Below, piece after piece: positions 1 through 64,000 of a stretch of 64,000 nt of DNA. Within the stretch, counting starts at the first letter, position 1. The number at the start of each line of letters is the position of its first letter. The translations under genes were made by a program, and so were the position numbers. The notes under the pieces were generated by a model that had not been told where the DNA came from, ran no database searches, and saw nothing but the letters and a program-made list of their open reading frames with translations. Source of the stretch: an uncultured Solirubrobacteraceae bacterium (GTDB lineage Bacteria; Actinomycetota; Thermoleophilia; Solirubrobacterales; Solirubrobacteraceae); NCBI GenBank assembly GCA_902806175.1, contig CADCVQ010000073.1, positions 1 through 64,000 of the forward strand. Direction: 5' to 3'.

Positions 1-222
1 CAGGAGGCTGATCGCGGGCGCGAACCCGATGTCGGCGAACCGCAGCAGCCGATCGAGGCTCCAGTCCCCGCGCTGCGCTGCTCGCACGAGGGCCTCGGTG
101 AGGGGCTCATAGGCGTCTGTCACGCGTTCAGGTTGAACGCTGCGCCGGACGCGTTCGCCGCCGTCCGTCGGAGGCTCGACGAGAACGATGTATTCAACCT
201 GGTCTCCTGTCGTTTCCGTGAG
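1..222 (-). CDS. Unrecognised protein, truncated by the window edge
   Basis: An open frame runs off the left edge. Its visible part reads like genuine protein (for example VEYIVLVEPP, then TEALVRAAQRGDWSLDRLL and FAPAISLL). I do not recognise the family. The first usable start in frame is a GTG at 121-123, but the 33 codons before it also look coding, so either the start is unusual or this is the surviving part of a gene whose front was lost. The GTG overlaps (as GTGA) the stop of the frame carrying a flavoprotein N-terminus upstream, which looks like a recombination junction rather than a designed overlap. Confidence 0.35.
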
Positions 223-301
223 TCGGTGGCTGCCCGATTCGCGGCGGCAATGGCGGGCAACGGTCGGCGAGGCTGAGCATCGCCAGCGCCCAGGGCGTCG
301 G

Positions 302-395
302 GGCTGTGGAACCCCGGGTGCCGAAGCTCGAACGCCGTCGAAAGGCCCACGATGCCCGCGCCGACGACCGCTACGGATTCTGGGCGTGCCAGCAT
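302..395 (-). pseudogene. N-terminal remnant of an FAD-dependent oxidoreductase
   Basis: Starting from ATG 393-395, about 25 residues read VAVVGAGIVGLSTAFEL, the GxGxxG dinucleotide-binding beta-alpha-beta start of DAO-type FAD oxidoreductases. After roughly residue 28 the similarity ends and the frame becomes low-complexity sequence until a stop at 120. No substrate domain is present, so the fragment cannot be an enzyme. It abuts the unrelated partial gene at 1-222, consistent with a deletion or recombination that fused two genes. Confidence 0.5.
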
Positions 396-554
396 CCCGC
401 GAACGTAGCGGTTTGCGCCGACGCTCGGTCACTCGGGTTCGCGCGCGCGTCCGAGAGCGCACCGTCTCGCGCGGCCTCGCCTATGTTGAGCTTTGCCTGG
501 CGGGGCAGCCGTGACGAGCGGGCGCGCCGCTTGCTCCGGACCGTGCTCTGTTCT

Positions 555-578
555 GCTCTGCGCGAGAAGCGCAAGCGT
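555..578. repeat. Small dispersed element GCTTGCGC-N-GCGCGAGAA, reverse copy
   Basis: The reverse-complement copy reads ACGCTTGCGC-TTCTC-GCGCAGAGC. Related copies lie at 13419-13443, 13881-13905 (variant), 16209-16226 (partial) and 17489-17512. Each has opposing GCGC arms able to form a small hairpin, and all lie in noncoding parts of the first 18 kb. Confidence 0.4.
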
Positions 579-598
579 GGCAGCTGCCCTTTCGGTGC

Positions 599-1348
599 TC
601 ATCGTTCCTGCGGCCTACGCGTCCCCGAGCCGGCTGCGAGCCGCTCGCTCGCGATCGTGTCGCGAAATCCTGCGTCCTCTCGCTGCACGGCGCGTGCGCC
701 CTTGATCACCTCTTCGACTTCGGCCGCCGGGATCACGGCCGCGCCCGAGTCGTCGGCGAACACGTACGCCCCGGGCATCACCCCGACGCCGCACAGCACG
801 ACCGGCACGTTCGCCTGATGTGGGGTGACGAGATCGCCGCCCCAGCGCGTAGCCTCGCCGGCGCAGTAGGCGGCGAAGTCGTATTCGCGCAGCTCGGCGA
901 AGTCGCGCAGCCGGCCGTCGCTGAGCAGCCCCGCGAGCCCGTGGTGGTGTAGCCGCGCGAGCTTGGTGCCGCCGCCCATCGAGGCGTCGGTGTGGCCATT
1001 GCTCGCCAGCACCAGGACCTTCCCGCTGGGGGTATCGCCGACCGCCTGGTAGAAGAGCTCGGCAAGGTTGTAGTGCTCGACGTCGAGGTCTGCCGCGCAG
1101 CTTGGGAAGTACGAGATCGTCACGGCGGGCCCGAACAGAACACGGCCGGGGGTCGGGGTCACCAGGTCGAGGATGTGGCAGCGGTGTCGGTGCAGGCGCC
1201 CGACCGCGTCGACGATGTCTGCACACCGCAGGCCCGCGGCGGCCTCCCGCAGCGCGGCCGGTTCGGTGCCCGAGCTCACCGTCGCGGTCGGCAGTCCACC
1301 GCGTGACGCGTCCACGTGTGCACTCGCTGGCGTGGGTTCCCGTCTCAC
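599..1348 (-). CDS. RraA-family protein (HMG/CHA aldolase-like)
   Basis: The 249-residue protein has the RraA / 4-hydroxy-4-methyl-2-oxoglutarate aldolase fold. It shows a central Gly-rich stretch (NGHTDASMGGGTKLARL), the LLSDGRLRDFAEL segment holding the conserved Arg-Asp pair of the active site, and the C-terminal NVPVVLCGVGVMPG...VFADDSGAAVIP block. Family members either cleave alpha-keto acids such as HMG with a divalent metal or, in RraA proper, inhibit RNase E. The retained RD motif favours a lyase, but the substrate is not predictable. The ATG overlaps the stop of the upstream 99-residue ORF by four bases (ATGA), so the two are probably translated together. The first 30 residues are weakly conserved in character and the true start could be slightly downstream. 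Confidence 0.8.
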   Translation of the reverse strand: MRREPTPASAHVDASRGGLPTATVSSGTEPAALREAAAGLRCADIVDAVGRLHRHRCHILDLVTPTPGRVLFGPAVTISYFPSCAADLDVEHYNLAELFYQAVGDTPSGKVLVLASNGHTDASMGGGTKLARLHHHGLAGLLSDGRLRDFAELREYDFAAYCAGEATRWGGDLVTPHQANVPVVLCGVGVMPGAYVFADDSGAAVIPAAEVEEVIKGARAVQREDAGFRDTIASERLAAGSGTRRPQER

Positions 1349-1644
1349 GTCGCTCGTCGCCCCTCAGGCCGGCGCTCGTGGCGCGGTCCGCCGCGTGCAG
1401 CTTCTCGGATTCCTTGCAGGTCGATGCGGTCGACTGCGGCCCACGCGTCGCGTACGTGGTCGAAGGTCCCTAACTCCCGGTCGCCCTGCGGCGTGACCAC
1501 ATGCAGTGTGACCTCCCGGTCGTCGTTGAAGTCGAGAACAAGCTCGGCGTCGACAGTGACCGATCTGGTTCCCGCCCCATCACTCGCCGTCTCATCGCCT
1601 TCGGTTGCCGCGCATCTGGCGGGTACTGCCAGCCGGCGTCCCAT
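1345..1644 (-). CDS. Hypothetical protein, coupled to the RraA-like gene
   Basis: The 99-residue ORF has a convincing middle (AELVLDFNDDREVTLHVVTPQGDRELG followed by TFDHVRDAWAAVDRIDL) and basic, low-complexity ends. There is no signal peptide or membrane segment. I do not recognise a family. Its stop codon overlaps the ATG of the RraA-like gene, so it is probably the first gene of a two-gene unit. An internal start nearer the folded part is possible. Confidence 0.5.
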   Translation of the reverse strand: MGRRLAVPARCAATEGDETASDGAGTRSVTVDAELVLDFNDDREVTLHVVTPQGDRELGTFDHVRDAWAAVDRIDLQGIREAARGGPRHERRPEGRRAT

Positions 1645-1743
1645 TCCTATGTCCTCCGCTTCTTGGTTGCGCTGCCGCGTTGGCCTGGATATCTCGTTTT
1701 GAGTGCACTGTCCCGCTGCCCGGCACCGGGTGAAAGCGTCCCG

Positions 1744-2244
1744 TTAGGCGGTTTCGCGGTGTGGCAGTTTCCAGCCTGGTCGCGGGAAGTGGCAGGGGTA
1801 GCGCTGGAGGTAGTCCTGGTGCTCGGCCTCGGCCACCCAGAACGGGACGGCCTCGCTGATTTCGGTCACCACCGTGCCGGGCCAGAGCCCTGAGGCGTCG
1901 ACGTCGGCGATCGTGTCCGCCGCGATCTGGCGCTGCTCGGGGGTCGTGTAGAAGATCTCAGAGCGGTAGCTGGAGCCGAAGTCGTTTCCCTGGCGGTTCT
2001 TCGTCGTCGGGTCGTGGATCTGGAAGAAGAGCTCGAGGATGTCTCGGTAGGAGATGCGGTCCGGGTCGAACACGATCTCGACGGCCTCCGCGTGACCCGG
2101 ATGGTTTCGATAGGTCGGGTTGTCGTTCTTTCCGCCGGTGTATCCGACCCTGGTTGCGATCACTCCATCACGGCGGCGCAGTAGGTCTTGGACCCCCCAG
2201 AAGCAGCCTCCGGCGAGGATGGCGGTCTCGGCGTTGTCGCTCAT
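1744..2244 (-). CDS. msrA: Peptide-methionine (S)-S-oxide reductase
   Basis: The protein repairs methionine-S-sulfoxide in oxidised proteins. The catalytic motif GGCFWG follows the first few residues ([15 protein letters not shown]), and the MsrA blocks [47 protein letters not shown] and [18 protein letters not shown] are all present. Starting at ATG 2242-2244 gives 166 residues, a normal MsrA length, with AAGGAGA correctly placed upstream. A longer in-frame start at 2304 lacks this. It is the last gene of a minus-strand run behind the Bax-inhibitor-like gene. Its last roughly 20 codons reappear in the chimeric pseudogene at 6759-7011. Confidence 0.95.
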
Positions 2245-2364
2245 CGGGCTCTCCTTGTTGCGAGGTGGAGTTGCGGTCATGCGCGGTTCCTGACGTCTGA
2301 GCATGGTTTCTCCTCGATCTACGTGTACGTGTGAGCGGACTGCGAGTACTCGGAGCTGGGGTCC

Positions 2365-3039
2365 TCACTCGCGGCGGCCGCCGAGCAGGTCGAGCGCGAT
2401 CAGGAAGATGTTGAAGATGTCGAGGAAGATCGCGGCAGCGATCGGGACTGCGGCGTCGGGGGTGCTGCGGCGCAGTCGGTTGAAGTCGAAGATCGTGAAC
2501 GCGGCGAAGATGGCGAGTCCGGCGATGGCGTAGATGAGGTTGCTGTTGGGGATCGAGACGAAGATCGCGACGATGCCGAAGGCGATCAGGCCGAGCAGGG
2601 CCCAGAACAGGGTGCGCGCCCATGAAGAGAGGTCTCTGCGCGTCGCGTAGCCGTATGCGCCGCACCCCGCGACGCACGTTGCGGTGGCTCCGGACGCCTG
2701 CCATAGCGCGGACGGGTCGGTGTTGGCGTAGTCGGCGATGATGGGGGCCACCGCCAGTCCGAGCAGGAGGCCGAGCCCGAACAGGAGCCCGACCGCGAGT
2801 TGCTCGCGGGCCTTGGCGGCGGCGATGTTGAGGCCGACGATGCATGCGAACGCGCCGATGAAGAGCACCAGCCCGGTGGCCCCGCTCAGATCGCGGCCGA
2901 GGTAGGCGCCGAGCGCGGTGAATCCGACCGTGATGGCGACGAAGCCCATGACCTGGCCGAGCAGCGCCCGGGCCTGGTCGTGCGCGATCGGTTGTCCCGG
3001 CAGAGCCGGCTTGTCGGTGGTGGTTGTGAACGCGCTCAT
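2365..3039 (-). CDS. Bax inhibitor-1/YccA family membrane protein
   Basis: This 224-residue polytopic protein has about seven hydrophobic segments and the TMBIM-family features: an early GFVAITVGFTALGAYLG helix, the AIAGLAIFAAFTIFDFNRLRR segment with the conserved Asp, and a C-terminal FLDIFNIFLIALDLLGGRR helix. Bacterial BI-1/YccA proteins are inner-membrane proteins linked to calcium leak or to modulation of the FtsH protease. Which applies here is unknown. I chose ATG 3037-3039 because it lies one base after the stop of the upstream small membrane gene and begins the conserved sequence; an 11-residue longer frame exists. It is likely co-transcribed with that gene and possibly with msrA. 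Confidence 0.9.
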   Translation of the reverse strand: MSAFTTTTDKPALPGQPIAHDQARALLGQVMGFVAITVGFTALGAYLGRDLSGATGLVLFIGAFACIVGLNIAAAKAREQLAVGLLFGLGLLLGLAVAPIIADYANTDPSALWQASGATATCVAGCGAYGYATRRDLSSWARTLFWALLGLIAFGIVAIFVSIPNSNLIYAIAGLAIFAAFTIFDFNRLRRSTPDAAVPIAAAIFLDIFNIFLIALDLLGGRRE

Positions 3040-3040
3040 G

Positions 3041-3292
3041 TCACCACCACCACGGCCACGGAGAAATTGCAAACACGATCAGCAGAGGCCATCCCAGCGC
3101 CATCCACCATGTCGAGTTGAAGCCCCAGAGGTCGGTGCGCCGGCGGGGCTTGGGCCTGAGCTGGTACCAGCGCCGTTCGCGATCGTCGAAGCCTTCGATC
3201 TCGTCTTCACGATCCGGTGGGGCAAGGCGCTGGTCTTCGATGATCCGAGCATCCCCGAGCCGGGCTTGGGGGGCTTCTCGTGTGCGAGACAT
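3041..3292 (-). CDS. Small membrane protein upstream of the BI-1 gene
   Basis: The 83-residue protein has a charged, Arg-rich cytoplasmic-looking N-terminal half and one hydrophobic C-terminal helix (WMALGWPLLIVFAISPWPWWW, very Trp-rich). A strong AAGGAGAA Shine-Dalgarno sequence precedes ATG 3290-3292. Its TGA lies one base before the BI-1 start, implying coupled translation and a possible membrane partner. No family is recognised. Confidence 0.65.
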   Translation of the reverse strand: MSRTREAPQARLGDARIIEDQRLAPPDREDEIEGFDDRERRWYQLRPKPRRRTDLWGFNSTWWMALGWPLLIVFAISPWPWWW

Positions 3293-3322
3293 GAGAGTTC
3301 TCCTTCGAAAGCGGCTTTGCTG

Positions 3323-4279
3323 TTATCCGAACGTGAAGGCGTACGCCTCGGCGCCAGGCGCGGCGAACGTGATTTGCAGCGTCCGGTCGCGGACCGGGTC
3401 GTGCTGGCGCACGAGCTGGTACATGCGAGCGTTGTCGAGCACGCCGTTGCCTTCCTCGTCGACGTCCACGCCGTGTGACGCGCCCGGAGCCTCGCCGTCG
3501 AGGAGCACCCGGAAGGAAATCGGCTCTCGCGCTCGGTGCGCGAGCACGAGATGCGCGTCGCGCGCGTGGAACCCGAAGGCGATGCTGCCGCCGGCCTGGT
3601 CGAGCACGACGTTCTCACGTTCGATCGTCCACTCGCCGGCGAGCGCCCAGTGGTTTGAGCGCAGGCGCTCGGGGAGCACGTAGGCGCGGCGTTCGTCGGG
3701 CGCGACGACGCCGCCTGGTGACGCGACGTGCTCGCCGCGCGAGTAGCCGAGATACGTCTCGGGCGTGCGCAGGTGATCCCAATCGGCCGCCGCCTCCACG
3801 CCGCGACCTTCGACGCAGACCAGCTCACGCTCCACGCCGAGCAGCCGCTGGATGACGCGCTCGGAATCCGCGTAGCGCCCTTCACCGAAGTGGTCATCGC
3901 GGATGATGCCGCCGCGATCGGCGAAGTACAGCGCCGGCCAGTAGCGGTTGGCGAAGGCGCTCCAGATCGCGTAGTCGTTGTCGACCGCAACCGGGTAGTC
4001 GATCGCCCGCTCCTCGGTCGCGCGGCGCACCCCCTCGACGTCGTGCTCGAACGAGAACTCCGGCGTGTGGACGCCGATGACGACCAACCCGTCGTCTCGA
4101 TAGGCCTGCGACCACGCGCGGACGTAGGGCTCCTGGCGCAACCAGTTGATGCACGTCCATGTCCAGAAGTTCACGAGCACGACTTGGCCGCGCAGCTCAG
4201 CGGGACCGAGTGGCTCGGAGTTGAGCCACGCGGTCGCGCCGGCGAACGAGGGCATATGCGCACGCCCGAACAGGGTCAT
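3323..4279 (-). CDS. DipZ-like thioredoxin-fold protein lacking the second active-site Cys
   Basis: The 318-residue protein has an N-terminal redoxin/thioredoxin fold (VVLVNFWTWTCINWLR, then VIGVHTPEFSFEHD and YPVAVDNDYAIWSAFANRYWPALYF) and a C-terminal beta-rich domain like that of DipZ/TlpA-type proteins (ALAGEWTIERENVVLDQAGGSIAFGF). The active site usually reads FWTYTCINCLR. Here the second Cys is Trp (C43-I-N-W46), leaving a monothiol site. There is no obvious signal peptide. ATG 4277-4279 lies two bases after the stop of the upstream epoxide hydrolase with no separate Shine-Dalgarno, so translation is probably coupled; ATG 4253-4255 is an alternative. A decayed second copy follows the second epoxide hydrolase. 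Confidence 0.85.
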   Translation of the reverse strand: MTLFGRAHMPSFAGATAWLNSEPLGPAELRGQVVLVNFWTWTCINWLRQEPYVRAWSQAYRDDGLVVIGVHTPEFSFEHDVEGVRRATEERAIDYPVAVDNDYAIWSAFANRYWPALYFADRGGIIRDDHFGEGRYADSERVIQRLLGVERELVCVEGRGVEAAADWDHLRTPETYLGYSRGEHVASPGGVVAPDERRAYVLPERLRSNHWALAGEWTIERENVVLDQAGGSIAFGFHARDAHLVLAHRAREPISFRVLLDGEAPGASHGVDVDEEGNGVLDNARMYQLVRQHDPVRDRTLQITFAAPGAEAYAFTFG

Positions 4280-4281
4280 TG

Positions 4282-5529
4282 CTAGCGCAGCGATCGGAAC
4301 GTCGCGCGGACGTCTTCAGAGAGCAACTGCGGCTGTTCCCAGGCGGCGAAGTGCCCGCCCCTGTCGTGCTCGTTGTAGTAGACGAGATTGGGGTACGCCT
4401 GCTCAGCCCAGCTGCGCGGAACCCGGTAGACCTCGTCCGCGAAGGTGCTCACGCCGACCGGGGTCTTGACGCCCTTGACCGAGATGGGGGGGAGCTTGCT
4501 CTCCCAGTACAGCCTCGCCGAGGACACCCCGGTGTTGGTCAGCCAGAAGAGCGTGATGTTGTCCAGCAGGTCGTCGCGCGTGAGGTCGCTCGGCCTCTCG
4601 AGACGCTCCTCGAGGACCTGCTGAACCAGCCCGGGCTGCCCGCTCCCGTCGCCGTGGTCGAGCATGAACGCCGCGAGATCGACGGGTGAGTCCGCCAGCC
4701 CGTAGAGCGTCTGCGGGCGCGTGCTCATGACGAGGCCGTACGCCGCGTGCGTCGCAAAGAAGGTGCGCAGCTGCTCGTAGGTGCTCAGCGCCTCGCCGGA
4801 AAGGCCAACCGGCGCCGGAGCGCCGATGAAGGACGCGGTGAAGAGGTCCGGCGGAATCACGCCGCCCAGGTTGGTGTGGATGCCGATCAGCTCCGGCGGC
4901 GCAGGCTCAGCTGCCGCTGGGTCGGTGCGGCCGCCGGCCATCACGTCGGCGACGATCGCCCCCCAGTCGCCGCCCTGCGCCGCGAACCGCTCGTAGCCCA
5001 GGCGCTTCATGAGCTCGACGTAGGCCTTCCCGATGCGCACGGGATCCCAGCCCGTCGTGGTCGGCTTGCCGGAGAAGCCGTAGCCGGGCATCGAGGGGAT
5101 CACGACATGGAAGGCGTCCGACGCGTTCGCGCCGTGCGCGGTGGGATCGGTGAGCGGGCCGATGAGCTTCAGCTGCTCGACGATCGACCCCGGCCATCCG
5201 TGGCAGACGACCAACGGAAGCGCGTCCTCCTGCTTGGAGCGAACGTGAACGAAGTGGATGTCCAGCCCGTCGATCTCGGTGATGAAGTTCGGAACGTCGT
5301 TCAGCCGCGCCTCGCACTTGCGCCAGTCGTACTCCGTCAGCCAGTAGCGAGCAAGGTCCTGCATGAGCGCGAGCTGCACGCCCTGCGAGTCATCCTCGAC
5401 GGTCTCCTTCTCGGGCCAGCGCGTCGCAGCGATACGGGCGCGCAGGTCCTCGAGGTCCGCCGCGGGAGCGTCGATCGTGAACGGGCGGATCGTTGTATCG
5501 CCCGCTGACTTCTCGGCCACGATGGCCAT
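4282..5529 (-). CDS. Epoxide hydrolase-family alpha/beta hydrolase (copy 1)
   Basis: The 415-residue protein opens with an epoxide-hydrolase N-terminal (EHN) region (IRPFTIDAPAADLEDLRARI) and continues as an alpha/beta hydrolase: oxyanion motif HGWPG (110-114), nucleophile Asp188 in GGDWG, cap Tyr residues, and catalytic His near residue 393 in GGHFAAWEQP. This matches soluble and microsomal-type epoxide hydrolases that open epoxides to diols. The real substrate is unknown. A GGAGGGA Shine-Dalgarno precedes the ATG. It is closely similar throughout to the copy at 7012-8256. A 47-bp block 40 bases upstream is shared by both copies and is probably a promoter or operator. Confidence 0.9.
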   Translation of the reverse strand: MAIVAEKSAGDTTIRPFTIDAPAADLEDLRARIAATRWPEKETVEDDSQGVQLALMQDLARYWLTEYDWRKCEARLNDVPNFITEIDGLDIHFVHVRSKQEDALPLVVCHGWPGSIVEQLKLIGPLTDPTAHGANASDAFHVVIPSMPGYGFSGKPTTTGWDPVRIGKAYVELMKRLGYERFAAQGGDWGAIVADVMAGGRTDPAAAEPAPPELIGIHTNLGGVIPPDLFTASFIGAPAPVGLSGEALSTYEQLRTFFATHAAYGLVMSTRPQTLYGLADSPVDLAAFMLDHGDGSGQPGLVQQVLEERLERPSDLTRDDLLDNITLFWLTNTGVSSARLYWESKLPPISVKGVKTPVGVSTFADEVYRVPRSWAEQAYPNLVYYNEHDRGGHFAAWEQPQLLSEDVRATFRSLR

Positions 5530-5570
5530 ATCGGGGTCCCTCCTTGGGACGGTGGTGAGGTGACGGCACG

Positions 5571-5617
5571 ACCCTGCTCGTCTCGTCCGCTCGTCGCCCC
5601 CGTACAGACCCCTGGGT
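5571..5617 (-). promoter_or_regulatory. Conserved 47-bp upstream block, copy A
   Basis: This block ends 41 bases before the epoxide hydrolase 1 start. It matches the block at 8294-8340 at 43 of 47 positions, while the leader between block and start codon is poorly conserved. Read toward the gene, it begins ACCCAGGGGTC and ends GACGAGACGAGCAGGGT. Selective conservation of this segment suggests a promoter or regulator site, with the LuxR protein at 8668-11457 as the obvious candidate regulator. Confidence 0.55.
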
Positions 5618-6044
5618 TGCTTACGGGGTTGTCGCTGGTTATGCCTTCACGTGGCCGCTGGGGAGCGATGCGGCCAGATAGAGATCGTCGGTGACGCCGT
5701 CGCTGCAGATGGTCGCGCGCACGGTCGCGCCGTCCTGCCGGCCGCGCCGCGACCTCGCCAACCCGTTGACCCAGTGACCGCCCGTGTCGCACCAGCGAGT
5801 AACGCGGGCGCGACCGCAGATCAGGAAGTGCACCTTGATGCCGTGCAGTCCTGACACCTCCCGCAACGCGACGCCGAAGCCCGAATGGAGGCAAGCGTTT
5901 CGTGGATCGTTCGACACACGCCGCGATGCTGGTTGCAGCGTCTCGCTCGAGTGGAACAGCGACCCGGCTGAGACGGAGATCGATCGTCGGCGACAACGGG
6001 GCCTCGAGATCGCCCGTGTCTCCGGCCAGGACGCCGGTGAAGTG
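5618..6044. other. 427-bp interval without a supported gene
   Basis: No frame here has both a start and a recognisable domain. On the minus strand a frame ending at 5639 reads plausibly at its end (VTDDLYLAASLPSGHVKA), but upstream it runs into sequence antisense to the oxidoreductase gene. It could be a gene remnant. The right part is the downstream flank of the F420-reductase-like gene. Confidence 0.4.
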
Positions 6045-6668
6045 CTACGCCAGCAGCTTGAGGGTGCTCGTGAAGTTGGTGCCGAGCGGCTGTTGGATCG
6101 CCATATGCAGATAGCCGAGCGCCTCGAGCTCACGGGCGCGCTTGAGCGGGCCAGCGTCGACCGGCCGCAGTCCCGCGTCCGAGACGAGCTGGCTGACGAT
6201 CGCCTTGGCGTCCTCGTCGTCAGCCGCGATCAGGACGTCGAGTGGCTGGCCGGCGACCTCGCCGGCGCCGAGAGTCCCGGCGAACGTGGTGTTGAAGGCC
6301 TTGACCACCCTGGCACCGGGGGCCTTTGCGGCGATGTCCTGGGCGGCCGATCCGGCTTGCAGCTTCAGGGGCTCGAAGGTGTCGACGTCGATCGGGTTTG
6401 TGATGTCGACAACGATCTTGCCGTCCAGCTCGTCGCCGTAGCGACCGAGGACGTCGTCGAGCGCGCCATACCAGACCGCCAGCACGACGACGTCGCCACT
6501 CAGCGGATCCCCCGCCTGAGCAGCGCGCACGTCGCCTGACAGCTCGCCGGCGAGCGCCCGCGCCTTGGCAGTCTCCGTGCCCAGCAGCGTGACCGAATGG
6601 CCGCCGGCGAGTGCCCTGGTTGCAATGCCGCGGCCCATGTTGCCGGTGCCGATAATCGTGATCTTCAC
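6045..6668 (-). CDS. NADPH-dependent F420 reductase-like oxidoreductase
   Basis: The 207-residue protein starts with a Rossmann motif (ITIIGTGNMGRGIATRAL), followed by the NADP-oxidoreductase/F420-dependent family signatures VVLAVWYGALDDVL, KIVVDITNP and ARVVKAFNTTFAGTL. Members transfer hydride between NADP(H) and coenzyme F420 or a related acceptor. At this length the protein is a complete single-domain member, but F420 use cannot be proved from sequence. A GGAGGA Shine-Dalgarno precedes ATG 6666-6668. It sits between the two epoxide hydrolase copies and may be part of the same regulon, although no copy of the 47-bp block is seen directly upstream. Confidence 0.85.
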   Translation of the reverse strand: MKITIIGTGNMGRGIATRALAGGHSVTLLGTETAKARALAGELSGDVRAAQAGDPLSGDVVVLAVWYGALDDVLGRYGDELDGKIVVDITNPIDVDTFEPLKLQAGSAAQDIAAKAPGARVVKAFNTTFAGTLGAGEVAGQPLDVLIAADDEDAKAIVSQLVSDAGLRPVDAGPLKRARELEALGYLHMAIQQPLGTNFTSTLKLLA

Positions 6669-6758
6669 GGTGTCCTCCTAGGTCCTTCGTGTGTCAAACA
6701 CCCGATGACTCGGCGTCGTGCGTCCAAGCGCGCAAAGGGCAGCCGCGGGCACTGTCGC

Positions 6759-7011
6759 TCAGCGACGGACAGCAGTCCGAGCGTCCGGTTGGGCGACGGT
6801 TTCGCGGTCTGGCAGTTTCCAGTCTGGCCGCGGGAAGTGGCAGGTGTAACCGTTTGGGTATGGCTCCTGGCGCAGCCAGTTGATGCACGTCAGCGTCCAG
6901 AAGCTCACGACGATGACATGACCGCCCAGCTCGGCGGGGCCGAGCGGCTCGAGTTGAGCCACCCGGTTCGCCCGTCGAGTGAGGGCAAGTGCACGCGAGT
7001 TGACGCGTCAC
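6759..7011 (-). pseudogene. Chimeric remnant: redoxin N-terminus fused to the MsrA C-terminus
   Basis: Directly downstream of epoxide hydrolase 2, this segment matches the start of the redoxin at 3323-4279 ([41 protein letters not shown]). It then switches at the shared Tyr to the MsrA tail ([17 protein letters not shown]). One base is lost between WLNS and LEPLGP, breaking the frame. A GTG at 6960-6962 could still express about 67 residues. The junction shows that a redoxin/epoxide-hydrolase block was duplicated and that most of the redoxin, together with the msrA front, was deleted. It keeps the unusual CINW site. Confidence 0.8.
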
Positions 7012-8256
7012 CTAGCGAAGCGAACGGAGCCCCGCGCGCAGTTCGGATGCGTACAGCTCCGGCTGCTCCCAGGCGGCGAAGTGCCCACCCTTGTCGACCT
7101 CGTTGAAGTGGATGAGGTTGGGGTATGCCTGCTGCGCCCAGCTGCGCGGCGCCTGGTAGACCTCGTCGGGGAAGACGCTCACGGCGACCGGAACGGTGAC
7201 GTTCCGGACGGCGACGTAGCTGCCCTTGTCCTGGTGCAGCCACTCCCAGTACAGCCGGGCGGCGGAGATCCCCGTGTTCGTCAGCCAGAACAGCGTGATG
7301 TTGTCGAGGACGTCGTCGCGGGTCAGGCCTTCCTGGGCGCCATCGACGAAGACGCGAGAGATCAGCTCCAGGCTCATCGCGTCGTGGTCGAGCATGTACG
7401 CCGCCAGGTCGATCGGTGAGTCGGACAGTCCGTACAGCGTCTGTGGCCGCGACCCCATCTCGGCCCCGTACGCCACGTGCTGATAGAGGAAGGCCAGCTG
7501 CTCTGTCGTGCGTCGTTCGTCGTCTGAGAGATCGGACGGCAGCGGCCTGCCGGTCTGGATCGCCCTGTCGATCTCGGGCGGAACCACCCCCGGAAAGTTG
7601 GTGTGGATCCCGAGCAGCTCCGGGGGAGCCGGCTCAACGGCGTCCGGATCGTCCCGGCCGCCGGCCATCACCTCGACGACGACCCCGCCCCAGTCGCCGC
7701 CCGCCGCCACGAACTGCGCGTAGCCGAGGCGCTTCATCAGCTCGAACCACGCACCCGCGATGCGGATCGGGCCCCACCCGGTCGTGGACGGCTTGCCCGA
7801 GAACCCGTAACCCGGCATGTTTGGGATCACCACGTGGAAGGCGTCCGACGCGCTGCCGCCATGCGCCGTCGGATCGGTAAGCCGATCGACGAGCTTCATC
7901 TGCTCGACGAACGAACCGGGCCATCCGTGCGTGACGATCACCGGCAGCGCATCCTCGTGCTTGGAACGCACGTGAACGAAGTGGATGTCCAGCCCATCGA
8001 TCTCGGTGATGAACTGTGGGACTGCGTTCAGCCGCGCCTCGCACTTGCGCCAGTCGTACTCCGTCAGCCAATAGCGCGCGAGTGCCTGCATCGTCGCCAG
8101 CGGCACGCCCTGCGAGAAGTCGTCGACGGTCTCTTTCTCGGGCCAGCGCGTCGCAGCGATACGGGCGCGCAGGTCCTCGAGGTCCGCCGCGGGGGTCTCG
8201 ATCCTGAACTGGCGGATGGCGGTGTTGTCCGCTGGGGTTTGGACCGTGGCAGCCAT
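7012..8256 (-). CDS. Epoxide hydrolase-family alpha/beta hydrolase (copy 2)
   Basis: This 414-residue paralogue of the enzyme at 4282-5529 keeps the EHN region, HGWPG, nucleophile Asp in GGDWGG, PNMPGYGFSGKP and the catalytic His in KGGHFAAWEQPE. Differences cluster in the cap region, suggesting altered substrate range. AAGGAGGA precedes the ATG. The conserved 47-bp block lies 37 bases upstream, and a small membrane ORF and the divergent LuxR regulator follow beyond it. The duplication is old enough for the paralogues to differ throughout but not for either to have lost its catalytic residues. Confidence 0.9.
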   Translation of the reverse strand: MAATVQTPADNTAIRQFRIETPAADLEDLRARIAATRWPEKETVDDFSQGVPLATMQALARYWLTEYDWRKCEARLNAVPQFITEIDGLDIHFVHVRSKHEDALPVIVTHGWPGSFVEQMKLVDRLTDPTAHGGSASDAFHVVIPNMPGYGFSGKPSTTGWGPIRIAGAWFELMKRLGYAQFVAAGGDWGGVVVEVMAGGRDDPDAVEPAPPELLGIHTNFPGVVPPEIDRAIQTGRPLPSDLSDDERRTTEQLAFLYQHVAYGAEMGSRPQTLYGLSDSPIDLAAYMLDHDAMSLELISRVFVDGAQEGLTRDDVLDNITLFWLTNTGISAARLYWEWLHQDKGSYVAVRNVTVPVAVSVFPDEVYQAPRSWAQQAYPNLIHFNEVDKGGHFAAWEQPELYASELRAGLRSLR

Positions 8257-8293
8257 GTGGTCCTCCTTGGTTTGGGGTTTGGTGACGCCACGG

Positions 8294-8340
8294 ACCCTGC
8301 TCGTCTCGTCCCCACGTCGCCCCCGTAGTGACCCCTGGGT
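8294..8340 (-). promoter_or_regulatory. Conserved 47-bp upstream block, copy B
   Basis: Identical to the block at 5571-5617 at 43 of 47 bases and at nearly the same distance from its start codon (37 against 41 bases). It falls between the small membrane ORF at 8356-8487 and epoxide hydrolase 2, so the hydrolase probably has its own promoter here. Confidence 0.55.
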
Positions 8341-8355
8341 CTGCTCCCTGGGTTC

Positions 8356-8487
8356 TCAGAGAACGGCCCAGGTGACGAGCGATCCGGTGCAGACCAGCGC
8401 GGCCACCACGAACCGGCGAAAGGGAGACGACCGGTCGTTCGCTTCGCGGTCGCGGTCATGGTCCTGGGACTGGGCTTCCGTGGTCAT
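8356..8487 (-). CDS. 43-residue single-pass membrane protein
   Basis: A short ORF with a strong GAAGGAGA Shine-Dalgarno six bases before ATG 8485-8487. The N-terminal half is highly charged (QDHDRDREANDRSS) and the C-terminal half is one hydrophobic helix (FVVAALVCTGSLVTWAVL). No family is recognised. It is transcribed divergently from the LuxR regulator, with a variant of the conserved upstream block in between. Confidence 0.55.
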   Translation of the reverse strand: MTTEAQSQDHDRDREANDRSSPFRRFVVAALVCTGSLVTWAVL

Positions 8488-8544
8488 GTCGTCTCCTTCG
8501 GAAAGACGGTCGCCACACGGGCGTGACGCGGGTTGCGTGCGCCC

Positions 8545-8585
8545 AAGACTGTCCGTCTCGTCGGCGGGTCGCACCCCTGTGAGCC
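8545..8585. promoter_or_regulatory. Shortened variant of the conserved upstream block, copy C
   Basis: The divergent region between the small membrane ORF and the LuxR gene carries CGTCTCGTC, a six-base gap, TCGC and then ACCCCTG. This is the layout of copies A and B but without the ten bases that separate TCGC from ACCCCTG in them, which equals one helical turn. This suggests that the same regulator binds here, possibly for autoregulation. Confidence 0.4.
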
Positions 8586-8667
8586 TGCGTCTGATCCTTG
8601 GCGGCGAGACGCGCTTGACGCCGGGCCGCTGAGCGAAGAGCATCCGGGCCCGACGCTTGGAGACCGG

Positions 8668-11457
8668 ATGCAGCCCAGGCTGCGCGGACGGCGACAAGAG
8701 TGCGAGGTCCTCGATGACCTGCTCGCGAGCGTGCGAACGGGGCGGAGTCGGGTGCTCATTCTTCGCGGCGAGGCGGGAATCGGCAAGACAGCGCTGCTTG
8801 AGCACATCGTGGGAAGTGCGTCTGGTTTGCGGGTCGCGCGGGCGGCCGGCGTCGAGTCCGAGATGGAGCTCCCCCATGCCGCGCTTCATCAGCTCTGCGC
8901 GCCGTTCGCTGATCAGATCGACAGTTTGCCCGGTCCGCAACGCGACGCGCTCAGCACCGCGTTCGGACGCCACGGAGGCGATGCGCCGAGCCCGTTTCTC
9001 GTCGGCTTGGCCGTCCTCGGCCTGCTCTCCGATGTGGCAGCGGAGAAACCACTGCTGTTGATCGTCGACGACGCCCAGTGGCTTGACGAGGCCTCGTCGC
9101 AGACGCTCGCGTTCGTGGCCCGCCGCCTCGGCGCTGAATCCGTCGCCATGGTGGTCGCGATGCGCGACCGTGCCGGAAAGGACGACTTCGGTCGGCTCGA
9201 CGAGCTGGTCGTCCGCGGCCTCGGGGAGCGCGACGCGTGTGCCCTGCTCGAAACGGTTCTGACCGGTCCGCTCGACGACGGCGTCCGAGACCGCGTCGTT
9301 GCCGAGACGCGCGGCAACCCACTGGCGTTGCTCGAGCTGCCGCGAGGGCTGACGCCGGGCGAGATGGCCGGCGGCTTCGGCATTCCCTACGCGTCGTCCC
9401 TCGCCGGCCGCATCGAGGAGAGCTTCCGCCGCCGACTCGCGCCACTCCCGCCCTCCACGAGGACGCTGCTGCTTGTCGCTTCCGCAGAGCCGGTCGGCGA
9501 CCCAGTGCCGGTATGGCGCGCTGCGGCCGTGCTCGGGGTCGAGCCGGCGGCGCGGGTCGCTGCGGCGGAGCTGGTCGAGTTCGGCGGACAGGTGCGGTTC
9601 CGACATCCGCTCGTCCGATCTGCGGTCTACCGCGCGGCATCGTCGGCGGACCGCGAGCGCGCGCACCGCGCGCTGGCCGAGGCGACGAACCCCGACGTAG
9701 ATCCCGACCGGCGCGCCTGGCATCGCGCGCACGCGACCCCGGCATTCGACGAGGACGTCGCCGCCGAGCTCGACCGCTCGGCCGGCCGCGCACAGGGCCG
9801 CGGCGGCCTGGCCGCGGCGGCGGCATTTCTCGAGCGCGCGGCGGAGTTGACACCCGAGCCCGCGCGCCGCGCCCGCCGTGCGCTCGCCGCGGCACAGAGC
9901 AAGCAGCGCGCCGGCGCGCCGGATGCAGCACTGCGGCTCCTCGCTCTTGCTGAGGCCGGACCGCTCGATGAGCTCGATCAGGCCCGGGCGGAGCTGCTTC
10001 GGGCCCAGGTCACGTTTGCGGTCACCCGCGGCGGTGACGCACCCCAGCTGCTGCTCGAGGCCGCCAAGCGACTGGAACCCCTGGACGGGGCGCTCGCGCG
10101 CGAGACGTACCTGGACGCACTTGCGGCAGCGCTGTTCGCCGACCAACTCACCCGTGGCAGCGGCGTGCGCGAGATCGCCGAGGCCGTGCTCGCCGCAGAG
10201 TGGGGCGAGTCGTCGCGGCGCACACAGCGCGCCTTCGACCTCCTGCTCGAGGGGATCGCTGTCGTCACGATCGATGGCTACGCCGCCGGTGCGCAGACCC
10301 TCAAGCACGCACTCCGCGCGTTTCGAGACGAACCGATGACCGACGAGGACGCGCTGCGCTGGCTCTGGCTCGCTTGCCGCGCCGCGCGCGCGCTCGGCGA
10401 CGAGGTGAGTTGGGACGAGCTCAGCGGGCGCCAGGCACGTCTCGCGCGCGAGGCCGGCGAGCTGTCGATCCTGCCGATCGCGCTGGCCGAGCGCTTCAGC
10501 CTGCAGCTCTATCTCGGCGACTACGCGGCGGCCGAGGCCCTGGTCGTGGAGACCGACGCCGTCGCGCAGGCGACCGGCAGCCGCCAAGCGCCTCAGGGCG
10601 CGATCCTGGCGGCCTTGCGCGGTGAGGAGGCGGAGGCCACCGCGCTGATCGACGCCGCGCGGCACGACGTGGTGGATCGCGGCGAGGGGCTCTGGCTCGT
10701 CTCCACCGAGTGGGCCAGCGCCGTTCTCTTTAACGGCCTCGGCCGCTACGCGGAGGCGCTGGCCGCCGCGGAACAGGCCGTGAACCACCCGAACGAGCTG
10801 GGTGTGACGACGTGGGTGCTCCCGGAGTTCATCGAGGCAGCCGCACGGAGCGGCCACCCGGAACGCGCGGCAGGCACGCTGCGACGGCTCCACGAGATCA
10901 GCAGTGCCGCCGGGACGGACTGGGCGCTGGGGGTCGAGGCGCGCTCCCGTGCGTTGCTCAACGACGGTGACCCTGCCGAGAGCCTGTACCGCGAGGCGAT
11001 CACACGGCTGACCCGCACACGGGTGCGTACCGCACTCGCGCGTGCACACCTGGTGTACGGGGAGTGGTTGCGACGCGAACGCCGGCGGGGCGACGCGCGC
11101 GATCAGCTGCGAATCGCGCACAGCAGGTATGTAGACATAGGCATGAACGGGTTCGCCGAACGCGCCCGCCGCGAGCTGATGGCCACGGGCGAGACCGTTC
11201 GCAAGCGCACCCCCGACACGCGCGACAACCTCACCGCGCAGGAGTTGCAGATCGCCAGGCTCGCCGCCGAGGGCAGCACGAACGTCGAGATCGGCGCACA
11301 GCTCTTCATCAGCCCGCGCACGGTCGAATGGCACCTGGGCGGTGTGTTCACGAAGCTCGGAATCCATTCGCGCAAAGAGCTCAGCGCGGCAGCGCTCGAC
11401 CCGCGAAACCGGGCACCTGCGACGAACGCGCCCGTCGGGACCTCGGCCGACGCATAG
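8668..11457 (+). CDS. AAA-domain LuxR-family (MalT/LAL-type) transcriptional regulator
   Basis: The 929-residue protein has an N-terminal AAA ATPase (Walker A GEAGIGKT at 34-41, Walker B LLLIVDDAQWLDE), a long helical TPR-like middle, and a C-terminal LuxR helix-turn-helix (LTAQELQIARLAAEGSTN...SPRTVEWHLGGVFTKLG). Such LAL/MalT-type proteins are ATP-dependent activators responding to small ligands. I start at ATG 8668 because TTGGAGA sits eight bases upstream and the conserved RGRRQECEVLDDLL region begins there; an earlier GTG at 8533 would add 45 residues unlike the family. The stop is nine bases from the lactate permease start, so the two are probably co-transcribed. It is the candidate regulator for the epoxide hydrolase genes. 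Confidence 0.9.
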   Translation: MQPRLRGRRQECEVLDDLLASVRTGRSRVLILRGEAGIGKTALLEHIVGSASGLRVARAAGVESEMELPHAALHQLCAPFADQIDSLPGPQRDALSTAFGRHGGDAPSPFLVGLAVLGLLSDVAAEKPLLLIVDDAQWLDEASSQTLAFVARRLGAESVAMVVAMRDRAGKDDFGRLDELVVRGLGERDACALLETVLTGPLDDGVRDRVVAETRGNPLALLELPRGLTPGEMAGGFGIPYASSLAGRIEESFRRRLAPLPPSTRTLLLVASAEPVGDPVPVWRAAAVLGVEPAARVAAAELVEFGGQVRFRHPLVRSAVYRAASSADRERAHRALAEATNPDVDPDRRAWHRAHATPAFDEDVAAELDRSAGRAQGRGGLAAAAAFLERAAELTPEPARRARRALAAAQSKQRAGAPDAALRLLALAEAGPLDELDQARAELLRAQVTFAVTRGGDAPQLLLEAAKRLEPLDGALARETYLDALAAALFADQLTRGSGVREIAEAVLAAEWGESSRRTQRAFDLLLEGIAVVTIDGYAAGAQTLKHALRAFRDEPMTDEDALRWLWLACRAARALGDEVSWDELSGRQARLAREAGELSILPIALAERFSLQLYLGDYAAAEALVVETDAVAQATGSRQAPQGAILAALRGEEAEATALIDAARHDVVDRGEGLWLVSTEWASAVLFNGLGRYAEALAAAEQAVNHPNELGVTTWVLPEFIEAAARSGHPERAAGTLRRLHEISSAAGTDWALGVEARSRALLNDGDPAESLYREAITRLTRTRVRTALARAHLVYGEWLRRERRRGDARDQLRIAHSRYVDIGMNGFAERARRELMATGETVRKRTPDTRDNLTAQELQIARLAAEGSTNVEIGAQLFISPRTVEWHLGGVFTKLGIHSRKELSAAALDPRNRAPATNAPVGTSADA

Positions 11458-11466
11458 CGTCAGAAC

Positions 11467-13035
11467 ATGTACCAGCAGGTGCACGACCCAGTCGCCGGGT
11501 CGCTCGGGCTGAGCGCGCTCTTCGCGGTTCTGCCGCTCGTGACGCTGCTCGTGCTGCTGGCCGGGCTGCGGCTGCAGGCCTACCGCGCCAGCCTGATCGC
11601 GCTGGCCATCGCAATGACAGTCGCAATCGCCGTGTACGGGATGCCGGCCGGGCAGGCGCTCGGCAGCGCCGCCGCAGGCGCGGCGTTCGGGCTCTTTCCG
11701 ATCGTGTGGATCGTGGTGAACGCGGTGTGGATCTACACGATGACGGTCGCCACCGGCCACTTCCAGACCCTCCGCCGCGGCGTCGGCGCGGCCTCCGACG
11801 ACCCACGCGTCCAGGCGGTAATCGTCGGGTTCTCGTTCGGCGCGCTGCTGGAAGCGCTCGCAGGCTTCGGCGCACCCGTCGCCATATCGGTGGGGATGAT
11901 GCTCGCGCTCGGCTTCGAGCCGCTGAAGGCGGCCGGCGTGGCTCTGATCGGCAATACCGCGCCCGCCGCGTTCGGGGGCATCGGCACGCCGATCATCACG
12001 CTCTCGGGCGTGACCGGGATCAGCGAGCGCGACCTCGGCGCGATGGTCGGGCGCCAGCTTCCGTTCCTCGCCCTGCTCGTGCCTCTCGTGATCGTCTACA
12101 TCGTCGACGGCCGCCGCGGCCTGCGCGAGACATGGCCTGTCGCCCTCTTGGCCGGGGGGGCGTTCGCCGTCGCGCAGTTCGCCACGTCGAACTACGTGTC
12201 CGTGGAGCTAACCGACGTCGTTGCGTCGCTGGTTTCGCTCGGCGCTATCGCCGGCTACCTGCGGTTGCGGCGACCCGACGCGCGCGGCCATGCGTTGCCT
12301 CGGGAGACGATCGGGGCGCTCGCGCCGTACCTGATCCTGATCGTGATCCTCACGCTCGCGCAGGTCGAGCCGGTCAAAGGCTTCCTCGTCGATCGAACCG
12401 AGTCGTTTCGTTGGCCCGGCCTCGAGATGATGACTGCAGGCGGCGCCGAGTCGCCCGCGGTCACATTCGCGTTCAACTGGCTCGCCACGCCGGGGACGCA
12501 GCTCCTGCTGTCCGGGCTCGTCACGATGCTCGTCCTGCGCATCAGGCCGCATGTGGCGCTGAGCGCCTACAAGGCGACAATCATCCGCTTACGAGGGGCG
12601 ATCGTCACGGTCACCACGGTGCTGGCGCTCGCGTACGTGATGAACCTCTCCGGTGAGGCGGTCACGATCGGGCTGTGGGCCGCGGGTGCCGGCGGCATTT
12701 TCGCGCTGATCTCTCCGTTGATCGGCTGGATCGGCGTCGCGATCACGGGCTCGGTCACAGCGTCGAACTCGTTGTTAGGCGACGTCCAGGTAGCGGCGGC
12801 GCGCGACGCCGGACTCTCGCCCACACTTGTCGCTGCAGGAAACAGCACAGGCGGAGTCCTTGCCAAGATGCTGTCGCCGCAGCACCTCGCGATCGCTGCG
12901 GCCGCAGCCGGCATCGCGGGCCGCGAGGGTGAGCTCATGCGCTCGCTGCTCAAGTGGAGCATCAGCCTCATGGTGGTTATGTGCGTGATCGTCTACCTAC
13001 AGTCGACCGCGCTGCTGAGTTGGATGGTGCCGTGA
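11467..13035 (+). CDS. lldP: L-lactate permease family transporter
   Basis: The 522-residue, roughly 12-14-helix protein has LctP-family signatures: FSFGALLEALAGFGAPVAIS, ALIGNTAPAAFGGIGTPI, and the C-terminal TGSVTASNSLLGDVQ and AAGNSTGGVLAKMLSPQ. It imports L- or D-lactate or glycolate by proton symport in the cytoplasmic membrane. The length is normal for the family. It follows the LuxR regulator after nine bases, and no lactate dehydrogenase gene is nearby, so the carried acid could differ from lactate. Confidence 0.88.
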   Translation: MYQQVHDPVAGSLGLSALFAVLPLVTLLVLLAGLRLQAYRASLIALAIAMTVAIAVYGMPAGQALGSAAAGAAFGLFPIVWIVVNAVWIYTMTVATGHFQTLRRGVGAASDDPRVQAVIVGFSFGALLEALAGFGAPVAISVGMMLALGFEPLKAAGVALIGNTAPAAFGGIGTPIITLSGVTGISERDLGAMVGRQLPFLALLVPLVIVYIVDGRRGLRETWPVALLAGGAFAVAQFATSNYVSVELTDVVASLVSLGAIAGYLRLRRPDARGHALPRETIGALAPYLILIVILTLAQVEPVKGFLVDRTESFRWPGLEMMTAGGAESPAVTFAFNWLATPGTQLLLSGLVTMLVLRIRPHVALSAYKATIIRLRGAIVTVTTVLALAYVMNLSGEAVTIGLWAAGAGGIFALISPLIGWIGVAITGSVTASNSLLGDVQVAAARDAGLSPTLVAAGNSTGGVLAKMLSPQHLAIAAAAAGIAGREGELMRSLLKWSISLMVVMCVIVYLQSTALLSWMVP

Positions 13036-13514
13036 GCCCGCGCCACTCGACCCCGCGGGCGGACCCACGGCCTGACACGGGTGCGACCGCCGGAGAGGAA
13101 GCGCAATCTCAAGGCGTGGACGACTGCTCCCGTAGGAAACGCGAACCAGTTCCGACAATCTCGCCCGCGCGATCACCGTCTCACACTCCCGAGACCGCCA
13201 CCAGGAGCCTCGGCGGCCGATTGTTTCCGCACTATCGCACGTCGATTGCGGGACGAAGGCGGGCACCCTTCAGTCGCCGAAATCGCGGCCTGAGGCGGCG
13301 ACCGCCGGCACGCCCGAAGCGTCTCGGTAGACGCACCAGCACGGGATCTGCGCTGGCCAGTGCGTCTTCTTTTGCCTGCGAGCGGCAGCCCGACGCGCCG
13401 CCGGGCCGCGCGGACGGCGACGCTTGCGCATCGCGCGAGAAGCAGCGCTGTTGCCCCGGGCGCGGGCTATCGCTCGTGCGCCTCGGAGCGACGGTGGCCT
13501 GCGAGACTTGAGAG
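13036..13514. other. 479-bp interval without a supported gene; contains a repeat copy
   Basis: No open frame with recognisable protein character. The right end (13376-13443) carries the first copy of an imperfect repeat that also lies just after the next gene, including the element GACGCTTGCGC-ATC-GCGCGAGAAGC at 13419-13443. Composition is less codon-like than the flanking genes. Confidence 0.5.
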
Positions 13515-13905
13515 GTGCCGATTGACGCCGTGAAGGCCCAAGCGCTGGCGACGCGGGAGGTCGAGCGCATCGCCGCCGAGTCGGGACTGCACGACCTCGT
13601 CCTCATCTCTGACAAGACGCAAGAAGTATCGGAAGGCTGGGTCTTCTTCTGGGATAGCGAAAAGCATCTGACCACCGGCGACGTTCGTGATGCGTTGGGC
13701 GGCGGCGGGCCAATCTTCGTCGACCGCAGCGACGGCTCGTTGGCAATGGTGTGGTCGGGCGAAAGCTGGCAAACCGCGCTCGCGCGCTATCGCGCAGGCG
13801 GCTCGATTCGAAGGTTTTGACGCGAGCTGCTCCGTTCGCCCTGGAGCGGCAGCCGAGCCCGCCGCCCCTGCGCGGACGTCGACGCTTGCGGTTCGCGCGC
13901 GAAGG
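13376..13905. repeat. Imperfect direct repeats flanking the YrhB-like gene
   Basis: Copy 1 (about 13376-13443) and copy 2 (about 13841-13905) share GAGCGGCAGCC, then CGCCGCC, CGCGGACG and CGACGCTTGCG-N2-TCGCGCG-N-GAAG in the same order and spacing, apart from a two-base gap. The 13515-13820 gene lies exactly between them. The layout fits a gene inserted into, or bounded by, a dispersed element. Confidence 0.5.
13515..13820 (+). CDS. YrhB/Imm35-type domain protein
   Basis: The 101-residue protein matches the YrhB (Imm35-like) family pattern: an N-terminal helix (ALATREVERIAAESG), then LVLISDKTQEVSEGWVFFWDSEKHL, then GGGGPIFVDRSDGSLAMVWSG and a short C-terminal helix. Members include putative immunity proteins of polymorphic toxins, but most are orphans and no toxin is visible nearby. 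The start is a GTG with AGAGG-like sequence upstream. It is bounded by direct repeats, with an IS110 remnant downstream, so acquisition by transfer is plausible. Confidence 0.6.
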   Translation: MPIDAVKAQALATREVERIAAESGLHDLVLISDKTQEVSEGWVFFWDSEKHLTTGDVRDALGGGGPIFVDRSDGSLAMVWSGESWQTALARYRAGGSIRRF

Positions 13906-13911
13906 TTTCTC

Positions 13912-15001
13912 CTATGTCAAGCAGGGCATGGGTGCGGGTGCGGTGGTGACGATGTAGCGGTCTTCGTGTCGCGGCTCGGCGGCGCTGAACAGGATGTGGT
14001 GGAAGCGGCGTGCGAGGTGGCGTTGAGGCAGCGGATGGCTTCGCGTTTGGTCTTGCCTTCGGCTTGTTTGCGTGCGAGGTAGGCCTTCGTCGCGGGGTCG
14101 TAGCGCGCGCGGGTGATCGCGATGATGTGCAGGGCGTGGTTGAGCTGGCGATCGCCGCCGCGGTGCAACCGGTGGCGATCGCGTTCGCCTGAGGAGCACT
14201 TGATCGGTGCGACGCCGGCGTGGCGAGCGAAGCTTGCGTCGTTGCGGAATCGTTCGGCGCCGGCGGTACGGCCGATCAGGATCGATGCGGTCAGCGGGCC
14301 GCAGCCCGTCTCGGCGAGCAGCTGCGGGCGGTGCGTCTTGACCAGCTGGCGTAGTTCGAGCTGCAGCGCGTTGATCTGGCGAGTGAGGCGCCGAATGTGC
14401 GCGACTTCCTCGCGCGCGATCCGCACCCGCGCGCAGCGGGTCATGCCTCGCATCGTCGGTCGATGCGATCGAGCTGCCCGGAGCGGTCCAGCGAGCGTGG
14501 CTTCAGCGACGCCTCAAGGTCGGGGCACAGCGCCAGCAGATGCCAGCGAACACGATTTTGCATGCGGGTGCGATCAGCGACCAAGTCGCTGCGATGGTCA
14601 GACAACAGGCGGATCTGCATCGCCCGCTCGTCCAGATAGGCGGCCGGGAAGGCGTCAACACCATCCTTGACGACCGCCCTCGCGATCGCGAGCGCGTCGA
14701 TCTCATCAGACTTTCCCGGCGTGCGTTCGCCGCGCCTGGAGGCGCCCATCCGATGCGGCGCCACCCTGACGACGCGTTCGCCGGCGGCGATCAGCGCCTG
14801 CTCAAGACGGCGTGAGACATGCCGGCAGTCCTCGATCGCCCACACCCGCTCGTCGTCGAGCTCGCGCGCCCACCGCACCGCGGCCAGATGACCGGCCTCG
14901 TCGGCGGTGATTTCGCGTCCGCCACGCACGCGGCCGGTGCCCGCGTCGACGGCACCCAGCGCGTGCGTGCGCTTGTGCGTGTCCGTCCCGATCACGATCA
15001 T
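13912..15001 (-). mobile_element. IS110-family transposase, interrupted by two frameshifts
   Basis: The front half (14441-15001) is a DEDD transposase domain (IGTDTHKRTHALGAVD; AIEDCRHVSRRL; GKSDEIDALAIARAV). The back half (13917-14453, other frame) has the transposase_20 domain (LAETGCGPLTASILIG, FARHAGVAPIKCSSG, HRLHRGGDRQLNHALH). A single missing base near 14445 separates the halves. A second near 14025 displaces the usual C-terminal RHLARRFHHILF. The element is therefore probably inactive unless these are assembly errors. IS110 elements lack standard terminal inverted repeats, so exact ends cannot be set; noncoding ends should extend to the right of 15001. Confidence 0.85.
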
Positions 15002-15300
15002 CTACAACCGTCCCTTCGTTGGATTGGCGACGAAGCGGACCGTCGGCGGACAGCTCTCACTTGGGGCGGTGCCACGCTCCTATCAAGTCACGCCGAAGGT
15101 CCTCGGGCGGCGACGGGCGACAGAACCTTTGCGAGCCAGACCAACCGGTCGACAAGCGCTCTGAGGGTCAGCCCGCCGCCAGCCCGAGAACCAACCCGAT
15201 CCATCGGACGTCATCGCCCGACAGCCGCGACGATGACAGTGACAGCGCTCTTCCGCGAGCGCTCCTCCCAGCGGAAGCAGCAGCAACGCGGGCAGGACCG
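15002..15300 (-). ncRNA. Probable noncoding end of the IS110 element (possible bridge RNA region)
   Basis: No gene is supported in these 300 bases upstream of the transposase start. In IS110-group elements the noncoding end upstream of the transposase encodes a structured bridge (seek) RNA that guides recombination. I see GC-rich blocks able to pair but did not fold the sequence. The call rests on position and family knowledge only. Confidence 0.25.
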
Positions 15301-15384
15301 GAGGGTTGACTTCATTTCGGTTCGTTGCGAGGGTTCGCTCTAACGGACCTAGCGCGGTGCAACCGCGTCGGAAAGGGAGGCGAG

Positions 15385-15897
15385 ATGCTCGGTTCTGCTG
15401 CGCTACGACCACCTACGGCGGCGGTGTTCAGCGGGGTAGCGTTGATCGTTGCGATGCTTGTTGTCTTGCCTGGCGTCGCGCAGGCCGCGAAGCCAGGCAA
15501 CTCCCCGAACGCGAAGGCGTGCCAGAAGGGCGGATGGCAGGACCTCGTCACCTCGACTGGGCGTCGCTTCGCGAACCAGGGAGAGTGCGTCTCCTACGCG
15601 GCGAAGGGTGGCACGCTCACGACGCAGAACCCTTACCCAGAGGCCAAGGCGCTGTGCGAGTCCTACGGCGGTTCGTTCCACGTAGGCCCTCACCTAGTAG
15701 ACCCGAGTAGCGGGCGTGGAGAGGTCTTGTGGGAATGCAACCACTGGTCATCCAACTCCATGCCCGAGTTCGAGGACAGGCACCGGCGACTGAATGACGA
15801 ATGTGTCCGCGCCGGCGGCCTGGGAGTACCCGCGGGCCGTACCGTCAACGAGCATGGAGAAGAAGGATGGAACAGCCCATGCGTGCGGCTGCCCTAA
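15385..15897 (+). CDS. Secreted small Cys-containing protein
   Basis: The 170-residue protein starts at ATG 15385 behind AGGGAGG. It has a signal peptide (hydrophobic VFSGVALIVAMLVVLPGVAQAA with AQA cleavage). The mature part holds ACQKGGWQDLVTSTGRRFANQGECVSYAAKGG, a C-x-x-GGW...F-x-NQG-x-CVS motif seen in many actinobacterial exported proteins of unknown role, and four more Cys (CESYGG, WECNHW, NDECVRAGG, SPCVRLP), probably disulfide-bonded. The function is unknown. Confidence 0.65.
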   Translation: MLGSAALRPPTAAVFSGVALIVAMLVVLPGVAQAAKPGNSPNAKACQKGGWQDLVTSTGRRFANQGECVSYAAKGGTLTTQNPYPEAKALCESYGGSFHVGPHLVDPSSGRGEVLWECNHWSSNSMPEFEDRHRRLNDECVRAGGLGVPAGRTVNEHGEEGWNSPCVRLP

Positions 15898-16380
15898 GGC
15901 TTACGCACGTGCTCGAGCAGCACCCGCAGCTGCTCTTCCGGGTACGCGCCGATGATCGCGCGCGCCCTCCCGCCGCCGGCGCTCGATAGACGAGCGTGGC
16001 TGTCGCGACCAGCACTCACGTTGACGCGGACGCTAGCGCGACGGCGTGGACGAAGCGACTCTCGTGGCGAGCCGCAGGCGCAGCGCCGTGACGCATCGCG
16101 AACTCAGGCTCAGCTCACGGGCATACGAGCCGCGCTGCGACCAACGCGAGCGTTGCCCAAGCGCTCGAGGAGCACCTCTCCGCCACGGGATCGGCCAAGC
16201 AGAGCGCCGCCTTGCGCGAGAAGCGACGCTGTGACTCAAGCCATCGCCTCCCGTGGCGCCCGATGAAGCAAGCGAACCGGCGCTGTAGGCCGATCAGCAT
16301 CTCCTGGATCTGTGCAGGTCGAACAGGTCCGTTGCAGGCCGCACCCCAGGCGAGAACCCACGTCTCACGGCCGATGGACG
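15898..16380. other. 483-bp interval, nothing supported
   Basis: Short frames on both strands show only Arg/Ala/Ser-rich translations without domains. A partial copy of the GCTTGCGC...GCGCGAGAA element occurs near 16209-16226. Probably a decayed intergenic region of the mobile zone. Confidence 0.4.
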
Positions 16381-16584
16381 CTAGTCGACGCGCCGCTTGA
16401 AGACGATCACGTGACCGTCTTTCTCGCGATGGAGGTTCATGCCGAGAAAGACGGTGGCGAGCTCCCAACCATCGGCCCCAAGCCGCGAGAGCTCCTCTTG
16501 GAACTTGCCGCGGTCAAGCTCGTCACTCTGGCGGCCCATAAAGCCGTGGGTGATCACGGTGGTCGTGTACTCCCAGGTAGTCAT
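16381..16584 (-). CDS. DUF4177-type small protein
   Basis: The 67-residue protein MTTWEYTTTVITHGF...KFQEELSRLGADGWELATVFLGM...VIVFKRRVD has the hallmark of DUF4177: an initial WEY strand, a central LNxLGxxGWELV-like motif and a final FKR strand. The role is unknown. The start is ATG 16582-16584; the longer open frame upstream is basic low-complexity sequence and is not part of the gene. Confidence 0.7.
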   Translation of the reverse strand: MTTWEYTTTVITHGFMGRQSDELDRGKFQEELSRLGADGWELATVFLGMNLHREKDGHVIVFKRRVD

Positions 16585-16746
16585 AGGCTCGGAGGCTACC
16601 CCTCGCGAGAGCTGCGCCCGCGAAGCCGCGCGTTGCCGCTCAGCGCGACGACCAGCACCGTGCCCGCGCCGCCGCTTGGTCAGCAAACCGGCAGTCTGCT
16701 TGCAGGGGCAGGGTCGTCGTCGGGTGCATGGCATGGTGGTGGTGGT

Positions 16747-17456
16747 CATGGAGCCTGTGGTGCTGCTGGACGCGGCCGGGCGCCGGCGCTCACCGGCCAC
16801 GCTGCCGGGCCATCACCGCTGCCGTCCGCCGCGCAACAAGGGCGTGCGCTATCCCGCCGATCCGCCGACGATCGAAGAGATCGTGCTCGTCATGCGCAGC
16901 GCCGGCCAGACGCCGCACGGTCATCGCGTCCGCGGGTTGATCGTCGTGTTGTGGCGCGCCGGGCTGCGGATCAGCGAAGCGCTGGCGCTCAAAGAAAGCG
17001 ACCTTGACGACACGCGCGGCGCGATCCTCGTGCGGCACGGCAAAAACGACAAGCGCCGCGAGGTCGGCATGGACCAGTGGGGCTGGGACCAACTCAGGCC
17101 ATGGCTGACCTACCGTCTCGAACTGCCCGTCGGCGCCCTGTTCTGCGTGATCGACGGCAAGACGTGTGGCCGGCACCTCGCACCCGCCGCCGTCCGCGAA
17201 CAGCTTCGGCGCACCGCGACCGTCGCCGGTGTGCGACGGCGCTTCGCGCCGCATCAGTTGCGCCACGCGCACGCCGTCGAGATGGCCCGCGAGGGCGTGC
17301 CCCTCAACGTCATTCAGCGCCCAGCTGGGCCACGCGCACCTCGGCATCACGTCGGTGTACCTGCAAGGCATCGACAACGCCGAGATCATCGACACCGTCC
17401 ACGCCCGCCGCGCACCCATGATCCCCGCCAGCGCCGGACTGCGCTCGCTGCCGTAA
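16747..17456 (+). pseudogene. Tyrosine recombinase/integrase, frameshifted
   Basis: The catalytic domain of a phage-integrase-type tyrosine recombinase is evident: RAGLRISEALAL (Arg), HGKNDKRREV (Lys region), HQLRHAHAVEM (HxxR), then LGHAHLGITSVYLQ with the nucleophilic Tyr. One extra C in the run before CAGCTG at about 17327 moves the last 45 codons into another frame, separating the Tyr from the rest. The protein also lacks a SAM-like N-terminal arm-binding domain (only about 40 residues before the catalytic domain). It is therefore a short integrase, broken unless the C run is an assembly error. Confidence 0.75.
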
Positions 17457-17726
17457 AACGGCCGCGAGCCATCGCGCGCCATCGATCCGAGGCTTGCGCT
17501 CCGCGCGAGAACCACAAGCCGCCGGCAATCGGCAACGAGGAACCGTCGAGAGCCTCCGGCTAAGGTCGTCCCTCGACGCGGAGCGTGTAGCGGCGCGCTC
17601 GAGGCTGTCGAATAGCGCGCGCGGCCGTTCGTGGTCAACCGCTGATGTCTAAACGTGCGCGAGAGCCGGCGGGGTCGCCGGTGCCGGCGGGCGGCGGCGC
17701 CGTGCCGCCGCCCGCACGGATGACGT
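17457..17726. other. 270-bp interval with one copy of the small dispersed element
   Basis: No gene is seen. At 17489-17512 the sequence GAGGCTTGCGC-TCC-GCGCGAGAAC repeats the element found at 13419-13443. The right end is the downstream flank of the DHA2 exporter gene, with the inverted pair GCGGGCGGCGGC and GCCGCCGCCCGC at about 17689-17716, which could serve as its terminator. Confidence 0.4.
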
Positions 17727-19169
17727 CTAGATGGCGACGAGCTCGCGGTCGTCGACGTGCGCCTGCGGCGGATCGCCCGCGGGCGTCTTCGGTGTCCGCA
17801 GCGCAGTGACCGCCAGGAGCGCCCCGGTCACGGCGATGCCCGCCGCGCCGAGGAACGCCGCCGAGTAGCCGCTGGTCAGCGCAGCCGGGTCGGCGAGGGC
17901 GTCGGCGCCCTGGCTGGTGGCCAGGACCGTCATCGCAGCGAGCCCGAGCGCCGAGCCGACCTGGTAACTGGTGTTGACGATCCCCGCCGCGAGGCCGCCC
18001 TCCTCGGGCTTAGCGGACGAGATCGCGGTTCCCAGCGACGGGATGAACGCGAGCGCCATGCCGGTCGCGGCGATCAGCGACGCCGGCAGCACGTCGACCA
18101 CGAAGCTCCCGTCGGCACGGACGAGCGAGAGCGCCGCCATGCCGGCCGCCAAGAGCAGCATGCCGCCGACGATCGGCGCCTTGAAGCCGAAGCGGTTGAT
18201 GACGCGAGGCGCCACCACCACCATCAGGATCATGATCGCGACGGTCATCGGTAGCAGCGCGGCGCCGCCCTCGAAGGCGCCGTAGCCGAGCACCTGCTGC
18301 AGGTACAGGTTCAAGAAGAACCACATCGGGATCCACGCGGCGCCGAGCAGCAGCTGCGCCGCGTTGGCCGCGGCGAGATTCGGCGCGCGCAGGATGCCCA
18401 GCCGCATCAGCGGCGCGCGGCGCGTCGCCTGGAGGGCGACGAACAGCGCCAGCAGGACCGCCCCGCCGACGATGCTCGCCAGCGTCGCCGCGGAGGTCCA
18501 GCCCTCCTGCGGTGCCCGTACGACCGCGAACACCGTCAGCGCCAGTCCGCCGGTCGAGGTGAGCGCGCCGAGGATGTCGATCGAGCCGCGTCGCACAGGC
18601 GCGCCCGGCATCAGCGCCGGGATGAGCGCCAGGACGAGCAGGGCGATCGGGATGTTGATGTAGAAGACCCACGGCCAGCTGATCCACTCGGTGATCACGC
18701 CGCCGAGAAAGACGCCGGCGGTGCCGCCGGCGGGCGCCGCTGCCCCGTAGACGGCGAAGGCCTTCATCAGCTCCTTCGGGTTGGACCCGAAGAGCATCAT
18801 CAGCAGCGTCAGCGCCGACGGTGCGATGAGTGCGGCACCGGCCCCCTGCGCGGCGCGAGCCGCGATCTCGATGCCGGTCGAGTCGGCCAGGCCTGCGGCC
18901 AGCGATGCCCCGGCCAGGATCGCCCAGCCAATCGAGAACACCCGCTTGGCGCCGAGCAGGTCCGAGAGCCGGCCACCGAGCAGCAGCAGGCCTCCGAAGG
19001 CGATGACGTATGCGTTGAAGACCCAGGAGAGGCTGTCGGGGGTGAAGCCGAGATCGGTCTGGATCTCCGGGAGGGCCACGCCGATGATCGACGTGTCCAT
19101 GATGACGATGAACTGCGCAAGGGCGATGACGGCGAGCGCCGACCAGCGCCGCGGGTGAGCGGTCTGCAT
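17727..19169 (-). CDS. DHA2-family MFS drug exporter
   Basis: The 480-residue, 14-helix MFS protein of the EmrB/QacA type shows MDTSIIGVALPEIQTDLGF in helix 1, GGRLSDLLGAKRVF (motif A), and GGVITEWISWPWVFYINIPI, the motif C region of proton/drug antiporters. It probably exports small hydrophobic or cationic compounds. The upstream neighbour on the same strand, an AhpD-like gene 160 bases away, suggests response to reactive or toxic compounds. The start is ATG 19167-19169. Confidence 0.9.
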   Translation of the reverse strand: MQTAHPRRWSALAVIALAQFIVIMDTSIIGVALPEIQTDLGFTPDSLSWVFNAYVIAFGGLLLLGGRLSDLLGAKRVFSIGWAILAGASLAAGLADSTGIEIAARAAQGAGAALIAPSALTLLMMLFGSNPKELMKAFAVYGAAAPAGGTAGVFLGGVITEWISWPWVFYINIPIALLVLALIPALMPGAPVRRGSIDILGALTSTGGLALTVFAVVRAPQEGWTSAATLASIVGGAVLLALFVALQATRRAPLMRLGILRAPNLAAANAAQLLLGAAWIPMWFFLNLYLQQVLGYGAFEGGAALLPMTVAIMILMVVVAPRVINRFGFKAPIVGGMLLLAAGMAALSLVRADGSFVVDVLPASLIAATGMALAFIPSLGTAISSAKPEEGGLAAGIVNTSYQVGSALGLAAMTVLATSQGADALADPAALTSGYSAAFLGAAGIAVTGALLAVTALRTPKTPAGDPPQAHVDDRELVAI

Positions 19170-19262
19170 GACTGTTGCCTTTCTGAGCCGACCGGCGACT
19201 CGAAGATTGGATGAACGTGTGTCTGGCCGGAAGCGATCCGACCGCCGCCTGCGCTCGAGCTC

Positions 19263-19334
19263 TCAGGCGGCGCGGGCACATCGCCCGCAGCCGGCACCGA
19301 ACGCCGTAGCCCAAACGAGGTGGAGCGTGCTCAT
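19263..19334 (-). CDS. Possible 23-residue leader-like ORF after the AhpD-like gene
   Basis: ATG 19332-19334 overlaps the AhpD-like gene's stop as ATGA and is followed by 22 codons (a Trp-containing start, then GAGCGRCARAA with a CxxC). Overlap and spacing fit translational coupling, but such a short frame may be chance. No homolog is recognised. Confidence 0.2.
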   Translation of the reverse strand: MSTLHLVWATAFGAGCGRCARAA

Positions 19335-19885
19335 GCCGCACTCCTCGCTGTCGGGGACGAGATGCTGGCGCCGGGCTCGAGCCCGGCGAGCAGGTTGAAA
19401 GCGCCGGTCAGCAGCTGCAAGGAGGCAAGGCCGACGACCTCGGCAAGCTGTTCGTCGCTGTATCCCAGAGCGCGCAGCTCGTCGACTTGGGCGTCGTCGA
19501 TCTCACTCGGGGCGGCGATCACCTGCTGGCCGAACGCGACGAGCGCGGCGATCCGCGGGTCGGTTGCCGTGCCCTGGCGGGCCAGCTCGATATCGGCGTC
19601 GCTGAGCCCGAGCTCGCGTGCGGCGTCCGCATGAGCGGCGAGGCAGTACTCGCAGCCGATCCATTCCTGCATCGCGAGCGCGATCCGCTCGCTGATGCGC
19701 CGGTCCAGGTGCGTGCGCTTCATCGCGCGGTTGAGCTCCAGGTACCCGCGCAGCAGCGTCGGCGCGTTCGCCATAGCGCGGACCATCGTTCCGGGCTGTG
19801 CGCCGCGGTCGGCAAGCTCCTCGAGGAGCTCCTTTGCCCTGCCGGTGGCCGCGTGCATCTCCAGCGGCTCGATGCGGGGCATCAC
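19331..19885 (-). CDS. Carboxymuconolactone decarboxylase-like (AhpD-type) protein
   Basis: The 184-residue CMD-family protein has the redox motif IGCEYCLAAHADAARELG (CxxC with the downstream His, as in AhpD-type proteins) in an all-helical domain, preceded by PTLLRGYLELNRAMKRTHLDRRISERIALAM. Such proteins act as alkylhydroperoxidases or thiol-disulfide relays. A palindrome ATACCC-N5-GGGTAT lies 83 bases upstream, suggesting metal- or thiol-responsive control. The DHA2 exporter follows downstream on the same strand. Confidence 0.85.
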   Translation of the reverse strand: MMPRIEPLEMHAATGRAKELLEELADRGAQPGTMVRAMANAPTLLRGYLELNRAMKRTHLDRRISERIALAMQEWIGCEYCLAAHADAARELGLSDADIELARQGTATDPRIAALVAFGQQVIAAPSEIDDAQVDELRALGYSDEQLAEVVGLASLQLLTGAFNLLAGLEPGASISSPTARSAA

Positions 19886-19968
19886 GCTGGCCTCCGAGAT
19901 GAGCGACCGGCGGGGTATGCGGGTGATGCTGGCGGAAGGTCCATGTCGATCGGCTGCGACCGTAGCAT

Positions 19969-19985
19969 ATACCCCCTAGGGGTAT
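19969..19985. promoter_or_regulatory. Palindromic operator ATACCC-N5-GGGTAT (copy 1)
   Basis: A perfect 6-5-6 inverted repeat (spacer CCTAG) upstream of the AhpD-like gene. The sequence type resembles operators of CsoR/RcnR metal- or sulfur-sensing repressors. An identical arm pattern with spacer CCCGA occurs at 25512-25528. The regulator itself is not in the window. Confidence 0.6.
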
Positions 19986-20054
19986 CAACCGTAATGTGAC
20001 GTCCCGCACACGCACTGCGCCAGCCAACCACCAGCCCGCCGCGCCAGTGGTTGA

Positions 20055-21096
20055 TCACCCCGCGCGAGTTCGGATCTGCTCGGCGATGTAGGCGGCGTCC
20101 TCCTTGACCCATCCGAGCAGCGCGGACCCGCGGGAGTGCATCCACGACAGGCCAAGGAAGTACAGGCTCGGCGACGCAGTCACACCGCGGGCATGCACGA
20201 CCGCGCCGTCCGGCGCGAACACGGGCACGTCGATCCAGGAGTGGTCAAGCGCGAACCCGGTGGCCCCGATGACGGCCGCGACGTCGACTTCGCCGCTGTC
20301 GGCGAACGCGACGGTGGCGCCGCTCGCTGCGGTTGCGCGAGGGCGCAGGACGATGCCCTTGCGCCGGGCGCGGCGCGGGCTGGAGCCCACGGCGTGTCGC
20401 TCGTCTTCATCCTGCGCCCCAGCGCGAGTCGGCCGTCTTCGAAAGCGCGCCAACCGCATCAAGCCAGGCAAAGATGTCGCGGCCCAGCAGGCGCTGCGGC
20501 AGCGGCTTCTGGCGCGTGCCGACCGACAGATGAACCTCGTGCGTCGCGCTGAGCTCCTCGGCGATCTGGTAGCCGGTGTTGCCGCCACCGACGACGACCA
20601 CGCGGCCGGCGGGGATCAGCGACGGGTTGCGGTAGTCGGTGCTCTGCACCTGGACGACGCGTGGATCGAGCTGCGATGCGAATGGCGGCGTGCGCGGCGT
20701 CTGAAACGGTCCGGTGGCGATGACCACCTGATCGGCGGTGATATTGCGGCCGTCCACGTGGAGGGCGTAGCGGTCACCGTCGCGCCGCAGCGCGCGGACG
20801 CGGCTGCTCAGCTCGACGGGGAGCTCTCGGGCGTAGTCGGTGAGATACGCAACGACCTCGTCGCGCGTCGGATGGCGGCCGGGGTCGCCCGGAAACGGCT
20901 TGCCGGGGAGGCTGTCGTAGCGCGCCGGCGTGAAGAGCCGCAGCGAGTCCCAGCGTGCGCGCCATGCGGCGGCGGGAGCGTCGGCGGCCTCGAGGATGGT
21001 GAAGTGGCGGCCCTGTTGCGTGAGGTAGTGCCCGATCGCGAGACCGGCTTGGCCGCCGCCGATGACGACGACCTCGTAGTGGCTCGTGCTGCTCAC
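20055..21096 (-). pseudogene. Flavin-containing monooxygenase-like oxidoreductase, frameshifted
   Basis: The N-terminal two thirds are clear: VVVIGGGQAGLAIGHYL (FAD GxGxxG), SLRLFTPARYDSLPG, and ADQVVIATGPFQTP followed by the second Rossmann motif VVVVGGGNTGYQIAEEL (NADPH). One base is missing near 20430 and another near 20400, so the C-terminal part (AAVIGATGFALDHSW, SLYFLGLSWMHSRGSALLGWV) is in a different frame. An intact version would be about 350 residues, normal for this class of FMO/TrkA-like enzymes. The start is probably GTG 21094-21096; ATG 21127-21129 is an alternative. It is broken, or hit by two sequencing deletions. Confidence 0.8.
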
Positions 21097-21133
21097 GCGC
21101 ACCTCGCTGATCCGGTTGTGGTCGTGCATTGAG

Positions 21134-22489
21134 ATGGCGGTTCGCAGCGGGTACATCAGGTCTGACGTGATCGCGGGCGATGCACTCCACGAGCGGCCGG
21201 CGGAGCTGCTGCAGCGACTGATCCGCTTTGACACCACGAACCCTCCGGGCGCCGAGCGGGCGTGCGTGGAATGGGTCGCGTCGCTGCTCAGTGCCGCAGG
21301 TGTCGAGCCGAAGATCGTCGCGCGCGATCCGGAGCGACCGAGCCTGGTGGCGAGGCTGCCGGGCACGGGCTCGGCGCCCGGCTTCCTGATGCAGGGGCAC
21401 CTCGACGTGGTGCCCGCCGAGGGCGATTGGTCCCATCCGCCGTTCAGCGGAGACATCGCGGATGGCTACGTGTGGGGCCGGGGCGCGCTCGACATGAAGG
21501 GCGGCGTCGCGATGATGCTCGCGGCGTTCCTGCGCGCGGTGGCGGCCGGCGAGCAGCCGGCCGGGGATGTCGTGCTCTGCCTGCTCAGCGACGAGGAGGC
21601 GCGCGGCGAGCTCGGCGCGCGGTTCGTCGTCGAAGAGCACCCCGAGCTGTTGGAGGGCGTGAGGTACGCGATCGGCGAGTTCGGTGGCTTCTCGCTCGAC
21701 ATCGTCGGGCGCCGGTTCTATCCGATGATGGTCGCCGAGAAGCAGCTCTGCGTGGTCCGCGCGACGGTGCGCGGCCGGGCCGGACACGGCTCCCTGCCGG
21801 TTCGCGACGCGGCCATGGCGCAGCTGGGCCGGCTGCTTAGCGCCCTGAACCGCCGGCTCCCGGTCCATGTCACGCCGGTGGCCCGGTCCATGATCGAGGC
21901 GATCGCCTCCGAGGTTCCCGCTCCGGCGGCCGTGCCGCTGCGAGGGCTCCTGCGACCGCGCATCACGGACCTGCTCCTCGACCGGCTCGGCGACCGGGGC
22001 GCCATCTTCGACCCGGTGCTGCACAACACCGCGAGCGCGACGATCGTCCGCGCCGGGCAGTCGGCGAACGTGATCCCCGGCGAGGCCTCGGTCGACATCG
22101 ACTGCCGGCTGCTGCCCGGCTTCGGGCCCGACGACGTGCTCGACGAGTTGCGCGCGCGCGCCGGGATGGACCTCGAGTTCGATGTCCTCTACAGCGACCC
22201 GCCCGGGCCGGCGGCTCCGGACATGTCGCTGTTCCCCACGCTCGCCGCGGTGCTCAAGGAGCTCGATGCGGAGGCCCGCCCGGTGCCGCTGCTGTTTCCG
22301 GCCGTTTCCGATGGCCGGTTCTTCGCCCGGCTGGGCATCCAGACCTACGGATTTCTCCCCATGCAGCTGCCGGCCGAGCTGCGGTTCATGGAGCTGGTCC
22401 ATGCCCCGAACGAGCGGATCCCCGTCGACGCGCTCGAGTTCGGCACGACCGCGATGCATCGCGTGCTCGGGCGCCTCGGCGGCGCTTGA
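21134..22489 (+). CDS. M20-family metallopeptidase/deacylase
   Basis: The M20/M25/M40 di-zinc hydrolase (about 450 residues) shows FLMQGHLDVVPAEGDWSHPPFSG (first His and Asp), GRGALDMKGGVAMML (bridging Asp) and LSDEEARGELG (catalytic Glu-Glu). The dimerisation lid begins at RAGHGSLPVRD and the last metal His is in LVHAPNERI. Relatives cleave N-acyl amino acids or dipeptides; the substrate is not predictable. The start is uncertain between ATG 21134 and GTG 21167, the latter giving the usual short lead into the AELLQRLIRFDTTNPPG motif. It is divergent from the monooxygenase pseudogene. Confidence 0.9.
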   Translation: MAVRSGYIRSDVIAGDALHERPAELLQRLIRFDTTNPPGAERACVEWVASLLSAAGVEPKIVARDPERPSLVARLPGTGSAPGFLMQGHLDVVPAEGDWSHPPFSGDIADGYVWGRGALDMKGGVAMMLAAFLRAVAAGEQPAGDVVLCLLSDEEARGELGARFVVEEHPELLEGVRYAIGEFGGFSLDIVGRRFYPMMVAEKQLCVVRATVRGRAGHGSLPVRDAAMAQLGRLLSALNRRLPVHVTPVARSMIEAIASEVPAPAAVPLRGLLRPRITDLLLDRLGDRGAIFDPVLHNTASATIVRAGQSANVIPGEASVDIDCRLLPGFGPDDVLDELRARAGMDLEFDVLYSDPPGPAAPDMSLFPTLAAVLKELDAEARPVPLLFPAVSDGRFFARLGIQTYGFLPMQLPAELRFMELVHAPNERIPVDALEFGTTAMHRVLGRLGGA

Positions 22490-22498
22490 GGGCCGGCG

Positions 22499-24244
22499 TC
22501 AGACGCCGCCGGCCGGGGCCACCTCGAAGCTGAAGATCATCCCGCTCTCGTGGTGCTCGGCGATGTGGCAGTGCGCCATCCAGGTGCCGGGGTGGGTGAC
22601 GTCGAGCAGGAGGTCGAGCTCGTCGCCCGGCAGGACCAGCACCGTGTCCGTCCACACGAGGTTGGGCTCCACGACGCCGTCGCGCGTAAGCACCAGGAAT
22701 CGTCCCGCGCCGTGGATGTGGAACGGGTGGTGCATCGGGTGGTCGGACTCCATCTCGTTGACGAGGCGGATCTTGACCTGGTCTCCGACCTGGAACTTCC
22801 AGTCGACGTCCGAGCCTGCCGCGCCCGTCTGGCGGTCGATGAGCTTCCAGCGCGTGTTCGTCGGGTTCGTCCCGCGGTTGACCTCGACCATGTCGTCTTC
22901 CCACTCGATCGCCCCCGCGGCGTGGGCGTGGTCCTCACCGTCGCCATGCTCGTGGGCTGCGGGCGCCGCGGCGTCGGCGTCGCCGTCGCCGTCGCCGTCG
23001 CTGTCGAGCTCTGTTCGCGGCATGAGCTTCATCGCGCATTTCGGGCACTTGCCGGGCTCGGCGCTGACGACCTCGGGATGCATCGGGCAGAAGTAGACGA
23101 CTTCCGCGGCCCGCGGCATGAGCTTCATCGCGCACTTCGGGCACTTGCCGGGCTCGGCGCTGACGACCTCGGGATGCATTGGGCAGAAGTAGACGATGGC
23201 GCCCTCGGGCTGCTCGAAGTCCATCTCGGCGACGAGCGCGACGACCTTGTCGGGCTCGCGCTCGATATGCGCTGCGATGCGCTCGCGCTCGGCGACCATC
23301 TCAGGGTTCGTGCGCAGGCGCTCGAACGCCTCGGCCGGCACCGGATCGTCATGCTCTCCGGCGACGGCGATTCGTCCCAGGTCGTAGACGCGCTCCGGCG
23401 TGACGTGCTGCAGCAACGTGTCGCCCTCGGTGTCGAACAGCACGTCGACGACGAGCCGCTCAGACGGCGCGACGATCGCAGACTCGATGTGCTGCTCGTG
23501 CTCGCAGCGTCCGCTGTCACCACCGACCAGCTTCATCCGCGCGCCGCGGAAGACCACGTTGAACACGCGCGTGTTGGCGGTGTTGGTCAGATAGAAGCGG
23601 ATCACCTCGCCGCGCCTCGCAGCCAGCGCGATCTCGGTCTCGCCGGCGACCAGGAGCTGGTTGCCGAAGCGGCCCATAGCCGAGTACGTCGTGTGCGCGC
23701 GCTCAAACGGCGCTACGCGGCCATCCCCGATGAGGATGTCGTCCAGCGTGAGCGGCATCTCGCGGTGCGCCGGCGGCCAGTAGTCCGGATCGCGCGGGAC
23801 CACGAGGATGCTGCCGTACAGGCCCATCTCCTGCGCGTAGTCCTGCCTGACGTGCGGGTGGTACCAGTACGCCCCCGGGTCCGGGAACTCGAGGTGATAC
23901 TCGAAGCTCTCACCGATGCCCATCGGGCGCTGCACCGCGTGCGTCCCGTCATAGCGGTTGTCAAGCCGCAGCCCGTGCCAGTGAACGGTAGCCTCGAGGT
24001 CGCCATGGTTCGTGGCGTTGATCGTCACGCCGGAGCCCTCGGCGACCTTCAGCGTCGGCCCGGGAATGGAGCCGTTGTACGCGAGCATGCGCACTGTCGT
24101 ATCGCCGATCCGCTTGGACACCGGCGCGATCGTCAGGTCATAGGAGTCGCCGTCAGCCAGCTCGACAAGCTCGGGCGCAACTGCCGGCGCGAGTCCTGCA
24201 GCGTTATCCGGGAACCGCCCGGATCGGTCGGTCTCCACGCTCAT
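22499..24244 (-). CDS. Multicopper oxidase with two internal heavy-metal-binding modules
   Basis: The 581-residue protein has cupredoxin domains with all four copper-ligand blocks: HWHG (about 87), YWYHPHVRQDY (about 125), HPMHHPFHIHG (about 497) and HCHIAEHHESGM (about 556), as in CopA/CueO-like oxidases. Between the second and third cupredoxin domains lie two almost identical heavy-metal-binding repeats, each CPMHPEVVSAEPGKCPKCAM, then an acidic/His linker (HEHGDGEDHAHA). This suggests copper binding or delivery coupled to oxidation, for example cuprous oxidase detoxification. There is no Tat signal at ATG 24242-24244, so it may be cytoplasmic. It is divergent from the cyclase-YHS gene. Confidence 0.9.
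   Translation of the reverse strand: MSVETDRSGRFPDNAAGLAPAVAPELVELADGDSYDLTIAPVSKRIGDTTVRMLAYNGSIPGPTLKVAEGSGVTINATNHGDLEATVHWHGLRLDNRYDGTHAVQRPMGIGESFEYHLEFPDPGAYWYHPHVRQDYAQEMGLYGSILVVPRDPDYWPPAHREMPLTLDDILIGDGRVAPFERAHTTYSAMGRFGNQLLVAGETEIALAARRGEVIRFYLTNTANTRVFNVVFRGARMKLVGGDSGRCEHEQHIESAIVAPSERLVVDVLFDTEGDTLLQHVTPERVYDLGRIAVAGEHDDPVPAEAFERLRTNPEMVAERERIAAHIEREPDKVVALVAEMDFEQPEGAIVYFCPMHPEVVSAEPGKCPKCAMKLMPRAAEVVYFCPMHPEVVSAEPGKCPKCAMKLMPRTELDSDGDGDGDADAAAPAAHEHGDGEDHAHAAGAIEWEDDMVEVNRGTNPTNTRWKLIDRQTGAAGSDVDWKFQVGDQVKIRLVNEMESDHPMHHPFHIHGAGRFLVLTRDGVVEPNLVWTDTVLVLPGDELDLLLDVTHPGTWMAHCHIAEHHESGMIFSFEVAPAGGV
23021..23196 (-). repeat. Tandem 80-bp direct repeat encoding the metal-binding modules
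   Basis: The segments 23021-23100 and 23117-23196 match at 78 of 80 bases with a 96-bp period (32 codons, in frame). The near identity at DNA level implies a recent duplication or ongoing gene conversion inside the multicopper oxidase gene. A GCCGTC-type short repeat encoding an Asp-rich linker lies just beside it, at about 22976-23004. Confidence 0.85.
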
Positions 24245-24321
24245 GCGACGCAACGTAATAGCTGCCACAAGCGCGCGCAAGCGCAATATCGACCTATCTG
24301 CAGCCGACCTGTCCCGGCGCC

Positions 24322-25014
24322 GTGGCCCGTCAGAATGACGACGTGAGCGACACCGTCAGCGCCACCTTCGTGTTCGCCGACATCGCGGGATTCACCGCCC
24401 TCACGGAGGCGCACGGCGACGAACAGGCGGCAGACCTCGTCTCGGCGTTCTGCGACGCCATCAGCGAGAAGCTGCCGGCCACCGGCGGCGTGCGCGTCAA
24501 GACGATCGGCGACGCGGTCATGCTCGCGATCCCGGATCCCGCCGAGGCGGTGCACCTCGGGCTGCGGATGACCAACGAGCTGATGCTCGGCCACGGCGCA
24601 CCTGAAGTGCGAGTCGGCCTGCACTTCGGCCCTGCCGTACAGCGCTTTGGCGACTACTTCGGCGCCGCGGTGAACCTCGCGGCGCGGGTGTCAGCCGAAG
24701 CGAAGGGCAGTGAGGTGCTGCTCACGGCCGTCACCGCCGCGCTCGCTCCGGCGCCCGAAGGGGTCATCTACGAGCCGCGCGGCCGCCGCACCCTGCGCAA
24801 TGTCCGCGATCCGGTTGAGCTGCTGGCGGCAATCCGGTCAGACGCCGCCGGTGAACGGCTGCCGTGCGACCCGGTCTGCCGGATGGCCGTCGACCCCGAC
24901 CGCGCCGCCGGACGGCTCATGTACGACGGGACCGCCTACTTCTTCTGCACCCTGACCTGCGCGGGCGAATTCGCGCGAGCCCCGGAGCGCTACGTGGCTA
25001 CGCGCACTGATTGA
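24322..25014 (+). CDS. Class III adenylate/guanylate cyclase fused to a YHS metal-binding domain
   Basis: Residues 12-170 form a class III nucleotide cyclase homology domain: metal Asp20 (VFADIAGFTALTEAHG) and Asp64 (KTIGDAVM), substrate-selecting Lys60 and Asp111 (an ATP-type pair), and transition-state Asn118 and Arg122 (AAVNLAARV). Residues 180-226 are a YHS domain (CDPVCRMAV, MYDGTAYFFC, C213), a short Cys-rich domain found in copper- and other heavy-metal-handling proteins. The natural reading is cAMP synthesis controlled by metal binding. The gene is divergent from the multicopper oxidase (77 bases apart) and converges on a broken cyclic-nucleotide-binding gene, whose end it overlaps. 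GTG starts at 24322 or 24343 are both possible. Confidence 0.88.
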   Translation: MARQNDDVSDTVSATFVFADIAGFTALTEAHGDEQAADLVSAFCDAISEKLPATGGVRVKTIGDAVMLAIPDPAEAVHLGLRMTNELMLGHGAPEVRVGLHFGPAVQRFGDYFGAAVNLAARVSAEAKGSEVLLTAVTAALAPAPEGVIYEPRGRRTLRNVRDPVELLAAIRSDAAGERLPCDPVCRMAVDPDRAAGRLMYDGTAYFFCTLTCAGEFARAPERYVATRTD

Positions 25015-25401
25015 TCGCGTGCCGCTCGTCGGCGGCAGCGCGCAGCGTCTGATCGAGCTGCGGGATCGAGCCCGCGAGCTCGCGCAGCGCGTAGGCGGTC
25101 ATGACGACAGCGTCATCGGTGACCGAGCGATGACTGTGGCGTTCCGCCGACCGGCCTCAAGCGCTGCGATCTCACCGAAGAAGTCGCCTGGCCCAGTTCA
25201 GCCACGGGCTCACCCGACGCTCGCTGCACCTCCGCGCGGCCGTCCTCGATAACCATGAACTCATAGGCGAACTGGCCCTCGCGCAAGAGCTCCTCGCCCT
25301 CGGCGACGTCGACCTCATCGGTGAGCCGCCCGACATGACGCAGATCGTCCTTTCCCAATGAGGAGAACAGGGGCGATGGTCTTCAGCTTGTCCACATCCA
25401 T
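24998..25401 (-). pseudogene. Cyclic-nucleotide-binding (CRP/cNMP) domain protein, frameshifted
   Basis: Reading across three single-base losses gives a complete short cNMP-binding protein: MDVDKLKTIAP, then SSLGKDDLRHVGRLTDEVDV, EGEELLREGQFAYEFMVIEDGRAEV, then GDFFGEIAALEAGRRNATV (phosphate-binding cassette) and a C-terminal VMTAYALRELAGSIPQL. The breaks fall near 25373 (a C run), 25183 and 25133. GGGAGG precedes ATG 25399-25401. Only the cNMP domain is present, with no helix-turn-helix. It converges on the cyclase-YHS gene and overlaps its last 17 bases, so it is the likely cAMP effector of that pair if intact in vivo. Confidence 0.75.
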
Positions 25402-25511
25402 GCGGTGATCCTCCCAGCGCCCGTTGCGCCCGCAACCGCGCCCGCCCGCGTGACCGATGTCACGCACAACGTCTTGACATACGCGCGAGGGGTATGCGAC
25501 CGTCGCCCTAG

Positions 25512-25528
25512 ATACCCCCCGAGGGTAT
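25512..25528. promoter_or_regulatory. Palindromic operator ATACCC-N5-GGGTAT (copy 2) before the DedA gene
   Basis: The same perfect arms as at 19969-19985 (spacer CCCGA), ending 18 bases before the DedA start, immediately upstream of its GGAGGAGG Shine-Dalgarno. An extra half-site, GGGGTATG, lies at about 25493. A TTGACA hexamer at about 25474 could be the -35. This position would let a repressor block transcription. Confidence 0.6.
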
Positions 25529-25546
25529 GAACCGGAGGAGGCACGA

Positions 25547-26344
25547 ATGTCACTCGCGACGTCATATCCCAAGCGCTCCAAGGCTCTACGACCTCACCCC
25601 CGCTCCGCTGAGACGCTCTCGATGCGCACCGTCCTCAAACGAATCGCCGGCGGCGCGGTCATCGCCACACTCGTTGTAGGCGTCGCGACCGGCCGGCTCG
25701 ATCCGACCGCGCTCGCACGAGCGCTGGCTGGCGTCGTAGGCGACATGGGCGGCTGGGCTTACGCCGCGGTCGCCGGCATGGCGTTCCTGGAGACCGGAGC
25801 GTTCGTCGGCCTCGTGGTTCCCGGAGAGACCGTCGTCGTCGTCGGCGGCGTCGCCGCGAGCAACGGCGACGTCTCGCTGCCGCTGATCGCACTCGTCGCG
25901 TGGATCGGGGCTGCGATCGGCGACGCCACGAGCTTTCATCTTGGCCGTCGCTTCGGCCCCTCCGTGATCGCGCCGGCCGCCCGGCGACTTCGGATCTCTG
26001 ACCAGCGACTTGCATCGCTCGAGCGCACCGTCGCGCGCCACGGCGGCAGAACAGTGCTCGTCGGACGGTTCATGGGCTACATCCGAGCACTCGCCCCATT
26101 CATGGCCGGCGCATCCGGCATGCGCTACCGCGAGCTGGCGCCCTGGAGTCTCGCCGGCAGCGGCGCCTGGGCGATTGCCTTCACGCTCGTCGGCTACCAA
26201 TTCGCAGACGCCGTCGAGTCGGCGTCACAACGCACCTCGCTCGTGCTGCTCGCACTGGCCAGCGTGGCGGCGGCACTACTCGTAATCCGGCATCGCCGCC
26301 AGACACAGATCGCGCAGCAGCCGGTTCTCCGCGCCTCCGCGTAA
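25547..26344 (+). CDS. DedA-family membrane protein
   Basis: The 265-residue protein with about five membrane helices has the DedA/SNARE-associated (VTT) domain: FLETGAFVGLVVPGETVVVVGG, GDATSFHLGRRFG, and the conserved GRFMGYIRALAPFMAGASGM block with its essential Arg residues. DedA proteins support membrane lipid (undecaprenyl-phosphate or phospholipid) flipping and proton-motive-force homeostasis; some members give metal or peptide resistance. The strong GGAGGAGG Shine-Dalgarno and the adjacent palindrome point to controlled expression. The C-terminus is a basic tail. Confidence 0.9.
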   Translation: MSLATSYPKRSKALRPHPRSAETLSMRTVLKRIAGGAVIATLVVGVATGRLDPTALARALAGVVGDMGGWAYAAVAGMAFLETGAFVGLVVPGETVVVVGGVAASNGDVSLPLIALVAWIGAAIGDATSFHLGRRFGPSVIAPAARRLRISDQRLASLERTVARHGGRTVLVGRFMGYIRALAPFMAGASGMRYRELAPWSLAGSGAWAIAFTLVGYQFADAVESASQRTSLVLLALASVAAALLVIRHRRQTQIAQQPVLRASA

Positions 26345-26946
26345 GGGGTGCGGCGCGATTCGACCGTCGGCGGCGACGCGACGCGAGGAGTGTTGCCAGG
26401 CGCCACGGCCCAGCATCGATAGCCGCTCCTCAATCTGCCGACGTGGCATTCCGCGCAACGCGACGCACGAGAGTTCCGCTTGTCGACGGTTCCGGCACTC
26501 TCGTCCCGACCGCCCCTTCGGACGACAAGCAGAAGCACCGCGCCGTGGCGGCCGGGAGCGCTGCAACGCTGCGACAAGTAGCAGCGTGGATCGAGATGGA
26601 TCGTGTGCCGCTGAGCTCGCCACATGGTCCCGTTCGATGGTCAAACAGGCTCTCGAGATCGAGACGTCGAGGGCGCGCGCCGAGTTGCGGTTCCACGGTT
26701 CCGGCACGCTCGCTCACCGCCGCTGAAACGACGAGCCGCACTCCGGCTTCCGGGGTTGCGCCGGCGCCCCGAGCAGGCGCTGCCGATAGCGGGCCAATGG
26801 TCGTGACGCGGTAGGAGCGGTATCGGCACTTGGCGCGTCAGAACCGACACGCACCTGGCGGTGGCGCCCATGTCGGCAGCCGCGGTCACGTCCAGGACCC
26901 ACCACACGACCAGCGCTCCCACCGCCTCGCTGGGCGCCGATCGCGG
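26345..26946. other. 602-bp interval without a supported gene
   Basis: Frames here are Arg/Ala-rich without domains. An 18-base element ACGGTTCCGGCAC-K-CTCG occurs twice, at 26486-26503 and 26695-26712, in direct orientation. Otherwise I see nothing. Confidence 0.4.
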
Positions 26947-27309
26947 CTACGAACTCCCCGCGCCCGGCGCGAACGCCATGAACTCCACGCGATGGCCGCT
27001 CGGCGAGCGCACGAACGCGCGCGGCGAGCCCCAGTACTGCGTCCGCGGCTGCGGCTCGAAGCCGGCGTCACGCAGCGCGCCAAACGTCGCGTCGAAATCC
27101 GCCACGACGACCGCGACGTGGCCCTCGGGCGGCACCGTCGGCTGCTCGGCGTAGAGCAGGTGGATCTGCGTCGCGCCCGCCTGCACCCACGTCGAGCGCT
27201 GCGCCAGCGCGGGCGGCGCCTGCACGCGCGCGAAGCCGAGCAGCGCCCAGAAGCGCACGCACGCCGCGACGTCCTGCTCGCGAACCTCCAGGGCGGCGTG
27301 CTGGATCAT
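26947..27309 (-). CDS. VOC-family (glyoxalase/dioxygenase fold) protein
   Basis: The 120-residue single VOC domain begins MIQHAALEVREQDVAACVRFWALLGF and ends RAFVRSPSGHRVEFMAF. The candidate metal ligands are His4, His in QIHLLY and Glu in RVEFM. The substrate is unknown. Its ATG overlaps the stop of the MBL-fold gene by four bases (ATGA), making it the third gene of a HAD-MBL-VOC operon. Confidence 0.85.
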   Translation of the reverse strand: MIQHAALEVREQDVAACVRFWALLGFARVQAPPALAQRSTWVQAGATQIHLLYAEQPTVPPEGHVAVVVADFDATFGALRDAGFEPQPRTQYWGSPRAFVRSPSGHRVEFMAFAPGAGSS

Positions 27310-28079
27310 ACGCGGCTGCGCACCCGCTGCACGTTGGCGGCGTGGATCGCGCGCTGCGCCTCGCCGCGGCGCGCGATCGGAAGCTCCGCCTCGGGCAGCT
27401 TGGCGAGGTAGTTGAGGTCCTCGCGCAGGATCGCGGCGGCGCGGGTGGCGTCGAGCACCTCGCCGTGGCCCGGGACGACGTAGGCGGCCCCGTCGACGAG
27501 CGGCTCGAGGCGGCGCAGCGTCGCGATGTAGGCGTCGCGCGAGCCGCCGTCGGCGAGCAGCGGGACCTCGACCGGCGAGATGTAGTCGCCGCAGACGACC
27601 ACGCGCGCCCAGCCGATCCAGACGGCCATGCCGTCGGCGGTATGCCCGTCGGCGGGATGCAGCTCGAGCTCCTCCTCGCCGATCTCGCAGTGGCCCGGCA
27701 CCGGCAGCGCCTGGACCTGGCCCAGCGACAGCGGCGCCTCGCGGTCGAGGTAGTGCTCGTCGTCGAAGGCGCGCAGCTCGCGCGCGGCCGCGCCCGGCTC
27801 GGCGGTCAGGCGCGCGGCGGTCGTCTCCGCCACGCCCAGCGCCGCGCCCGGGAAGGCGAGCCGCCCGAGCAGGTGATCCCAGTCGGCGTGCGTGGCGAGC
27901 AGCCCGGTGAGCGCGAAGCCGGCATGCTCGAGCACCGCCGGCAGCACCTCGAGCTCGTCGGGAAACACGGGCGAGTCGATCACGAAGCACTCGTCGCCGT
28001 TGCGCACGATCGTGCAGGTGGTCTGCCAGACGCGGCTCGTCGCGACGAGCACGTCGGGATGCAGGCCGACGACCCGCAC
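27306..28079 (-). CDS. Metallo-beta-lactamase-fold hydrolase
   Basis: The 257-residue MBL-fold protein has the zinc motif THADWDHLLG (HxHxDH variant with Ala in place of the second residue), ADGHTADGMAVWIG, VVCGDYISPVEVPLL and VPGHGEVLD supplying the later ligands. The fold covers glyoxalase II-like, lactonase and phosphodiesterase activities; the exact reaction is not predictable. I chose GTG 28077-28079, eleven bases after the HAD stop; the longer open frame upstream is antisense to nothing conserved. It is translated with the VOC gene. Confidence 0.85.
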   Translation of the reverse strand: MRVVGLHPDVLVATSRVWQTTCTIVRNGDECFVIDSPVFPDELEVLPAVLEHAGFALTGLLATHADWDHLLGRLAFPGAALGVAETTAARLTAEPGAAARELRAFDDEHYLDREAPLSLGQVQALPVPGHCEIGEEELELHPADGHTADGMAVWIGWARVVVCGDYISPVEVPLLADGGSRDAYIATLRRLEPLVDGAAYVVPGHGEVLDATRAAAILREDLNYLAKLPEAELPIARRGEAQRAIHAANVQRVRSRV

Positions 28080-28090
28080 GACCCAAGCTC

Positions 28091-28780
28091 CTAGATGCCG
28101 AGCAGCTTGACCGCCTCGGCGAGGTTCTTCACCTCGGCCGTCGGCTTCTTCTGACCCGGCTCGAGCGTCTCCTTGCTGCGGTTGACCCAGATGACGGGGA
28201 TCTTGTTCTTCACGCAGGGCTCGACGTCGTGGTAGTAGCTCGAGGAGACGTGGACCCAGCCCTTCTTCGTCCCGATCCGCCGCGCGCATTCGGTGAAGTG
28301 CGCCAGGTCGGGCTTGTAGGAGCGCACCTGCTGTGCGGTCACGACGAGGTCGAAGTCGTGCGGGATGTGGCGCCGGGTCTGGCCGAGCAGCTTGTCGTCG
28401 ATGTTCGAGATCAGGCCGGTCTTGTACTTCTTGGCAACCTTGGAGACCTGGGGGTTGGTCTCCTTGAACGCCGGCCAGCGCTGCACGCTGTCGGGCAGAA
28501 ATCCCGAGCGCGAGGGCTCCAGCGGCCAGTCCAGGCGCTTGGAGATCTCGACGGCCGTGCGGCGCAGGACCTCGGCGTACAGCTCGTATGAGCCGGCCTC
28601 GATCTGGCGCTCGATTTCGTGGAAGTTCGTGATCAGCTCGTCGCGATCGATCGTGAAGCCGTCGCGGTCGGCCTCCTTCTCAAACGCGTCGACGATTCCC
28701 TGCTCCCAGTCGATGAGCGTGCCGTAGACATCGAAGGTGACGAGCGAGATCTGCTTGGGAAGCGCCATGAGGGCCGCCAT
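28091..28780 (-). CDS. HAD-superfamily hydrolase (haloacid dehalogenase type II-like)
   Basis: The protein carries the HAD motifs: nucleophile Asp in LVTFDVYGTLIDW (motif I), TGLISNIDD (motif II), the Lys in VRSYKPDLAHF (motif III) and HVSSSYYHDVEPC (motif IV). This arrangement is that of type II 2-haloacid dehalogenases and related phosphatases. The start is ATG 28778-28780, with a second ATG four codons later. It is first in the HAD-MBL-VOC operon and divergent from sucC. Confidence 0.88.
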   Translation of the reverse strand: MAALMALPKQISLVTFDVYGTLIDWEQGIVDAFEKEADRDGFTIDRDELITNFHEIERQIEAGSYELYAEVLRRTAVEISKRLDWPLEPSRSGFLPDSVQRWPAFKETNPQVSKVAKKYKTGLISNIDDKLLGQTRRHIPHDFDLVVTAQQVRSYKPDLAHFTECARRIGTKKGWVHVSSSYYHDVEPCVKNKIPVIWVNRSKETLEPGQKKPTAEVKNLAEAVKLLGI

Positions 28781-28844
28781 GATAGGAGCTTGCCCACCGA
28801 GCGGCCGTGCGCCGCGAGCCACGTGAACTATCGTGGCCTCGCCA

Positions 28845-30002
28845 GTGGACCTTCTCGAGTACAAGGGCAAGCAGGTTCTCGCGCGCTACGACGTCGCGCA
28901 GCTTCCGGGCCGCGAGGCGACCACCGTCGACGCCGCGGTCGCGGCGGCCGAGGACATCGGCTTTCCGCTCGTCATCAAGGCGCAGGTCAAGATCGGCGGC
29001 CGCGGCAAGGCCGGCGGCATCAAGATCGCCAACACGCTCGACGAGGTTCGCGAGCACGCGACGAACATCCTCGGGATGGACATCCGCGGCCACATCGTGC
29101 ACGAGCTGTGGTTGCAGCTGGCCAGCGAGATCGTTTCGGAGTACTACGCTGCGGTCGTCTTCGACCGCTCGGCGAAGGCGCCGCTCGTGATGCTCTCCAC
29201 GCAGGGCGGCATGGAGATCGAGCAGGTCGCGGCCGAGCACCCCGAGGCGCTGGCGATGCTGCACGTCGATCCGCTCGTCGGCTTTCACCCCTTCCACGCG
29301 CGGCGGCTGGCCTACGAGGCGGGCGTCGACGCCGACGTCGTCGTGCCGGTCGGCGACATGCTCGCGACGCTCTACGAGGTCTTCGTCGGCGAGGACGCGA
29401 CGCTCGTGGAGATCAACCCGCTCGTCATCACGCCCGAGCGTGAGGTGGCCGCGCTCGACGCGAAGGTCACGCTCGACGACAACGCGATGTTCCGCCACCC
29501 CGACAACGCGACGCTCGACGACTCGAGCGCCGCCGATCCGCAGGAGGCGATGGCCAAGAAGCGCGGGCTGACGTACGTCAAGCTCGACGGCGACATCGGG
29601 ATCTTCGGCAACGGTGCCGGCCTCGTGATGTCGACGCTCGACGTCGTCGCGCATGCAGGCGGCGCGCCCGCGAACTTTCTCGACGCGGGCGGCGGCGCGA
29701 AGGCGGAGGCGATCGCGGCCTCGGTCGAGGTGATCCTCGGCAATCCGAACGTGAAGGCGGTCCTCTTCAACGTCTTCGGCGGGATCACGCGCTGCGACGA
29801 GGTCGCCCGGGGCATCATCGAGGCCTACGAGATCCTCAAGCCGACCGTGCCGTTCGTCGTCCGGCTGGACGGGACCAACGACGTCGAGGCGCGCAAGCTG
29901 CTCGCGGACGCCGACCTGCCGCACGTCTATCCCGAGGCGACGATGGATGGCGCCGCGGCTCGTGTCGTGGCGCTGGCGCGGGAGGGAGTCGTCGCCGCAT
30001 GA
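28845..30002 (+). CDS. sucC: Succinyl-CoA synthetase beta subunit (ADP/GDP-forming)
   Basis: The protein has an ATP-grasp N-terminal domain (LLEYKGKQVLARYDV, GFPLVIKAQVKIGGRGKAGGIK, LVEINPLVI with the metal-binding site) and the CoA-ligase C-terminal domain (LDGDIGIFGNGAGLVMSTLD, ANFLDAGGGA, FNVFGGITRCDEVARGI). With SucD it converts succinyl-CoA to succinate with nucleotide phosphorylation in the TCA cycle. GTG 28845 fits the family start DLLEYKGKQ; GTG 28833 would add four residues. There is no Shine-Dalgarno, so the message may be leaderless. It overlaps sucD by four bases. Confidence 0.97.
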   Translation: MDLLEYKGKQVLARYDVAQLPGREATTVDAAVAAAEDIGFPLVIKAQVKIGGRGKAGGIKIANTLDEVREHATNILGMDIRGHIVHELWLQLASEIVSEYYAAVVFDRSAKAPLVMLSTQGGMEIEQVAAEHPEALAMLHVDPLVGFHPFHARRLAYEAGVDADVVVPVGDMLATLYEVFVGEDATLVEINPLVITPEREVAALDAKVTLDDNAMFRHPDNATLDDSSAADPQEAMAKKRGLTYVKLDGDIGIFGNGAGLVMSTLDVVAHAGGAPANFLDAGGGAKAEAIAASVEVILGNPNVKAVLFNVFGGITRCDEVARGIIEAYEILKPTVPFVVRLDGTNDVEARKLLADADLPHVYPEATMDGAAARVVALAREGVVAA

Positions 30003-30874
30003 GCATCCTCGTCGGCGAGGACACCCGCCTGGCGGTCGCCGGCCTGACCGGCCGCGAGGGCAGCTACCACGCGATGAACAACCGCCGCTACGGCACGAAC
30101 GTCGTCGCCGGGATCACGCCGGGCAAGGGCGGCCAGGACGTCGAGGGCGTGCCGGTCTTCAACACCTTCCGCCAGGCGGTCGCGGCGACCGACGCCAACA
30201 CGGCGATGATCTTCGTGCCGCCGCGCTTTGCCGCCGACTCGATTCTCGAGGCCGAGGACGCCGGCGTCGCGACGATCGTCGCGATCACCGAGGGCATCCC
30301 GGCGCACGACGAGCTGATCGTCTTCAACGTCCTCAAGCGCAACCCCGGCGTACGGCTCGTGGGCCCCAACTGCCCCGGCGTGCTGTCGCCGGGCAAGGCC
30401 AACGTCGGGATCATCCCGGCCGCGTTCTTCAAGCCCGGCAACGTCGGCGTCGTCTCGCGCTCGGGAACGCTGACTTACCAGATCGGCAACGAGCTGGCGC
30501 AGAGCGGCTTTGGCAACTCGACGATCGTCGGCATCGGCGGCGACCCCGTCCCCGGCTCGTCGTTCGTCGACATCATCGCCCTGTTTCAGGCCGATCCCGA
30601 GACCGAGCTGATCGTCATGAGCGGCGAGATCGGCGGATCGGCCGAGGAGGAGGCGGCGCAGTACATCGCCGAACAGGTGAGCAAGCCGGTCGTCGCCTAC
30701 ATCGCCGGGCTGACCGCGCCGCCGGGCAAGACGATGGGCCACGCGGGTGCGATCGTGTCGGGCTCCAGCGGCGGCGGCCAGGCGAAGATCGACGCCTTGG
30801 AGGCCGTCGGCGTGCGGGTCGGGCGGACGCCGACGCAGGTCGCGCAGATCGCCGTCGAGATCCTGCGCGGCTGA
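29999..30874 (+). CDS. sucD: Succinyl-CoA synthetase alpha subunit
   Basis: The 291-residue protein has the CoA-binding Rossmann domain (LAVAGLTGREGSYHAMNN), VGPNCPGVLSPGKANVGIIP, the SRSGTLTYQIGNEL block, and the phosphorylated active-site His in MGHAGAIVSGSSGGG. Its ATG overlaps the sucC stop (ATGA). A large structured inverted repeat starts seven bases after its stop and probably ends or processes the transcript. Confidence 0.97.
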   Translation: MSILVGEDTRLAVAGLTGREGSYHAMNNRRYGTNVVAGITPGKGGQDVEGVPVFNTFRQAVAATDANTAMIFVPPRFAADSILEAEDAGVATIVAITEGIPAHDELIVFNVLKRNPGVRLVGPNCPGVLSPGKANVGIIPAAFFKPGNVGVVSRSGTLTYQIGNELAQSGFGNSTIVGIGGDPVPGSSFVDIIALFQADPETELIVMSGEIGGSAEEEAAQYIAEQVSKPVVAYIAGLTAPPGKTMGHAGAIVSGSSGGGQAKIDALEAVGVRVGRTPTQVAQIAVEILRG

Positions 30875-30880
30875 CGAACG

Positions 30881-31045
30881 AGTGGTCCGTCTCGTGACGG
30901 GCCGCCTGAAAACCCGGGATGCCGGCGCCGGCTGGCAAGGACGCAGGACCGAAGGTGTGGCTCTGCCACATCGAGTGTCCGAGGACGCCGCCAGGCGGTG
31001 ATCGGCGCCCGGGGTTTCAGGTGGACTGTTATGAGACGGGCCACT
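30881..31045 (+). ncRNA. 165-nt structured inverted repeat downstream of sucD
   Basis: The arms 30881-30918 and 31008-31045 pair over 38 positions: 31 Watson-Crick, 5 G-U and 2 mismatches (30901 and 30912). All five wobbles are G-U in a plus-strand transcript, so the structure is better preserved in RNA of the sucCD sense. The 89-nt interior holds a perfect palindrome GCCGGCGCCGGC (30921-30932), a hairpin TGTGGC-tct-GCCACA (30956-30970) enclosed by GGAC/GTCC (30946-30949 and 30977-30980), and CCGC-cag-GCGG (30988-30998). It may be a 3' UTR element, terminator, independent small RNA or a MITE-like insert. There is no coding potential. Confidence 0.6.
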
Positions 31046-31084
31046 AGCTCGCGCGACCCGCGAGCGCGACGCCGGGCAGCAGCG

Positions 31085-32185
31085 TCAGAACGCGTAGCGC
31101 ACGCGCAGCCAGGGCGTGCGGCGCTCGATCAGGTCGAGCAGCTCCCGCACTCGCGCCCCCTTCCACCCACGCCGGTAGCGCACGTTCCAGCCGCCGGTCT
31201 GCGATCGCTTCGGCTCCTGCGTCGTGGGCGTCCAGAGCAGCTCCTCGGCGCGCGGGTGCCAGCCGAGGTTGACCTCGTGCAGCCGGTCGTTGTGCGTCAG
31301 AAAGATGATCTCGGCGGCCATCTGCGCCTTCGCGCGGCTGCTCGCGCCGGCGTCGAGCTCGGTGAGCAGCCCGTCCCAGGCGTCGAGCCAGCCGTCGCCG
31401 ACGATGACCGGCGAGAGGTTGACGTGCACCTCGTAGCCGGCCTCGACGAAGTCGTCGATCGCGGCGATGCGGTGCTTGACCGGATGCGTGCGCACGTCGA
31501 CCAGCCGCGACAGATCGCGCGGCATGAGCGAGAAGCGCACGCGGGTGGCGCCCCGCGGGTCGAGCTCGAGCAGGTCGCGGTTGACCGCCTTCGTCGCAAA
31601 GGACGCCTTCGCGCCGTCGGTCCGCGCGAACAGGTCGACGAGGTCGCGCACGTTGTCGGACACCCACGCGTCGACCGAGCAGTCGGAGTTCTCGCCGATG
31701 TCGTAGACCCAGTCGACGGGATCGCACTGGTTCGCAGTCGGCTTGCGTCCCTGGCGTGCAACGTGGCGCTCGGTCGCGCGCAGGATCTGCTCGATGTTCG
31801 CGAACACCGTGATCGGGTTGGCGAAGCCCTTGCGCCGCGGGACGTAGCAGTACGCACAGCTCATCGCGCAGCCGTTGGACTGCGACGGTGCGATGAAGTC
31901 GCTCGAACGGCCGTTGGGCCGCAGGCGCGGCGCCTTCAGCGTGCCGAGAACGAGCTGCGTGCGCTTGATCGCGTTCCAGTCGGCGACGTTGCCTGCGTTG
32001 CCGTGCAGGCCGGGGATCTGCCAGTGCGACGGGACCTCGACGACGTTGGCCTGCGGGAACCGGGCGAGCACCTCGCGCCCGCGCGGGAGCTCCATCGCGA
32101 CGCGCTCGGCGTAGATCGTGTCGATCGCCAGGAGGCGCTCGAGCGGGGTGACGGGTGTCGCGGCGTCTGGCATGAGCACATCCAT
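31085..32185 (-). CDS. Spore photoproduct lyase-family radical SAM protein
   Basis: The 366-residue protein has the radical SAM cluster CAMSCAYCYVPRRKG (CxxxCxxC), a Cys-rich NSDCSVD segment and SPL-type blocks (PSQSNGCAMSC, YDIGENSDCSVDAWVSDNVRDL, RVRFSLMPRDLSRLVD, YEVHVNLSPVIVG, EIIFLTHNDRLH). Classical SPL repairs thymine-dimer spore photoproduct. This family version is found in actinobacteria that do not sporulate, so the substrate may be another DNA or nucleotide lesion. The start is ATG 32183-32185, with ATG 32171-32173 as an alternative. It converges on sucCD and is divergent from an AraC regulator. Confidence 0.85.
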   Translation of the reverse strand: MDVLMPDAATPVTPLERLLAIDTIYAERVAMELPRGREVLARFPQANVVEVPSHWQIPGLHGNAGNVADWNAIKRTQLVLGTLKAPRLRPNGRSSDFIAPSQSNGCAMSCAYCYVPRRKGFANPITVFANIEQILRATERHVARQGRKPTANQCDPVDWVYDIGENSDCSVDAWVSDNVRDLVDLFARTDGAKASFATKAVNRDLLELDPRGATRVRFSLMPRDLSRLVDVRTHPVKHRIAAIDDFVEAGYEVHVNLSPVIVGDGWLDAWDGLLTELDAGASSRAKAQMAAEIIFLTHNDRLHEVNLGWHPRAEELLWTPTTQEPKRSQTGGWNVRYRRGWKGARVRELLDLIERRTPWLRVRYAF

Positions 32186-32350
32186 TGTGGTGGCGTCGGC
32201 GACCCCCGACGCGCCAGTCCGGGGCCCGTGTCGCACGTGTGCAGCGAACGCTCCGGGGTACCGCCGCGCGCGTGTCGCGGATGGGTGACAACTCGCGCCG
32301 CGGCCTGCGGTTGCCGGCCGCCCGCGGACGTCGTTTGCGATGCTGCGCGG

Positions 32351-32800
32351 GTGCCCGCGACGCCAACGACCTACGTCCCGCCGGCCCGGCACCTGCTGCG
32401 CGCCCGCGACCTTGCTGACGCCCGCTACACCGAACCGCTCGGCGTCGACGATCTCGCGCGCGCGGCGGGCCTCTCGCGGGCGCACTTCAGCCGCGAGTTC
32501 CGGCGCGCGTTCGGCGAGCCCCCGCACGCGTACCTCCTGACCCGGCGCCTCGAGCGAGCGGCCGCGCTGCTGCGGATGACCGATCGCTCGGTCGCCGACA
32601 TCTGCTTCTCCGTCGGGCTGCAGAGCGTCGGCTCGTTCACGACGAGCTTCACGCGCACGTATGGGATCTCGCCGACCGGCTACCGGGCGCGGTTTCCCCC
32701 CGCCGCCGCGCACGCCGTCGTCCCTGCCTGCGTGATGCGCGCCTACGGTCGCCCGCAACGCAGCACGTTTCGAGAAGACAGCGGCGCCGAGCCGACGTAG
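32351..32800 (+). CDS. AraC-family transcriptional regulator (DNA-binding domain only)
   Basis: The 149-residue protein is nearly all AraC double helix-turn-helix: LGVDDLARAAGLSRAHFSREFRRAFGEPPHAYLLTRRLERAAALL, then SVADICFSVGLQSVGSFTTSFTRTYGISPTGYR, with a basic tail. There is no ligand domain, as in SoxS/MarA-like members. The start is GTG 32351. A VOC gene follows after 40 bases with its own GGAGG, a common AraC-VOC pairing in which the regulator probably controls its partner. Confidence 0.88.
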   Translation: MPATPTTYVPPARHLLRARDLADARYTEPLGVDDLARAAGLSRAHFSREFRRAFGEPPHAYLLTRRLERAAALLRMTDRSVADICFSVGLQSVGSFTTSFTRTYGISPTGYRARFPPAAAHAVVPACVMRAYGRPQRSTFREDSGAEPT

Positions 32801-32840
32801 CGTCCTGCTCATCAACTCCCAACCCGATTTGGAGGACCCG

Positions 32841-33269
32841 ATGATCAGGATTTCCACAGCCCAGCTCTGGGTGCACGATCAGGACGAGGCGCTCGCGTTC
32901 TACACCGACAAGCTCGGGATGGAGCTGCGCGCCGACGTGACGTTGCCCGAGATGGGCGACTTTCGCTGGCTCACCGTCGGCCCGCCCGGGCAGGAGGACG
33001 TCGCGATCGTCCTGATGGCGATCCCGGGTGAGCCCGTGCTCACCGACGAGACCGCCGAGCAGGTGCGCAGCCTCATGGCCAAGGGCCTCGCCGGAACCGT
33101 CTTTCTCACGACGGATGACTGCCAGGCCAGCTACGAGGAGCTCAAGGCGCGCGGCGTCGAGTTCTCCGAGGAGCCCGAGGAGCGGCCCTACGGCATCGAT
33201 TCGGGCTTTCGCGATCCGTCGGGCAACAGCTTCCGGCTCACCGAGGTCAAGGAGCGGTCGCCCGCCTGA
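32841..33269 (+). CDS. VOC-family protein partnered with the AraC regulator
   Basis: The 142-residue glyoxalase-fold protein begins MIRISTAQLWVHDQDEALAFYTDKLGMELRADV and ends GIDSGFRDPSGNSFRLTEV. The GGAGGACCC before ATG 32841 decides the start over an ATG twelve bases earlier. Proteins of this pattern are often annotated as glyoxalases or antibiotic-binding proteins; catalysis is unproven here. The metal-ligand positions are only partly filled (no His at the first ligand position), so a binding role is possible. Confidence 0.85.
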   Translation: MIRISTAQLWVHDQDEALAFYTDKLGMELRADVTLPEMGDFRWLTVGPPGQEDVAIVLMAIPGEPVLTDETAEQVRSLMAKGLAGTVFLTTDDCQASYEELKARGVEFSEEPEERPYGIDSGFRDPSGNSFRLTEVKERSPA

Positions 33270-33389
33270 ACGCCGGTCGCTCGGTGCATGGCGTCTGGTG
33301 CTCGATATCCGAGCACCATTCGCCATCGCCGGTCGCGGCGCGGTGCCCAGGGGGGCGAATGTCGCGTGCTTGGGACCTAGAGTGTCCAG

Positions 33390-35465
33390 ATGCCCGCGAC
33401 GACCGACATCGCGACGCGCGCCACGGAGCTGCTGCACGAGCTCGCCGGGCCCGACGCGCGCTTTCGCGAGCACCAGCTCGAGGCGATCGCCGACCTCGTC
33501 GAGGACCGCGCGCGGGTGCTGTGCGTGCAACGCACCGGCTGGGGCAAGTCCGCCGTCTACTTCATCGCGACCGCGCTGCTGCGGGAGCGCGATGCCGGCC
33601 CGACGCTGATCGTCTCGCCGCTGCTGGCCCTCATGCGCAACCAGATCGCGGCGGCGCAGCGGCTGGGGATCCGCGCGCACACGGTCAACTCCACCAACCG
33701 CGAGGCATGGAACGAGATCTCCGCGCTGCTCGACGCCGACGCCGTCGACTTGCTGCTGATCAGCCCCGAGCGGCTGAACAACCCGCAGTTCCGCGCGCAG
33801 ATGCTGCCCGTCTTCGCGCAGCGCGTCGGGCTGCTCGTCGTTGACGAGGCACACTGCATCTCTGACTGGGGCCACGACTTTCGCCCCGACTACCGGCGCA
33901 TCGCCGACATGCTCGAGCGGTTGCCGGGCGGCGTCGGCGTGCTCTGCACGACGGCGACGGCAAACGACCGCGTCGTCGCCGACGTCGAGGAGCAGCTGCG
34001 CACCGGCCACAGCGGCTCGCCGCTCGTCGCCTACCGCGGCCCGCTCGGGCGCTCGAGCCTGCGCTTCGAGGTCGTCGAGCTGCCCGGCCAGGCCGACCGC
34101 CTTGCGTGGCTGGCGACGCACCTCGACGAGCTGCCGGGCGCGGGGATCGTCTACACGCTCACCAAGCGCGACGCCGAGCAGGTCGCCGAGTGGCTGAGCA
34201 ACCACGGCGTCGCCGCCGAGGCCTACACCGGCGAGATCGACACGGAGCGGCGGATCGCCGTCGAGGACCGGCTGCTGGCCAACGACCTCAAGGCCGTCGT
34301 CGCGACGAGCGCGCTCGGCATGGGCTACGACAAGCCCGACCTCGGGTTCGTCGTGCACTACCAGGCGCCCGGCTCGGTCATCGCGTACTACCAGCAGGTC
34401 GGCCGCGCCGGCCGCGCGATCGAGCGCGCCGAGGTCGTGCTGCTGCGCGGCGCCGAGGACCGCCGCATCCAGGACTTCTTCATCGAGCAGGCCTTTCCGC
34501 GCCGCGAGCTCGTCGACCGCGTGCTCGAGCACCTCGACGAGGTCGGCTCCGAGGGCGCGACGACGCCTGAGCTGACTGCGATGGTGAACCTCGGCCGCGG
34601 CCGGATCGACGCGATGCTGAAGGTGCTCGACGTCGAGGGCGCGGTCTCGCGCGACGGCAGCCGCTGGGTACGCGAGCCCGGCAGCGACTGGTGTTATGAC
34701 GCCGAGCGCTACGCGCACATCACCGAGCTGCGCCGCCGCGAGCAGGCGACGATGGCGAACTTCGGCGCCGACGGGCGCTGCCTCATGCGGGCCCTGCAGG
34801 AGGAGCTCGACGATCCCGACCCGCAGGACTGCGGTCGCTGCTCGATCTGCACCGGCCCGCGCTATGACGGCACGCTGGACGCCGGCCTCGTGCGCGAGGC
34901 GATCGACCACCTGCGCTCGCAGCCGCTCAAGCTCGACACGAAGAAGATGGCGCCCGACCCGGAGGGGCGGATGCGCAAGATCCCGCCGCAGCTCGTCGTC
35001 GAGGAGGGCCGCGCGCTCGCGCGACTGGGCGACGGCGGCTGGGCGCCGGTCATCCAGGCGGGCCTGCGCGAGGGCCGCTTCTCCGACGAGCTGCTCGATG
35101 CCGTCGACCGCCTCGTCCGCGCCTGGAATCCTGCGGTGAGCTACATGACGACCGTGCCGTCGACGACGCACCCCGGCGCGGTCGAGGATCTCGCCCGCCG
35201 GCTCTCGCAGACGCTCGGAATCCCCTACGTCCCGCTGCTGGAGCGCGCCGCCGACCGACCGCGCCAGCGCGAGATGTCCAACGCCGCGCTGCAGGCGGCC
35301 AACGTCCGCGGGGCCTTTCGCGTCAACGGCGAGCCTCCGCCGGAGAGCTGCCTGCTGCTCGACGACCTGCGCCTGAGCGGCTGGACGATCGCGATGGTCG
35401 GCGGCCAACTGCTCAAGTGCGGAGCGGGCGCCGTCTTCCCGCTCGCGCTCGCGACCGCGTTCTGA
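33390..35465 (+). CDS. RecQ-family ATP-dependent DNA helicase
   Basis: The 691-residue SF2 helicase has FREHQLEAIADLV (motif 0), Walker A TGWGKSAVYF, LLISPERLNN, VVDEAHCISDWGHDFRPDY (DEAH), CTTATAND, VYTLTKRDAEQVAEWL, VATSALGMGYDKPDLGFVVH and YYQQVGRAGRAIERA, plus a zinc-binding set (CLMRALQEEL...DCGRCSICTGP). The C-terminal 250 residues contain a winged-helix-like part and a phosphoribosyltransferase-like end (LLLDDLRLSGWTIAMVGGQLL). This resembles the actinobacterial RecQ variants rather than E. coli RecQ, with no HRDC domain. It unwinds recombination and repair intermediates 3' to 5'. Confidence 0.92.
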   Translation: MPATTDIATRATELLHELAGPDARFREHQLEAIADLVEDRARVLCVQRTGWGKSAVYFIATALLRERDAGPTLIVSPLLALMRNQIAAAQRLGIRAHTVNSTNREAWNEISALLDADAVDLLLISPERLNNPQFRAQMLPVFAQRVGLLVVDEAHCISDWGHDFRPDYRRIADMLERLPGGVGVLCTTATANDRVVADVEEQLRTGHSGSPLVAYRGPLGRSSLRFEVVELPGQADRLAWLATHLDELPGAGIVYTLTKRDAEQVAEWLSNHGVAAEAYTGEIDTERRIAVEDRLLANDLKAVVATSALGMGYDKPDLGFVVHYQAPGSVIAYYQQVGRAGRAIERAEVVLLRGAEDRRIQDFFIEQAFPRRELVDRVLEHLDEVGSEGATTPELTAMVNLGRGRIDAMLKVLDVEGAVSRDGSRWVREPGSDWCYDAERYAHITELRRREQATMANFGADGRCLMRALQEELDDPDPQDCGRCSICTGPRYDGTLDAGLVREAIDHLRSQPLKLDTKKMAPDPEGRMRKIPPQLVVEEGRALARLGDGGWAPVIQAGLREGRFSDELLDAVDRLVRAWNPAVSYMTTVPSTTHPGAVEDLARRLSQTLGIPYVPLLERAADRPRQREMSNAALQAANVRGAFRVNGEPPPESCLLLDDLRLSGWTIAMVGGQLLKCGAGAVFPLALATAF

Positions 35466-35471
35466 GGCGCG

Positions 35472-36140
35472 TCAACGATCGCCGCCGCCGCGAAACGGCG
35501 TCGCGAGGAGGGCGAACATCGCCAGCGCGAACAGCCCCGCCGCGACGATGTACCACGGCCAGGGTCCCATGAGGTCAAGCAGCGAGTCGTCCGGCTTGCG
35601 ACGCAGGAACATGTAGTTGCCGCCGGTCGCGATGCTGCCGACGGCCGCCGCCACCGCGACGGCGGCCGTCGCGGCGAAGGCACGCGCTACGGCGCCGCGT
35701 CCCGGCGCGATCCGGCGTCCGGCGACGAGCAGCAGCGCGGCGACCACGACGCCGCCGTGGGTCACGAAGTACGTGAAGAACAGGACATCGGGAAAGGCCT
35801 GTCCCAGGTCGGGCGTGACCGTCGCCTGCAGCGAGCCGGTCAGGCCCCAGAAGTACGTGAGCTCGACGAGCGGCCGCCGCGCGGTCCAGAGCGCGAGCAC
35901 CGCGACGACGGTCGCCGCGTCGGACAGGTGCAGCGGCAGATAGAGCCGCACCGACCAGGTGTCGCGCGCCGCCGCGACGGCGTGATCGGTGAGATAGGCA
36001 AGGAGGATGGCGACCGCGAGCGCGCGCGAGGCGGTCAGCGCCCAGCCACCGGATCGGGCGCGCGGCAGGCGCGCCGCCGCCAGCGCCAGCGCGGCCGTCA
36101 CGAGCAGCGCTGCGACGTGCTCGGAAGCCAGCAGCTGCAC
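35472..36140 (-). CDS. YwaF/TIGR02206-type integral membrane protein
   Basis: The 222-residue protein with six to seven membrane helices carries the TIGR02206 pattern: an LYLPLHLSDAATV segment, LTYFWGLTGSLQATVTPDL, FFTYFVTHGGVVVAALLLV, and GGNYMFLRRKPDDSLLDLMGPWPWYIV. The function of the family is unknown. It is divergent from the aminotransferase (55 bases) and converges on recQ with six bases between the ends. Confidence 0.88.
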   Translation of the reverse strand: MQLLASEHVAALLVTAALALAAARLPRARSGGWALTASRALAVAILLAYLTDHAVAAARDTWSVRLYLPLHLSDAATVVAVLALWTARRPLVELTYFWGLTGSLQATVTPDLGQAFPDVLFFTYFVTHGGVVVAALLLVAGRRIAPGRGAVARAFAATAAVAVAAAVGSIATGGNYMFLRRKPDDSLLDLMGPWPWYIVAAGLFALAMFALLATPFRGGGDR

Positions 36141-36195
36141 CGTCGCAAGGGTGGCAGGGTTCGGACCGCTGCGGGTCGCTCGCTATCTTCCGGGC

Positions 36196-37299
36196 ATGGC
36201 CTCGGACACCATCTCCTTCGCGCGCGGCGCGCCCTCGCTGGACATCGTCGACGTCGACGGGCTGCGCGACGCCGCGACCCGGGCGTTCACCAACGACCCG
36301 GCCGGCGCGACCGCCTACGGGACGAGCATCGGCTACGTGCCGCTGCGCCGCTGGATCGCCGAGCAGCACGGCGTCGACGACGCGCAGGTGCTCGTCACGA
36401 ACGGCTCGATGCAGGCTGACGCGTTCCTCTTCGCGACGGTCGTCACGGCAGGCGACGTCGTCGCCGTCGAGAAGCCGACGTACGACCGCACCTTGCTGAA
36501 CCTGCGCTCGCTCGGCGCCGACGTGCGACCGATCTCGTTGCAGACCGACGGCATCGACGACCACGAGCTCGCGCTGCTGGCCGACACCGGGACGCTCAAG
36601 CTCGCCCACGTCATCCCGAACTTCCAGAACCCCGCCGGCTACACGCTCTCGCAGGACAAGCGCGTCAGCCTGCTGTCGATCGCCGGCAACAACGACTTCC
36701 TGATCTTCGAGGACGATCCGTACCGCCACATCCGCTTCAGCGGCGACGACATTCCGACGATGCTCGAGCAGGACACCGCCGGCAGCGTCGTGTACGCCTC
36801 CTCGTTCTCGAAGACCGTCTGCCCCGGCATCCGCGTCGGCTACCTCGTCGGCCCCAGCGACCTGATCGCGCGGATCGCCAAGCTCGCGACGAACACGTAC
36901 ATCTCGCCGAACATGGTCGCCCAGGCGATCGTCTACGAGTTCTGCGTGTCAGGCGCAATCGACGGCGCGATCGCCACCGTCAAGGCCGCGCTCGCCGAGC
37001 GCGTCGCGACGCTCGACGCCGCGCTGCAGGAGCACCTGCCCGAGGCGCGCTACCAGCTGCCGGAGGGCGGCTACTTCATGTGGGTCGAGTTGCCCGAGGG
37101 CACCGATGTCAGCGCCCTCTTCGCGGCCGCCGACGAGCGCGGCGTGCAGTTCGTCAAGGGCAGCGACTTCCTGCTCGAGGGCGGCGAGAACACGCTGCGC
37201 CTCGCCTACTCGGGCGTGACGAACGACCGCATCGACGAGGGCATCAGGCGCCTCGCCGACGCGTACCGTTCGCTGGCGCCGGCAGCCGCGCCGGCGTAG
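36196..37299 (+). CDS. PLP-dependent aminotransferase (class I/II, 2-aminoadipate type)
   Basis: The 367-residue fold-type I aminotransferase shows YGTSIGYVPLRRWIAEQ, LVTNGSMQADAFLF, EKPTYDRTLLNL, HVIPNFQNPAGYTLS, FEDDPYRHIRF (Asp pairing the pyridine nitrogen), the Schiff-base Lys in SSFSKTVCPGIRVGYLVG and the substrate-carboxylate Arg in NTLRLAYSG. This pattern is that of LysN/alpha-aminoadipate and MocR-related aminotransferases. It lacks a GntR domain, so it is an enzyme rather than a regulator. The start is ATG 36196. Confidence 0.92.
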   Translation: MASDTISFARGAPSLDIVDVDGLRDAATRAFTNDPAGATAYGTSIGYVPLRRWIAEQHGVDDAQVLVTNGSMQADAFLFATVVTAGDVVAVEKPTYDRTLLNLRSLGADVRPISLQTDGIDDHELALLADTGTLKLAHVIPNFQNPAGYTLSQDKRVSLLSIAGNNDFLIFEDDPYRHIRFSGDDIPTMLEQDTAGSVVYASSFSKTVCPGIRVGYLVGPSDLIARIAKLATNTYISPNMVAQAIVYEFCVSGAIDGAIATVKAALAERVATLDAALQEHLPEARYQLPEGGYFMWVELPEGTDVSALFAAADERGVQFVKGSDFLLEGGENTLRLAYSGVTNDRIDEGIRRLADAYRSLAPAAAPA

Positions 37300-37461
37300 C
37301 GCCCAACGGCAAGCCCGGCAAGCGGCGAGCGAGACGCGCTCGTCCGTCGGGTACACGGCCGAGGCGGCCGGTACGGCATCGCGCGGAGCCGCGAGCTTGC
37401 GGGCGGCCTGCGAACAGTGCGACTGTAGGACCGTCTTGCCGGGGTCAATGAGGAGGTCGCC

Positions 37462-37902
37462 ATGGAGTCGTCGGGAGAGCCGGTCCTGTACCACCTGTCC
37501 GATCAGGAGCCCAAGCTGCGGATTCGGCTGATCACCGATGCGTCCGGGTCCGTCGAGCGCATGTCGTACGCGGTGGACGACGGCGACGAGCGCGTCTTCT
37601 CCGGCTCGGAGATCTCCAGTGTCGCGACGCCGGAGAGCCTTCGCGCGACTGTCGTCCTCGAGGCCGGCACGCCAACGAGCTCGGAGGTGAGCTTCGAGGT
37701 GATCGTCCCGGTTGTGATGCTCGGTCCCGAACCACCGGACCGCGGGCCGTTCGGCATCTTCGCCGCCGGGCTGCGCATACAGCGCTTCCCCACTTCCGGT
37801 GAGCCGCACCCAGGGCCGCGTCAGGCGTTTGAGGCGGTCGTGCTGACGGGAAGGGCGATCGCGCACGATCCCGCAGACGACGACGCGCCTGCGACCGATT
37901 GA
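37462..37902 (+). CDS. Hypothetical protein
   Basis: The 146-residue protein starts at ATG 37462 after AGGAGG and has good codon character. It has alternating beta-like segments (LRIRLITDASGSVERMSYAVDD, SEVSFEVIVPVVMLG) and an acidic end, with no signal or membrane segment. I do not recognise a family. It stands alone between the aminotransferase and a repeat-bearing intergenic region. Confidence 0.6.
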   Translation: MESSGEPVLYHLSDQEPKLRIRLITDASGSVERMSYAVDDGDERVFSGSEISSVATPESLRATVVLEAGTPTSSEVSFEVIVPVVMLGPEPPDRGPFGIFAAGLRIQRFPTSGEPHPGPRQAFEAVVLTGRAIAHDPADDDAPATD

Positions 37903-38240
37903 GCTGGCCGGCGGTCGCGCCGCACGCCGGCGTGCTGTGAACGCGCGCCGGCTGTGCCACGAAGGACGGTGAGCCGCGCGATCCCCACGGCGCGCCGGGT
38001 CGTGGCGCGGCAGGTGCGTACATCGCCCCCCGGAGGCACGACGGCGAACGGCATCGATGAAGGACGGGTGAGCGCGCGCGTCTGGGTCGTGGCGCGGCAG
38101 GTGCGGATATCGCCCCCGGAACGCCACGACCGCACGCCCGCACACGGATCGTGGCGAATCTGCTGCGCATGGCGATGCATAGGCGCCACCACCAGCCGGC
38201 CTCGCTCCGCGGGCAGCCGCCTGCTGCCTGTCGTGTGCGA
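37903..38240. repeat. Tandem hairpin-forming repeats between convergent genes
   Basis: Two copies of a unit recur 87 bp apart: GGGTCGTGGCGCGGCAG followed by GTGCG-N-A-N-ATCGCCCCC starts at 37997 and 38084. GAAGGACGG precedes each unit, at 37961 and 38059. In the second copy GTCGTGGCG (38086-38094) pairs perfectly with CGCCACGAC (38122-38130). In the first, GTCGTG (37999-38004) pairs with CACGAC (38037-38042). The location between two gene ends suggests transcript termination or a small repetitive palindrome; there are no T runs. The rest of this interval holds no gene. Confidence 0.6.
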
Positions 38241-38636
38241 CTACTGCGGCGGTGGACCGAAGCGGGCAGCCATCCGCGCGCCGACGGTTTCGGCGATCAG
38301 CGCGAGAGCCTCCAACGGGCGAAAGAACACCGTAAGTTCGCGAATGATTCCTGAATCGTCGAGCCGGACGACATTGAGGCCCTGCACGCCTCTCTCACCG
38401 ATGCTCGTCTCAAACAGGACGACAGCCTTGTCGGCCTCGACGATCTCGTCCGTGACGGTCACCTCGCCGAGCTCGTCCTGGAGCACCCCGAAGAGAAAGG
38501 CGGCGGTCTCCTTGCCGCGCATCGGCTGGTCGTGGACGGCTACGTGGATGACGACGTCGTCGGCGAGCGTTTCGACGATCGACGCTGCGTCCAAGCGTCC
38601 AAGCGCGCCGGTATAGGAGAGCCGCCATGCCGCCAT
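38241..38636 (-). CDS. SnoaL-like/NTF2-fold protein
   Basis: The protein of about 131 residues has the SnoaL/NTF2-like pattern: ALGRLDAASIVETLADDVVIHVAVHDQPMRGKETAAFLFGVLQDEL, then EIVEADKAVVLFET and GLNVVRLDDSGIIRELTVFFRPLEAL. The cone-shaped fold binds small hydrophobic ligands or acts as an isomerase or hydrolase. The start at ATG 38634-38636 overlaps by ten bases the start of the oppositely transcribed hydrolase, so their promoters lie inside each other's coding sequence. Confidence 0.8.
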   Translation of the reverse strand: MAAWRLSYTGALGRLDAASIVETLADDVVIHVAVHDQPMRGKETAAFLFGVLQDELGEVTVTDEIVEADKAVVLFETSIGERGVQGLNVVRLDDSGIIRELTVFFRPLEALALIAETVGARMAARFGPPPQ

Positions 38637-40081
38637 TCGCCAACGCCACGATACAGACGCGCGGTCGAGGTGATACACGTTGCACGCTGCGTCCGCGCCT
38701 TCACCTCCTCTTGCTCCTCGTCGCCGTAGCTGCGGCGCTGTCCGTCCCGACGACGGTGCTGGCGGCAGCGTGCCCGGCCGCGCCGGAGGGCCGCTGCTTC
38801 AGCCTGACCGTGCCGCTGGACCGCTCCGGAGCCGTGCCCGGCACGGTTCGCATCCGCGCGGCGAAGATCGCGTCGCGGCGCCCGCGCCGGCCGCCGGTGA
38901 TCGGGCTGACGGGCGGCCCCGGGCAGTCCGGCGTCAGCTACGCGGGCACCTACGACTTCATCGTGCCGATGGCCAACCGCGACCTCGTGATGCTCGACCA
39001 GCGCGGCACGGGCGCGTCGGGCCTGCTGCGCTGCCCCAGCCTGCAGGGCAGGATCCCCCGCTTCCGGAGGGGCGCGGCGGCGGCGGCGTGCGCGCATCAC
39101 CTCGGCGCGCGCCGGTCGTTCTACACGAGCGCCGACTCGGCCGAGGACATCGAAGCGCTGCGCGTCCGGCTCGGGGTGCCGCAGATCGCGTTCTTCGCGA
39201 TCTCCTACGGGACGCGCGTCGCGATGGAGTATGCGCGGCGCTATCCACAACATGTCGAGCGGATGATCCTCGACTCGCCCGTGGCGCCCGATGCCCCGGA
39301 CGCGCTCGGGCGTGAGACGCTCGGCGCCGTGCGACGCGTGCTGCACACCCTCTGCAGGAGCGGCTGCCACGGTGCGGAGGCGCATCCGGTGAGCGACCTG
39401 CGGCGCCTCGTGGCGCGGCTGCGGCGCGCTCCGATCCGCCACGTCCTGCGTCGCGGGCGCTATGTGACGGTCGGTGTGGACGATCTCGTCCGGCTGCTGC
39501 GCGCGGGTGATCGCGAGCCAGAGCTGATGCGCAGGTTCATCGGCGTGGTGCGCGTGGCCCTGGGCGGCAACAGCCTGCCGCTCGTGCGGTTGAAGCTCAC
39601 CGTCGCCAACGACAACAGAGACTCGCTCGCCGACTTCAACCCGGTCGTCTCAGCCGTGACGACGTGCGAGGAGTCGACGCTGGCGTGGGATCCCGCGGCG
39701 AGCCCCGCGGTGCGCAGGGCGCAGGCACATGCGGCACTCGACGCCACGCCGGCGGCGGTGCTCGATCCGTTTGACCGACCTGCGGCGCTGAGCCTCGGGC
39801 TGCTGCGGCTGTGCGGTCAGTGGCCTGCGCGCGAGCGGGTCCTCGCGCCGCCCCCGCCGCTGCCGACCACGGTGCCCACGCTGATCCTCTCCGGAGAGCT
39901 TGACCTGCGCACGCCGCTGGAGAACGCGCGCAGGGTCGCGGCCGCGCTTCACGGGCGCGTCGTCGTGGAGCCGGGCGCCGGGCACTTCGCCCTGTACTAC
40001 GGATACAGCGGCTGCACGCACCCAGCCGTCAAGGCCTTCCTCGCGCTCCGCCCGCTGCCGGCCTGCAGGCGCGCGCTGTGA
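38627..40081 (+). CDS. Exported alpha/beta hydrolase (TAP-like)
   Basis: The 484-residue protein has a signal peptide (basic start, then LHLLLLLVAVAAALSVPTTVLAA). Its alpha/beta hydrolase fold has LTGGPGQSG (oxyanion), VMLDQRGTGASG, the nucleophile Ser in FFAISYGTRVAMEYA, the acid in ILSGELDLRTP and the His in PGAGHFALYYG; the TAP-like C-terminal domain is included. Relatives are tripeptidyl aminopeptidase-like exported peptidases. GGAG precedes ATG 38627. Its stop overlaps the GTG of the next gene (GTGA). Confidence 0.88.
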   Translation: MPPFANATIQTRGRGDTRCTLRPRLHLLLLLVAVAAALSVPTTVLAAACPAAPEGRCFSLTVPLDRSGAVPGTVRIRAAKIASRRPRRPPVIGLTGGPGQSGVSYAGTYDFIVPMANRDLVMLDQRGTGASGLLRCPSLQGRIPRFRRGAAAAACAHHLGARRSFYTSADSAEDIEALRVRLGVPQIAFFAISYGTRVAMEYARRYPQHVERMILDSPVAPDAPDALGRETLGAVRRVLHTLCRSGCHGAEAHPVSDLRRLVARLRRAPIRHVLRRGRYVTVGVDDLVRLLRAGDREPELMRRFIGVVRVALGGNSLPLVRLKLTVANDNRDSLADFNPVVSAVTTCEESTLAWDPAASPAVRRAQAHAALDATPAAVLDPFDRPAALSLGLLRLCGQWPARERVLAPPPPLPTTVPTLILSGELDLRTPLENARRVAAALHGRVVVEPGAGHFALYYGYSGCTHPAVKAFLALRPLPACRRAL

Positions 40082-40674
40082 CCCCCGCGGCTCCGTGGCA
40101 GAGCACGATCGACGGGTTGCTGTGGGCGCACGCCGCCACGCCGGCCGCACGGGCGGCGCTGCCGTCAGCGCTCGCGCACCGCGCCGGGCTGGCGCTCACG
40201 ATCGGCGGGCTGATCGCCTATCTCGACGGGCCCGTGGGCCCGTACGACGAGATCTTCGGTGCTCCGGTCATGCTGCACGGCGGCCCGATGCTCAGCCACG
40301 TGGCGTTCATGGCGGTCAACTCGCAGGCCAGCGTTGCCGGCGGCCGGCGCAACTGGGCGCTTCCGAAGGTGCCCGCATCCTTCGAAGTCGGCGGGGCACG
40401 TCACGTGGTGGCGCGTGCCGAGGATTGGGAGGTGCACGTGACAGCGCTGGCGCGCCCGCGCCGCGTTCCGTTCGCGGCGGCATGTCGTTGCGCGCAGGTC
40501 TGGTCTGACGGCGCGACGCGCGACTTCACGGTGCGGATGCGAGGGCGCGCGCGCCTGGCACGAGTCCAAGTGCGACATGGGGCGCGGTCGGCGCTGAGTG
40601 AGTGGCTTGTCGAGGGGCGGCACGTGGGGCTTGTGGTGACCGGGACGCAGGACGTGTCGGCGGCGCGGGCGTAG
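40078..40674 (+). CDS. Acetoacetate decarboxylase-family protein
   Basis: The 198-residue protein has the ADC-family features: PYDEIFGAPVMLHGGPMLSHVAFMAVNSQASVAGGRRNWALPKVPASF, including the NWALPK segment, where true acetoacetate decarboxylases keep the Schiff-base Lys slightly upstream. I do not see an EE-x-x-K catalytic site, so this may be a non-decarboxylase member binding small ketones or acids. GTG overlaps the upstream hydrolase stop. Confidence 0.7.
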   Translation: MTPAAPWQSTIDGLLWAHAATPAARAALPSALAHRAGLALTIGGLIAYLDGPVGPYDEIFGAPVMLHGGPMLSHVAFMAVNSQASVAGGRRNWALPKVPASFEVGGARHVVARAEDWEVHVTALARPRRVPFAAACRCAQVWSDGATRDFTVRMRGRARLARVQVRHGARSALSEWLVEGRHVGLVVTGTQDVSAARA

Positions 40675-40814
40675 GCCGCGCGATGACGACAACGGCGGCG
40701 GGCGACGCGCTCGGCATGGCAGCGCTTGGCGCCGCTCGGTTGAAGGCGCAGCGCCGCGGGTGCGCACGTCGCTGCACGCCAGTTCCTCATCGCGCCGGGC
40801 GCTTTACTGTCCGG

Positions 40815-41456
40815 GTGCAGCCCGATCCAGCCGACCTGCCCGCGCGGCTCGAAGATGCGCAGACCCTCGATGGCGACGGTCTGTACGACTCGGCGCTGAC
40901 CGACGCCGCGTTCGTCGGCATGCAGGCGCCCGGTCTCGCGATCGAGACGTGCGTGCTCGAGCGCGTCGTGCTCGCAGGCGCGCACCTGCGCGGCGCCCAG
41001 TTGCGCGACGTCGAGATGCGCGACTGCGACCTCGCCAACGCCGACCTCCGTGGCATCAGGGCCCGGCGCGTGCGAATCGTCGGGGCCCGGCTTACGGGCG
41101 CGCTGCTGTCCGACGCAGATCTCGGCGACGTTGAACTCGAGGGTTGCCAGGCTGACCTGACGGCGTTCGCCGGCGCGCGTCTGGACCGGCTGCGCATCGT
41201 GGGCTGTGACCTGCATCACTCAGACTGGCAGTCGGCGCGGCTGCGCAGCGTGCTGATCGAGGCCTGCAACCTCAGCGGGGCCGACCTCAGCCGAGCGCGC
41301 TTTGAATCTGTGGAGCTGCGCGACTGCCGGCTGGACGGCATACGCGGCGCGGCCGACCTGCGCGGCATCTCGATGAGCTGGGACGACGTGCTCTCCAGCG
41401 CCGGCGTCTTCGCCACCGCGTGCGGCGTTCGAATCTTGCGCCCCGACCTCTCGTAG
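40815..41456 (+). CDS. Pentapeptide-repeat protein
   Basis: Its body is a run of A(D/N)LxX-type repeats (LAGAHLRGAQLRDVEMRDC, DLANADLRGIRARRV, LTGALLSDADLGDVELEGC, NLSGADLSRARFESVELRDC) forming a right-handed beta-helix of about 150 residues. Such proteins are cytoplasmic scaffolds; a few protect DNA gyrase from quinolones (MfpA/Qnr), but nothing here proves that. I prefer GTG 40815, where a TTTACT hexamer sits just upstream as for a leaderless message; ATG 40683 would add 44 basic residues next to the ADC-like gene's end. Confidence 0.75.
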   Translation: MQPDPADLPARLEDAQTLDGDGLYDSALTDAAFVGMQAPGLAIETCVLERVVLAGAHLRGAQLRDVEMRDCDLANADLRGIRARRVRIVGARLTGALLSDADLGDVELEGCQADLTAFAGARLDRLRIVGCDLHHSDWQSARLRSVLIEACNLSGADLSRARFESVELRDCRLDGIRGAADLRGISMSWDDVLSSAGVFATACGVRILRPDLS

Positions 41457-41499
41457 ACGGTCGGCCTAGGCATCCAGAGCGGGCGGACAGCCTGGCGGC

Positions 41500-41874
41500 G
41501 AGGAACATCTGTTGCCGAACGTGGCTTCAACGACGTGCGCCCGGCGCACGGCTTTACGTTCGTGCGCATCAGCGCCGGCGATGCGACGGTCGCAGACGTC
41601 GCGGCGCACATCGGGGTAACCAAGCAAGCCGCCAGCCAGCTCGTCGAGCAACTGGTGCAGCGGCTACGTCATGCGCGAACGCGACCCCAGCGACGGACGC
41701 TCCCGGCTCCTGGCGCTGACCGCTCGCGGCTGGGAATGCACGCGCGCGGCCACGCAAGCAGCCGGCGACACCAGCACCGCATGGCAACGACAGCTCGGCG
41801 CGCAGGAAATGGCTGTGTTACACGCCGCGCTGCAGGCCGTGGTCGTCCCGGGATCCCTTCGCCCAGCGTGGTGA
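41500..41874 (+). pseudogene. MarR-family regulator, frameshifted and truncated
   Basis: A winged-helix MarR core is visible: FTFVRISAGDATVADVAAHIGVTKQAASQLVEQLVQR, then in the next frame MRERDPSDGRSRLLALTARGWECTRAA and a C-terminal helix ending at 41872-41874. The frame breaks at about 41665, between QLVQR and the YVMRERDPSDGRSR wing. No good start or N-terminal dimerisation helix precedes 41500. It looks like a decayed regulator. Confidence 0.65.
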
Positions 41875-42393
41875 CCCGATGAGGGTTTCGCCCTCCCGCG
41901 CGGCGCCGAGGGCGGCGGTCGCGGGCGCCCGACAAGGTGCCCGGGGGCACTCAGCCAGGGGCATGCGCCGGCCGCGCGGCGCGTGTGCGTCCGTCGTGAA
42001 CCTCGAGGTGGAAGCTCGTGTCGCCACCTCGAACTGGTAGATCTCGTCGTGGTCCGGGGCTTGGTCGGACGAAACGCGGCCCCACATCCCAAGCGTTCGT
42101 AGACGTTTTCGTCGAGTTGAGCGTAGACCCTCAGCGCGGCGGTCGACGACGACGGTGAGACCAAGGGTCGTCGCGTCAGTTGCGCGCGATGTAGCTACAC
42201 AGGCGACCGTCGAGCTTGTTCCACTTCGAGGTGCCGGCGGGAAGTGGACCTTGTCCCTTGACGTCTTCATAGGTTAGGGTCGGCGCGAAGGACGACCCAG
42301 ACATGCCGTTAACGCGTGCGTCTCGCTGCTTGCGGTGCGCCGCGGGCCGTTCTGACGTACGCCGCTCGTAAACAGCACGACGGGAAGGGCCCA
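41875..42393. other. Interval with gene remnants only
   Basis: On the minus strand 42176-42304 could encode 42 residues (MSGSSFAPTLTYEDVKGQG...KLDGRLCSYIARN) of natural codon character. A neighbouring frame reads LGLTVVVDRRAEGLRS and DEIYQFEVATRASTSRFTTD at about 42010-42170. Neither has a recognisable domain or a complete structure. They may be pieces of one broken gene. Confidence 0.35.
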
Positions 42394-43581
42394 ATGAAAA
42401 GGCTTATGTTGCTGTTGATCGCCGCGGCGATGGGGCTGGGTGCCCTAGCGGCGGTTGTTGGCCCCGCCCACGCAGAGGCTGCCGTCAGCTCAGGCACGGC
42501 CGGTGGCAAACGCGATCTGCCGTACCAGGCCAGGGTCAAAGCCTTTGATCACTTCATTTCGCACGTTTCGACGGTGCCAGCCAATGCCGGTGACGAGGTG
42601 GAGCTGTATCTGCGTGAGCGAGTGCGGCCAGGCTTTCAGGGTCGCGCTCGCCATAAGCAGCCGCGGGCGGTGCTGTTCATACCGGGCTCTGCGACAGCAT
42701 CGGTGCCGGCCTTCGACTTGCCCTTCCAGGACTACAGCTGGATGGCCTTTCTTGCCCGGCGCGGCCTTGATGCGTTCGCGGTTGACCTGACCGGTTATGG
42801 CCGCTCGCCGCGGCCCCAGATGGACGATCCCTGCAACGTCGGCCCGCCGGCACAGCAATCGCTGCTCGTTCCCAACCCGCTGCCGAGCACGTGCGCGCCC
42901 AATTACCCCTTCCGTTTGGGCACCACCCAGTCAGAACTCGACGAGATCGACGCTGCCGTCGACTACATCAGGGAACTGCGCGGTGTCGAGCGCGTCAGCC
43001 TCGTGGGATGGTCGCTTGGCGGCCATCGCGCCGGCCTCTACGCGGCGCTGCACCCCGACAAGGTCGACCGACTCGTCCTCTTTGCCCCCAACTACAGCCG
43101 CACGAGCCCGTCGGGCCCACCCGCCACGCTGCCGCTGCCGGGATTTCCGACAGCAATCCGAACAAAAGCCGCGCAGGTCAACTGGCCCGGCGTCAGCTGC
43201 GAGGGCCAAGTAGACCCCGCCGTCCGCGACCCGCTGTGGGAAAGCGTCCTTGACAACGATCCGGTGGGCGCATCGTGGGGTCCTGACGACGGCGTCATGC
43301 GCTTCCCGGCCACCACCCAGTGGGGGTGGAACGCGACGACCGCCGGGCAAGTCACGGCAGCGACGCTGATCATCCGCGGCGACCTTGACACGACCATCTC
43401 CCCTACGACCGTGACCCAGCTCTACGACGACCTCGCCACCAGCGACAAGCAACTCGTCACGGTGCCGTGCGCCTCGCATTTCATGATCTGGGAAAGCCAA
43501 CGCGACGTCCTGCACGCACTCTCGGCCGACTGGCTGACAGCCCGGCCGGGCGTCCCGAGCAAAGCTCGCGGCGGCAAATAG
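42394..43581 (+). CDS. Exported alpha/beta hydrolase
   Basis: The 395-residue protein begins at ATG 42394 after GGAAGGG, with a signal peptide (KRLMLLLIAAAMGLGALAAVVGPAHAEA). The alpha/beta hydrolase core has AVLFIPGSATASVPAFDLPFQDYSWM, AVDLTGYGRSPRPQ, nucleophile Ser in SLVGWSLGGHRAGLYA, Asp in IIRGDLDTTISP and His in PCASHFMIWE. The mature protein is probably periplasmic or extracellular; the ester or lactone substrate is unknown. Confidence 0.88.
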   Translation: MKRLMLLLIAAAMGLGALAAVVGPAHAEAAVSSGTAGGKRDLPYQARVKAFDHFISHVSTVPANAGDEVELYLRERVRPGFQGRARHKQPRAVLFIPGSATASVPAFDLPFQDYSWMAFLARRGLDAFAVDLTGYGRSPRPQMDDPCNVGPPAQQSLLVPNPLPSTCAPNYPFRLGTTQSELDEIDAAVDYIRELRGVERVSLVGWSLGGHRAGLYAALHPDKVDRLVLFAPNYSRTSPSGPPATLPLPGFPTAIRTKAAQVNWPGVSCEGQVDPAVRDPLWESVLDNDPVGASWGPDDGVMRFPATTQWGWNATTAGQVTAATLIIRGDLDTTISPTTVTQLYDDLATSDKQLVTVPCASHFMIWESQRDVLHALSADWLTARPGVPSKARGGK

Positions 43582-43635
43582 GTTGCTACGCCTGCGGCCG
43601 CGCCGTCCACGCCATTTGGCGTCGACGCTGCCCGG

Positions 43636-44070
43636 TCAGCCCGCCAGCCCCTTGCGCTCGAGCTCGTCGCGCGCCGCGGCGCTCTTCTCCAGACCCTCGG
43701 GCAGCATTGCCGCGAGAACCGCCGGCGACTTCGTGAACTGCACGTCGCGGTAGTCGACGATCTCGACGGCGTTGCCCCAGGGGTCGCGGAAGCGAAGACC
43801 GCCGCTCGCGGGCACGTCAACGCCGGCGTCGGCGAGCACCGCGCGCACCGCCTCCTTGTCGTTCACCACGAGGCCGAAATGGCGTCCTGCGTCCGGTGCC
43901 TGGCGACGGCCGGAGCTCAACGCGAGAAACTGATCGCCGAGGTCGATCCATGCCATCGTCGGGCGCCTGCCGCGCAGCTCGAACTCGAGGAAGCGCCCGT
44001 ACCAGGTCAGCGCTTCGTCGATGTCGCCGACCTCGAGCGCCACATGGTTGATGCCGATCGCGCGTGCCAC
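43636..44070 (-). CDS. VOC-family protein
   Basis: The 144-residue glyoxalase-fold protein reads AIGINHVALEVGDIDEALTWYGRFLEFEL (His ligand), AWIDLGDQFLALS, GRHFGLVVNDKEAV (second His) and RFRDPWGNAVEIVDYRDVQF (Glu ligand). All three metal-ligand positions appear filled, so an enzyme is more likely than for the other VOC genes here. The start is GTG 44068-44070. Confidence 0.88.
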   Translation of the reverse strand: MARAIGINHVALEVGDIDEALTWYGRFLEFELRGRRPTMAWIDLGDQFLALSSGRRQAPDAGRHFGLVVNDKEAVRAVLADAGVDVPASGGLRFRDPWGNAVEIVDYRDVQFTKSPAVLAAMLPEGLEKSAAARDELERKGLAG

Positions 44071-44104
44071 CGAACGAGCGTACGCCAGTCGCCGATCCTG
44101 GTCG

Positions 44105-44899
44105 CTACTCGCCCGATGTTCCGCTGACGACGACCGGCGTGCCCGACGCGGGGTGGCCGAGGCGGGCCGCCGCGCTTCCCCCGCGCAGGAACAGCTCGAG
44201 GAAGCGCCGCTCGCCGCCGTCGCGCAGCGGCCACCCCGACGATCCCGGTGCCAGCGCAAGCTCGCCCTCTGCGACCGAGAAGCTGCCGTCGGAGACGATC
44301 GCCGTCACCGAGGCCCCGCCCGTCCGCACGAGTACCCGCTCCCCGTTCGCCGCAGGTGGCTCGTCGAGCGTCGTCTTCAGGTTCCCGTACCCGTCGGTGT
44401 AGGCGACGACGGCGGGCGGGACGCGTGGCACGAGCTCGGGCGAGAGCGGCTCGCCGACGCCGCCGCGGTCGCCGGCGACGAGCCGCCCGACCGCCGCTGG
44501 CAGGAAGTCTCGCGAGCGAAACTGCGATCCGGCGGCCGGCACGTCGAGGTAGAAGAGCGGCGCCTGGTCATGCAGGAAGGCCAGCGAGTGCCCGGAGTTC
44601 GGACCGACGACGAGCGTCCCGCTCGGAGCCTCGGCCACGGTGAAGCGCTCCCCCTCGTTGGCGCGGCGCGCGTTGGACTCGTCGCGGCGCGGCGCGACGT
44701 TGTGAAACACCACGCGCTCCGCCGGACCGTCATTGAGCGCGAGCTGCGCAATCACGAACCCGGCGGCCAGCGTGTCGAAGGGCCCGACGGGGGTGGCGAC
44801 GATCATCGCGCCCGGAAGCGCGGCGACCAGACGCTGAGCCACCTCGGCGAAGGCCAAGTCCCCCGCCGGACCGTAGTCGGCCACGACATGAACCAGCAC
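44105..44899 (-). CDS. SAM hydroxide adenosyltransferase (DUF62 family)
   Basis: The 264-residue protein resembles the DUF62/duf-62 group, which hydrolyses S-adenosyl-methionine to adenosine and methionine and is homologous to fluorinase and chlorinase. It begins VLVHVVADYGPAGDLAFAEVAQRL (usually LLTDFGxxDxYV), continues FDTLAAGFVIAQLALNDGP and SGTLVVGPNSGHSLAFLHD, and ends with a beta-domain (GNLKTTLDEPPA). The N-terminal motif is degenerate, with Asp-Tyr-Gly in place of Asp-Phe-Gly. The start GTG 44897-44899 lacks a Shine-Dalgarno. It lies 52 bases behind the methyltransferase gene on the same strand; co-operation in SAM turnover is possible. Confidence 0.8.
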   Translation of the reverse strand: MLVHVVADYGPAGDLAFAEVAQRLVAALPGAMIVATPVGPFDTLAAGFVIAQLALNDGPAERVVFHNVAPRRDESNARRANEGERFTVAEAPSGTLVVGPNSGHSLAFLHDQAPLFYLDVPAAGSQFRSRDFLPAAVGRLVAGDRGGVGEPLSPELVPRVPPAVVAYTDGYGNLKTTLDEPPAANGERVLVRTGGASVTAIVSDGSFSVAEGELALAPGSSGWPLRDGGERRFLELFLRGGSAAARLGHPASGTPVVVSGTSGE

Positions 44900-44951
44900 G
44901 AGCAGGAAGGTACTCGCCGGGCGCGGAGGGCGCGACGCGGGTACGCGCCGA

Positions 44952-45806
44952 TCATCTCCTGTCGGGGCGGCGCGCGGCCACCGCCAGGACGTCGGAGGGG
45001 AAGACAAGCTGGCCGTGGGCGCTATAGGCCTGAACCTGCTCGCGCAGGGCGCTCTCGACGGCTTCGCGCGCGGTCTCGTCGAGCGACGCCCACGCCTGCG
45101 CCGCTCCCGGTGCAAGCTCGCGCCGCAGATGCCACCAGCTCTCAAAGGACGCAAAGTGCCGCTCGCCCGCGACGTGCTCGAGCCATACGTCGACGAAGCC
45201 GGCGCGCGACACGAGCGAGTGCAGGTGCGACTCGTCGGCGAGCGCGAACATGCCCGGCTTCTGCGACCCGGGAGCGGGCGCGCCGACGGCGGCGGCGAGC
45301 GCCTGCATCGCCAGCGACGACCATGGATTGCGCTCCGGCGCGGGAAACACGGCGAACGCCAGGCGCCCGCCCGGCCGCAGCACCCGCAGCGACTCGGCAA
45401 ACGCCCGCCCGGGGTCGTCCATCGCCTGAAAGGCAAACCGGCTGACAACGACGTCGACGCTTGCGTCCGGCTGCGGGAGAGCAGCGGCATCGGCGACCTC
45501 CAGATCCACGTTCTCCAAGCCGAGCCGCTGCACGCGCTCGCGCGCGATCTCGATCATCGGAGGCGCGATGTCCGTCAGGATCACGCGTCCGGGCTTCACC
45601 GCGTCAGCGGCCGCAAGGCCGACGCCACCCGGACCCGCGCCGAGTTCGAGCAGCGTCTCTCCCGCCGCCAGCGCGGTCGCGCCGAGCAGCCACGCAGTGA
45701 TCTCGGCGCCCTCCGCATCGATCTCGTCGGCGTGCCGCGCCCACCGCTCCGCTGCCCGGCTCCATCGCCGTATGACCTCGTCGGCCACGGCACGGCGACT
45801 ACCCAT
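44952..45806 (-). CDS. Class I SAM-dependent methyltransferase
   Basis: The 284-residue methyltransferase has TLLELGAGPGGVGLAAA (motif I), VILTDIAPPMIEIARERV, VDLEVADAAALPQPDASVDVVVSRFAFQAMDDP (motifs II-III) and VLRPGGRLAFAVF (post motif III), as in UbiE/Methyltransf_11 proteins. The substrate is unknown. The start is ATG 45804-45806. Confidence 0.88.
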   Translation of the reverse strand: MGSRRAVADEVIRRWSRAAERWARHADEIDAEGAEITAWLLGATALAAGETLLELGAGPGGVGLAAADAVKPGRVILTDIAPPMIEIARERVQRLGLENVDLEVADAAALPQPDASVDVVVSRFAFQAMDDPGRAFAESLRVLRPGGRLAFAVFPAPERNPWSSLAMQALAAAVGAPAPGSQKPGMFALADESHLHSLVSRAGFVDVWLEHVAGERHFASFESWWHLRRELAPGAAQAWASLDETAREAVESALREQVQAYSAHGQLVFPSDVLAVAARRPDRR

Positions 45807-45868
45807 GCAGTGCTGCGTCAAACGGCACCTCGGCGTCGTGCCTGCGCTGGTGGCGGCTACCGGTTCCC

Positions 45869-46597
45869 TTACGGCGTGGGGTCGCGGAAGTGGCCGATCA
45901 GCCCGGGCGTCGTCTCGCCCGCCGGCGCGGACGTGTCGCCGCGCAGCCCGACAAAGTCGGTGTAGTACCCGAGGTCTTCGCACGAGGGCATGGCCGGGTT
46001 GCGCTCGTGGCCCAGGCACGTGAGCTGCGCCCGCAGCGACCCGCCGCCCGTGATGTCCTCGAACGTCCCGGTGCTCTCGGTGGGCGAGAACGTCCACCTG
46101 CCCGTCAGCTGGATCTCGTTGTCTGACGTGCGCCGGAACCTCGCCGTGTAGTCCATGACGAGCGCGTCGCCGGACTCGACGCGTGCGCCGTTCTCGGTCA
46201 CGCAGACGATGCTCGTGATGGTGCCCTCGATCGTGCCCCTGTCGCCGCCCTGCTTCACCGAGGTGACAGTTCCCTCGGCGAGGTGTCGGACCGACGCCAC
46301 TCCGGTGGCGTCGTCGATGCCGGGGTAGTCGGGCCTGAAGTCCAGGCCGATCTCGTTGAACGGGGCGGGATCGGCGCACCTACGCGACGAGTACGTGAAC
46401 TCGTCTCCCGGCGCGAAGTCATACGCCAAGCGCTCCGTGGGGAACAGCAGGCCCGGGTTGCTGTGGGTGTGCACGCTGATCGTCACGCCACCGCTCAACG
46501 CCTTCGCCGAGTCCTTCGGGCGGGCGTTGGCCGCGCCCACGACAACCAATGTGGTCGTTGCGACCAGCGCGCCGAGCACGATCTGGAGTTTGCTCAT
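45869..46597 (-). CDS. Exported hypothetical protein
   Basis: The 242-residue protein has a clear signal peptide (MSKLQIVLGALVATTTLVVVGAANA). The mature part is beta-rich, with three to four Cys (SSRRCADPA, SIVCVTENG, QLTCLGHERNPAMPSCEDLGYY) and repeated Gly/Thr-rich strands such as GTIEGTITS and MDYTARFRRTSDNEIQLTGRWTF, resembling extracytoplasmic beta-barrel-like proteins of unknown role. No family is recognised. Confidence 0.7.
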   Translation of the reverse strand: MSKLQIVLGALVATTTLVVVGAANARPKDSAKALSGGVTISVHTHSNPGLLFPTERLAYDFAPGDEFTYSSRRCADPAPFNEIGLDFRPDYPGIDDATGVASVRHLAEGTVTSVKQGGDRGTIEGTITSIVCVTENGARVESGDALVMDYTARFRRTSDNEIQLTGRWTFSPTESTGTFEDITGGGSLRAQLTCLGHERNPAMPSCEDLGYYTDFVGLRGDTSAPAGETTPGLIGHFRDPTP

Positions 46598-46801
46598 GGA
46601 GTTTGCTCCTCACGGTTTGGATGCAGGTGTTCCTGTCGGGCAGGCTGAGGCCCGCGCGTGCAGGAGCGCGCGGCGGAGATCGTCCGGTCCCAGCTACATG
46701 GCGCACGCACGTACCCGGCACTGCGCCGTCGAAACCGGTGCGTCGTGAGCGCGCGGCCGCCCGCCGCGATGCCCGTTGCGCGCAGTCGAACAGGAGCCCG
46801 C

Positions 46802-47257
46802 TCAGTGGCGGGGGACCTCGCCGCGCCACGCGCCCGACTCCACGCCACGCGCTTCGATCATCTCCTTGAAACGCTCGAGGTCGGCCTGTACGCGCCGGTC
46901 CGGAGCGCCGAGCGCGTCGCCGATCTTCTCCTTGATGCCCTCGGGCACGAAGTCCATCTGCACCATCACGCGCGTGGTGTCGTCGTCGAGCCTGTGGAAG
47001 GTCACGACGCCGGCGTTGTCCTTGCCGTCGGTGTTGCGCCACGCCACGCGCTCGTCGGGAAGCTGCTCGGTGATCTCGGCGTCCCACTCGTGCTGCGAGC
47101 CGCCGAAGCTCGCAACCCAGTGCAGATGCGTCGCGTCGAGCTGGCGCACCTCGTCGACGCCCTCCATGAACTGCGGGAACTCCTCGAACTGCGTCCACTG
47201 GTTGTAGACCGAGCTGAGCGGCGCATGGACCTCGATGGACTTCTCGATCGTGCTCAT
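46802..47257 (-). CDS. SRPBCC-family (START-like) protein
   Basis: The 151-residue polyketide-cyclase/SRPBCC protein begins MSTIEKSIEVHAPLSSVYNQWTQFEEFPQFMEGVDEV and continues THLHWVASFGGSQHEWDAEITEQLPDERVAWRNTDG and GVVTFHRLDDDTTRVMVQMDFVPEG. It binds hydrophobic ligands in a helix-grip fold and is commonly membrane-stress related in actinobacteria. There is a GGAGACG-type Shine-Dalgarno upstream. It stands alone between two exported-protein genes. Confidence 0.88.
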   Translation of the reverse strand: MSTIEKSIEVHAPLSSVYNQWTQFEEFPQFMEGVDEVRQLDATHLHWVASFGGSQHEWDAEITEQLPDERVAWRNTDGKDNAGVVTFHRLDDDTTRVMVQMDFVPEGIKEKIGDALGAPDRRVQADLERFKEMIEARGVESGAWRGEVPRH

Positions 47258-47418
47258 CGCGTCTCCTTGATCGGGCCCGTTCGTATACCCCGGCCAGCGA
47301 CCACGACGCGGGACTCACGCCGAATGCCAGGTCAAGTGGCGCGCCGCCGTCACGACGTCGCCGTGGACGATGTGCGGCGCGAGCAGCGGCACGGCCGCGT
47401 GAGCCGTCGCCGGCTGGG

Positions 47419-48246
47419 CTATGGCCGCTCGCGTGCCGCTCGCACGACGCGTCCGTCCCGCCGCAGCGCCGCGACGACGCGCTTGACCGTGTCGGCAGGC
47501 ACGGCGAACCCGATCCCGTTGCCGCGGGCCTGGGAGATGACTCCGATGACGCGCCCCCGCGCGTCCAGCAGCGGCCCGCCCGAGTTGCCGGGGTTGATCG
47601 GCGCATCGGTCTGAACGGCATTCCTGATCTTGGCCTTGCGGTTGGGGGCGTTGATGCTGCGGTCGGTCGCCGACACGACGCCGACGGTCAGGGAGCGCTC
47701 GAGGCCGAAGGGGTTGCCGATCGCGATCGCCGCGTCGCCGATGCGCACCCGCGCGGACGCGGCGAGCGCCAGCGGCTCGAGGCGGGCGACCTCGGCCCGC
47801 GCGACCCTCACGACGGCCAGATCCGTCGACGCATCGCGCCCGACGATCGTGGCATCGACGGGGTCCTCGTCCGCATCGAGCTGCACCGTCGTCGTCCCGC
47901 GCCCGGCGACGACGTGCTGGTTGGTCACGACGTGGCCCTGGCCGTCGACGACGAACCCCGAGCCGGTGGCGATGCCGTCGTCGCGCCTGGGGGGTCCGGT
48001 CCGCGGCTTCACGCCCGGAGGCCGGTGCTCGACCAGCACGACGGCCAGCCGCGTGCGCCGGTAGATGTCACGCGGCGACGCGGCGGGCGGCTGCGACGTG
48101 GGGCCGGCGGCGACGCGCTGCGGGCGAGGCTCGCTGTCAAACGCGCCGGCGGCGAGAAACACCGCGCAGACCACGAGCGCCGACGTGACGGCGCTGACGA
48201 CGGCTACGAACAACGAGGACTGGCGGCGATCACGCACCGCGCACAT
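47419..48246 (-). CDS. Membrane-anchored trypsin-like serine protease (HtrA-like, no PDZ)
   Basis: The 275-residue protein has one N-terminal membrane helix (SLFVAVVSAVTSALVVCAVFLAAGAF) and a trypsin-like domain with catalytic His in VTNQHVVAG, Asp in DASTDLAVVRV and Ser in INPGNSGGPLLDARG. The sequence ends after the protease domain, so no PDZ domain is present, unlike DegP/HtrA. It is likely anchored outside the cell and acts in protein quality control or signal cleavage. Confidence 0.9.
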   Translation of the reverse strand: MCAVRDRRQSSLFVAVVSAVTSALVVCAVFLAAGAFDSEPRPQRVAAGPTSQPPAASPRDIYRRTRLAVVLVEHRPPGVKPRTGPPRRDDGIATGSGFVVDGQGHVVTNQHVVAGRGTTTVQLDADEDPVDATIVGRDASTDLAVVRVARAEVARLEPLALAASARVRIGDAAIAIGNPFGLERSLTVGVVSATDRSINAPNRKAKIRNAVQTDAPINPGNSGGPLLDARGRVIGVISQARGNGIGFAVPADTVKRVVAALRRDGRVVRAARERP

Positions 48247-48293
48247 TCAACGCAGACACGGCCCCGGCTGCGCCGGCAGCGAGCGCCCCGGGC

Positions 48294-49982
48294 CTACTCG
48301 TCGCGCATCCCGTCGGGCGAGATCACCTGCACGCCGACCTTCACCTCGGGCTGCTTCTTCGTGCGGTCCGGCCGCGCCGGCCGGCGCGTGAACCGCTTCT
48401 GCCACAGGCCCACGAGACCGACCTTCCAGGCGTAGTAGCCCGCCTTGCCCGGCGTGATCGAGAAGTCCATGACGCGCAAGTGGGCCAGCACGCGCTTGGA
48501 CAGGTACATCGTGCGCAGGATCAGCCCCAGCCGCGGATAGAGCTCCTGCGGCTCGCTGGATGCGCGTACGTGTCCCATCAGTCGGTTCCACAGCCAGCGC
48601 GGCGGGCGCCACATCGCGATGAGGTAGAGCATGAGGTTGGCGGCACGCGGCGGGATCGCGAGATAGGACTCGTCGATGTCGTCGAGGTCGATGCCGCGCT
48701 CCTTCATCGCCGTGGCGAGGCCGGTGTTCGGGATGACCTTCAGCGAGTAGATGAACAGCGTGTAGGGCCTGTCCATCATGTACAGCAGTTGCAGCGTGGA
48801 CTTCACGTCGTCGCGCGTCTCGATCGGGTTGTCCATGATGATGTCGTAGGCCGCGGGGATGTGGTACTTGGGCGCAAACGACGCGATGACCTTGCCCGCG
48901 TTGAGGATCTTCTCCGGCGGCGTCGGGCGCTTGTAGAAGTCGAGCATGTTCTTCGAGCCCGACTGGATCCCCATCCGGATGCGGTTCATCCCAGCCCACG
49001 AGAGCAGCTCGAACTTGTCCTGGCGCACGTAGTTGGGGATCACGCCGTAGACGGCGAACGGCAGCTTGAGCTCGTCATGCCACAGCTCGGCGAACTCCTC
49101 GAGCTGGCCGTAGGGGATCGCCATGAACGAGTCGTCGTGGAAGGAGACCTGGCTGAGGTGCGGGAAGCGCTCGCGCGCGTCCTTGACCTGGTCGACCATG
49201 TACCGCGCGCTCGGGTGACGGATGCGCTTGTACTTCTTGTCGTTTGCGATGAACTTCGTGTTGCCGCAGTACGAGCAGTGAAAGGGGCAGCCGATCGACC
49301 ACAGCGTGGTGTAGCCGAGACCGTCGTTGAGCAGGTAGTCCTCGACGCCCATCTTCACGAAGCCCTGGCCGGGCAGGTAGATCTTCTCGCTGTCGGCGCC
49401 GTACTGCGGGAAGGGCAACTGCTCCATCTCGCTGGGCGACATGAGCGCCAGGAAGTGGTTCTTGATGAGCTGGTCGCCGTTGCCGTGGCTGCTGCCGTGG
49501 CCGTCGGGCTTGAACCAGAAGTTCTTCGTGTTCGTGTAGTCGCGGTCTTCCTTGAAGGCGGCGAGGAACTCCTCGAAGGCGAACTCGCCCTCGCCGGTGC
49601 AGATCGCGTCGACGTCGGCCAGGATCGCGTCCTCGGGCTGGATGATCGGATGGATGCCGCCCCAGATCATGTAGACCGACGGGTTGATCTCACGCACGCG
49701 CTTGATGACGCGCCGCGTCAGGTCGGCGTAGCCCGTCATCGAGGAGAAGCCGATCAGGTCCGAGTCGGCGAGACCCTGCGCCATCTCGTCGACCTGCTCG
49801 TCGCCGATGACGGCCTTGTCGCCCATCCCGCGCACGGCGGTCTTCACGCTGCGGTAGCGCTCGGTGGAGATGTAGCAGGACTCCGTGCCCGGCTGAAGCT
49901 GGGCGACATAGGCCGCCATCTTGCGAAAGCCGCAAGATGTGATTCCGTCCTCCAGGCAGACCATCCGTGTGCGCATGTGCAC
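48294..49982 (-). CDS. B12-binding domain radical SAM protein
   Basis: The 562-residue protein has an N-terminal cobalamin-binding-like Rossmann domain (DLIGFSSMTGYADLTRRVIKRVREINP, MIWGGIHPIIQPEDAI, ICTGEGEFAFEEFLAAF), a radical SAM core with SIGCPFHCSYCGNTKF (CxxxCxxC), IRMGIQSGSKNMLDFY and DIIMDNPIETRDDV, and a 150-residue C-terminal part. Such proteins perform methylation, ring contraction or other rearrangements on lipids, tetrapyrroles or natural products; the substrate is unknown. A Gly/His/Ser-rich linker (DGHGSSHGNGD) is unusual. The start is ATG 49980-49982 or 49974-49976. Confidence 0.88.
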   Translation of the reverse strand: MHMRTRMVCLEDGITSCGFRKMAAYVAQLQPGTESCYISTERYRSVKTAVRGMGDKAVIGDEQVDEMAQGLADSDLIGFSSMTGYADLTRRVIKRVREINPSVYMIWGGIHPIIQPEDAILADVDAICTGEGEFAFEEFLAAFKEDRDYTNTKNFWFKPDGHGSSHGNGDQLIKNHFLALMSPSEMEQLPFPQYGADSEKIYLPGQGFVKMGVEDYLLNDGLGYTTLWSIGCPFHCSYCGNTKFIANDKKYKRIRHPSARYMVDQVKDARERFPHLSQVSFHDDSFMAIPYGQLEEFAELWHDELKLPFAVYGVIPNYVRQDKFELLSWAGMNRIRMGIQSGSKNMLDFYKRPTPPEKILNAGKVIASFAPKYHIPAAYDIIMDNPIETRDDVKSTLQLLYMMDRPYTLFIYSLKVIPNTGLATAMKERGIDLDDIDESYLAIPPRAANLMLYLIAMWRPPRWLWNRLMGHVRASSEPQELYPRLGLILRTMYLSKRVLAHLRVMDFSITPGKAGYYAWKVGLVGLWQKRFTRRPARPDRTKKQPEVKVGVQVISPDGMRDE

Positions 49983-50046
49983 CTTCCCCCGCGGTTCTGG
50001 GCGCGCTCAGGGTACCGCGGCGCGCGGCACGCGGGCGCCCGAGCGG

Positions 50047-50763
50047 CTAGCGCCCGTAACGCTCGCGCGCGAGCACGAGCTGCTCGGGCAGCGCGATCCG
50101 CGACGGCGGCGAGGGGTCGGCGATGACCGAGACGGTCTCGGCAACCGAGAACGTGACGGAGCACAACTGCCCGTCCTCGCACGTGACCGTGACCTGCTCG
50201 GGCGAGTTCGCCGTCAGCGTCCCCTTCAACCCGGGCTCGATGCCCGACTCCTTGAGGTAGTGCAACAGGTCTTCGGCCTCGTTCTCGAAGCGCAGGATCG
50301 TGACCTTCGCGCCTTCTGCGACGTCGGCGAGCGGCACGCCGTCGATCCGTGCGCCGGCGACGATCGGGTGGCCGTGCGGGCAGGTCTTCGCGTCGCCGAT
50401 CGCGGCGAGCATGCGTTCCTCGAGCACCGGGCTCATCGCATGCTCGAGGCGCTCGGCCTCCTCGTGGACCTCGTCCCAGGGGATCCCGAGCACGTCGGTC
50501 AGAAAGCGCTCGATGAGCCGGTGGCGACGCACGACGCCCTCGGCGTGATCCAGGCCGCTGGGCGTGAACGAGATGACCTTGTCGGAGGCGCGGGTGATGT
50601 AGCCGTCGCGCTCGAGGCGGCCGATCATCTCGTGCACCGTCGGGGCCGAGAGCTGCATCGCGCGGGCGACGTTCGCGCCGGTCATCGGCAGCTTGGCCTC
50701 CTGCAGCCAGAAGAGCGTCTGCAGGTACTCCTCTTCGGCGACGGTGGCGTGCTCGGTTGCCAT
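50047..50763 (-). CDS. DtxR/IdeR-family metal-dependent regulator
   Basis: The 238-residue protein has a winged helix (EEYLQTLFWLQEAKLPMTGANVARAMQLSAPTVHEMIGRLERDGYI), a dimerisation and metal-binding domain (RRHRLIERFLTDVLGIPWDEVHEEAERLEHAMSP, with the Cys/Glu/His ligands) and a C-terminal FeoA/SH3-like domain. It represses iron- or manganese-uptake genes when metal is bound. The start is ATG 50761-50763. It is divergent from an SDR gene with 64 bases between; no iron transporter lies adjacent. Confidence 0.92.
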   Translation of the reverse strand: MATEHATVAEEEYLQTLFWLQEAKLPMTGANVARAMQLSAPTVHEMIGRLERDGYITRASDKVISFTPSGLDHAEGVVRRHRLIERFLTDVLGIPWDEVHEEAERLEHAMSPVLEERMLAAIGDAKTCPHGHPIVAGARIDGVPLADVAEGAKVTILRFENEAEDLLHYLKESGIEPGLKGTLTANSPEQVTVTCEDGQLCSVTFSVAETVSVIADPSPPSRIALPEQLVLARERYGR

Positions 50764-50827
50764 CGACACGCGATCCTACCGGGCCGGCCTCCGCCCGCCG
50801 CGAACCTTCTGCGTAGGATCGCCTTCC

Positions 50828-51625
50828 GTGCAGATCGGATCTGGTACCCGCGCGTTCGTGACCGGCGCTTCGCGCGGGATCGGGCGCGCCGTCGCCCACG
50901 CGCTTGCACGGCGCGGCGCAGTGGTCGGGCTCGCGGCGCGCTCGACGCCGCATCTCGAGGCGCTCGCCGCCGAGCTGCCGGGAGCGCACCACCCGCTGAC
51001 CTGCGACGTCGCGCTGCCGGCGTCGATCACGACCGCCGTGGAGGACTTCGTCGCGGCCACCGGCGGCCTCGACCTGCTCGTCGCCAACGCCGGGATCGCG
51101 CATTACCAGCCGGTCGCCGAGCAGAGCCTCGAGCACATCGAGAACATGACGGCCGTCAACTGGTTGGGCACCGTGCACACGGTGCAGGCCGCGCTGCCGT
51201 ACATGCTCGACCGGGGCAGCGGCCACATCGTCGTCATGTCCTCCGGCGCGGGGCTGCGCGGCTTTCCCGGCGCCGCTGCCTACAGCGCGACGAAGGCGGC
51301 GCAGCGGATGTTCGCCGAGGCGCTGCGTCACGAGCTCGCCGGCAGCGGCGTCTCGGTGACGATCGTCTACCCCGGCGAGATCCGCACCTCGCTGCACGAC
51401 CACGAGCACACGCGGCTGCCCGCGTGGTACCGCGGCGGCCCCGAGGCGGCGTCGCCCGAGGCGCTTGCGCAACGCATCCTCAAGGCCGTCGAGCGCGACA
51501 GCCGCCACCTGCACTACCGCCCGTTCGTCAAGGGCATGGGCATCGTGCACGGGCTGTCGCCGGGCCTGGCCGACCGGATCCTGCGGCGGCTGCGCGGCGA
51601 CACCGCGGCACCACGGCGCAGCTGA
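50828..51625 (+). CDS. Short-chain dehydrogenase/reductase
   Basis: The 265-residue classical SDR shows TGASRGIGRAVAHAL (NADP-binding), LLVANAGIAHY (NAG motif), the catalytic Ser in VMSSGAGLRG and the YxxxK site YSATKAAQRMFAEAL. The C-terminal extension (LRILKAVERD...RPFVKGMGIVHGLSPGLADRIL) is longer than usual and resembles sphinganine/3-ketosphinganine reductase-like SDRs, so a lipid substrate is possible. The start is GTG 50828. Confidence 0.9.
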   Translation: MQIGSGTRAFVTGASRGIGRAVAHALARRGAVVGLAARSTPHLEALAAELPGAHHPLTCDVALPASITTAVEDFVAATGGLDLLVANAGIAHYQPVAEQSLEHIENMTAVNWLGTVHTVQAALPYMLDRGSGHIVVMSSGAGLRGFPGAAAYSATKAAQRMFAEALRHELAGSGVSVTIVYPGEIRTSLHDHEHTRLPAWYRGGPEAASPEALAQRILKAVERDSRHLHYRPFVKGMGIVHGLSPGLADRILRRLRGDTAAPRRS

Positions 51626-51633
51626 CGGCGCGG

Positions 51634-52680
51634 CTATCGGTCGTGCGCAGAGCTGGCGAGGTACGCGCGGTCGTGCCCGTCGCGCTTGGCGCGATACAGC
51701 GCGCGATCGGCCTCGGCGACGAACTGCTCGGCGGTCAGCGGGATCGCCCAAGCCACGATTCCGGCCGAGGCCGTCAGCCCCTCGGGGATGTCCGCGCGCA
51801 GGCGGTTGACGATCTCCAGGGCGGCCTCGTCGTCGCAGCCGGGCAGCAGCAGGCCGAACTCCTCGCCGCCGATCCGCGCCAGCAGGTCGATGTCGCGGAT
51901 CTGCCCGCGCCAGCGCACGCCGACCTCGCGCAGCGCGCTGTCACCGGCGGGATGGCCGTGGCGCTCGTTGTAGGCCCTGAAGTGATCGAGGTCGATGAGC
52001 ACGACGGACAGCGGATGGCCGAGGCGCTCGGCGCGGCGCAGCGCGCTTGGCAGCTCCTCCTCCCAGGCGCGGCGGTTCGCCATCCCGGTGAGGGGGTCGC
52101 TGCGCGCGCCGATCGCGAGGCGCCGCACGAGGTCGCGGCGCTCGAGCTCGTGGCCGATCAGCAGCGCGATGTCGGCCAGCGACTCGAGCTGCGCGGGCTG
52201 CCAGCTGCGCGCGACGGAGTCGATCGCGCACAGGCTGCCGAGCACGTGACCGCCCGGCGAGAGGAACGGAAACCCCGCGTAGGCGACGATGTCGAGGTCG
52301 TCGATCGCGAGGTTCGAGGACAGCACCGTGTCCCGCCGGGCGTCGTCGACGACGAGCGGCGCCGCGTTGGCGACGACGTGCTGGCAGAAGGAGTGCGACA
52401 GCGGCGTCTGGCGCGCGTCCGCCCACGGCTGCGCGAGACCGCAGAGGCCGGCGAAGTGCTGGCGGTCGTCGGTGACGACCGAGACGAGCGCGGTCGGCGC
52501 GCCGGCGACACGCGCCGCCAGCCGCGCGAAGCGGTCGAACATCGGCTCCGGCGCGGCGTCGAGCAGTCCCTCGGCGTTCAGCGCGGCCAGCCGGTCACCG
52601 TTGCGGACGCCCGCGCTCAGGCGTGCGCTGGAAGCGACCGGCGGCTGGGGACGGACGGTTGACGGCAGGTCGCTGGACAT
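51634..52680 (-). CDS. GAF-GGDEF diguanylate cyclase
   Basis: The 348-residue protein has a GAF sensor domain (about 45-175: LVSVVTDDRQHFAGLCGL, FCQHVVANAAPLVVDDARRD, GFPFLSPGGHVLGSLCAID) and a GGDEF domain (about 180-340) with DPLTGMANRRAWEEEL and an intact active site GGEEF. An RxxD inhibition site (RDIDLLARIGGEEF) sits at the usual distance, so product feedback is likely. It makes the second messenger c-di-GMP in response to a ligand of the GAF domain. It converges on the SDR gene. Confidence 0.92.
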   Translation of the reverse strand: MSSDLPSTVRPQPPVASSARLSAGVRNGDRLAALNAEGLLDAAPEPMFDRFARLAARVAGAPTALVSVVTDDRQHFAGLCGLAQPWADARQTPLSHSFCQHVVANAAPLVVDDARRDTVLSSNLAIDDLDIVAYAGFPFLSPGGHVLGSLCAIDSVARSWQPAQLESLADIALLIGHELERRDLVRRLAIGARSDPLTGMANRRAWEEELPSALRRAERLGHPLSVVLIDLDHFRAYNERHGHPAGDSALREVGVRWRGQIRDIDLLARIGGEEFGLLLPGCDDEAALEIVNRLRADIPEGLTASAGIVAWAIPLTAEQFVAEADRALYRAKRDGHDRAYLASSAHDR

Positions 52681-52724
52681 CGCTTCATCACGGCTATCGG
52701 CAGCGCGCCGCGCGGCTTGAGGAA

Positions 52725-53672
52725 CTATGCGGACACGGTCGCGCGCACGGGCGCGCGCCGCCGCGGCGGCTCGCTGCGCAGCATCGCGGCGAGCGTGTCC
52801 AGACGACGCTCGGCGAACGTCATGAACGCCTGCGTCGCAGGCGAGAGCTGCGCGCCGCGCCGCCAGGTGAAGGCGAACGTCTCGTAGATCGGCTCGGCGA
52901 ACGGCACCCAGCCGAGCTCGCTCGGCGCCAGGCGGCGCAGCATCCCGGCCGGCGCGATCGTGTCGCCGAGGCCGCGCGCGGCGAGCTCGAGCGCGACCTC
53001 GACGTCCTCGACGTCGATCTGCGGCTCGATCACGACGCCCGCGCGCTGGGCAAGCTCGCGCAGCTGGCGGCGCGTCGGGTCCTCGTTGCCCCAGCTCGCC
53101 TCCGACAGGATCAGCGGAGCCTTGGCCAGGCGCTCCATCGTCATCGCATGGCGCAGGCGCCCGTGGTCGCCGGAGACGTAGAGCACCTCGTCGCGCATCG
53201 CCGGCCGGATCTCGAGGCCGCGATCCTCGACGGGCAGCACGACGAGGCCCGCCTCGAGCGTGCCGTCGCGGATCGCCTCGACGGTCTCCGACGAGTTCTG
53301 GCCGACGATCCGCACGCGCACATCGGGGTGGCTGCGGCGAAAGTCCTCGACGAGATCGGTGCCGAGGTATGTGCGCGCGGTGCCGAACGTGCCGAACGCC
53401 GCGGTCCCCGCACGCAGCTCGCGGACGGCGCCGACCGACATGCGCGCGGCCTCGACGGCGGCCAGTGCGGCCTCGGCGTGCGGGCGCAGCGCGCGGCCGG
53501 CCTCCGTCGGCACGAGGCCGCGGCCGACGCGCTGAAAGAGCGCCACGCCGAGCTCGGCCTCGAGACGCCTGACCTGCTCCGAAAGCGACGGCTGGGCGAG
53601 GTGCAGCGCCTCGGCGGCGGCGCTGAACGAGCCGTGTTCGAAGGATGCGAGAACGTACTGGAGCTGTTGCAT
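52725..53672 (-). CDS. LysR-family transcriptional regulator
   Basis: The 315-residue protein has an N-terminal winged helix (MQQLQYVLASFEHGSFSAAAEALHLAQPSLSEQVRRLEAELG) and a type II periplasmic-binding-protein-like effector domain (VRIVGQNSSETVEAIRDGTLEAGLVVLPVEDRG). Starting at ATG 53670-53672 keeps the family's usual two-residue lead to the helix-turn-helix. It is divergent from the small membrane ORF and EamA exporter, so their shared 76-base interval is the likely binding site. Confidence 0.92.
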   Translation of the reverse strand: MQQLQYVLASFEHGSFSAAAEALHLAQPSLSEQVRRLEAELGVALFQRVGRGLVPTEAGRALRPHAEAALAAVEAARMSVGAVRELRAGTAAFGTFGTARTYLGTDLVEDFRRSHPDVRVRIVGQNSSETVEAIRDGTLEAGLVVLPVEDRGLEIRPAMRDEVLYVSGDHGRLRHAMTMERLAKAPLILSEASWGNEDPTRRQLRELAQRAGVVIEPQIDVEDVEVALELAARGLGDTIAPAGMLRRLAPSELGWVPFAEPIYETFAFTWRRGAQLSPATQAFMTFAERRLDTLAAMLRSEPPRRRAPVRATVSA

Positions 53673-53748
53673 TGTCATAGGCTTTTCCTTGAGGTCGTCA
53701 AGACAACCAAGGCTACCGCTAGAGCTCCAAAAAGCCGATCATGAAGCC

Positions 53749-53874
53749 ATGCTGATCATCACCTCACTCCTCGCGGCGTTCGCGCTCTTCGAGGTGCTCG
53801 CCTATCGCCACGGCGCCGAGTCGCGCCCGGGCTTCGACGAACGCCCCGAGCGTGAGCCGCGCCGCAACATCTGA
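53749..53874 (+). CDS. 41-residue membrane protein
   Basis: It begins MLIITSLLAAFALFEVLAYRHGAES and has a short basic/acidic tail (RPGFDERPEREPRRNI): one hydrophobic helix with the tail probably cytoplasmic. ATG 53749 is 76 bases from the divergent LysR start. Its end overlaps the EamA GTG by 23 bases, so it is the first gene of that transcript. No Shine-Dalgarno is evident. No family is recognised. Confidence 0.45.
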   Translation: MLIITSLLAAFALFEVLAYRHGAESRPGFDERPEREPRRNI

Positions 53875-54811
53875 GTCGCGCCGCTCCGCCGGCGTCGCGC
53901 TGTGCCTGCTGTCGGCGGTCGGCTTCGGCCTCATGGCGATCTTCGCCAAGGAGGCCTATGCTGCCGGCCTCGGCGTGACGGCGCTGCTGGCCGCCCGCTT
54001 CGTGCTCGCGGCAAGCGTCTTCTGGGCGATCGTCGCCGCGCGCGGACGCTGGCTCGCCCGTCGCGCGAACGACGCGCCGCCGTCCCCGCCGCGCCGCGCC
54101 GTCCTCGCCTGCCTGGCGCTCGGCGCCGTCGGCTATGCGGCGCAGGCCGGCCTCTTCTTCTCGGCGCTCGAGCACATCGACGCGTCGCTGACGTCGCTGC
54201 TGCTCTACACGTATCCGGCGCTCGTCTTCTGCGGCGCGGTCGTGCTGCACCGCGAGCACGTCACGCCCTGCAAGGCGCTCGCGCTCGCGCTCGCCAGCGC
54301 CGGCGCCGCCCTCGTGCTGCTCGGCGGCGGCACGCGCGGCCTGGAGGCGACCGGCGTCCTGCTCGCGCTCGGCTCCGGCGCGATGTACGCGATCTACATC
54401 CTCGTCACCGAGGGCGTGGTGCGACGGATCGACCCGATCCTGCTGGGCGCGCTCATCGCCACCGGGGCGGCGCTGACCTTCGTCCTGGCGGGTGCCGCCG
54501 GCGGGGCGCTGCAGTTCACGGCGGCAGGGTGGCTGTGGATCGCCGCGATCGCGACGCTCTCGACGGTGCTGCCGATCGTGACGTTCATGCTCGGCATGCA
54601 GCGCGTCGGCGCCTCGACGGCATCGATCGTGTCGACCTTCGAGCCCGTCGTGACCGTCGCGCTCGCGGTTGCGCTGTACGGCGATGCGCTCGGCCCGCTG
54701 CAGGTGCTCGGCGGCGCGCTCGTGCTCGCGGCGGTCGTCGCGCTGCAGACGCGCGGGGCGCGCGTGCTGGCGCCCGCGCCCGCGGCGCTCGCCCACGAGT
54801 CGCTGAGGTAG
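53852..54811 (+). CDS. EamA/DMT-superfamily transporter
   Basis: The 319-residue protein has ten membrane helices in two EamA halves (ALCLLSAVGFGLMAIFAKEAYAAGL, ALEHIDASLTSLLLYTYPALVF, then ALGSGAMYAIYILVTEG and QRVGASTASIVSTFEPVVTVALAVALYGD). It probably exports amino acids or small metabolites. GTG start. It is under the likely control of the divergent LysR regulator and is followed after ten bases by the DNA ligase gene. Confidence 0.9.
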   Translation: MSRAATSESRRSAGVALCLLSAVGFGLMAIFAKEAYAAGLGVTALLAARFVLAASVFWAIVAARGRWLARRANDAPPSPPRRAVLACLALGAVGYAAQAGLFFSALEHIDASLTSLLLYTYPALVFCGAVVLHREHVTPCKALALALASAGAALVLLGGGTRGLEATGVLLALGSGAMYAIYILVTEGVVRRIDPILLGALIATGAALTFVLAGAAGGALQFTAAGWLWIAAIATLSTVLPIVTFMLGMQRVGASTASIVSTFEPVVTVALAVALYGDALGPLQVLGGALVLAAVVALQTRGARVLAPAPAALAHESLR

Positions 54812-54821
54812 CGTTGCGGGC

Positions 54822-55742
54822 GTGAGCCTGCCGCTCAAGCCGCCGGTCCTGCCGCAGCTGGCGCGACCGCGCGAGAGCCTGCCCGAGGGCGAGGAGTGGG
54901 CCTATGAGCCCAAGTGGGACGGCTTTCGCGCGATCGCCTTCGTCGACGGCGACGAGAGCTACCTGCAGTCGCGCAACGGCAAGGAGCTGTCGCGCTACTT
55001 CCCCGAGGTGAGCTTCCCCGCCGGCCGTTACGTCATCGACGGCGAGCTCGTCGCCGCGACGTTCGGCACGCTGGGCCAGCGAATCCATCCCGCGCAGTCG
55101 CGCGTCGACCGGCTCGCCGCCGAGACGCCGGCGCGCTTCGTCGCCTTCGACGTGCTCGCGCTCGACGACGACGTGCTGCTCGAGCGTCCCTACGAGGAGC
55201 GCCGCGCAGTGCTCGAGTCGATCGCCGGCCTCGAGCTGACCCCCGTGCAGCGCAGCGCCGACGGCGCGCGCCGGTGGCTGCACGACGAGGAGGGCGTGAT
55301 CGCCAAGCAGCTCGCCGCGCCCTACCTGCCCGGCGAGCGCAAGGGGATGGTGAAGGTCAAGCGCGTGCGCACGATCGACGCCGTCGTGATGGGCTGGCGG
55401 CCGGGCAAGGCCGAGAACACCGTCGGCGCGATCATCCTCGGCCTCTACGACGACGACGGCGTCCTGCACGAGATCGGCCACTCCAGCGGCTTCGCCGCCA
55501 AGCGCAAGAAGGAGCTCGTCGCCGAGCTCGCGCCATACGAAACCGGCGAGCGCGGCAGCGGCGACCCATCGCGCTGGACGCACGGCCGCGACCTCGAGTG
55601 GGTCGCGCTGCGACCCGAGCTCGTCGTCGAGGTGACATTCGACCACGTCTCCGACGGGCGCATCCGCCACGGCACGAAGGTCCTGCGCTGGCGCGACGAC
55701 AAGGCGCCCGCCGAGTGCCGCATCGACCAGCTCGGCGCATAG
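54822..55742 (+). CDS. ligC: ATP-dependent DNA ligase, LigC type
   Basis: The 306-residue ligase has the adenylated Lys in YEPKWDGFRAI (motif I), YVIDGELVA (motif III), AFDVLAL, EEGVIAKQL (motif IV) and MVKVKRVRTIDAVVMGWRPG (motif V), then an OB-fold. LigC-type enzymes seal nicks in backup repair and base-excision repair with LigD-type polymerase. GTG 54822. Near the gene end, in converging orientation, lies the LigD-type polymerase at 56892-57917; no Ku gene is in the window. Confidence 0.9.
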   Translation: MSLPLKPPVLPQLARPRESLPEGEEWAYEPKWDGFRAIAFVDGDESYLQSRNGKELSRYFPEVSFPAGRYVIDGELVAATFGTLGQRIHPAQSRVDRLAAETPARFVAFDVLALDDDVLLERPYEERRAVLESIAGLELTPVQRSADGARRWLHDEEGVIAKQLAAPYLPGERKGMVKVKRVRTIDAVVMGWRPGKAENTVGAIILGLYDDDGVLHEIGHSSGFAAKRKKELVAELAPYETGERGSGDPSRWTHGRDLEWVALRPELVVEVTFDHVSDGRIRHGTKVLRWRDDKAPAECRIDQLGA

Positions 55743-55907
55743 CCATAGCAGCAACGCGAGCAGCGCTGCGACGTTTGTCCAAGCGCGCAAATCCTGGGGC
55801 GGGTCCCTAGTGCGCGCGCCGCCCGGCCGGTGAACCATGCCTTCAGCGCCGGACCAGATGCGCCTCCCGCACCCTGGTTCCGCGCGCTGATCGGGGTGGT
55901 AGTAGAA

Positions 55908-55967
55908 GGTCGTAGACCAAGACCCCGCCCCCGGCTCGCTGCGTGCGGGGGGCGGGGTCCTACGACC
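55908..55967. terminator. Bidirectional two-stem terminator-like hairpin
   Basis: An outer stem GGTCGTAG (55908-55915) with CTACGACC (55960-55967) encloses an inner stem ACCCCGCCCCC (55922-55932) with GGGGGCGGGGT (55948-55958) and a 15-base loop. No T run follows. It lies between the converging ligase and methyltransferase genes and its right arm contains the methyltransferase stop codon, so it can end transcripts from both sides. Confidence 0.75.
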
Positions 55968-56895
55968 CTGCCGTCGGCGACGTCGCCGTCACGAGCGCCA
56001 CGCCGTGGCGCTCCCGCGACGGCACGCCGAGCTCCCACGTGAGCCGGTCGGTGCGCCCGACGCGCAGCGAACGGCGCACCTGCCAGCCGCGCAGCAGCTC
56101 GGCCAGTCCGGCCTCGTCGTAGACGCGCTGGAAGTCGTCGACGCTCGCGTCCTGCGCGAACGGGACCGTCAGGACTAGCAGGCCGCCAGGCGCGACGAGC
56201 TCGCGCAGCCGCGCGAGCGCCGCGAGGTCCAGCCGCGCGTCGGTCGCATCGAGGCCGTAGTGCTCGAGGCCGAAGTGCTCGACGGCCGACAGCACGACGG
56301 CGGCGTCGAAGCGCTGCGCGGGCGCGGGCAGCTCGTCCAGGCGGCAGGCGGCATGCGTGAGATTCGGGTGCGCCAGCCGATGCGCGCGCGGGTCGACGAC
56401 GGTGACGTCGTGGCCGAGCGTCGCCAGCGACAGCCCGAGGGTGCTCTCGCTGCCGCCGACGTCGAGGACCCGCGCCGGCTGCGTCAGCTCCGCGAGCGCG
56501 CCGAAGACGAACGGCTGCTCGACGATGCGCTCGTTGACGAGCAGCGGCTGCACCGCGCCGGCCTCGTGGTGCACCGGCACGGGCGGGTTGAACCAGAGCC
56601 CCGCCTGCGCGGCGTAGCCGTCGGGCCCGGTCGCCCAGTTGAGGTAGGCGGCGCGCGGCGCGTCGAGCTGCTCCAGGCCGCCGCCCGGCGCGGGCACGTC
56701 GCGCCAGCCGAGGCCGGCGAGCATGTCGCGGCCGATCCGGTCGAGGTCGTCGAGCCGGTCGTGCAGCGTCGGGCGCGCGAGGTTCTCGCTGCCCAGGCGC
56801 GCGTCGATCTCGTGGACCGTCATCCGCACGCGCGGGTCCAGCACGCGCCGCAGCGGCCAGCCGAGCAGCGCCTTGAGCCGCGCGCCCGCGGTCAC
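55960..56895 (-). CDS. SAM-dependent methyltransferase-like protein
   Basis: The 311-residue protein has an N-terminal region of about 100 residues (MTVHEIDARLGSENLARPTLHDRLDDLDRIG) and a class I methyltransferase core: QPARVLDVGGSESTLGLSLATLGHDVTVVDPRAH (motif I), RFDAAVVLSAVEHFGLEHYG and LVAPGGLLVLTVPF. The substrate is unknown; the order is that of glycan- or lipid-linked methyltransferases. GTG 56893-56895 overlaps the stop of the upstream polymerase gene as GTGA, so they are co-translated. Confidence 0.82.
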   Translation of the reverse strand: MTAGARLKALLGWPLRRVLDPRVRMTVHEIDARLGSENLARPTLHDRLDDLDRIGRDMLAGLGWRDVPAPGGGLEQLDAPRAAYLNWATGPDGYAAQAGLWFNPPVPVHHEAGAVQPLLVNERIVEQPFVFGALAELTQPARVLDVGGSESTLGLSLATLGHDVTVVDPRAHRLAHPNLTHAACRLDELPAPAQRFDAAVVLSAVEHFGLEHYGLDATDARLDLAALARLRELVAPGGLLVLTVPFAQDASVDDFQRVYDEAGLAELLRGWQVRRSLRVGRTDRLTWELGVPSRERHGVALVTATSPTAGS

Positions 56896-57917
56896 TCGTC
56901 CATCTTGGCGCGCGAGGGCTGCACGCGCTTGGGCTCGCCCGGCTGCTTGGCGAAGTTCGGTGGCCACGGCGCGTCGCCCAAGCCCCCCTCCTCGTCGCGG
57001 CGCGCGAGCTCGAGCAGGCTGTCGAGGTAGCCCGCGTGATCGTCCATGTCGGCGGAGGGATCGCCGAGCTTCGCTACGCGTTCGGGCACCGTGTCGAGGC
57101 GCAGATCGGCGGGCTCGACGTCGGCGACCTCGTCCCAGCGCAGGGGCGTCGAGACGCGCGCGTCGGGCACCGGGCGCACGGAGTAGGCGCTTGCGACGGT
57201 GCGGTCGCGCGCGTTCTGGTTGTAATCCAGAAACACGCCATGGCGCTCCTCCTTCCACCACTTGCTCGTCGCGGTGCCGGGCATCCGGCGCTCGATCTCG
57301 CGCGCGAGCGCGAGCGCCGCGCGGCGGACCTCGGTGAACGTCCACTCGGGGTGGATGCGGACGTTGACGTGGATGCCGCGCGAGCCCGACGTCTTCGGAA
57401 AGCCGCGCAGGTCCAGCTCGGTCAGCAGCTCGTCGACCGCGAGCGCGACCTGGCGCACGTCGTCCCACTCGACGCCCGGCGTCGGGTCGAGGTCGATGCG
57501 CAGCTCGTCGGGATGGTCGAGGTCGGTGCGGCGCACCGGCCACGGGTTCCAGTCGATGTTCGAGAGGTTGACCGCCCACAGCAGGTGCGCGGCGTCGTTG
57601 GGCACGAGCTCGGTGGCGCTGCGGCCGGACGGAAAGGAGACGGTCGCGGTCTGCAGCCACTCCGGCCGCTTCTCCGGCACGCGCTTCTGAAAGAAGAAGT
57701 CGCCCGTGATGCCGTCGCGCCAGCGCTTGAGCGTCGTCGGGCGCTCGCGCAGGTGGTTGACGGTCGCGTCGGCGACGCGCAGGTAGTACTCGGCGAGGTC
57801 GAGCTTCGTGAACGGCCCGATGCCTTCGTGCTCGGGGAAGTAGACCTTGCTCGGGCTCGACAGCCGGATCTCCTGCCCGGCGGCCGCGAGCGTCGTGTAC
57901 TCACCCTTGGGCGACAT
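56892..57917 (-). CDS. LigD-type NHEJ polymerase/primase (PolDom)
   Basis: The 341-residue AEP-superfamily polymerase domain of bacterial NHEJ shows LSSPSKVYFPEHEGIGPFTKLDLAEYY, FFFQKRVPEKRPEWLQT, LLWAVNLSNIDWNPWPVRR, the metal-binding DxD in ELRIDLDPTPGVEW, TSGSRGIHVNVRI and YNQNARDRTVASAYSVRPVPDARVSTPLRWDEV. It adds nucleotides, preferably ribonucleotides, at broken ends. Here it is a stand-alone protein, as in actinobacteria where the polymerase, ligase and nuclease are split. The start is ATG 57915-57917. The methyltransferase follows with a four-base overlap. Confidence 0.92.
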   Translation of the reverse strand: MSPKGEYTTLAAAGQEIRLSSPSKVYFPEHEGIGPFTKLDLAEYYLRVADATVNHLRERPTTLKRWRDGITGDFFFQKRVPEKRPEWLQTATVSFPSGRSATELVPNDAAHLLWAVNLSNIDWNPWPVRRTDLDHPDELRIDLDPTPGVEWDDVRQVALAVDELLTELDLRGFPKTSGSRGIHVNVRIHPEWTFTEVRRAALALAREIERRMPGTATSKWWKEERHGVFLDYNQNARDRTVASAYSVRPVPDARVSTPLRWDEVADVEPADLRLDTVPERVAKLGDPSADMDDHAGYLDSLLELARRDEEGGLGDAPWPPNFAKQPGEPKRVQPSRAKMDE

Positions 57918-58041
57918 GCGCAGAGGATGCCAGCGCGCGGCGATCGCGGGCGGGCGATCGGTTGCGCGACCGCCGCCGACAGCGCCGGCGACGCCACCGG
58001 CGGCGACCCCGGACGACGCGCTCCTGTAGTCCTTCGGCGCG

Positions 58042-58884
58042 ATGGCGCTTCCGGCACCCGTGCTCGTCGCCTGCGCGGCCTTCGGCGGCGAGCTGCGCGC
58101 GCCCGTCGTCAGCGCGGCGGTCGCGCGCGGGCTGGAGCGCGCCGGCGTGGCGCCGCCACCGGAGCTCTGCCCCGTCGCGGGCGGTGGTGGCGGGACGATC
58201 GAGGTCCTGCTGCCGGTCCTCGGCGGCGAGACCGCCGACGGATTTGCGCTGATCGAGGGCGGCGGCAGCGCGATCGTCGAGCGCGCGGCGACGGCGCACG
58301 CGACCGGTACGCGGGTGGCCGCGGCGGTCGACGCGGGGGCCGAGGTCGTGCTCGTCGCCGCCGGCGGACCGGACGTCGAGTTCGACGGCGGCGCGGGTGC
58401 GGTCGAGGCGATCGAGCAGGGCGGCGGGCTGCGCGGCGCGGCGCTCGTGGTGCTCTGCGAGCTGCGAGCGGCGTGGACGCAGCGCCCACCCGCCCACGCG
58501 GACGAGCTGCCGCGCGACCCGCGCGGCATCCCGATGACGGCCGCCGGCGGAGGGCTCGGCGGCGCGCTGTGGGCGCACTACGACGCGCGCCTGCTCGCGG
58601 GCGCCCCGTTCGTCCTGCAGGAGCTCGGCTTCGATGCGCGGCTGCGGGCCGCGCGCGCCGTGGTCGTCGGCGAGGGGCGCCTGGATCGCGGCACGCTCGA
58701 GGGCCGCGTCGCGGGCGAGATCGCGACACGCGCGCGGCAGGCCGGCGTGCCGTGCCACGCGATCGTCGGCGAGGACGCGATCGAGCGCTTCGACGCGCGG
58801 ATCCTCGACCTGCAGGCGATCCTCGTCGCCTCGACGGTCGCCGAGATCGAGGCGGCGGGCGAGGCGCTCGCCTCGTACCTGTGA
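58042..58884 (+). CDS. Glycerate kinase family protein
   Basis: The 280-residue protein is of the GarK/GlxK class: PVAGGGGGTIEVLLPVLGG (substrate loop), MTAAGGGLGGALWAHYDARLLAGAPFVLQELGFD, and VVVGEGRLDRGTLEGRVAGEIATRARQAGVPCHAIVGE. These enzymes phosphorylate glycerate. At 280 residues it is about 90 shorter than the usual 370, with a reduced N-terminal lobe, so activity may have changed. ATG 58042 fits; no Shine-Dalgarno is strong. Confidence 0.82.
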   Translation: MALPAPVLVACAAFGGELRAPVVSAAVARGLERAGVAPPPELCPVAGGGGGTIEVLLPVLGGETADGFALIEGGGSAIVERAATAHATGTRVAAAVDAGAEVVLVAAGGPDVEFDGGAGAVEAIEQGGGLRGAALVVLCELRAAWTQRPPAHADELPRDPRGIPMTAAGGGLGGALWAHYDARLLAGAPFVLQELGFDARLRAARAVVVGEGRLDRGTLEGRVAGEIATRARQAGVPCHAIVGEDAIERFDARILDLQAILVASTVAEIEAAGEALASYL

Positions 58885-58966
58885 CCCGCACTGCCGCGCA
58901 GCTGCTGGCCGGCGATGGGATACTTGCCGGCGCGGGGGATGGGTTCGATCAGCAGGGGGGGTTGAG

Positions 58967-59476
58967 ATGCTCAGGAGGTGCGTGCCGCTGCTCGCGTGTC
59001 TGATACTGGCGGTTGTCGGCTGCGGCGAGGAGGACGACGCGTCCTCCGCCGGCGGCAAGGCGGCCGACAGCCGGCTCACGAAGGACGAGTGGATCGAGCG
59101 CGCCGATGCGATCTGCCTGAAGACAGAGGACGCGCAGGCAGAGATCGCCGACAGGATCGCCGAGATCCGGTCGCGCAGCTACAGGGGCGCCTTCAAGAAG
59201 TTCGTGGGCGTCGTCGAGGACAGCGTTGCCGAGACGCGCGACGGCTTCGACCGCCTGCGCGCACTGCGGCCGCCGGCCGACGACGAGGCCGAGGTGGACG
59301 AGTGGCTCTCCGCCGTGAACGAGATGCTCGGGACCTACGACGACCTCATCGTCGCGGTGCGCAAGGACAACCGCAGGCGGCTGGTGAAGGCGATCCGGGA
59401 GGGCCGGCGGATCGACGGCGAGCAGGAGATCCTCGCCGATCTGCTCGGGCTGGTCGACTGCCGCACGGTCTTCTAA
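58967..59476 (+). CDS. Lipoprotein of unknown function
   Basis: The 169-residue protein has a lipoprotein signal (MLRRCVPLLACLILAVVGC, lipobox VVGC) and a helical mature part (DEWIERADAICLKTEDAQAEIADRIAEIRSRSYRGAFKKFVGVVEDSVAETRDGFDRLRAL, and LLGLVDCRTVF with a second Cys). GGGGGG-type Shine-Dalgarno precedes ATG 58967. The pattern of DExxxxADxIC is common in actinobacterial exported helical proteins. Its end overlaps the converging WYL regulator by four bases. Confidence 0.78.
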   Translation: MLRRCVPLLACLILAVVGCGEEDDASSAGGKAADSRLTKDEWIERADAICLKTEDAQAEIADRIAEIRSRSYRGAFKKFVGVVEDSVAETRDGFDRLRALRPPADDEAEVDEWLSAVNEMLGTYDDLIVAVRKDNRRRLVKAIREGRRIDGEQEILADLLGLVDCRTVF

Positions 59477-60426
59477 CGGCCGGACGCGCGCTCGAAGCGC
59501 TCGGCGAGCTGCTCGAAGCGCGCGACGAGCTCGGGTGGCTCGTGGACCTCGAAGTCGAAGCCGAGCATGCCGATCCGCAGCGCCAGCCAGTCCAGCGAGT
59601 CGTCGCTCGTGCGGTACTCGCAGGCGTTCTCCCCGCGCGGCTGGACCGTGCCCCAGAGGTAGCGCCGCCGCGTGAGCTCCGCGGCCGCCGCGCGGACCGT
59701 GACGCGTGCTTCGTAGCGCGCCGGAGCGGTGCGCAGGCTCGCCGCGACGAAGGCGGCCGGGTCCTTGCCGGGCAGCGTGCGGGCGTCGAAGCGGCCGCCG
59801 GCCGCCGCCGCGCGCTCCAGCCGGTCGACGCGAAACGTCCGCCAGCCCGCGCGATCGCAGTCCCATGCGACGAGATACCAGCGGCGGCCGAGGTTCACGA
59901 GGCTGTGCGGCTCGACGCTGCGCCGGCTCTCCTCCTGGTCGCGACCGCGGTAGGCGAAGCGCAGGCGCTCGCGGTCGCGGCAGGCGCCCGCGATCGTCGT
60001 CAGCGCCTGCGGGTCGACCATCGGGCCGCTCGCGGGGAGCGTCGCGAGGACCGAGCTGAGCGCGTTGACGCGGCGGCGCAGGTGTGACGGCAGCACCTGC
60101 TCGAGCTTGACGAGCGCGCGGATCGACGTCTCCTCGATGCCCGCCACCGAGGCGCCCGCGGCAGTCCGCAGTCCGACCGCGATCGCGACGGCCTCGTCGT
60201 CGTCGAGCAGCAGCGGCGGCATCGCCGTGCCGGCATGCAGGCGATAGCCTCCGGCCGGCCCGGTGACCGCATCCACCGGGTAGCCCAGCTCGCGCAGGCG
60301 CTCAACGTCGCGGCGGATCGTGCGCCCGGAGACCTCGAGCCGCTGCGCGAGCTCGCCGCCGGGCCAGTCACGGCGCGCCTGCAGGAGCGAGAGGAGCTTC
60401 AGGAGCCGGCCCGAGGTCTCGGTCAT
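59473..60426 (-). CDS. YafY-like HTH/WYL-domain transcriptional regulator
   Basis: The 317-residue protein has a DeoR-like winged helix (SGRLLKLLSLLQARRDWPGGELAQRLEVSGRTIRRDVERLRELGYPV), then a WYL domain (ERLRFAYRGRDQEESRRSVEPHSLVNLGRRWYLVAWDCDRAGWRTFRVDRL) and a C-terminal WCX part. WYL proteins sense ligands or nucleic acids. It is divergent from the ABC exporter with 56 bases between; the palindrome at 60483-60515 is its most likely site. Confidence 0.9.
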   Translation of the reverse strand: MTETSGRLLKLLSLLQARRDWPGGELAQRLEVSGRTIRRDVERLRELGYPVDAVTGPAGGYRLHAGTAMPPLLLDDDEAVAIAVGLRTAAGASVAGIEETSIRALVKLEQVLPSHLRRRVNALSSVLATLPASGPMVDPQALTTIAGACRDRERLRFAYRGRDQEESRRSVEPHSLVNLGRRWYLVAWDCDRAGWRTFRVDRLERAAAAGGRFDARTLPGKDPAAFVAASLRTAPARYEARVTVRAAAAELTRRRYLWGTVQPRGENACEYRTSDDSLDWLALRIGMLGFDFEVHEPPELVARFEQLAERFERASGR

Positions 60427-60482
60427 CGCGCCGCGAACGATGTCAGAGGCTGCGGCCAGAAGCTGGCCTAAACCGCGCGTAG

Positions 60483-60515
60483 GGTTTTCCCAATGGCAAT
60501 CAGATTGGAAAAACC
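60483..60515. promoter_or_regulatory. Palindromic operator over the start of the ABC exporter operon
   Basis: GGTTTTCCCAAT (60483-60494) and ATTGGAAAAACC (60504-60515) are inverted repeats matching at 11 of 12 positions around a nine-base centre. The repeat contains an in-frame ATG at 60493, so the real translation start is more likely ATG 60517, just after it. The AT-rich arms stand out against GC-rich surroundings. Confidence 0.75.
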
Positions 60516-60516
60516 G

Positions 60517-61521
60517 ATGACCAACGTGGGGGCACAGGGGGCAGTGGGCTCGGAGCTCGCGATCCGCGTGCGGGGGTTGCGCAAGTCCTTCGGCGACGTG
60601 CGCGCGCTCGACGGGGTCGACCTTGACGTGGCACCGGGAACGGTGCTCGGGCTGCTCGGCCCCAACGGCGCGGGCAAGACAACGGTCGTGCGGGTGATGG
60701 CGACGCTGCTCAAGCCCGATGCCGGCGACGTCTGCGTGGCCGGCCTCGACGCAGTGCGGGAGGCGACCGCGCTGCGAAAGCAGATCGGGCTGGCGGGGCA
60801 GTACGCGGCGATCGACGAGAATCTCACGGGCCTGGAGAACCTCGTGATGGTCGGGCGGCTGTACGGGATGGCGCGGGCGCGGGCGACGCAGCGCGGGCGC
60901 GAGTTGCTCGAGCGCTTCGAGCTCACCGACGCCGCCGGCCGCCCCGCGAAGACCTACTCCGGGGGCATGCGGCGGCGCCTGGACCTCGGCGCGGCGCTCG
61001 TCGCCAAGCCGCCGGTCCTGTTTCTCGACGAGCCGACGACGGGATTGGATCCGCGCAGCCGCCTCGACGTGTGGAAGACGATCGAGGAACTGGTCGCGGA
61101 GGGCACGACCGTGCTGCTGACGACGCAGTACCTCGACGAGGCCGACCGCCTCGCCGACACGATCGCGGTAATCGACCAGGGTCGCGTCATCGCGAACGGG
61201 ACGCCCGACGAGCTGAAGGATCGCGTCGGCGGAGAGCGCCTTGAGGTGCGGCTGTCGACGCCCGGCGAGGCGCCGGTTGCGGCGCGCGCGCTCGCGCGGA
61301 TGTCCGACGAGGCGCCGCTCGTCGAGGGCGACGCGGTGACGGCCGGCGTGCGCAAGCGCAACGGGGTCATCGTCGAGGCTGTGCGGCGACTGGACGAGGC
61401 GGGCGTCGAGGTCGACGACATCACGCTGCGCCGCCCGACGCTCGACGACGTGTTCCTGGCACTGACCGGCCGCGTCGCCGAGGTGACCGAAGACGACGAG
61501 AACGAGGAGGCGGCGGCATGA
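60517..61521 (+). CDS. DrrA-type ABC transporter ATP-binding protein
   Basis: The protein (about 334 residues) shows Walker A LLGPNGAGKTTVVRVMATLL, a Q-loop, signature YSGGMRRRLDLGAAL, Walker B VLFLDEPTTGLDPRSR and the His switch region LLTTQYLDEADRLADTIAVID, with a C-terminal DrrA-like extension (GGERLEVRLSTPGEAPVAA). It energises export of a drug or lipid with the permease. I place the start at ATG 60517 rather than 60493, which lies in the operator. It overlaps the permease gene by four bases. Confidence 0.93.
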   Translation: MTNVGAQGAVGSELAIRVRGLRKSFGDVRALDGVDLDVAPGTVLGLLGPNGAGKTTVVRVMATLLKPDAGDVCVAGLDAVREATALRKQIGLAGQYAAIDENLTGLENLVMVGRLYGMARARATQRGRELLERFELTDAAGRPAKTYSGGMRRRLDLGAALVAKPPVLFLDEPTTGLDPRSRLDVWKTIEELVAEGTTVLLTTQYLDEADRLADTIAVIDQGRVIANGTPDELKDRVGGERLEVRLSTPGEAPVAARALARMSDEAPLVEGDAVTAGVRKRNGVIVEAVRRLDEAGVEVDDITLRRPTLDDVFLALTGRVAEVTEDDENEEAAA

Positions 61522-62288
61522 GCCGACTGGTGACGGACACGATGGTCGTGGCCGAGCGAAACCTCGTGCGGATCACGCGCGCGCCGGACCTGCTGCTGGC
61601 ATTCACGGTGCAGCCCGTGATGTTCGTACTGCTCTTCGTCTACGTCTTCGGCGGGGCGATCATCATCCCGCAGACCTATGACGGCTACGCGGAGTTCCTG
61701 CTGCCGGGGATCATCGTCCAGAACATCGCCTTCGGCGGGTTCGTGACGGCGCTCGGGCTCAACGAGGACCTGCACAAGGGACTGATCGACCGCTTCCGCT
61801 CGCTGCCGATGGCGCGCCCCGCGGTGCTCGCAGGGCGCACGCTGGCCGACGTGGCGACGAACACGCTGTCGGTCCTCGTCCTGCTCGTGACCGGCCTGAT
61901 CATCGGCTTCTCGTTCGATGCGAGCCCGCTCGAGATCCTCGCCGGATTCGGGCTGCTGCTGCTGTTCGGCTACGCGTTCTCGTGGGTCTTCGCGCTGCTG
62001 GGGCTGATCGTCTCCTCGCCCGAGGCCGCGAACTCGCTCGGCTTCATCGCGGTGTTCCCGCTGACGTTCATCTCGTCGGCGTTCGTGCCGGTCGAGTCGA
62101 TGCCGGCGGCGCTGCAGTGGTTCGCCGAGATCAACCCGTTCACGATCCTCGTCGACGCGATGCGCGCGCTGTGGGTCGATCAGCCGGCGGGCAACACCGT
62201 CTGGGGCGCCGTCGCGTGGTCGCTGGCGATCCTCGCCGTGTTCGCGCCGCTGGCGGTGTCGCGCTATCGGCGCGCCGCGGGCCACTGA
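61518..62288 (+). CDS. DrrB-type ABC-2 permease
   Basis: The 256-residue ABC-2 permease has six helices. It opens with SRLVTDTMVVAERNLVRITRAPDLLLAFTVQPVMFVLLFVYVFGG and then has GYAEFLLPGIIVQNIAFGGFVTALGLNEDLHKGLIDRFRSLPM, the characteristic amphipathic loop, with EINPFTILVDAMRALWVD near the end. ATG overlaps the ATPase stop (ATGA), so the two subunits are made in step. The pair resembles daunorubicin-type self-resistance exporters. Confidence 0.93.
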   Translation: MSRLVTDTMVVAERNLVRITRAPDLLLAFTVQPVMFVLLFVYVFGGAIIIPQTYDGYAEFLLPGIIVQNIAFGGFVTALGLNEDLHKGLIDRFRSLPMARPAVLAGRTLADVATNTLSVLVLLVTGLIIGFSFDASPLEILAGFGLLLLFGYAFSWVFALLGLIVSSPEAANSLGFIAVFPLTFISSAFVPVESMPAALQWFAEINPFTILVDAMRALWVDQPAGNTVWGAVAWSLAILAVFAPLAVSRYRRAAGH

Positions 62289-62460
62289 GGGCGCGGCGGA
62301 CAGGGGCATGGCGTCGCGTCGAGGGGCGCCATGCGCACCTGGCGCGACACGATCGCGGCGACCCGCGATCGCACCCGCCGAGCGCAGCCTGACGCGACCC
62401 GCGCCGCCGGCTGGCGTGGCGACAGGTCATCTGCGTGCAAAGCCCGTACCCTCGCGGCCG

Positions 62461-63576
62461 ATGCCCGACGGCCGCCAACGCCCACCCCGGTCGCTGCCAA
62501 CACCGGGCGCCAAGCGCGCGATCGTCGTCGGCGCCGGCTCCTTCGGCACCGCCGTCGCGGTGCTGCTCGCGCGCGGCGGGTTGCGCACGACGCTGCAGAC
62601 GCGCACGTCCGAGCAGGCACGGCGGCTGCAGGAGGACCGCGAGAACCTCGTCTACCTGGCCGGCGTGGAGCTGCCGCGCGAGCTGCGCGTCGAGAGCGTC
62701 GATGCGGGACTTGGCCGCACGGATTACGTCTTTCTCGGCGTGCCGTCCGACGGCCTGGGCAGGACGATCCGCGGGCTGACGCAGAGCGGCCTCGGGCCGC
62801 GCACCGCGATCGTCTCGCTCGCGAAGGGCCTTACCCCACCCGACGGCATGGCGCCCACGGTCCTGCTGCGCGAGCGCTTCGGCGAGGCGCGCGTGGCCTG
62901 CGTCGGCGGCCCCGCACACGCGCGCGAGATGGTCAGCGAGGGCGCAGGGCTCGTCGCCGCCTCGACCAACGAGGAGCTCGCGCGCACCATCGCGGGCGTC
63001 TTCATCCGCGCGGGCGTCGTGTGCGAGCAGTCCAACGACCCGATTGGCGTGGAGCTCGCCGGGGCGGCGAAGAACGCCGCCGGCCTCGCCGCCGGCGCGA
63101 CCGAGGCGCAGGGCCTCAATGCGGCCGGCGCCGCCGCCGGACACATCTTCGCGGAGGTCTGGCGCTACGCGGAGGCGCAGGGGGCGCGGCCGGAGTCGAT
63201 GCTCGGCCTGGCCGGCACCGGCGACCTCGTCGCGACGGTGCTGGCGCCGCAGAGCCGCAACCGCCGCGCCGGCGAGTTGCTCGCGGCGGGCGTCTCGGCG
63301 CAGGACATCCCCGAGCGCGTCGGACAGGCGGTCGAGGCGCTCGAGACGGTCCCGCTGCTGGCGCGCGCGCTCGGCAACGCGGGCCTCGAGGCGACCGTCA
63401 CCGACGGCCTGGCGAAGCTCATCTCCGGCGAGCTTCCGCTCGACGAGTGGATCGGCCTCGTGCGCACGACGGTGCCGCCGCCCGCGCGCTGGCGCCGGCC
63501 CAGTCCCGGCGGGATGTGGTCGCGGCTGCGCGAGCGGATGAGCGGCGTCAGCCGCCGCGACTCGCAAGCGTCGTGA
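62461..63576 (+). CDS. gpsA: NAD(P)H-dependent glycerol-3-phosphate dehydrogenase
   Basis: The protein of about 371 residues has a Rossmann GAGSFGTAVAVLLARGG, VFLGVPSDGLGRTIRGL, IVSLAKGL, ACVGGPAHAREM and VELAGAAKNAAGLAAGA with the catalytic Lys, followed by LGLAGTGDLVATVLAPQSRNRRAGELLAAG and QAVEALETVPLLARAL. It makes sn-glycerol-3-phosphate from dihydroxyacetone phosphate for phospholipid synthesis. The start ATG 62461 avoids a basic low-complexity extension. Its 3' end overlaps the converging HAD gene by 29 bases. Confidence 0.93.
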   Translation: MPDGRQRPPRSLPTPGAKRAIVVGAGSFGTAVAVLLARGGLRTTLQTRTSEQARRLQEDRENLVYLAGVELPRELRVESVDAGLGRTDYVFLGVPSDGLGRTIRGLTQSGLGPRTAIVSLAKGLTPPDGMAPTVLLRERFGEARVACVGGPAHAREMVSEGAGLVAASTNEELARTIAGVFIRAGVVCEQSNDPIGVELAGAAKNAAGLAAGATEAQGLNAAGAAAGHIFAEVWRYAEAQGARPESMLGLAGTGDLVATVLAPQSRNRRAGELLAAGVSAQDIPERVGQAVEALETVPLLARALGNAGLEATVTDGLAKLISGELPLDEWIGLVRTTVPPPARWRRPSPGGMWSRLRERMSGVSRRDSQAS

Positions 63577-64000
63577 GAACCGCCTCGTAGACGCCGGCGC
63601 CGTAGGACTCCTCGGCGACGTGCACGTTCGCCCGGCCGCCGATCGCCTCGCGCAGCGTCGGGTCGCGCGCCACGGCGTTGGCGACGAACCAGAACGCCCC
63701 GACGTGCGCCGCGGTCTCCATGTCCTCGCGCGAGTCGCCGGCCGCGATGACGTCCTGCGGCACGTAGCCGCGCACGCGCATGTGCAGCGCGACGGCGTTG
63801 GCCTTCGATGCCCCGCGGGGCACGAGGTGGTAGGCGCGCACCTCATCGAGCGCGACGAGGTCGGGCGAGCGGCGGTGCACGCCGCCGTTGTCGACGAGCC
63901 GCAGCCCGCCGTGGCCGTGCTCGGCGAGCAGCATGTCGACCTCCACCGCATCGACGAGCCCGCGGAAGAGATGTGACACCTCGCGACCGTGGTGCCAGGG
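63548..64000 (-). CDS. HAD-superfamily hydrolase, truncated by the window edge
   Basis: Only the C-terminal 150 residues are visible: RSPDLVALDEVRAYHLVPRGASKANAVALHMRVRG (motif III Lys region) and DVIAAGDSREDMETAAHVGAFWFVANAV (motif IV GDSxxD). This is the Cof/SPP-like subgroup of phosphatases, such as mannosyl-3-phosphoglycerate or sucrose phosphatases. The nucleophile domain lies beyond the window. It converges on gpsA with overlapping ends. Confidence 0.8.
   Translation of the reverse strand, partial: PWHHGREVSHLFRGLVDAVEVDMLLAEHGHGGLRLVDNGGVHRRSPDLVALDEVRAYHLVPRGASKANAVALHMRVRGYVPQDVIAAGDSREDMETAAHVGAFWFVANAVARDPTLREAIGGRANVHVAEESYGAGVYEAVLTTLASRGG

Follow-up and report, generated by a model that had tools for sequence, protein, structure and literature searches.

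A 47-bp block shared by two epoxide hydrolase genes as a predicted LAL-activated core promoter

Two minus-strand hydrolase genes, EHN1 and EHN2, and a plus-strand LAL regulator gene lie within the window, i.e., the whole 64-kb stretch of DNA that was analysed (Table 1). Both hydrolases match the EHN domain (1.3e-39 and 2.2e-40) as well as Abhydrolase_1 (1.5e-10 and 3.4e-10), and their GGD and GGH/GDH motifs, which we take to be catalytic, are conserved in the hydrolase alignment. Furthermore, D188 and H392 (EHN2 numbering) are invariant in the eight aligned proteins, and epoxide hydrolase activity is predicted. The gene at 3323-4279 begins 2 bases past the EHN1 stop codon; the thioredoxin-like, 83-aa and Bax1-I genes that follow EHN1 probably share its operon and its predicted control by the LAL.

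In the 974-aa reading of the regulator, the N-terminal ATPase domain occupies residues 49-205 (AAA_16, 5.3e-20) and the C-terminal helix-turn-helix residues 898-950 (GerE, 1.1e-15); translation from the ATG at 8668 gives 929 aa, which fits the LAL size of about 800-1000 aa. With the domains and size of a LAL, the product is predicted to bind DNA and to activate transcription in an ATP-dependent manner. A loose screen of the genome to which the window belongs gave 80-83 LAL candidates at first look, five of which passed E 1e-30, and the four other LALs found there are 30-32% identical to the window LAL.

Table 1. Genes and predicted promoter elements of the locus, in window coordinates.
Feature	Position	Strand	Description and basis
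EHN1 epoxide hydrolase (EHN + alpha/beta hydrolase)	4282..5529	-	domain search, motifs
EHN1 -10-like hexamer CAGGGT	5571..5576	-	17 nt past operator; A+19/T+23 statistic
EHN1 operator	5594..5616	-	CCCAGGGG-TCTG-TACGGGGGCGA; covers inferred -35 region; cross-species alignment, genome-wide pattern with 0 mismatches, leave-window-out rank 1
EHN2 epoxide hydrolase	7012..8256	-	68% identical to EHN1
EHN2 -10-like hexamer CAGGGT	8294..8299	-	A+19/T+23 statistic
EHN2 operator	8317..8339	-	CCCAGGGG-TCAC-TACGGGGGCGA; cross-species alignment, genome-wide pattern, leave-window-out rank 2
43-codon ORF	8356..8487	-	a single membrane-spanning segment, judged by eye; preceded by AAGGAG
Third, degenerate copy	8546..8581	-	CACAGGGGTGCGA - 17 nt - CAGTCT; points at small ORF, away from LAL gene
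LAL regulator	8668..11457	+	AAA_16 ATPase; LuxR/GerE helix-turn-helix at the C-terminus with SPRTVEWHL as recognition helix; ATG 8668 preceded by GGAG

An earlier, sequence-only reading had described a 47-bp block common to both epoxide hydrolase genes at nearly equal distances from their start codons, and both statements are borne out. The copies at 5571-5617 and 8294-8340 are identical at 43 of 47 bases without gaps, and they lie 41 nt from the EHN1 start codon (ATG ends 5529) and 37 nt from that of EHN2 (ATG ends 8256). The genome-wide search that the same reading had proposed recovered the two blocks and no further copy: a 101-bp query against the 4.1-Mb assembly (97% complete) returned only these, and the pattern of operator plus -10 matched both at 0 mismatches across the assembly. 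A degenerate block pattern occurs at two places in the 64-kb window, with a shuffle expectation of 0.00, and these pattern searches of window and assembly reject chance as the origin of the block. No larger regulon was found in this genome, as one search gave 5 extra matches versus 13 in its control, and the operator plus -10 pattern 8 (at 2-3 mismatches) versus 6 for the reversed pattern.

The core layout is a two-box operator, CCCNGGGG-N4-NNCNGGGGCGA, followed after 17 nt by a -10-like NANNNT (CAGGGT in the window). When 16 EHN-linked sites are anchored on the operator, 13 carry A at +19 together with T at +23, a feature that played no part in picking them, and every other offset reaches at most 4; the count becomes 19/22 after the addition of six sites, most of which were detected with a matrix covering the -10 as well. 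The sites thus show the arrangement of a LuxR/LAL-activated promoter with its operator at -35, in which the boxes repeat up to about -35 and keep a constant spacing to the -10. The block exceeds an operator, spanning operator through -10, and the sequences of relatives suggest that it represents a complete core promoter.

In Streptomyces, Actinacidiphila, Catellatospora and further relatives, the same layout recurs upstream of EHN genes with a LAL gene nearby. Among 105 EHN upstream regions, an operator grammar composed after these loci had been seen reaches 15-17 of 17 in 11/16 LAL-linked regions versus 1/89 others (P = 2e-10), regions counting as LAL-linked when their stretch also contains a LAL gene, which lies at a distance of 3 kb for L011 and 14 kb for L019. 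Outside the LAL-linked group only one region (L133) scores this high, and its genome contains a LAL-linked site at another place. The remaining five LAL-linked regions score at most 14 of 17; three of these (L063, L006 and L019) carry a variant element, and two other EHN copies of genome G307 (L129 and L131) show no element.

A matrix built from 13 foreign sites, chosen by visual inspection in knowledge of the window element, scores the window blocks at 18.8 and 16.4, ranks 1 and 2 in 64 kb, the next best reaching 12.4. Applied to 40 LAL neighbourhoods outside the training set, it gives scores of at least 16 in four, each site about 50-80 nt upstream of a start codon, and in none of the reversed controls; among seven stretches that lack this kind of LAL, including five chosen for carrying an exact match to the relatives' version of the element, one match reaches at least 16. 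An exact search for that version matched 8/151 genomes (control 2): three matches are already known EHN sites, and the other five have no EHN or LAL gene in their vicinity. Built from 10 foreign sites, a calibrated profile proved too unspecific genome-wide, where the window blocks were absent from its list; within the window it ranks them 1 and 4 (E 0.04 and 0.17). The LALs near EHN genes elsewhere share 50-56% identity with the window LAL regardless of class (tblastn segments), with two fragments at 57-59%, and a LAL-type activator site on both EHN genes is well supported as a prediction because the element recurs at EHN genes near such LALs.

From these comparisons we infer a LAL-activated pair of EHN promoters. 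Probably, the block acts as a complete core promoter that depends on an activator and is bound by the LAL, with both hydrolases under its command. The LAL would bind the two GGGG boxes overlying the -35 region, RNA polymerase would take the NANNNT 17 nt downstream as its -10, and both copies of the block would have been retained through duplication or conversion of the hydrolase gene, thereby placing both hydrolases under LAL control. Activation rather than repression is the role expected from the -35 overlap and from the habit of the family. The inducing signal is most likely an epoxide or another electrophile or oxidised lipid; lactate, which had also been suggested, is unsupported, with no homologue of the lactate permease LctP in the loci searched.

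Repression by the LAL, whose binding over -35 would block the polymerase until an epoxide releases it, is an unlikely alternative that draws on the coverage of the inferred -35 and on repressors within the LuxR family, of which SCO6993 is reportedly an example. The boxes, however, reach upstream of -35 and not over -10/+1, and the -10 itself is poor, CAGGGT having no leading T. Poor -10 hexamers are usual for activator-dependent promoters. Somewhat less likely still is a promoter of an alternative sigma factor, with GGGGCGA as -35, NANNNT as -10 and an incidental LAL linkage. GGGGCGA does stand at -35 spacing from the -10-like hexamer, though the conservation of its columns follows from its use as the alignment anchor; conservation nevertheless continues upstream into the second box (columns -22 to -16), additional boxes upstream in the Streptomyces loci follow in 12-13 bp steps that by eye resemble an activator array, and high scores are nearly limited to LAL-linked EHN genes and the two places in the window genome.

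The conservation of the block relative to its surroundings depends on the yardstick. In the leader that separates block and gene, 29/41 aligned columns are identical (Fisher versus block, P = 0.012), in agreement with the divergence described earlier for it. Over all fourfold-degenerate codon positions of EHN1 and EHN2, 104/163 are identical, and the block stands clearly above this rate (binomial P = 1.5e-5, Fisher P = 1e-4). Similarity is unusually high in the first 60 codons (21/26 fourfold sites; 58/60 bases identical in one 60-nt stretch of the 5' coding region), and judged by this local rate the block shows a marginal excess (binomial P = 0.04, Fisher P = 0.17), so that the neutral-rate check within the EHN pair gives a divided answer and the two-copy comparison alone is not decisive. 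The case for a functional block is instead carried by the cross-species footprint. That the block has no function and only reflects a recent duplication or conversion event extending from the 5' coding region, a reading favoured by the very similar 5' coding sequence and the weak local excess, is highly improbable, since the leader is less alike than the block and other genera carry the same element; on this cross-species evidence a pure duplication trace is rejected despite the weak two-copy test.

The predicted promoter can be set beside known systems. MalT of Escherichia coli, the LAL prototype, shares with the window LAL an ATPase domain and a C-terminal LuxR helix-turn-helix, and its signal and box sequence differ; against the MalT model the helix-turn-helix alone matches, far below the model cut-off. 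According to the available text of PMC6099782, MalT binds direct repeats of a decanucleotide, and TpdR of Rhodococcus jostii TMP1 resembles the present case in that a LAL activates a catabolic operon of an actinobacterium, the tetramethylpyrazine promoter carrying two repeats with the nearer one over -35; its repeats are, however, 15 nt long with 13-nt spacing, the system responds to pyrazine, and EHN is not mentioned in that text. The available parts of two further reports describe a LuxR-family activator, MilO, on tandem direct repeats in the milA promoter region, although these have the form TGTC-N3-CGGT, lie 142 bp upstream of the transcription start (PMC11784345) and are therefore presumably not over -35, and a SARP-LAL, PimR, on tandem repeats about 11 bp apart at pimM, where, in contrast, the SARP domain binds, PimR has no LuxR helix-turn-helix and the operator does not overlap -35 (PMC5930380). 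In the open-access literature, as far as its text was available, no report of a LAL operator at EHN genes was found, and the LAL/LuxR operators encountered were few and mostly from antibiotic clusters, though LALs seem numerous in the window genome. What appears to be the same promoter design stands near regulators of this type in other soil actinobacteria, which makes the target site of the LAL predictable from sequence. Through its link to a detoxification enzyme, and perhaps to a residue of the recognition helix, an operator predicted with exact spacing would make binding code, target genes and inducing signal directly testable in culturable Streptomyces.

Similar sites occur elsewhere upstream of Bax1-I, SLAC1 and glyoxalase-fold genes, mostly, in a suggestive association with exceptions, with W-type LALs (recognition helix TVEWHL, W for Y). 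In a second set of neighbourhoods a site was present at only 1/5 W-type LALs, and a simple motif search for a Y-group operator before 36 LALs outside the W loci returned only coding-like patterns that barely exceeded mononucleotide shuffles (12.8 versus 11.2 bits). It is conceivable, though rather doubtful, that one subfamily of actinobacterial LALs forms a switch for electrophiles or oxidised lipids whose DNA code can be read: TVEWHL, as opposed to TVEYHL, would go with a promoter of the CCAGGG-N-ACGGGCGCGA type that arose several times in the LAL tree. Across species its regulon would then comprise genes for epoxide hydrolases and for Bax-inhibitor-like, SLAC1 and glyoxalase-fold proteins and, with weaker sites, lipoxygenase and thioredoxin-reductase-like genes.

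The sequence-only reading had also assigned a ten-base-shorter variant of the block to the LuxR gene, as an autoregulatory site in a regulon of a LAL-type activator. A third, degenerate copy does align with the block across a 10-base gap, a match equalled by 7/2000 shuffles and by 0/287 other window segments (12-63.8 kb), and its spacer and -10 fit the layout. It faces the small ORF instead of the LAL gene, and its GGGGTGCGA fits the proximal box better than the distal one by eye, so that the removal of one helical turn is probably a wrong description. The region reaches a best matrix score of 3.5 (accepted sites, 16-29) and, on the plus strand toward the LAL gene, a best grammar score of 10 of 17. 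A full operator was rejected for the third copy, whose grammar score of 13/17 is reached by 7-10 of 100 shuffles (400 bp, three other regions). While an activator site on both EHN genes is retained as a prediction, autoregulation of the LAL is weakly supported, because the third copy is oriented away from the LAL gene and the region scores no more than 3.5 in the matrix. No homologues of the 43-codon ORF were found in the loci searched. Without detectable homology to it, a comparable short membrane ORF lies behind the site at L199.

The sequence-only reading described a 47-base block upstream of both genes of the epoxide hydrolase family (EHN), at nearly equal distances from their start codons. 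Both observations hold: the copies are identical at 43 of 47 bases, and the block ends 41 nt (EHN1) and 37 nt (EHN2) before the start codon. The window contains two matches to the degenerate block pattern vs 0.00 expected, and in the genome-wide search that had been proposed, the 101-bp region matches two places in the whole assembly (4.12 Mb, 183 contigs). The pattern of operator plus −10 is exact at the two blocks, with eight other places genome-wide carrying 2-3 mismatches, compared with six in the reversed control. When every fourfold codon position of the two genes is taken as the neutral rate (104/163 identical), the block is conserved beyond it (P = 1.5e-5); with only those of the first 60 codons (21/26), the excess is no longer clear. 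The two genes share 68% identity at the protein level and 77% at the DNA level, and their 5′ likeness is perhaps due to conversion. Because the 5′ gene parts are themselves alike, the case is not rested on the two window copies.

Features and their positions, in the window unless a locus is named
Feature	Position	Strand	Remarks
Bax1-I frame	2365-3072		closely 3′ of EHN1, as is an 83-aa frame
Thioredoxin-like frame	3323-4279		closely 3′ of EHN1
EHN1 epoxide hydrolase gene	4282-5529	minus	EHN family
Block at EHN1	5571-5617
EHN2 epoxide hydrolase gene	7012-8256	minus	EHN family
Block at EHN2	8294-8340
43-codon ORF	8356-8487	minus	good ribosome-binding sequence
Third site	8546-8581	minus
LAL regulator gene	8668-11457	plus	929 aa; ATG at 8668, GGAG immediately 5′ of it
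L037, bacterial lipoxygenase gene	13293-15128		PF00305, 1.2e-14; 51 nt past the start of a weak LAL-type site
L198, exact site, then reading frame	10181-10330		frame ends after 16 codons
L199, 48-codon ORF	9299-9445	minus	one membrane stretch (by eye), between LAL-type site and Bax1-I

A scan of public genomes with the EHN alignment kept the best 80 of 569 loci. Among these, a regulator 52-55% identical to the window's large ATP-binding LuxR-type protein (LAL) adjoins EHN in seven named species or strains (Streptomyces sp. SID13031, S. spiralis, Streptomyces sp. Tue6028, Streptomyces sp. F001, S. fuscichromogenes, Actinacidiphila glaucinigra and Catellatospora paridis), and in A. rubida a LAL fragment (57% identical) adjoins EHN at a contig end; the rest of the 80, from many phyla, have no such LAL by EHN, at most a helix-turn-helix resemblance. 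LAL and EHN also lie side by side in the compared genomes G090 and G307; in G079 they share a contig, at distances of 3 and 14 kb. The window genome's four other LALs found are 30-32% identical to the window LAL.

The window element or a variant, recognised by eye, precedes these LAL-linked EHN genes; neither was found upstream of L011, one of two EHN genes on the G079 contig. With the proximal box as the anchor of the alignment, 12 sites have CCC-N-GGGG in common and, after a short gap, C-N-GGGG(C/T)GA, the latter conserved by construction. An A at +19 (11/12) and a T at +23 (10/12), neither used in aligning, are also shared; the pair is present in 13 of 16 EHN-linked sites, and the next-best offset, one base on, in 4. 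Read from sequence, this pair marks a predicted −10 (NANNNT) that stands 17 nt away from the operator, and the block a predicted operator, spacer and −10, with the window hexamer CAGGGT as its far end. By eye, five Streptomyces and Catellatospora loci (L064, L067, L076, L082, L106) apparently carry three or four CCCNGGGG boxes before EHN, not two, spaced in 12-13 bp steps.

Two-box scores of 15-17 out of 17 occur in 11/16 LAL-linked vs 1/89 other EHN upstream regions (105 in total), under a grammar written after inspecting the loci and hence descriptive. A matrix from 13 foreign sites, not wholly independent as these were picked with the window's element known, ranks the window blocks first and second in 64 kb (18.8 and 16.4; next 12.4). 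A weaker profile from 10 sites ranks them first and fourth within the window and does not list them genome-wide. The exact pattern of the relatives' version matches in 8/151 genomes (control 2); three are EHN sites already found, and around the other five the 9-11 kb fetched contain neither EHN nor LAL.

Searching 151 genomes at E 1e-120, with five candidates per genome scored, found the LAL subfamily in 24, the window's own included. Forty stretches, which contain 46 of the 59 matches listed, were fetched in two sets, none used in matrix training. Matrix scores of at least 16 occur at L199, L196 and L209 (first set) and L222 (second set), and nowhere in the reversed controls. In every case a start codon follows some 50-80 nt downstream: at L199 that of a short membrane ORF with Bax1-I behind it, at L196 that of a 528-aa protein with no Pfam match, at L209 that of SLAC1 and at L222 that of a glyoxalase-fold protein. 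At the last three and in five of the Streptomyces/Actinacidiphila pairs, the site is in the LAL-divergent region, reading away from LAL. Weaker scores (13-15) were obtained upstream of DUF308 and DUF5983-like frames and, in two stretches from earlier in the analysis (L037 and L038), ahead of lipoxygenase and thioredoxin-reductase-like genes, against a background of 3 scores of at least 13 in 272 kb of the reversed first set; L038 also has a score of 16.4 before a DUF302 gene. The L037 contig with the lipoxygenase carries several LAL genes and an EHN gene. The L199 48-codon ORF resembles the window's 43-codon ORF in layout, with no detectable sequence likeness.

Where readable, a LAL at each locus with a site has W in the recognition helix (TVEWHL: the window, Streptomyces, Catellatospora, L037, L038, L196, L199, L209, L222), while most site-less loci have Y at this position. 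In the 40 stretches, scores of at least 16 occur at 4/8 W loci vs 0/30 Y loci (P = 0.0009), with L216 and L229, neither W nor Y, outside these counts. If L198 is included, a Y locus whose exact site has a longer spacing, the Y count becomes 1/30 (P = 0.004). The first set of stretches prompted the idea; the second alone gives W 1/5 vs Y 0/13 (P = 0.28, not significant). On a quick LAL tree the W/Y label requires six changes, at least three forced by well supported branches; since the label changes repeatedly, the association does not stem from a single clade, but it is loose. A motif search upstream of Y LALs gave none worth keeping. At L198, the DNA past the 16-codon stop seems by eye to continue like a flavodoxin/WrbA-type protein, and the frame seems to be a broken gene or assembly error.

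The third site, between the 43-codon ORF and the LAL gene, reads CACAGGGGTGCGA, 17 nt, CAGTCT, the same spacer length as in the blocks. CAGTCT keeps the A and T of the −10, and the spacer contains GACGAGACG, as do both blocks. Aligned to the blocks it scores 17.1, reached by 7/2000 shuffles and 0/287 other segments; the best matrix score in this region is only 3.5. We lean slightly towards a real, weaker site. It is oriented toward the 43-codon ORF and EHN2, and additional control of the LAL gene from it appears rather unlikely.

The element, its spacing, its recurrence and its gene linkage are direct observations; from LuxR/LAL biology, LAL charged with ATP and ligand would bind the tandem boxes adjoining the polymerase and compensate for the poor −10. 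Because the thioredoxin-like, 83-aa and Bax1-I frames closely trail EHN1, several stress genes may be driven from a single block. From the gene content of the predicted targets, the best guess for the signal is detoxification of electrophiles or oxidised lipids. Tandem repeats close to −35 are already known for LAL activators, namely MalT and TpdR (PMC6099782). Searches of the open-access literature turned up no LAL operator at EHN genes; the outcome here is a predicted operator and regulon for this LAL subfamily, for which no earlier description was found.

RraA-like, MsrA, Bax1-I, thioredoxin-like (Thioredoxin_10) and EHN genes form a group at 599-5529. In G098 (L041), a relative from the same order, RraA, MsrA, Bax1-I, thioredoxin-like and two EHN genes stay together, and no operator matching the window element was found there. 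The group is partly kept near EHN at L063, L068, L131 and L133, and has the look of a portable cassette for oxidative or electrophile stress. On the other side, a lactate-permease gene begins 9 nt past the LAL stop codon. Downstream of it, the minus-strand frames 14441-15001 and 13917-14453 resemble by eye parts of one IS110-like transposase, so that 13917-15001 is probably a broken insertion element.

What the first reader, a model, noticed from the sequence alone, without database searches (positions are those of the whole stretch)
30881..31045. Large structured RNA-like element right after sucD with strand-biased pairing
Two 38-nt arms pair at 36 of 38 positions around an 89-nt interior that holds at least two further hairpins and a 12-bp palindrome. 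Five of the seven departures from perfect complementarity are G-U pairs in plus-strand RNA; on the minus strand they would be A-C mismatches. This suggests a folded transcript in the sense of sucCD rather than a neutral DNA palindrome. A plain terminator does not need this size. Alternatives are a MITE-like insertion or a 3' UTR-derived small RNA. I know of no described family with this layout.
Basis: partly seen in the sequence, partly recalled or inferred. Interest (0 to 1): 0.72.

Follow-up and report, generated by a model that had tools for sequence, protein, structure and literature searches.

The report
IS630-linked folded mobile repeat family
The hairpin after sucD is one of about 22 copies in this genome of a small non-coding jumping element that probably borrows the enzyme of a resident insertion sequence, and its unusually conserved folded centre recurs, with different outer arms, across several classes of actinobacteria.

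Summary
The element is not tied to sucD. A covariance model finds 22 copies in this genome, at least 150 in one closed Thermoleophilia chromosome, and copies in 26 of 296 sampled Actinomycetota genomes; Rfam has no match. Four congeners lack it after sucD.

Copies are about 162 nt from GTG to CAC, usually flanked by TA within CTAG. Their ends resemble terminal repeats of IS630-family transposons in the same genome or family (24/30 here, 23-25/30 in relative G009). Best explanation: a MITE-like element mobilised in trans by an IS630-type transposase.

Two things exceed a plain MITE. The centre (GGCAAGGACGCA...CGAGGACGCC) is conserved in copies with unrelated arms. The arms covary and prefer G-U over A-C on one strand (299:110 in outer arms of 102 non-redundant copies). 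So a single-stranded fold of one polarity is probably selected. What it does, and whether as RNA or single-stranded DNA, is unknown; outside FR_37 the G-U strand lies mostly antisense to co-directional neighbours, which argues against a simple 3' UTR element. A new variant of a known kind.

The parts
30881..31045 (+). Full-length palindromic element, subfamily A; the plus strand is the strand with G-U pairs
   Evidence: 13 near full-length copies by BLAST, 22 by covariance model
30881..30930 (+). 5' outer arm; its start resembles the terminal repeat of IS630-family element L325 of G009 (15 of first 18 nt)
30997..31045 (+). 3' outer arm, pairs with 30881-30930
30931..30936 (+). 5' strand of inner stem P2 (GCTGGC)
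   Evidence: covariation in A2, 85% of cells paired
30937..30945 (+). 5' strand of the conserved purine-rich internal loop J2, AAGGACGCA
   Evidence: at least 94% identity per position in 212 copies selected by their arms alone
30946..30980 (+). P3 stem and central hairpin; tandem G.A/A.G pairs in many relatives
30981..30989 (+). 3' strand of J2, GAGGACGCC
   Evidence: at least 90% identity per position in 212 arms-selected copies
30990..30996 (+). 3' strand of P2 (GCCAGGC)
31045..31046 (.). TA at the 3' boundary, part of CTAG; at the 5' boundary (30880-30881) the dinucleotide is GA, a likely decayed TA
   Evidence: 26 of 51 scored copies carry TA on both sides

Best explanation
The sequence is a non-coding mobile element of the MITE/ERIC kind, about 162 nt long, inserted at TA within CTAG next to a stop codon. 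Its arms act as terminal inverted repeats recognised in trans by a co-resident IS630-family (Tc1/mariner-type) transposase, so arm sequences differ between lineages. Shown: dispersed copies, presence/absence at sucD, TA flanks, near-fixed length, IS630-like ends in the same genome or family, conserved centre, covariation, strand-biased G-U pairs. Inferred: transposition by that enzyme. Also inferred: one strand must fold, as RNA or single-stranded DNA, with the conserved G.A-rich centre needed for persistence or spread of the element rather than for sucCD.
For: 22 copies in own genome; matches in 15 of 41 genomes (own plus 40 relatives); 26 of 296 phylum genomes; at least 150 copies in FR_37. 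Four congeners have sucD without the element. TA on both sides in 26 of 51 copies, modal length 162. The own IS630 transposase L321 is followed by an end matching subfamily B 24/30, first 18 of 18; intact IS630 L333 in G009 matches that genome's elements 23-25/30; IS L325 matches the window element 15/18 at the start. Full-length covariation 0.513 against 0.184 shuffled and at most 0.126 slid; core 0.359 against 0.127. Outer-arm G-U:A-C 299:110 non-redundant, 69 versus 16 copies, p 5e-9. J2 conserved in copies chosen by arms alone.
Against: The own-genome IS630 copy shows only a right end; the left end was not found, so it may be a relic. Only some genomes with elements have a detected IS630 relative. 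FR_37 elements carry different ends (GAGCTCGTTTC, AGGCTGTTGAA) with no IS found, and an IS1182-like query failed there. A direct TSD cannot be separated from terminal TA because CTAG is palindromic. No transcription or transposition data.
Confidence: 0.74

Rival explanations
1. Host-functional structured RNA (3' UTR stabiliser, sRNA or regulator) that was secondarily spread by a transposon; the core is retained because the host or a host protein uses the RNA.
For: Strand-specific G-U preference, conserved wobble positions and covariation; conserved core across classes; many copies directly follow a gene end; short-armed copies without long terminal repeats exist.
Against: Copy number 1 to over 150, unrelated loci, absent from most sampled genomes; no constant neighbour gene; outside FR_37 co-directional neighbours are antisense 53:18, and in FR_37 there is no bias, 18:17.
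Confidence: 0.3
2. An ordinary MITE whose palindrome is only long terminal repeats, with no selection on the fold.
For: MITE features and IS630-like ends.
Against: Conserved centre and length with unrelated arms, covariation, G-U over A-C asymmetry.
Confidence: 0.15
3. The folded strand is single-stranded DNA used by a hairpin-recognising HUH (Y1/RAYT-like) transposase on the lagging strand.
For: Folding of one strand is favoured; nested insertions at one core site and tandem arrays.
Against: No Y1_Tnp in 13 of the 15 element-bearing genomes, the own one included; no replication-strand bias in FR_37, 53:66; IS630-like ends instead.
Confidence: 0.06
4. Intrinsic (possibly bidirectional) transcription terminator of sucD.
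For: Position after a stop codon between convergent genes.
Against: No T-tract or terminator-like site; congeners lack it.
Confidence: 0.04

Closest known systems
RUP of Streptococcus pneumoniae (IS630-Spn1-linked MITE; PMC2229807)
   Same: Small, non-coding, TA target, ends resembling those of an IS630-family element, intergenic, about 100 copies.
   Different: Here GC-rich, 162 nt instead of 107, and a folded centre is conserved across classes while arms differ; no sequence relation to RUP was tested.
ERIC/IRU and Correia/NEMIS elements (PMC2229807, PMC10969869)
   Same: Roughly 100-200 nt mobile repeats with TA termini and stable predicted stem-loop transcripts, often near gene ends.
   Different: Different hosts; bacterial elements of this kind are described as mostly A+T-rich; I found no description of a strand-specific wobble preference or of this G.A-rich core for them.
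REP/BIME elements with RAYT (Y1) transposases (PMC2817692)
   Same: Multi-copy extragenic palindromes, some in arrays.
   Different: No Y1 transposase in the own genome; longer single unit; IS630-like ends.

Membership tests
Bacterial MITE (as in PMC2229807) | Small, about 100-200 bp, non-coding, dispersed copies | tested here: met
   Modal body 162 nt, 22 copies, 3 of 156 copies inside called ORFs
Bacterial MITE (as in PMC2229807) | Terminal inverted repeats with TA at the termini | tested here: met
   26 of 51 copies TA on both sides; nearly the whole body is an inverted repeat
Bacterial MITE (as in PMC2229807) | Target site duplication | tested here: inconclusive
   CTAG is its own reverse complement; no clean empty site was recovered
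Bacterial MITE (as in PMC2229807) | Ends similar to an autonomous IS | tested here: met
   IS630-family ends 23-25 of 30 identical in G009, 24 of 30 in own genome
Bacterial MITE (as in PMC2229807) | A+T-rich | tested here: not met
   Element cores are 54-81% GC; the review gives this as true of most, not all, elements
Bacterial MITE (as in PMC2229807) | Mobilised in trans by the IS transposase | not testable with these tools
   Needs a transposition assay
REP/RAYT system | Associated Y1 (PF01797) transposase | tested here: not met
   Absent from 13 of 15 element-bearing genomes, the own one included
Rfam 15 RNA families | Match to a curated covariance model | tested here: not met
   No match at gathering threshold in the window; at relaxed E no match to the element above a gathering score in 18 loci
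Intrinsic terminator | GC hairpin followed by a T tract | tested here: not met

The most novel reading that the evidence does not exclude
The conserved centre is an independent folded selfish RNA (or single-stranded DNA) unit that persists by acquiring the terminal repeats of whatever transposons a host lineage carries: IS630-like ends in Solirubrobacteraceae and other, unidentified ends in FR_37, so the arms are exchangeable while the core and the total length are nearly fixed.
Probability: 0.3. Interest if true: 0.78.

Novelty: new variant of a known kind. Interest (0 to 1): 0.58.

Why it matters
Bacterial MITEs are usually treated as leftovers of transposons, short-lived and lineage-specific. 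This one keeps a folded centre and a near-fixed length over several classes of Actinomycetota while its ends follow the local IS. If the fold is needed for spread, non-autonomous elements can carry selected nucleic-acid structure of their own, which is directly testable with a transposition assay. It also gives a covariance model for annotating a repeat that reaches at least 150 copies in one chromosome and is absent from Rfam.

Tried and rejected
Rfam at gathering and relaxed thresholds: nothing for the element. Phage and plasmid collections: no match. Viral contigs pattern: two hits (L174, L175) that look like chance matches in coding DNA without the stems, judged by reading the sequence. 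Y1/RAYT mobiliser: rejected. Replication-strand bias: none in FR_37. A search of fetched DNA for a larger element sharing the arms found copies, core-less or truncated copies and one group II intron insertion, but no autonomous partner; the partner emerged only from transposase searches. An IS1182-like query in FR_37 gave nothing. The pairing register inside J2 was examined through coupled changes (A2/G7 to C/A in FR_37; A5/G4 to C/A in G308 and G161) and remains suggestive only. Literature searches found no description of this family.

Full report
Observation. The 165 nt at 30881-31045 form the palindrome described: over the outer 38 nt, 31 Watson-Crick pairs, 5 G-U pairs and 2 mismatches. 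The plus strand folds at -122.4 kcal/mol (z -11.4), the minus strand at -87.0 (z -5.4), neither reached by any of 200 shuffles. The predicted fold is one long rod with a central hairpin. It starts 6 nt after the sucD stop and ends before a convergent gene with a spore photoproduct lyase domain.

It is a repeat family. BLAST in the own genome finds 13 near full-length copies and nine more that match the query only over the core. They fall into three subfamilies with different arms but the same centre and the same outermost ends. A covariance model of the core (R1, from 81 diverse sequences) finds 22 copies in the own genome, copies in 26 of 296 genomes sampled over the phylum, and at least 150 (the scoring cap) in the closed Thermoleophilia MAG FR_37. 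Four congeners have sucD with other sequence after it, so the sucD position is incidental.

Fold and selection. Alignment A3 of 23 full-length copies gives 95.3% of cells paired over 59 pairs, covariation score 0.513 against 0.184 in shuffles and at most 0.126 in slid controls. The core alignment A2 gives 0.359 against 0.127 and at most 0.138. These controls do not fully remove relatedness, and the A3 structure was derived from the same alignment. A strand-neutral alignment of the two arms shows G-U exceeding A-C on the core-sense strand: 299 to 110 in outer arms of 102 non-redundant copies, 69 copies against 16. The internal loop J2 (AAGGACGCA / GAGGACGC) was used as a search seed, so its invariance in A1 and A2 is partly by construction; in 212 sites located by their arms, without reference to the core, each J2 position is still 90-100% conserved. 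The arm queries did come from core-selected copies.

Mobility. Of 51 copies with clear GTG/CAC ends, 26 have TA on both sides and the modal length is 162. Tandem copies share one CTAG (L160). In FR_37, elements with GAGCTC ends sit repeatedly inside J2 of other copies and in tandem arrays with period about 164. Core-less and truncated copies exist.

Mobiliser. Y1 transposases are absent from the own genome. The own genome has one IS630-family (DDE_3) transposase, and shortly after its stop (about 25-42 nt) lies an end that matches subfamily B at 24 of 30 positions including the first 18. Relatives hold IS630-family elements with uninterrupted frames ending in CTAGTG. In G009 the ends of IS L333 match that genome's own elements at 23-25 of 30; IS L325 matches the start of the window element at 15 of 18. 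Best matches exceed shuffled ends, P 0.004 or lower for the strongest cases, though other IS ends tested are weaker, P up to 0.07, and no multiple-test correction was made. The simplest reading is trans-mobilisation with arms that follow the resident IS.

What remains open. Outside FR_37, copies between co-directional genes lie antisense 53:18 (crude gene caller), against a plain 3' UTR RNA, but FR_37 shows 18:17. Whether the selected fold acts as RNA or single-stranded DNA, and why J2 is conserved, cannot be decided here. Conserved G-U wobbles at fixed positions (for example columns 45-122 and 47-119 of A3) lean towards RNA; that is inference.

Comparison. By the criteria of the review PMC2229807 it fits bacterial MITEs except for base composition, with the duplication untested, and the RUP/IS630-Spn1 pair is the nearest parallel. 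I found no described family with this core in Rfam or the papers searched; subscription literature was not searchable.

Noticed in passing
L288:3350-5270 (FR_37): A group II intron with reverse transcriptase/maturase (RF02001, RF00029, PF08388, PF00078), apparently frame-disrupted, sits inside the J2 core of a nested palindromic element.
   Followed up: partly
L283:12529-12853, L273:4194-4518, L276:11323-11646, L068:5800-6260: Russian-doll insertions: elements with GAGCTC ends lie inside the 5' strand of J2 of other copies, at the same spot each time.
   Followed up: partly
L034, L085, L099, L100, L161: Copies whose end reads GGAGG...CACTGATG or similar on the other strand, apparently supplying a Shine-Dalgarno sequence right before a start codon.
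   Followed up: no
L039, L127: Two different genomes carry a copy between guaB-like and guaA-like genes; in L039 the guaA frame reads through it.
   Followed up: no
L219, L226 (own genome C86, C2): Two copies share an extra structured domain of roughly 50-60 nt in the 3' half of the core.
   Followed up: no
L323:1162-2750 (own genome C64): An IS with a DDE_Tnp_1 transposase (ends TAGGACTTCGTTAGG) abuts the CTAG end of a core-less palindromic element and is itself flanked by CTAG.
   Followed up: partly
loci: Outside FR_37 the strand with G-U pairs lies antisense to co-directional neighbour genes about 3:1; unexplained.
   Followed up: partly
window 4124-5184 and 6858-7911: Segmental duplication, start-to-start about 2.73 kb, 72-84% identical.
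   Followed up: no
window 23016-23196: Near-identical tandem copies of 85 nt (98%), spacing 96.
   Followed up: no
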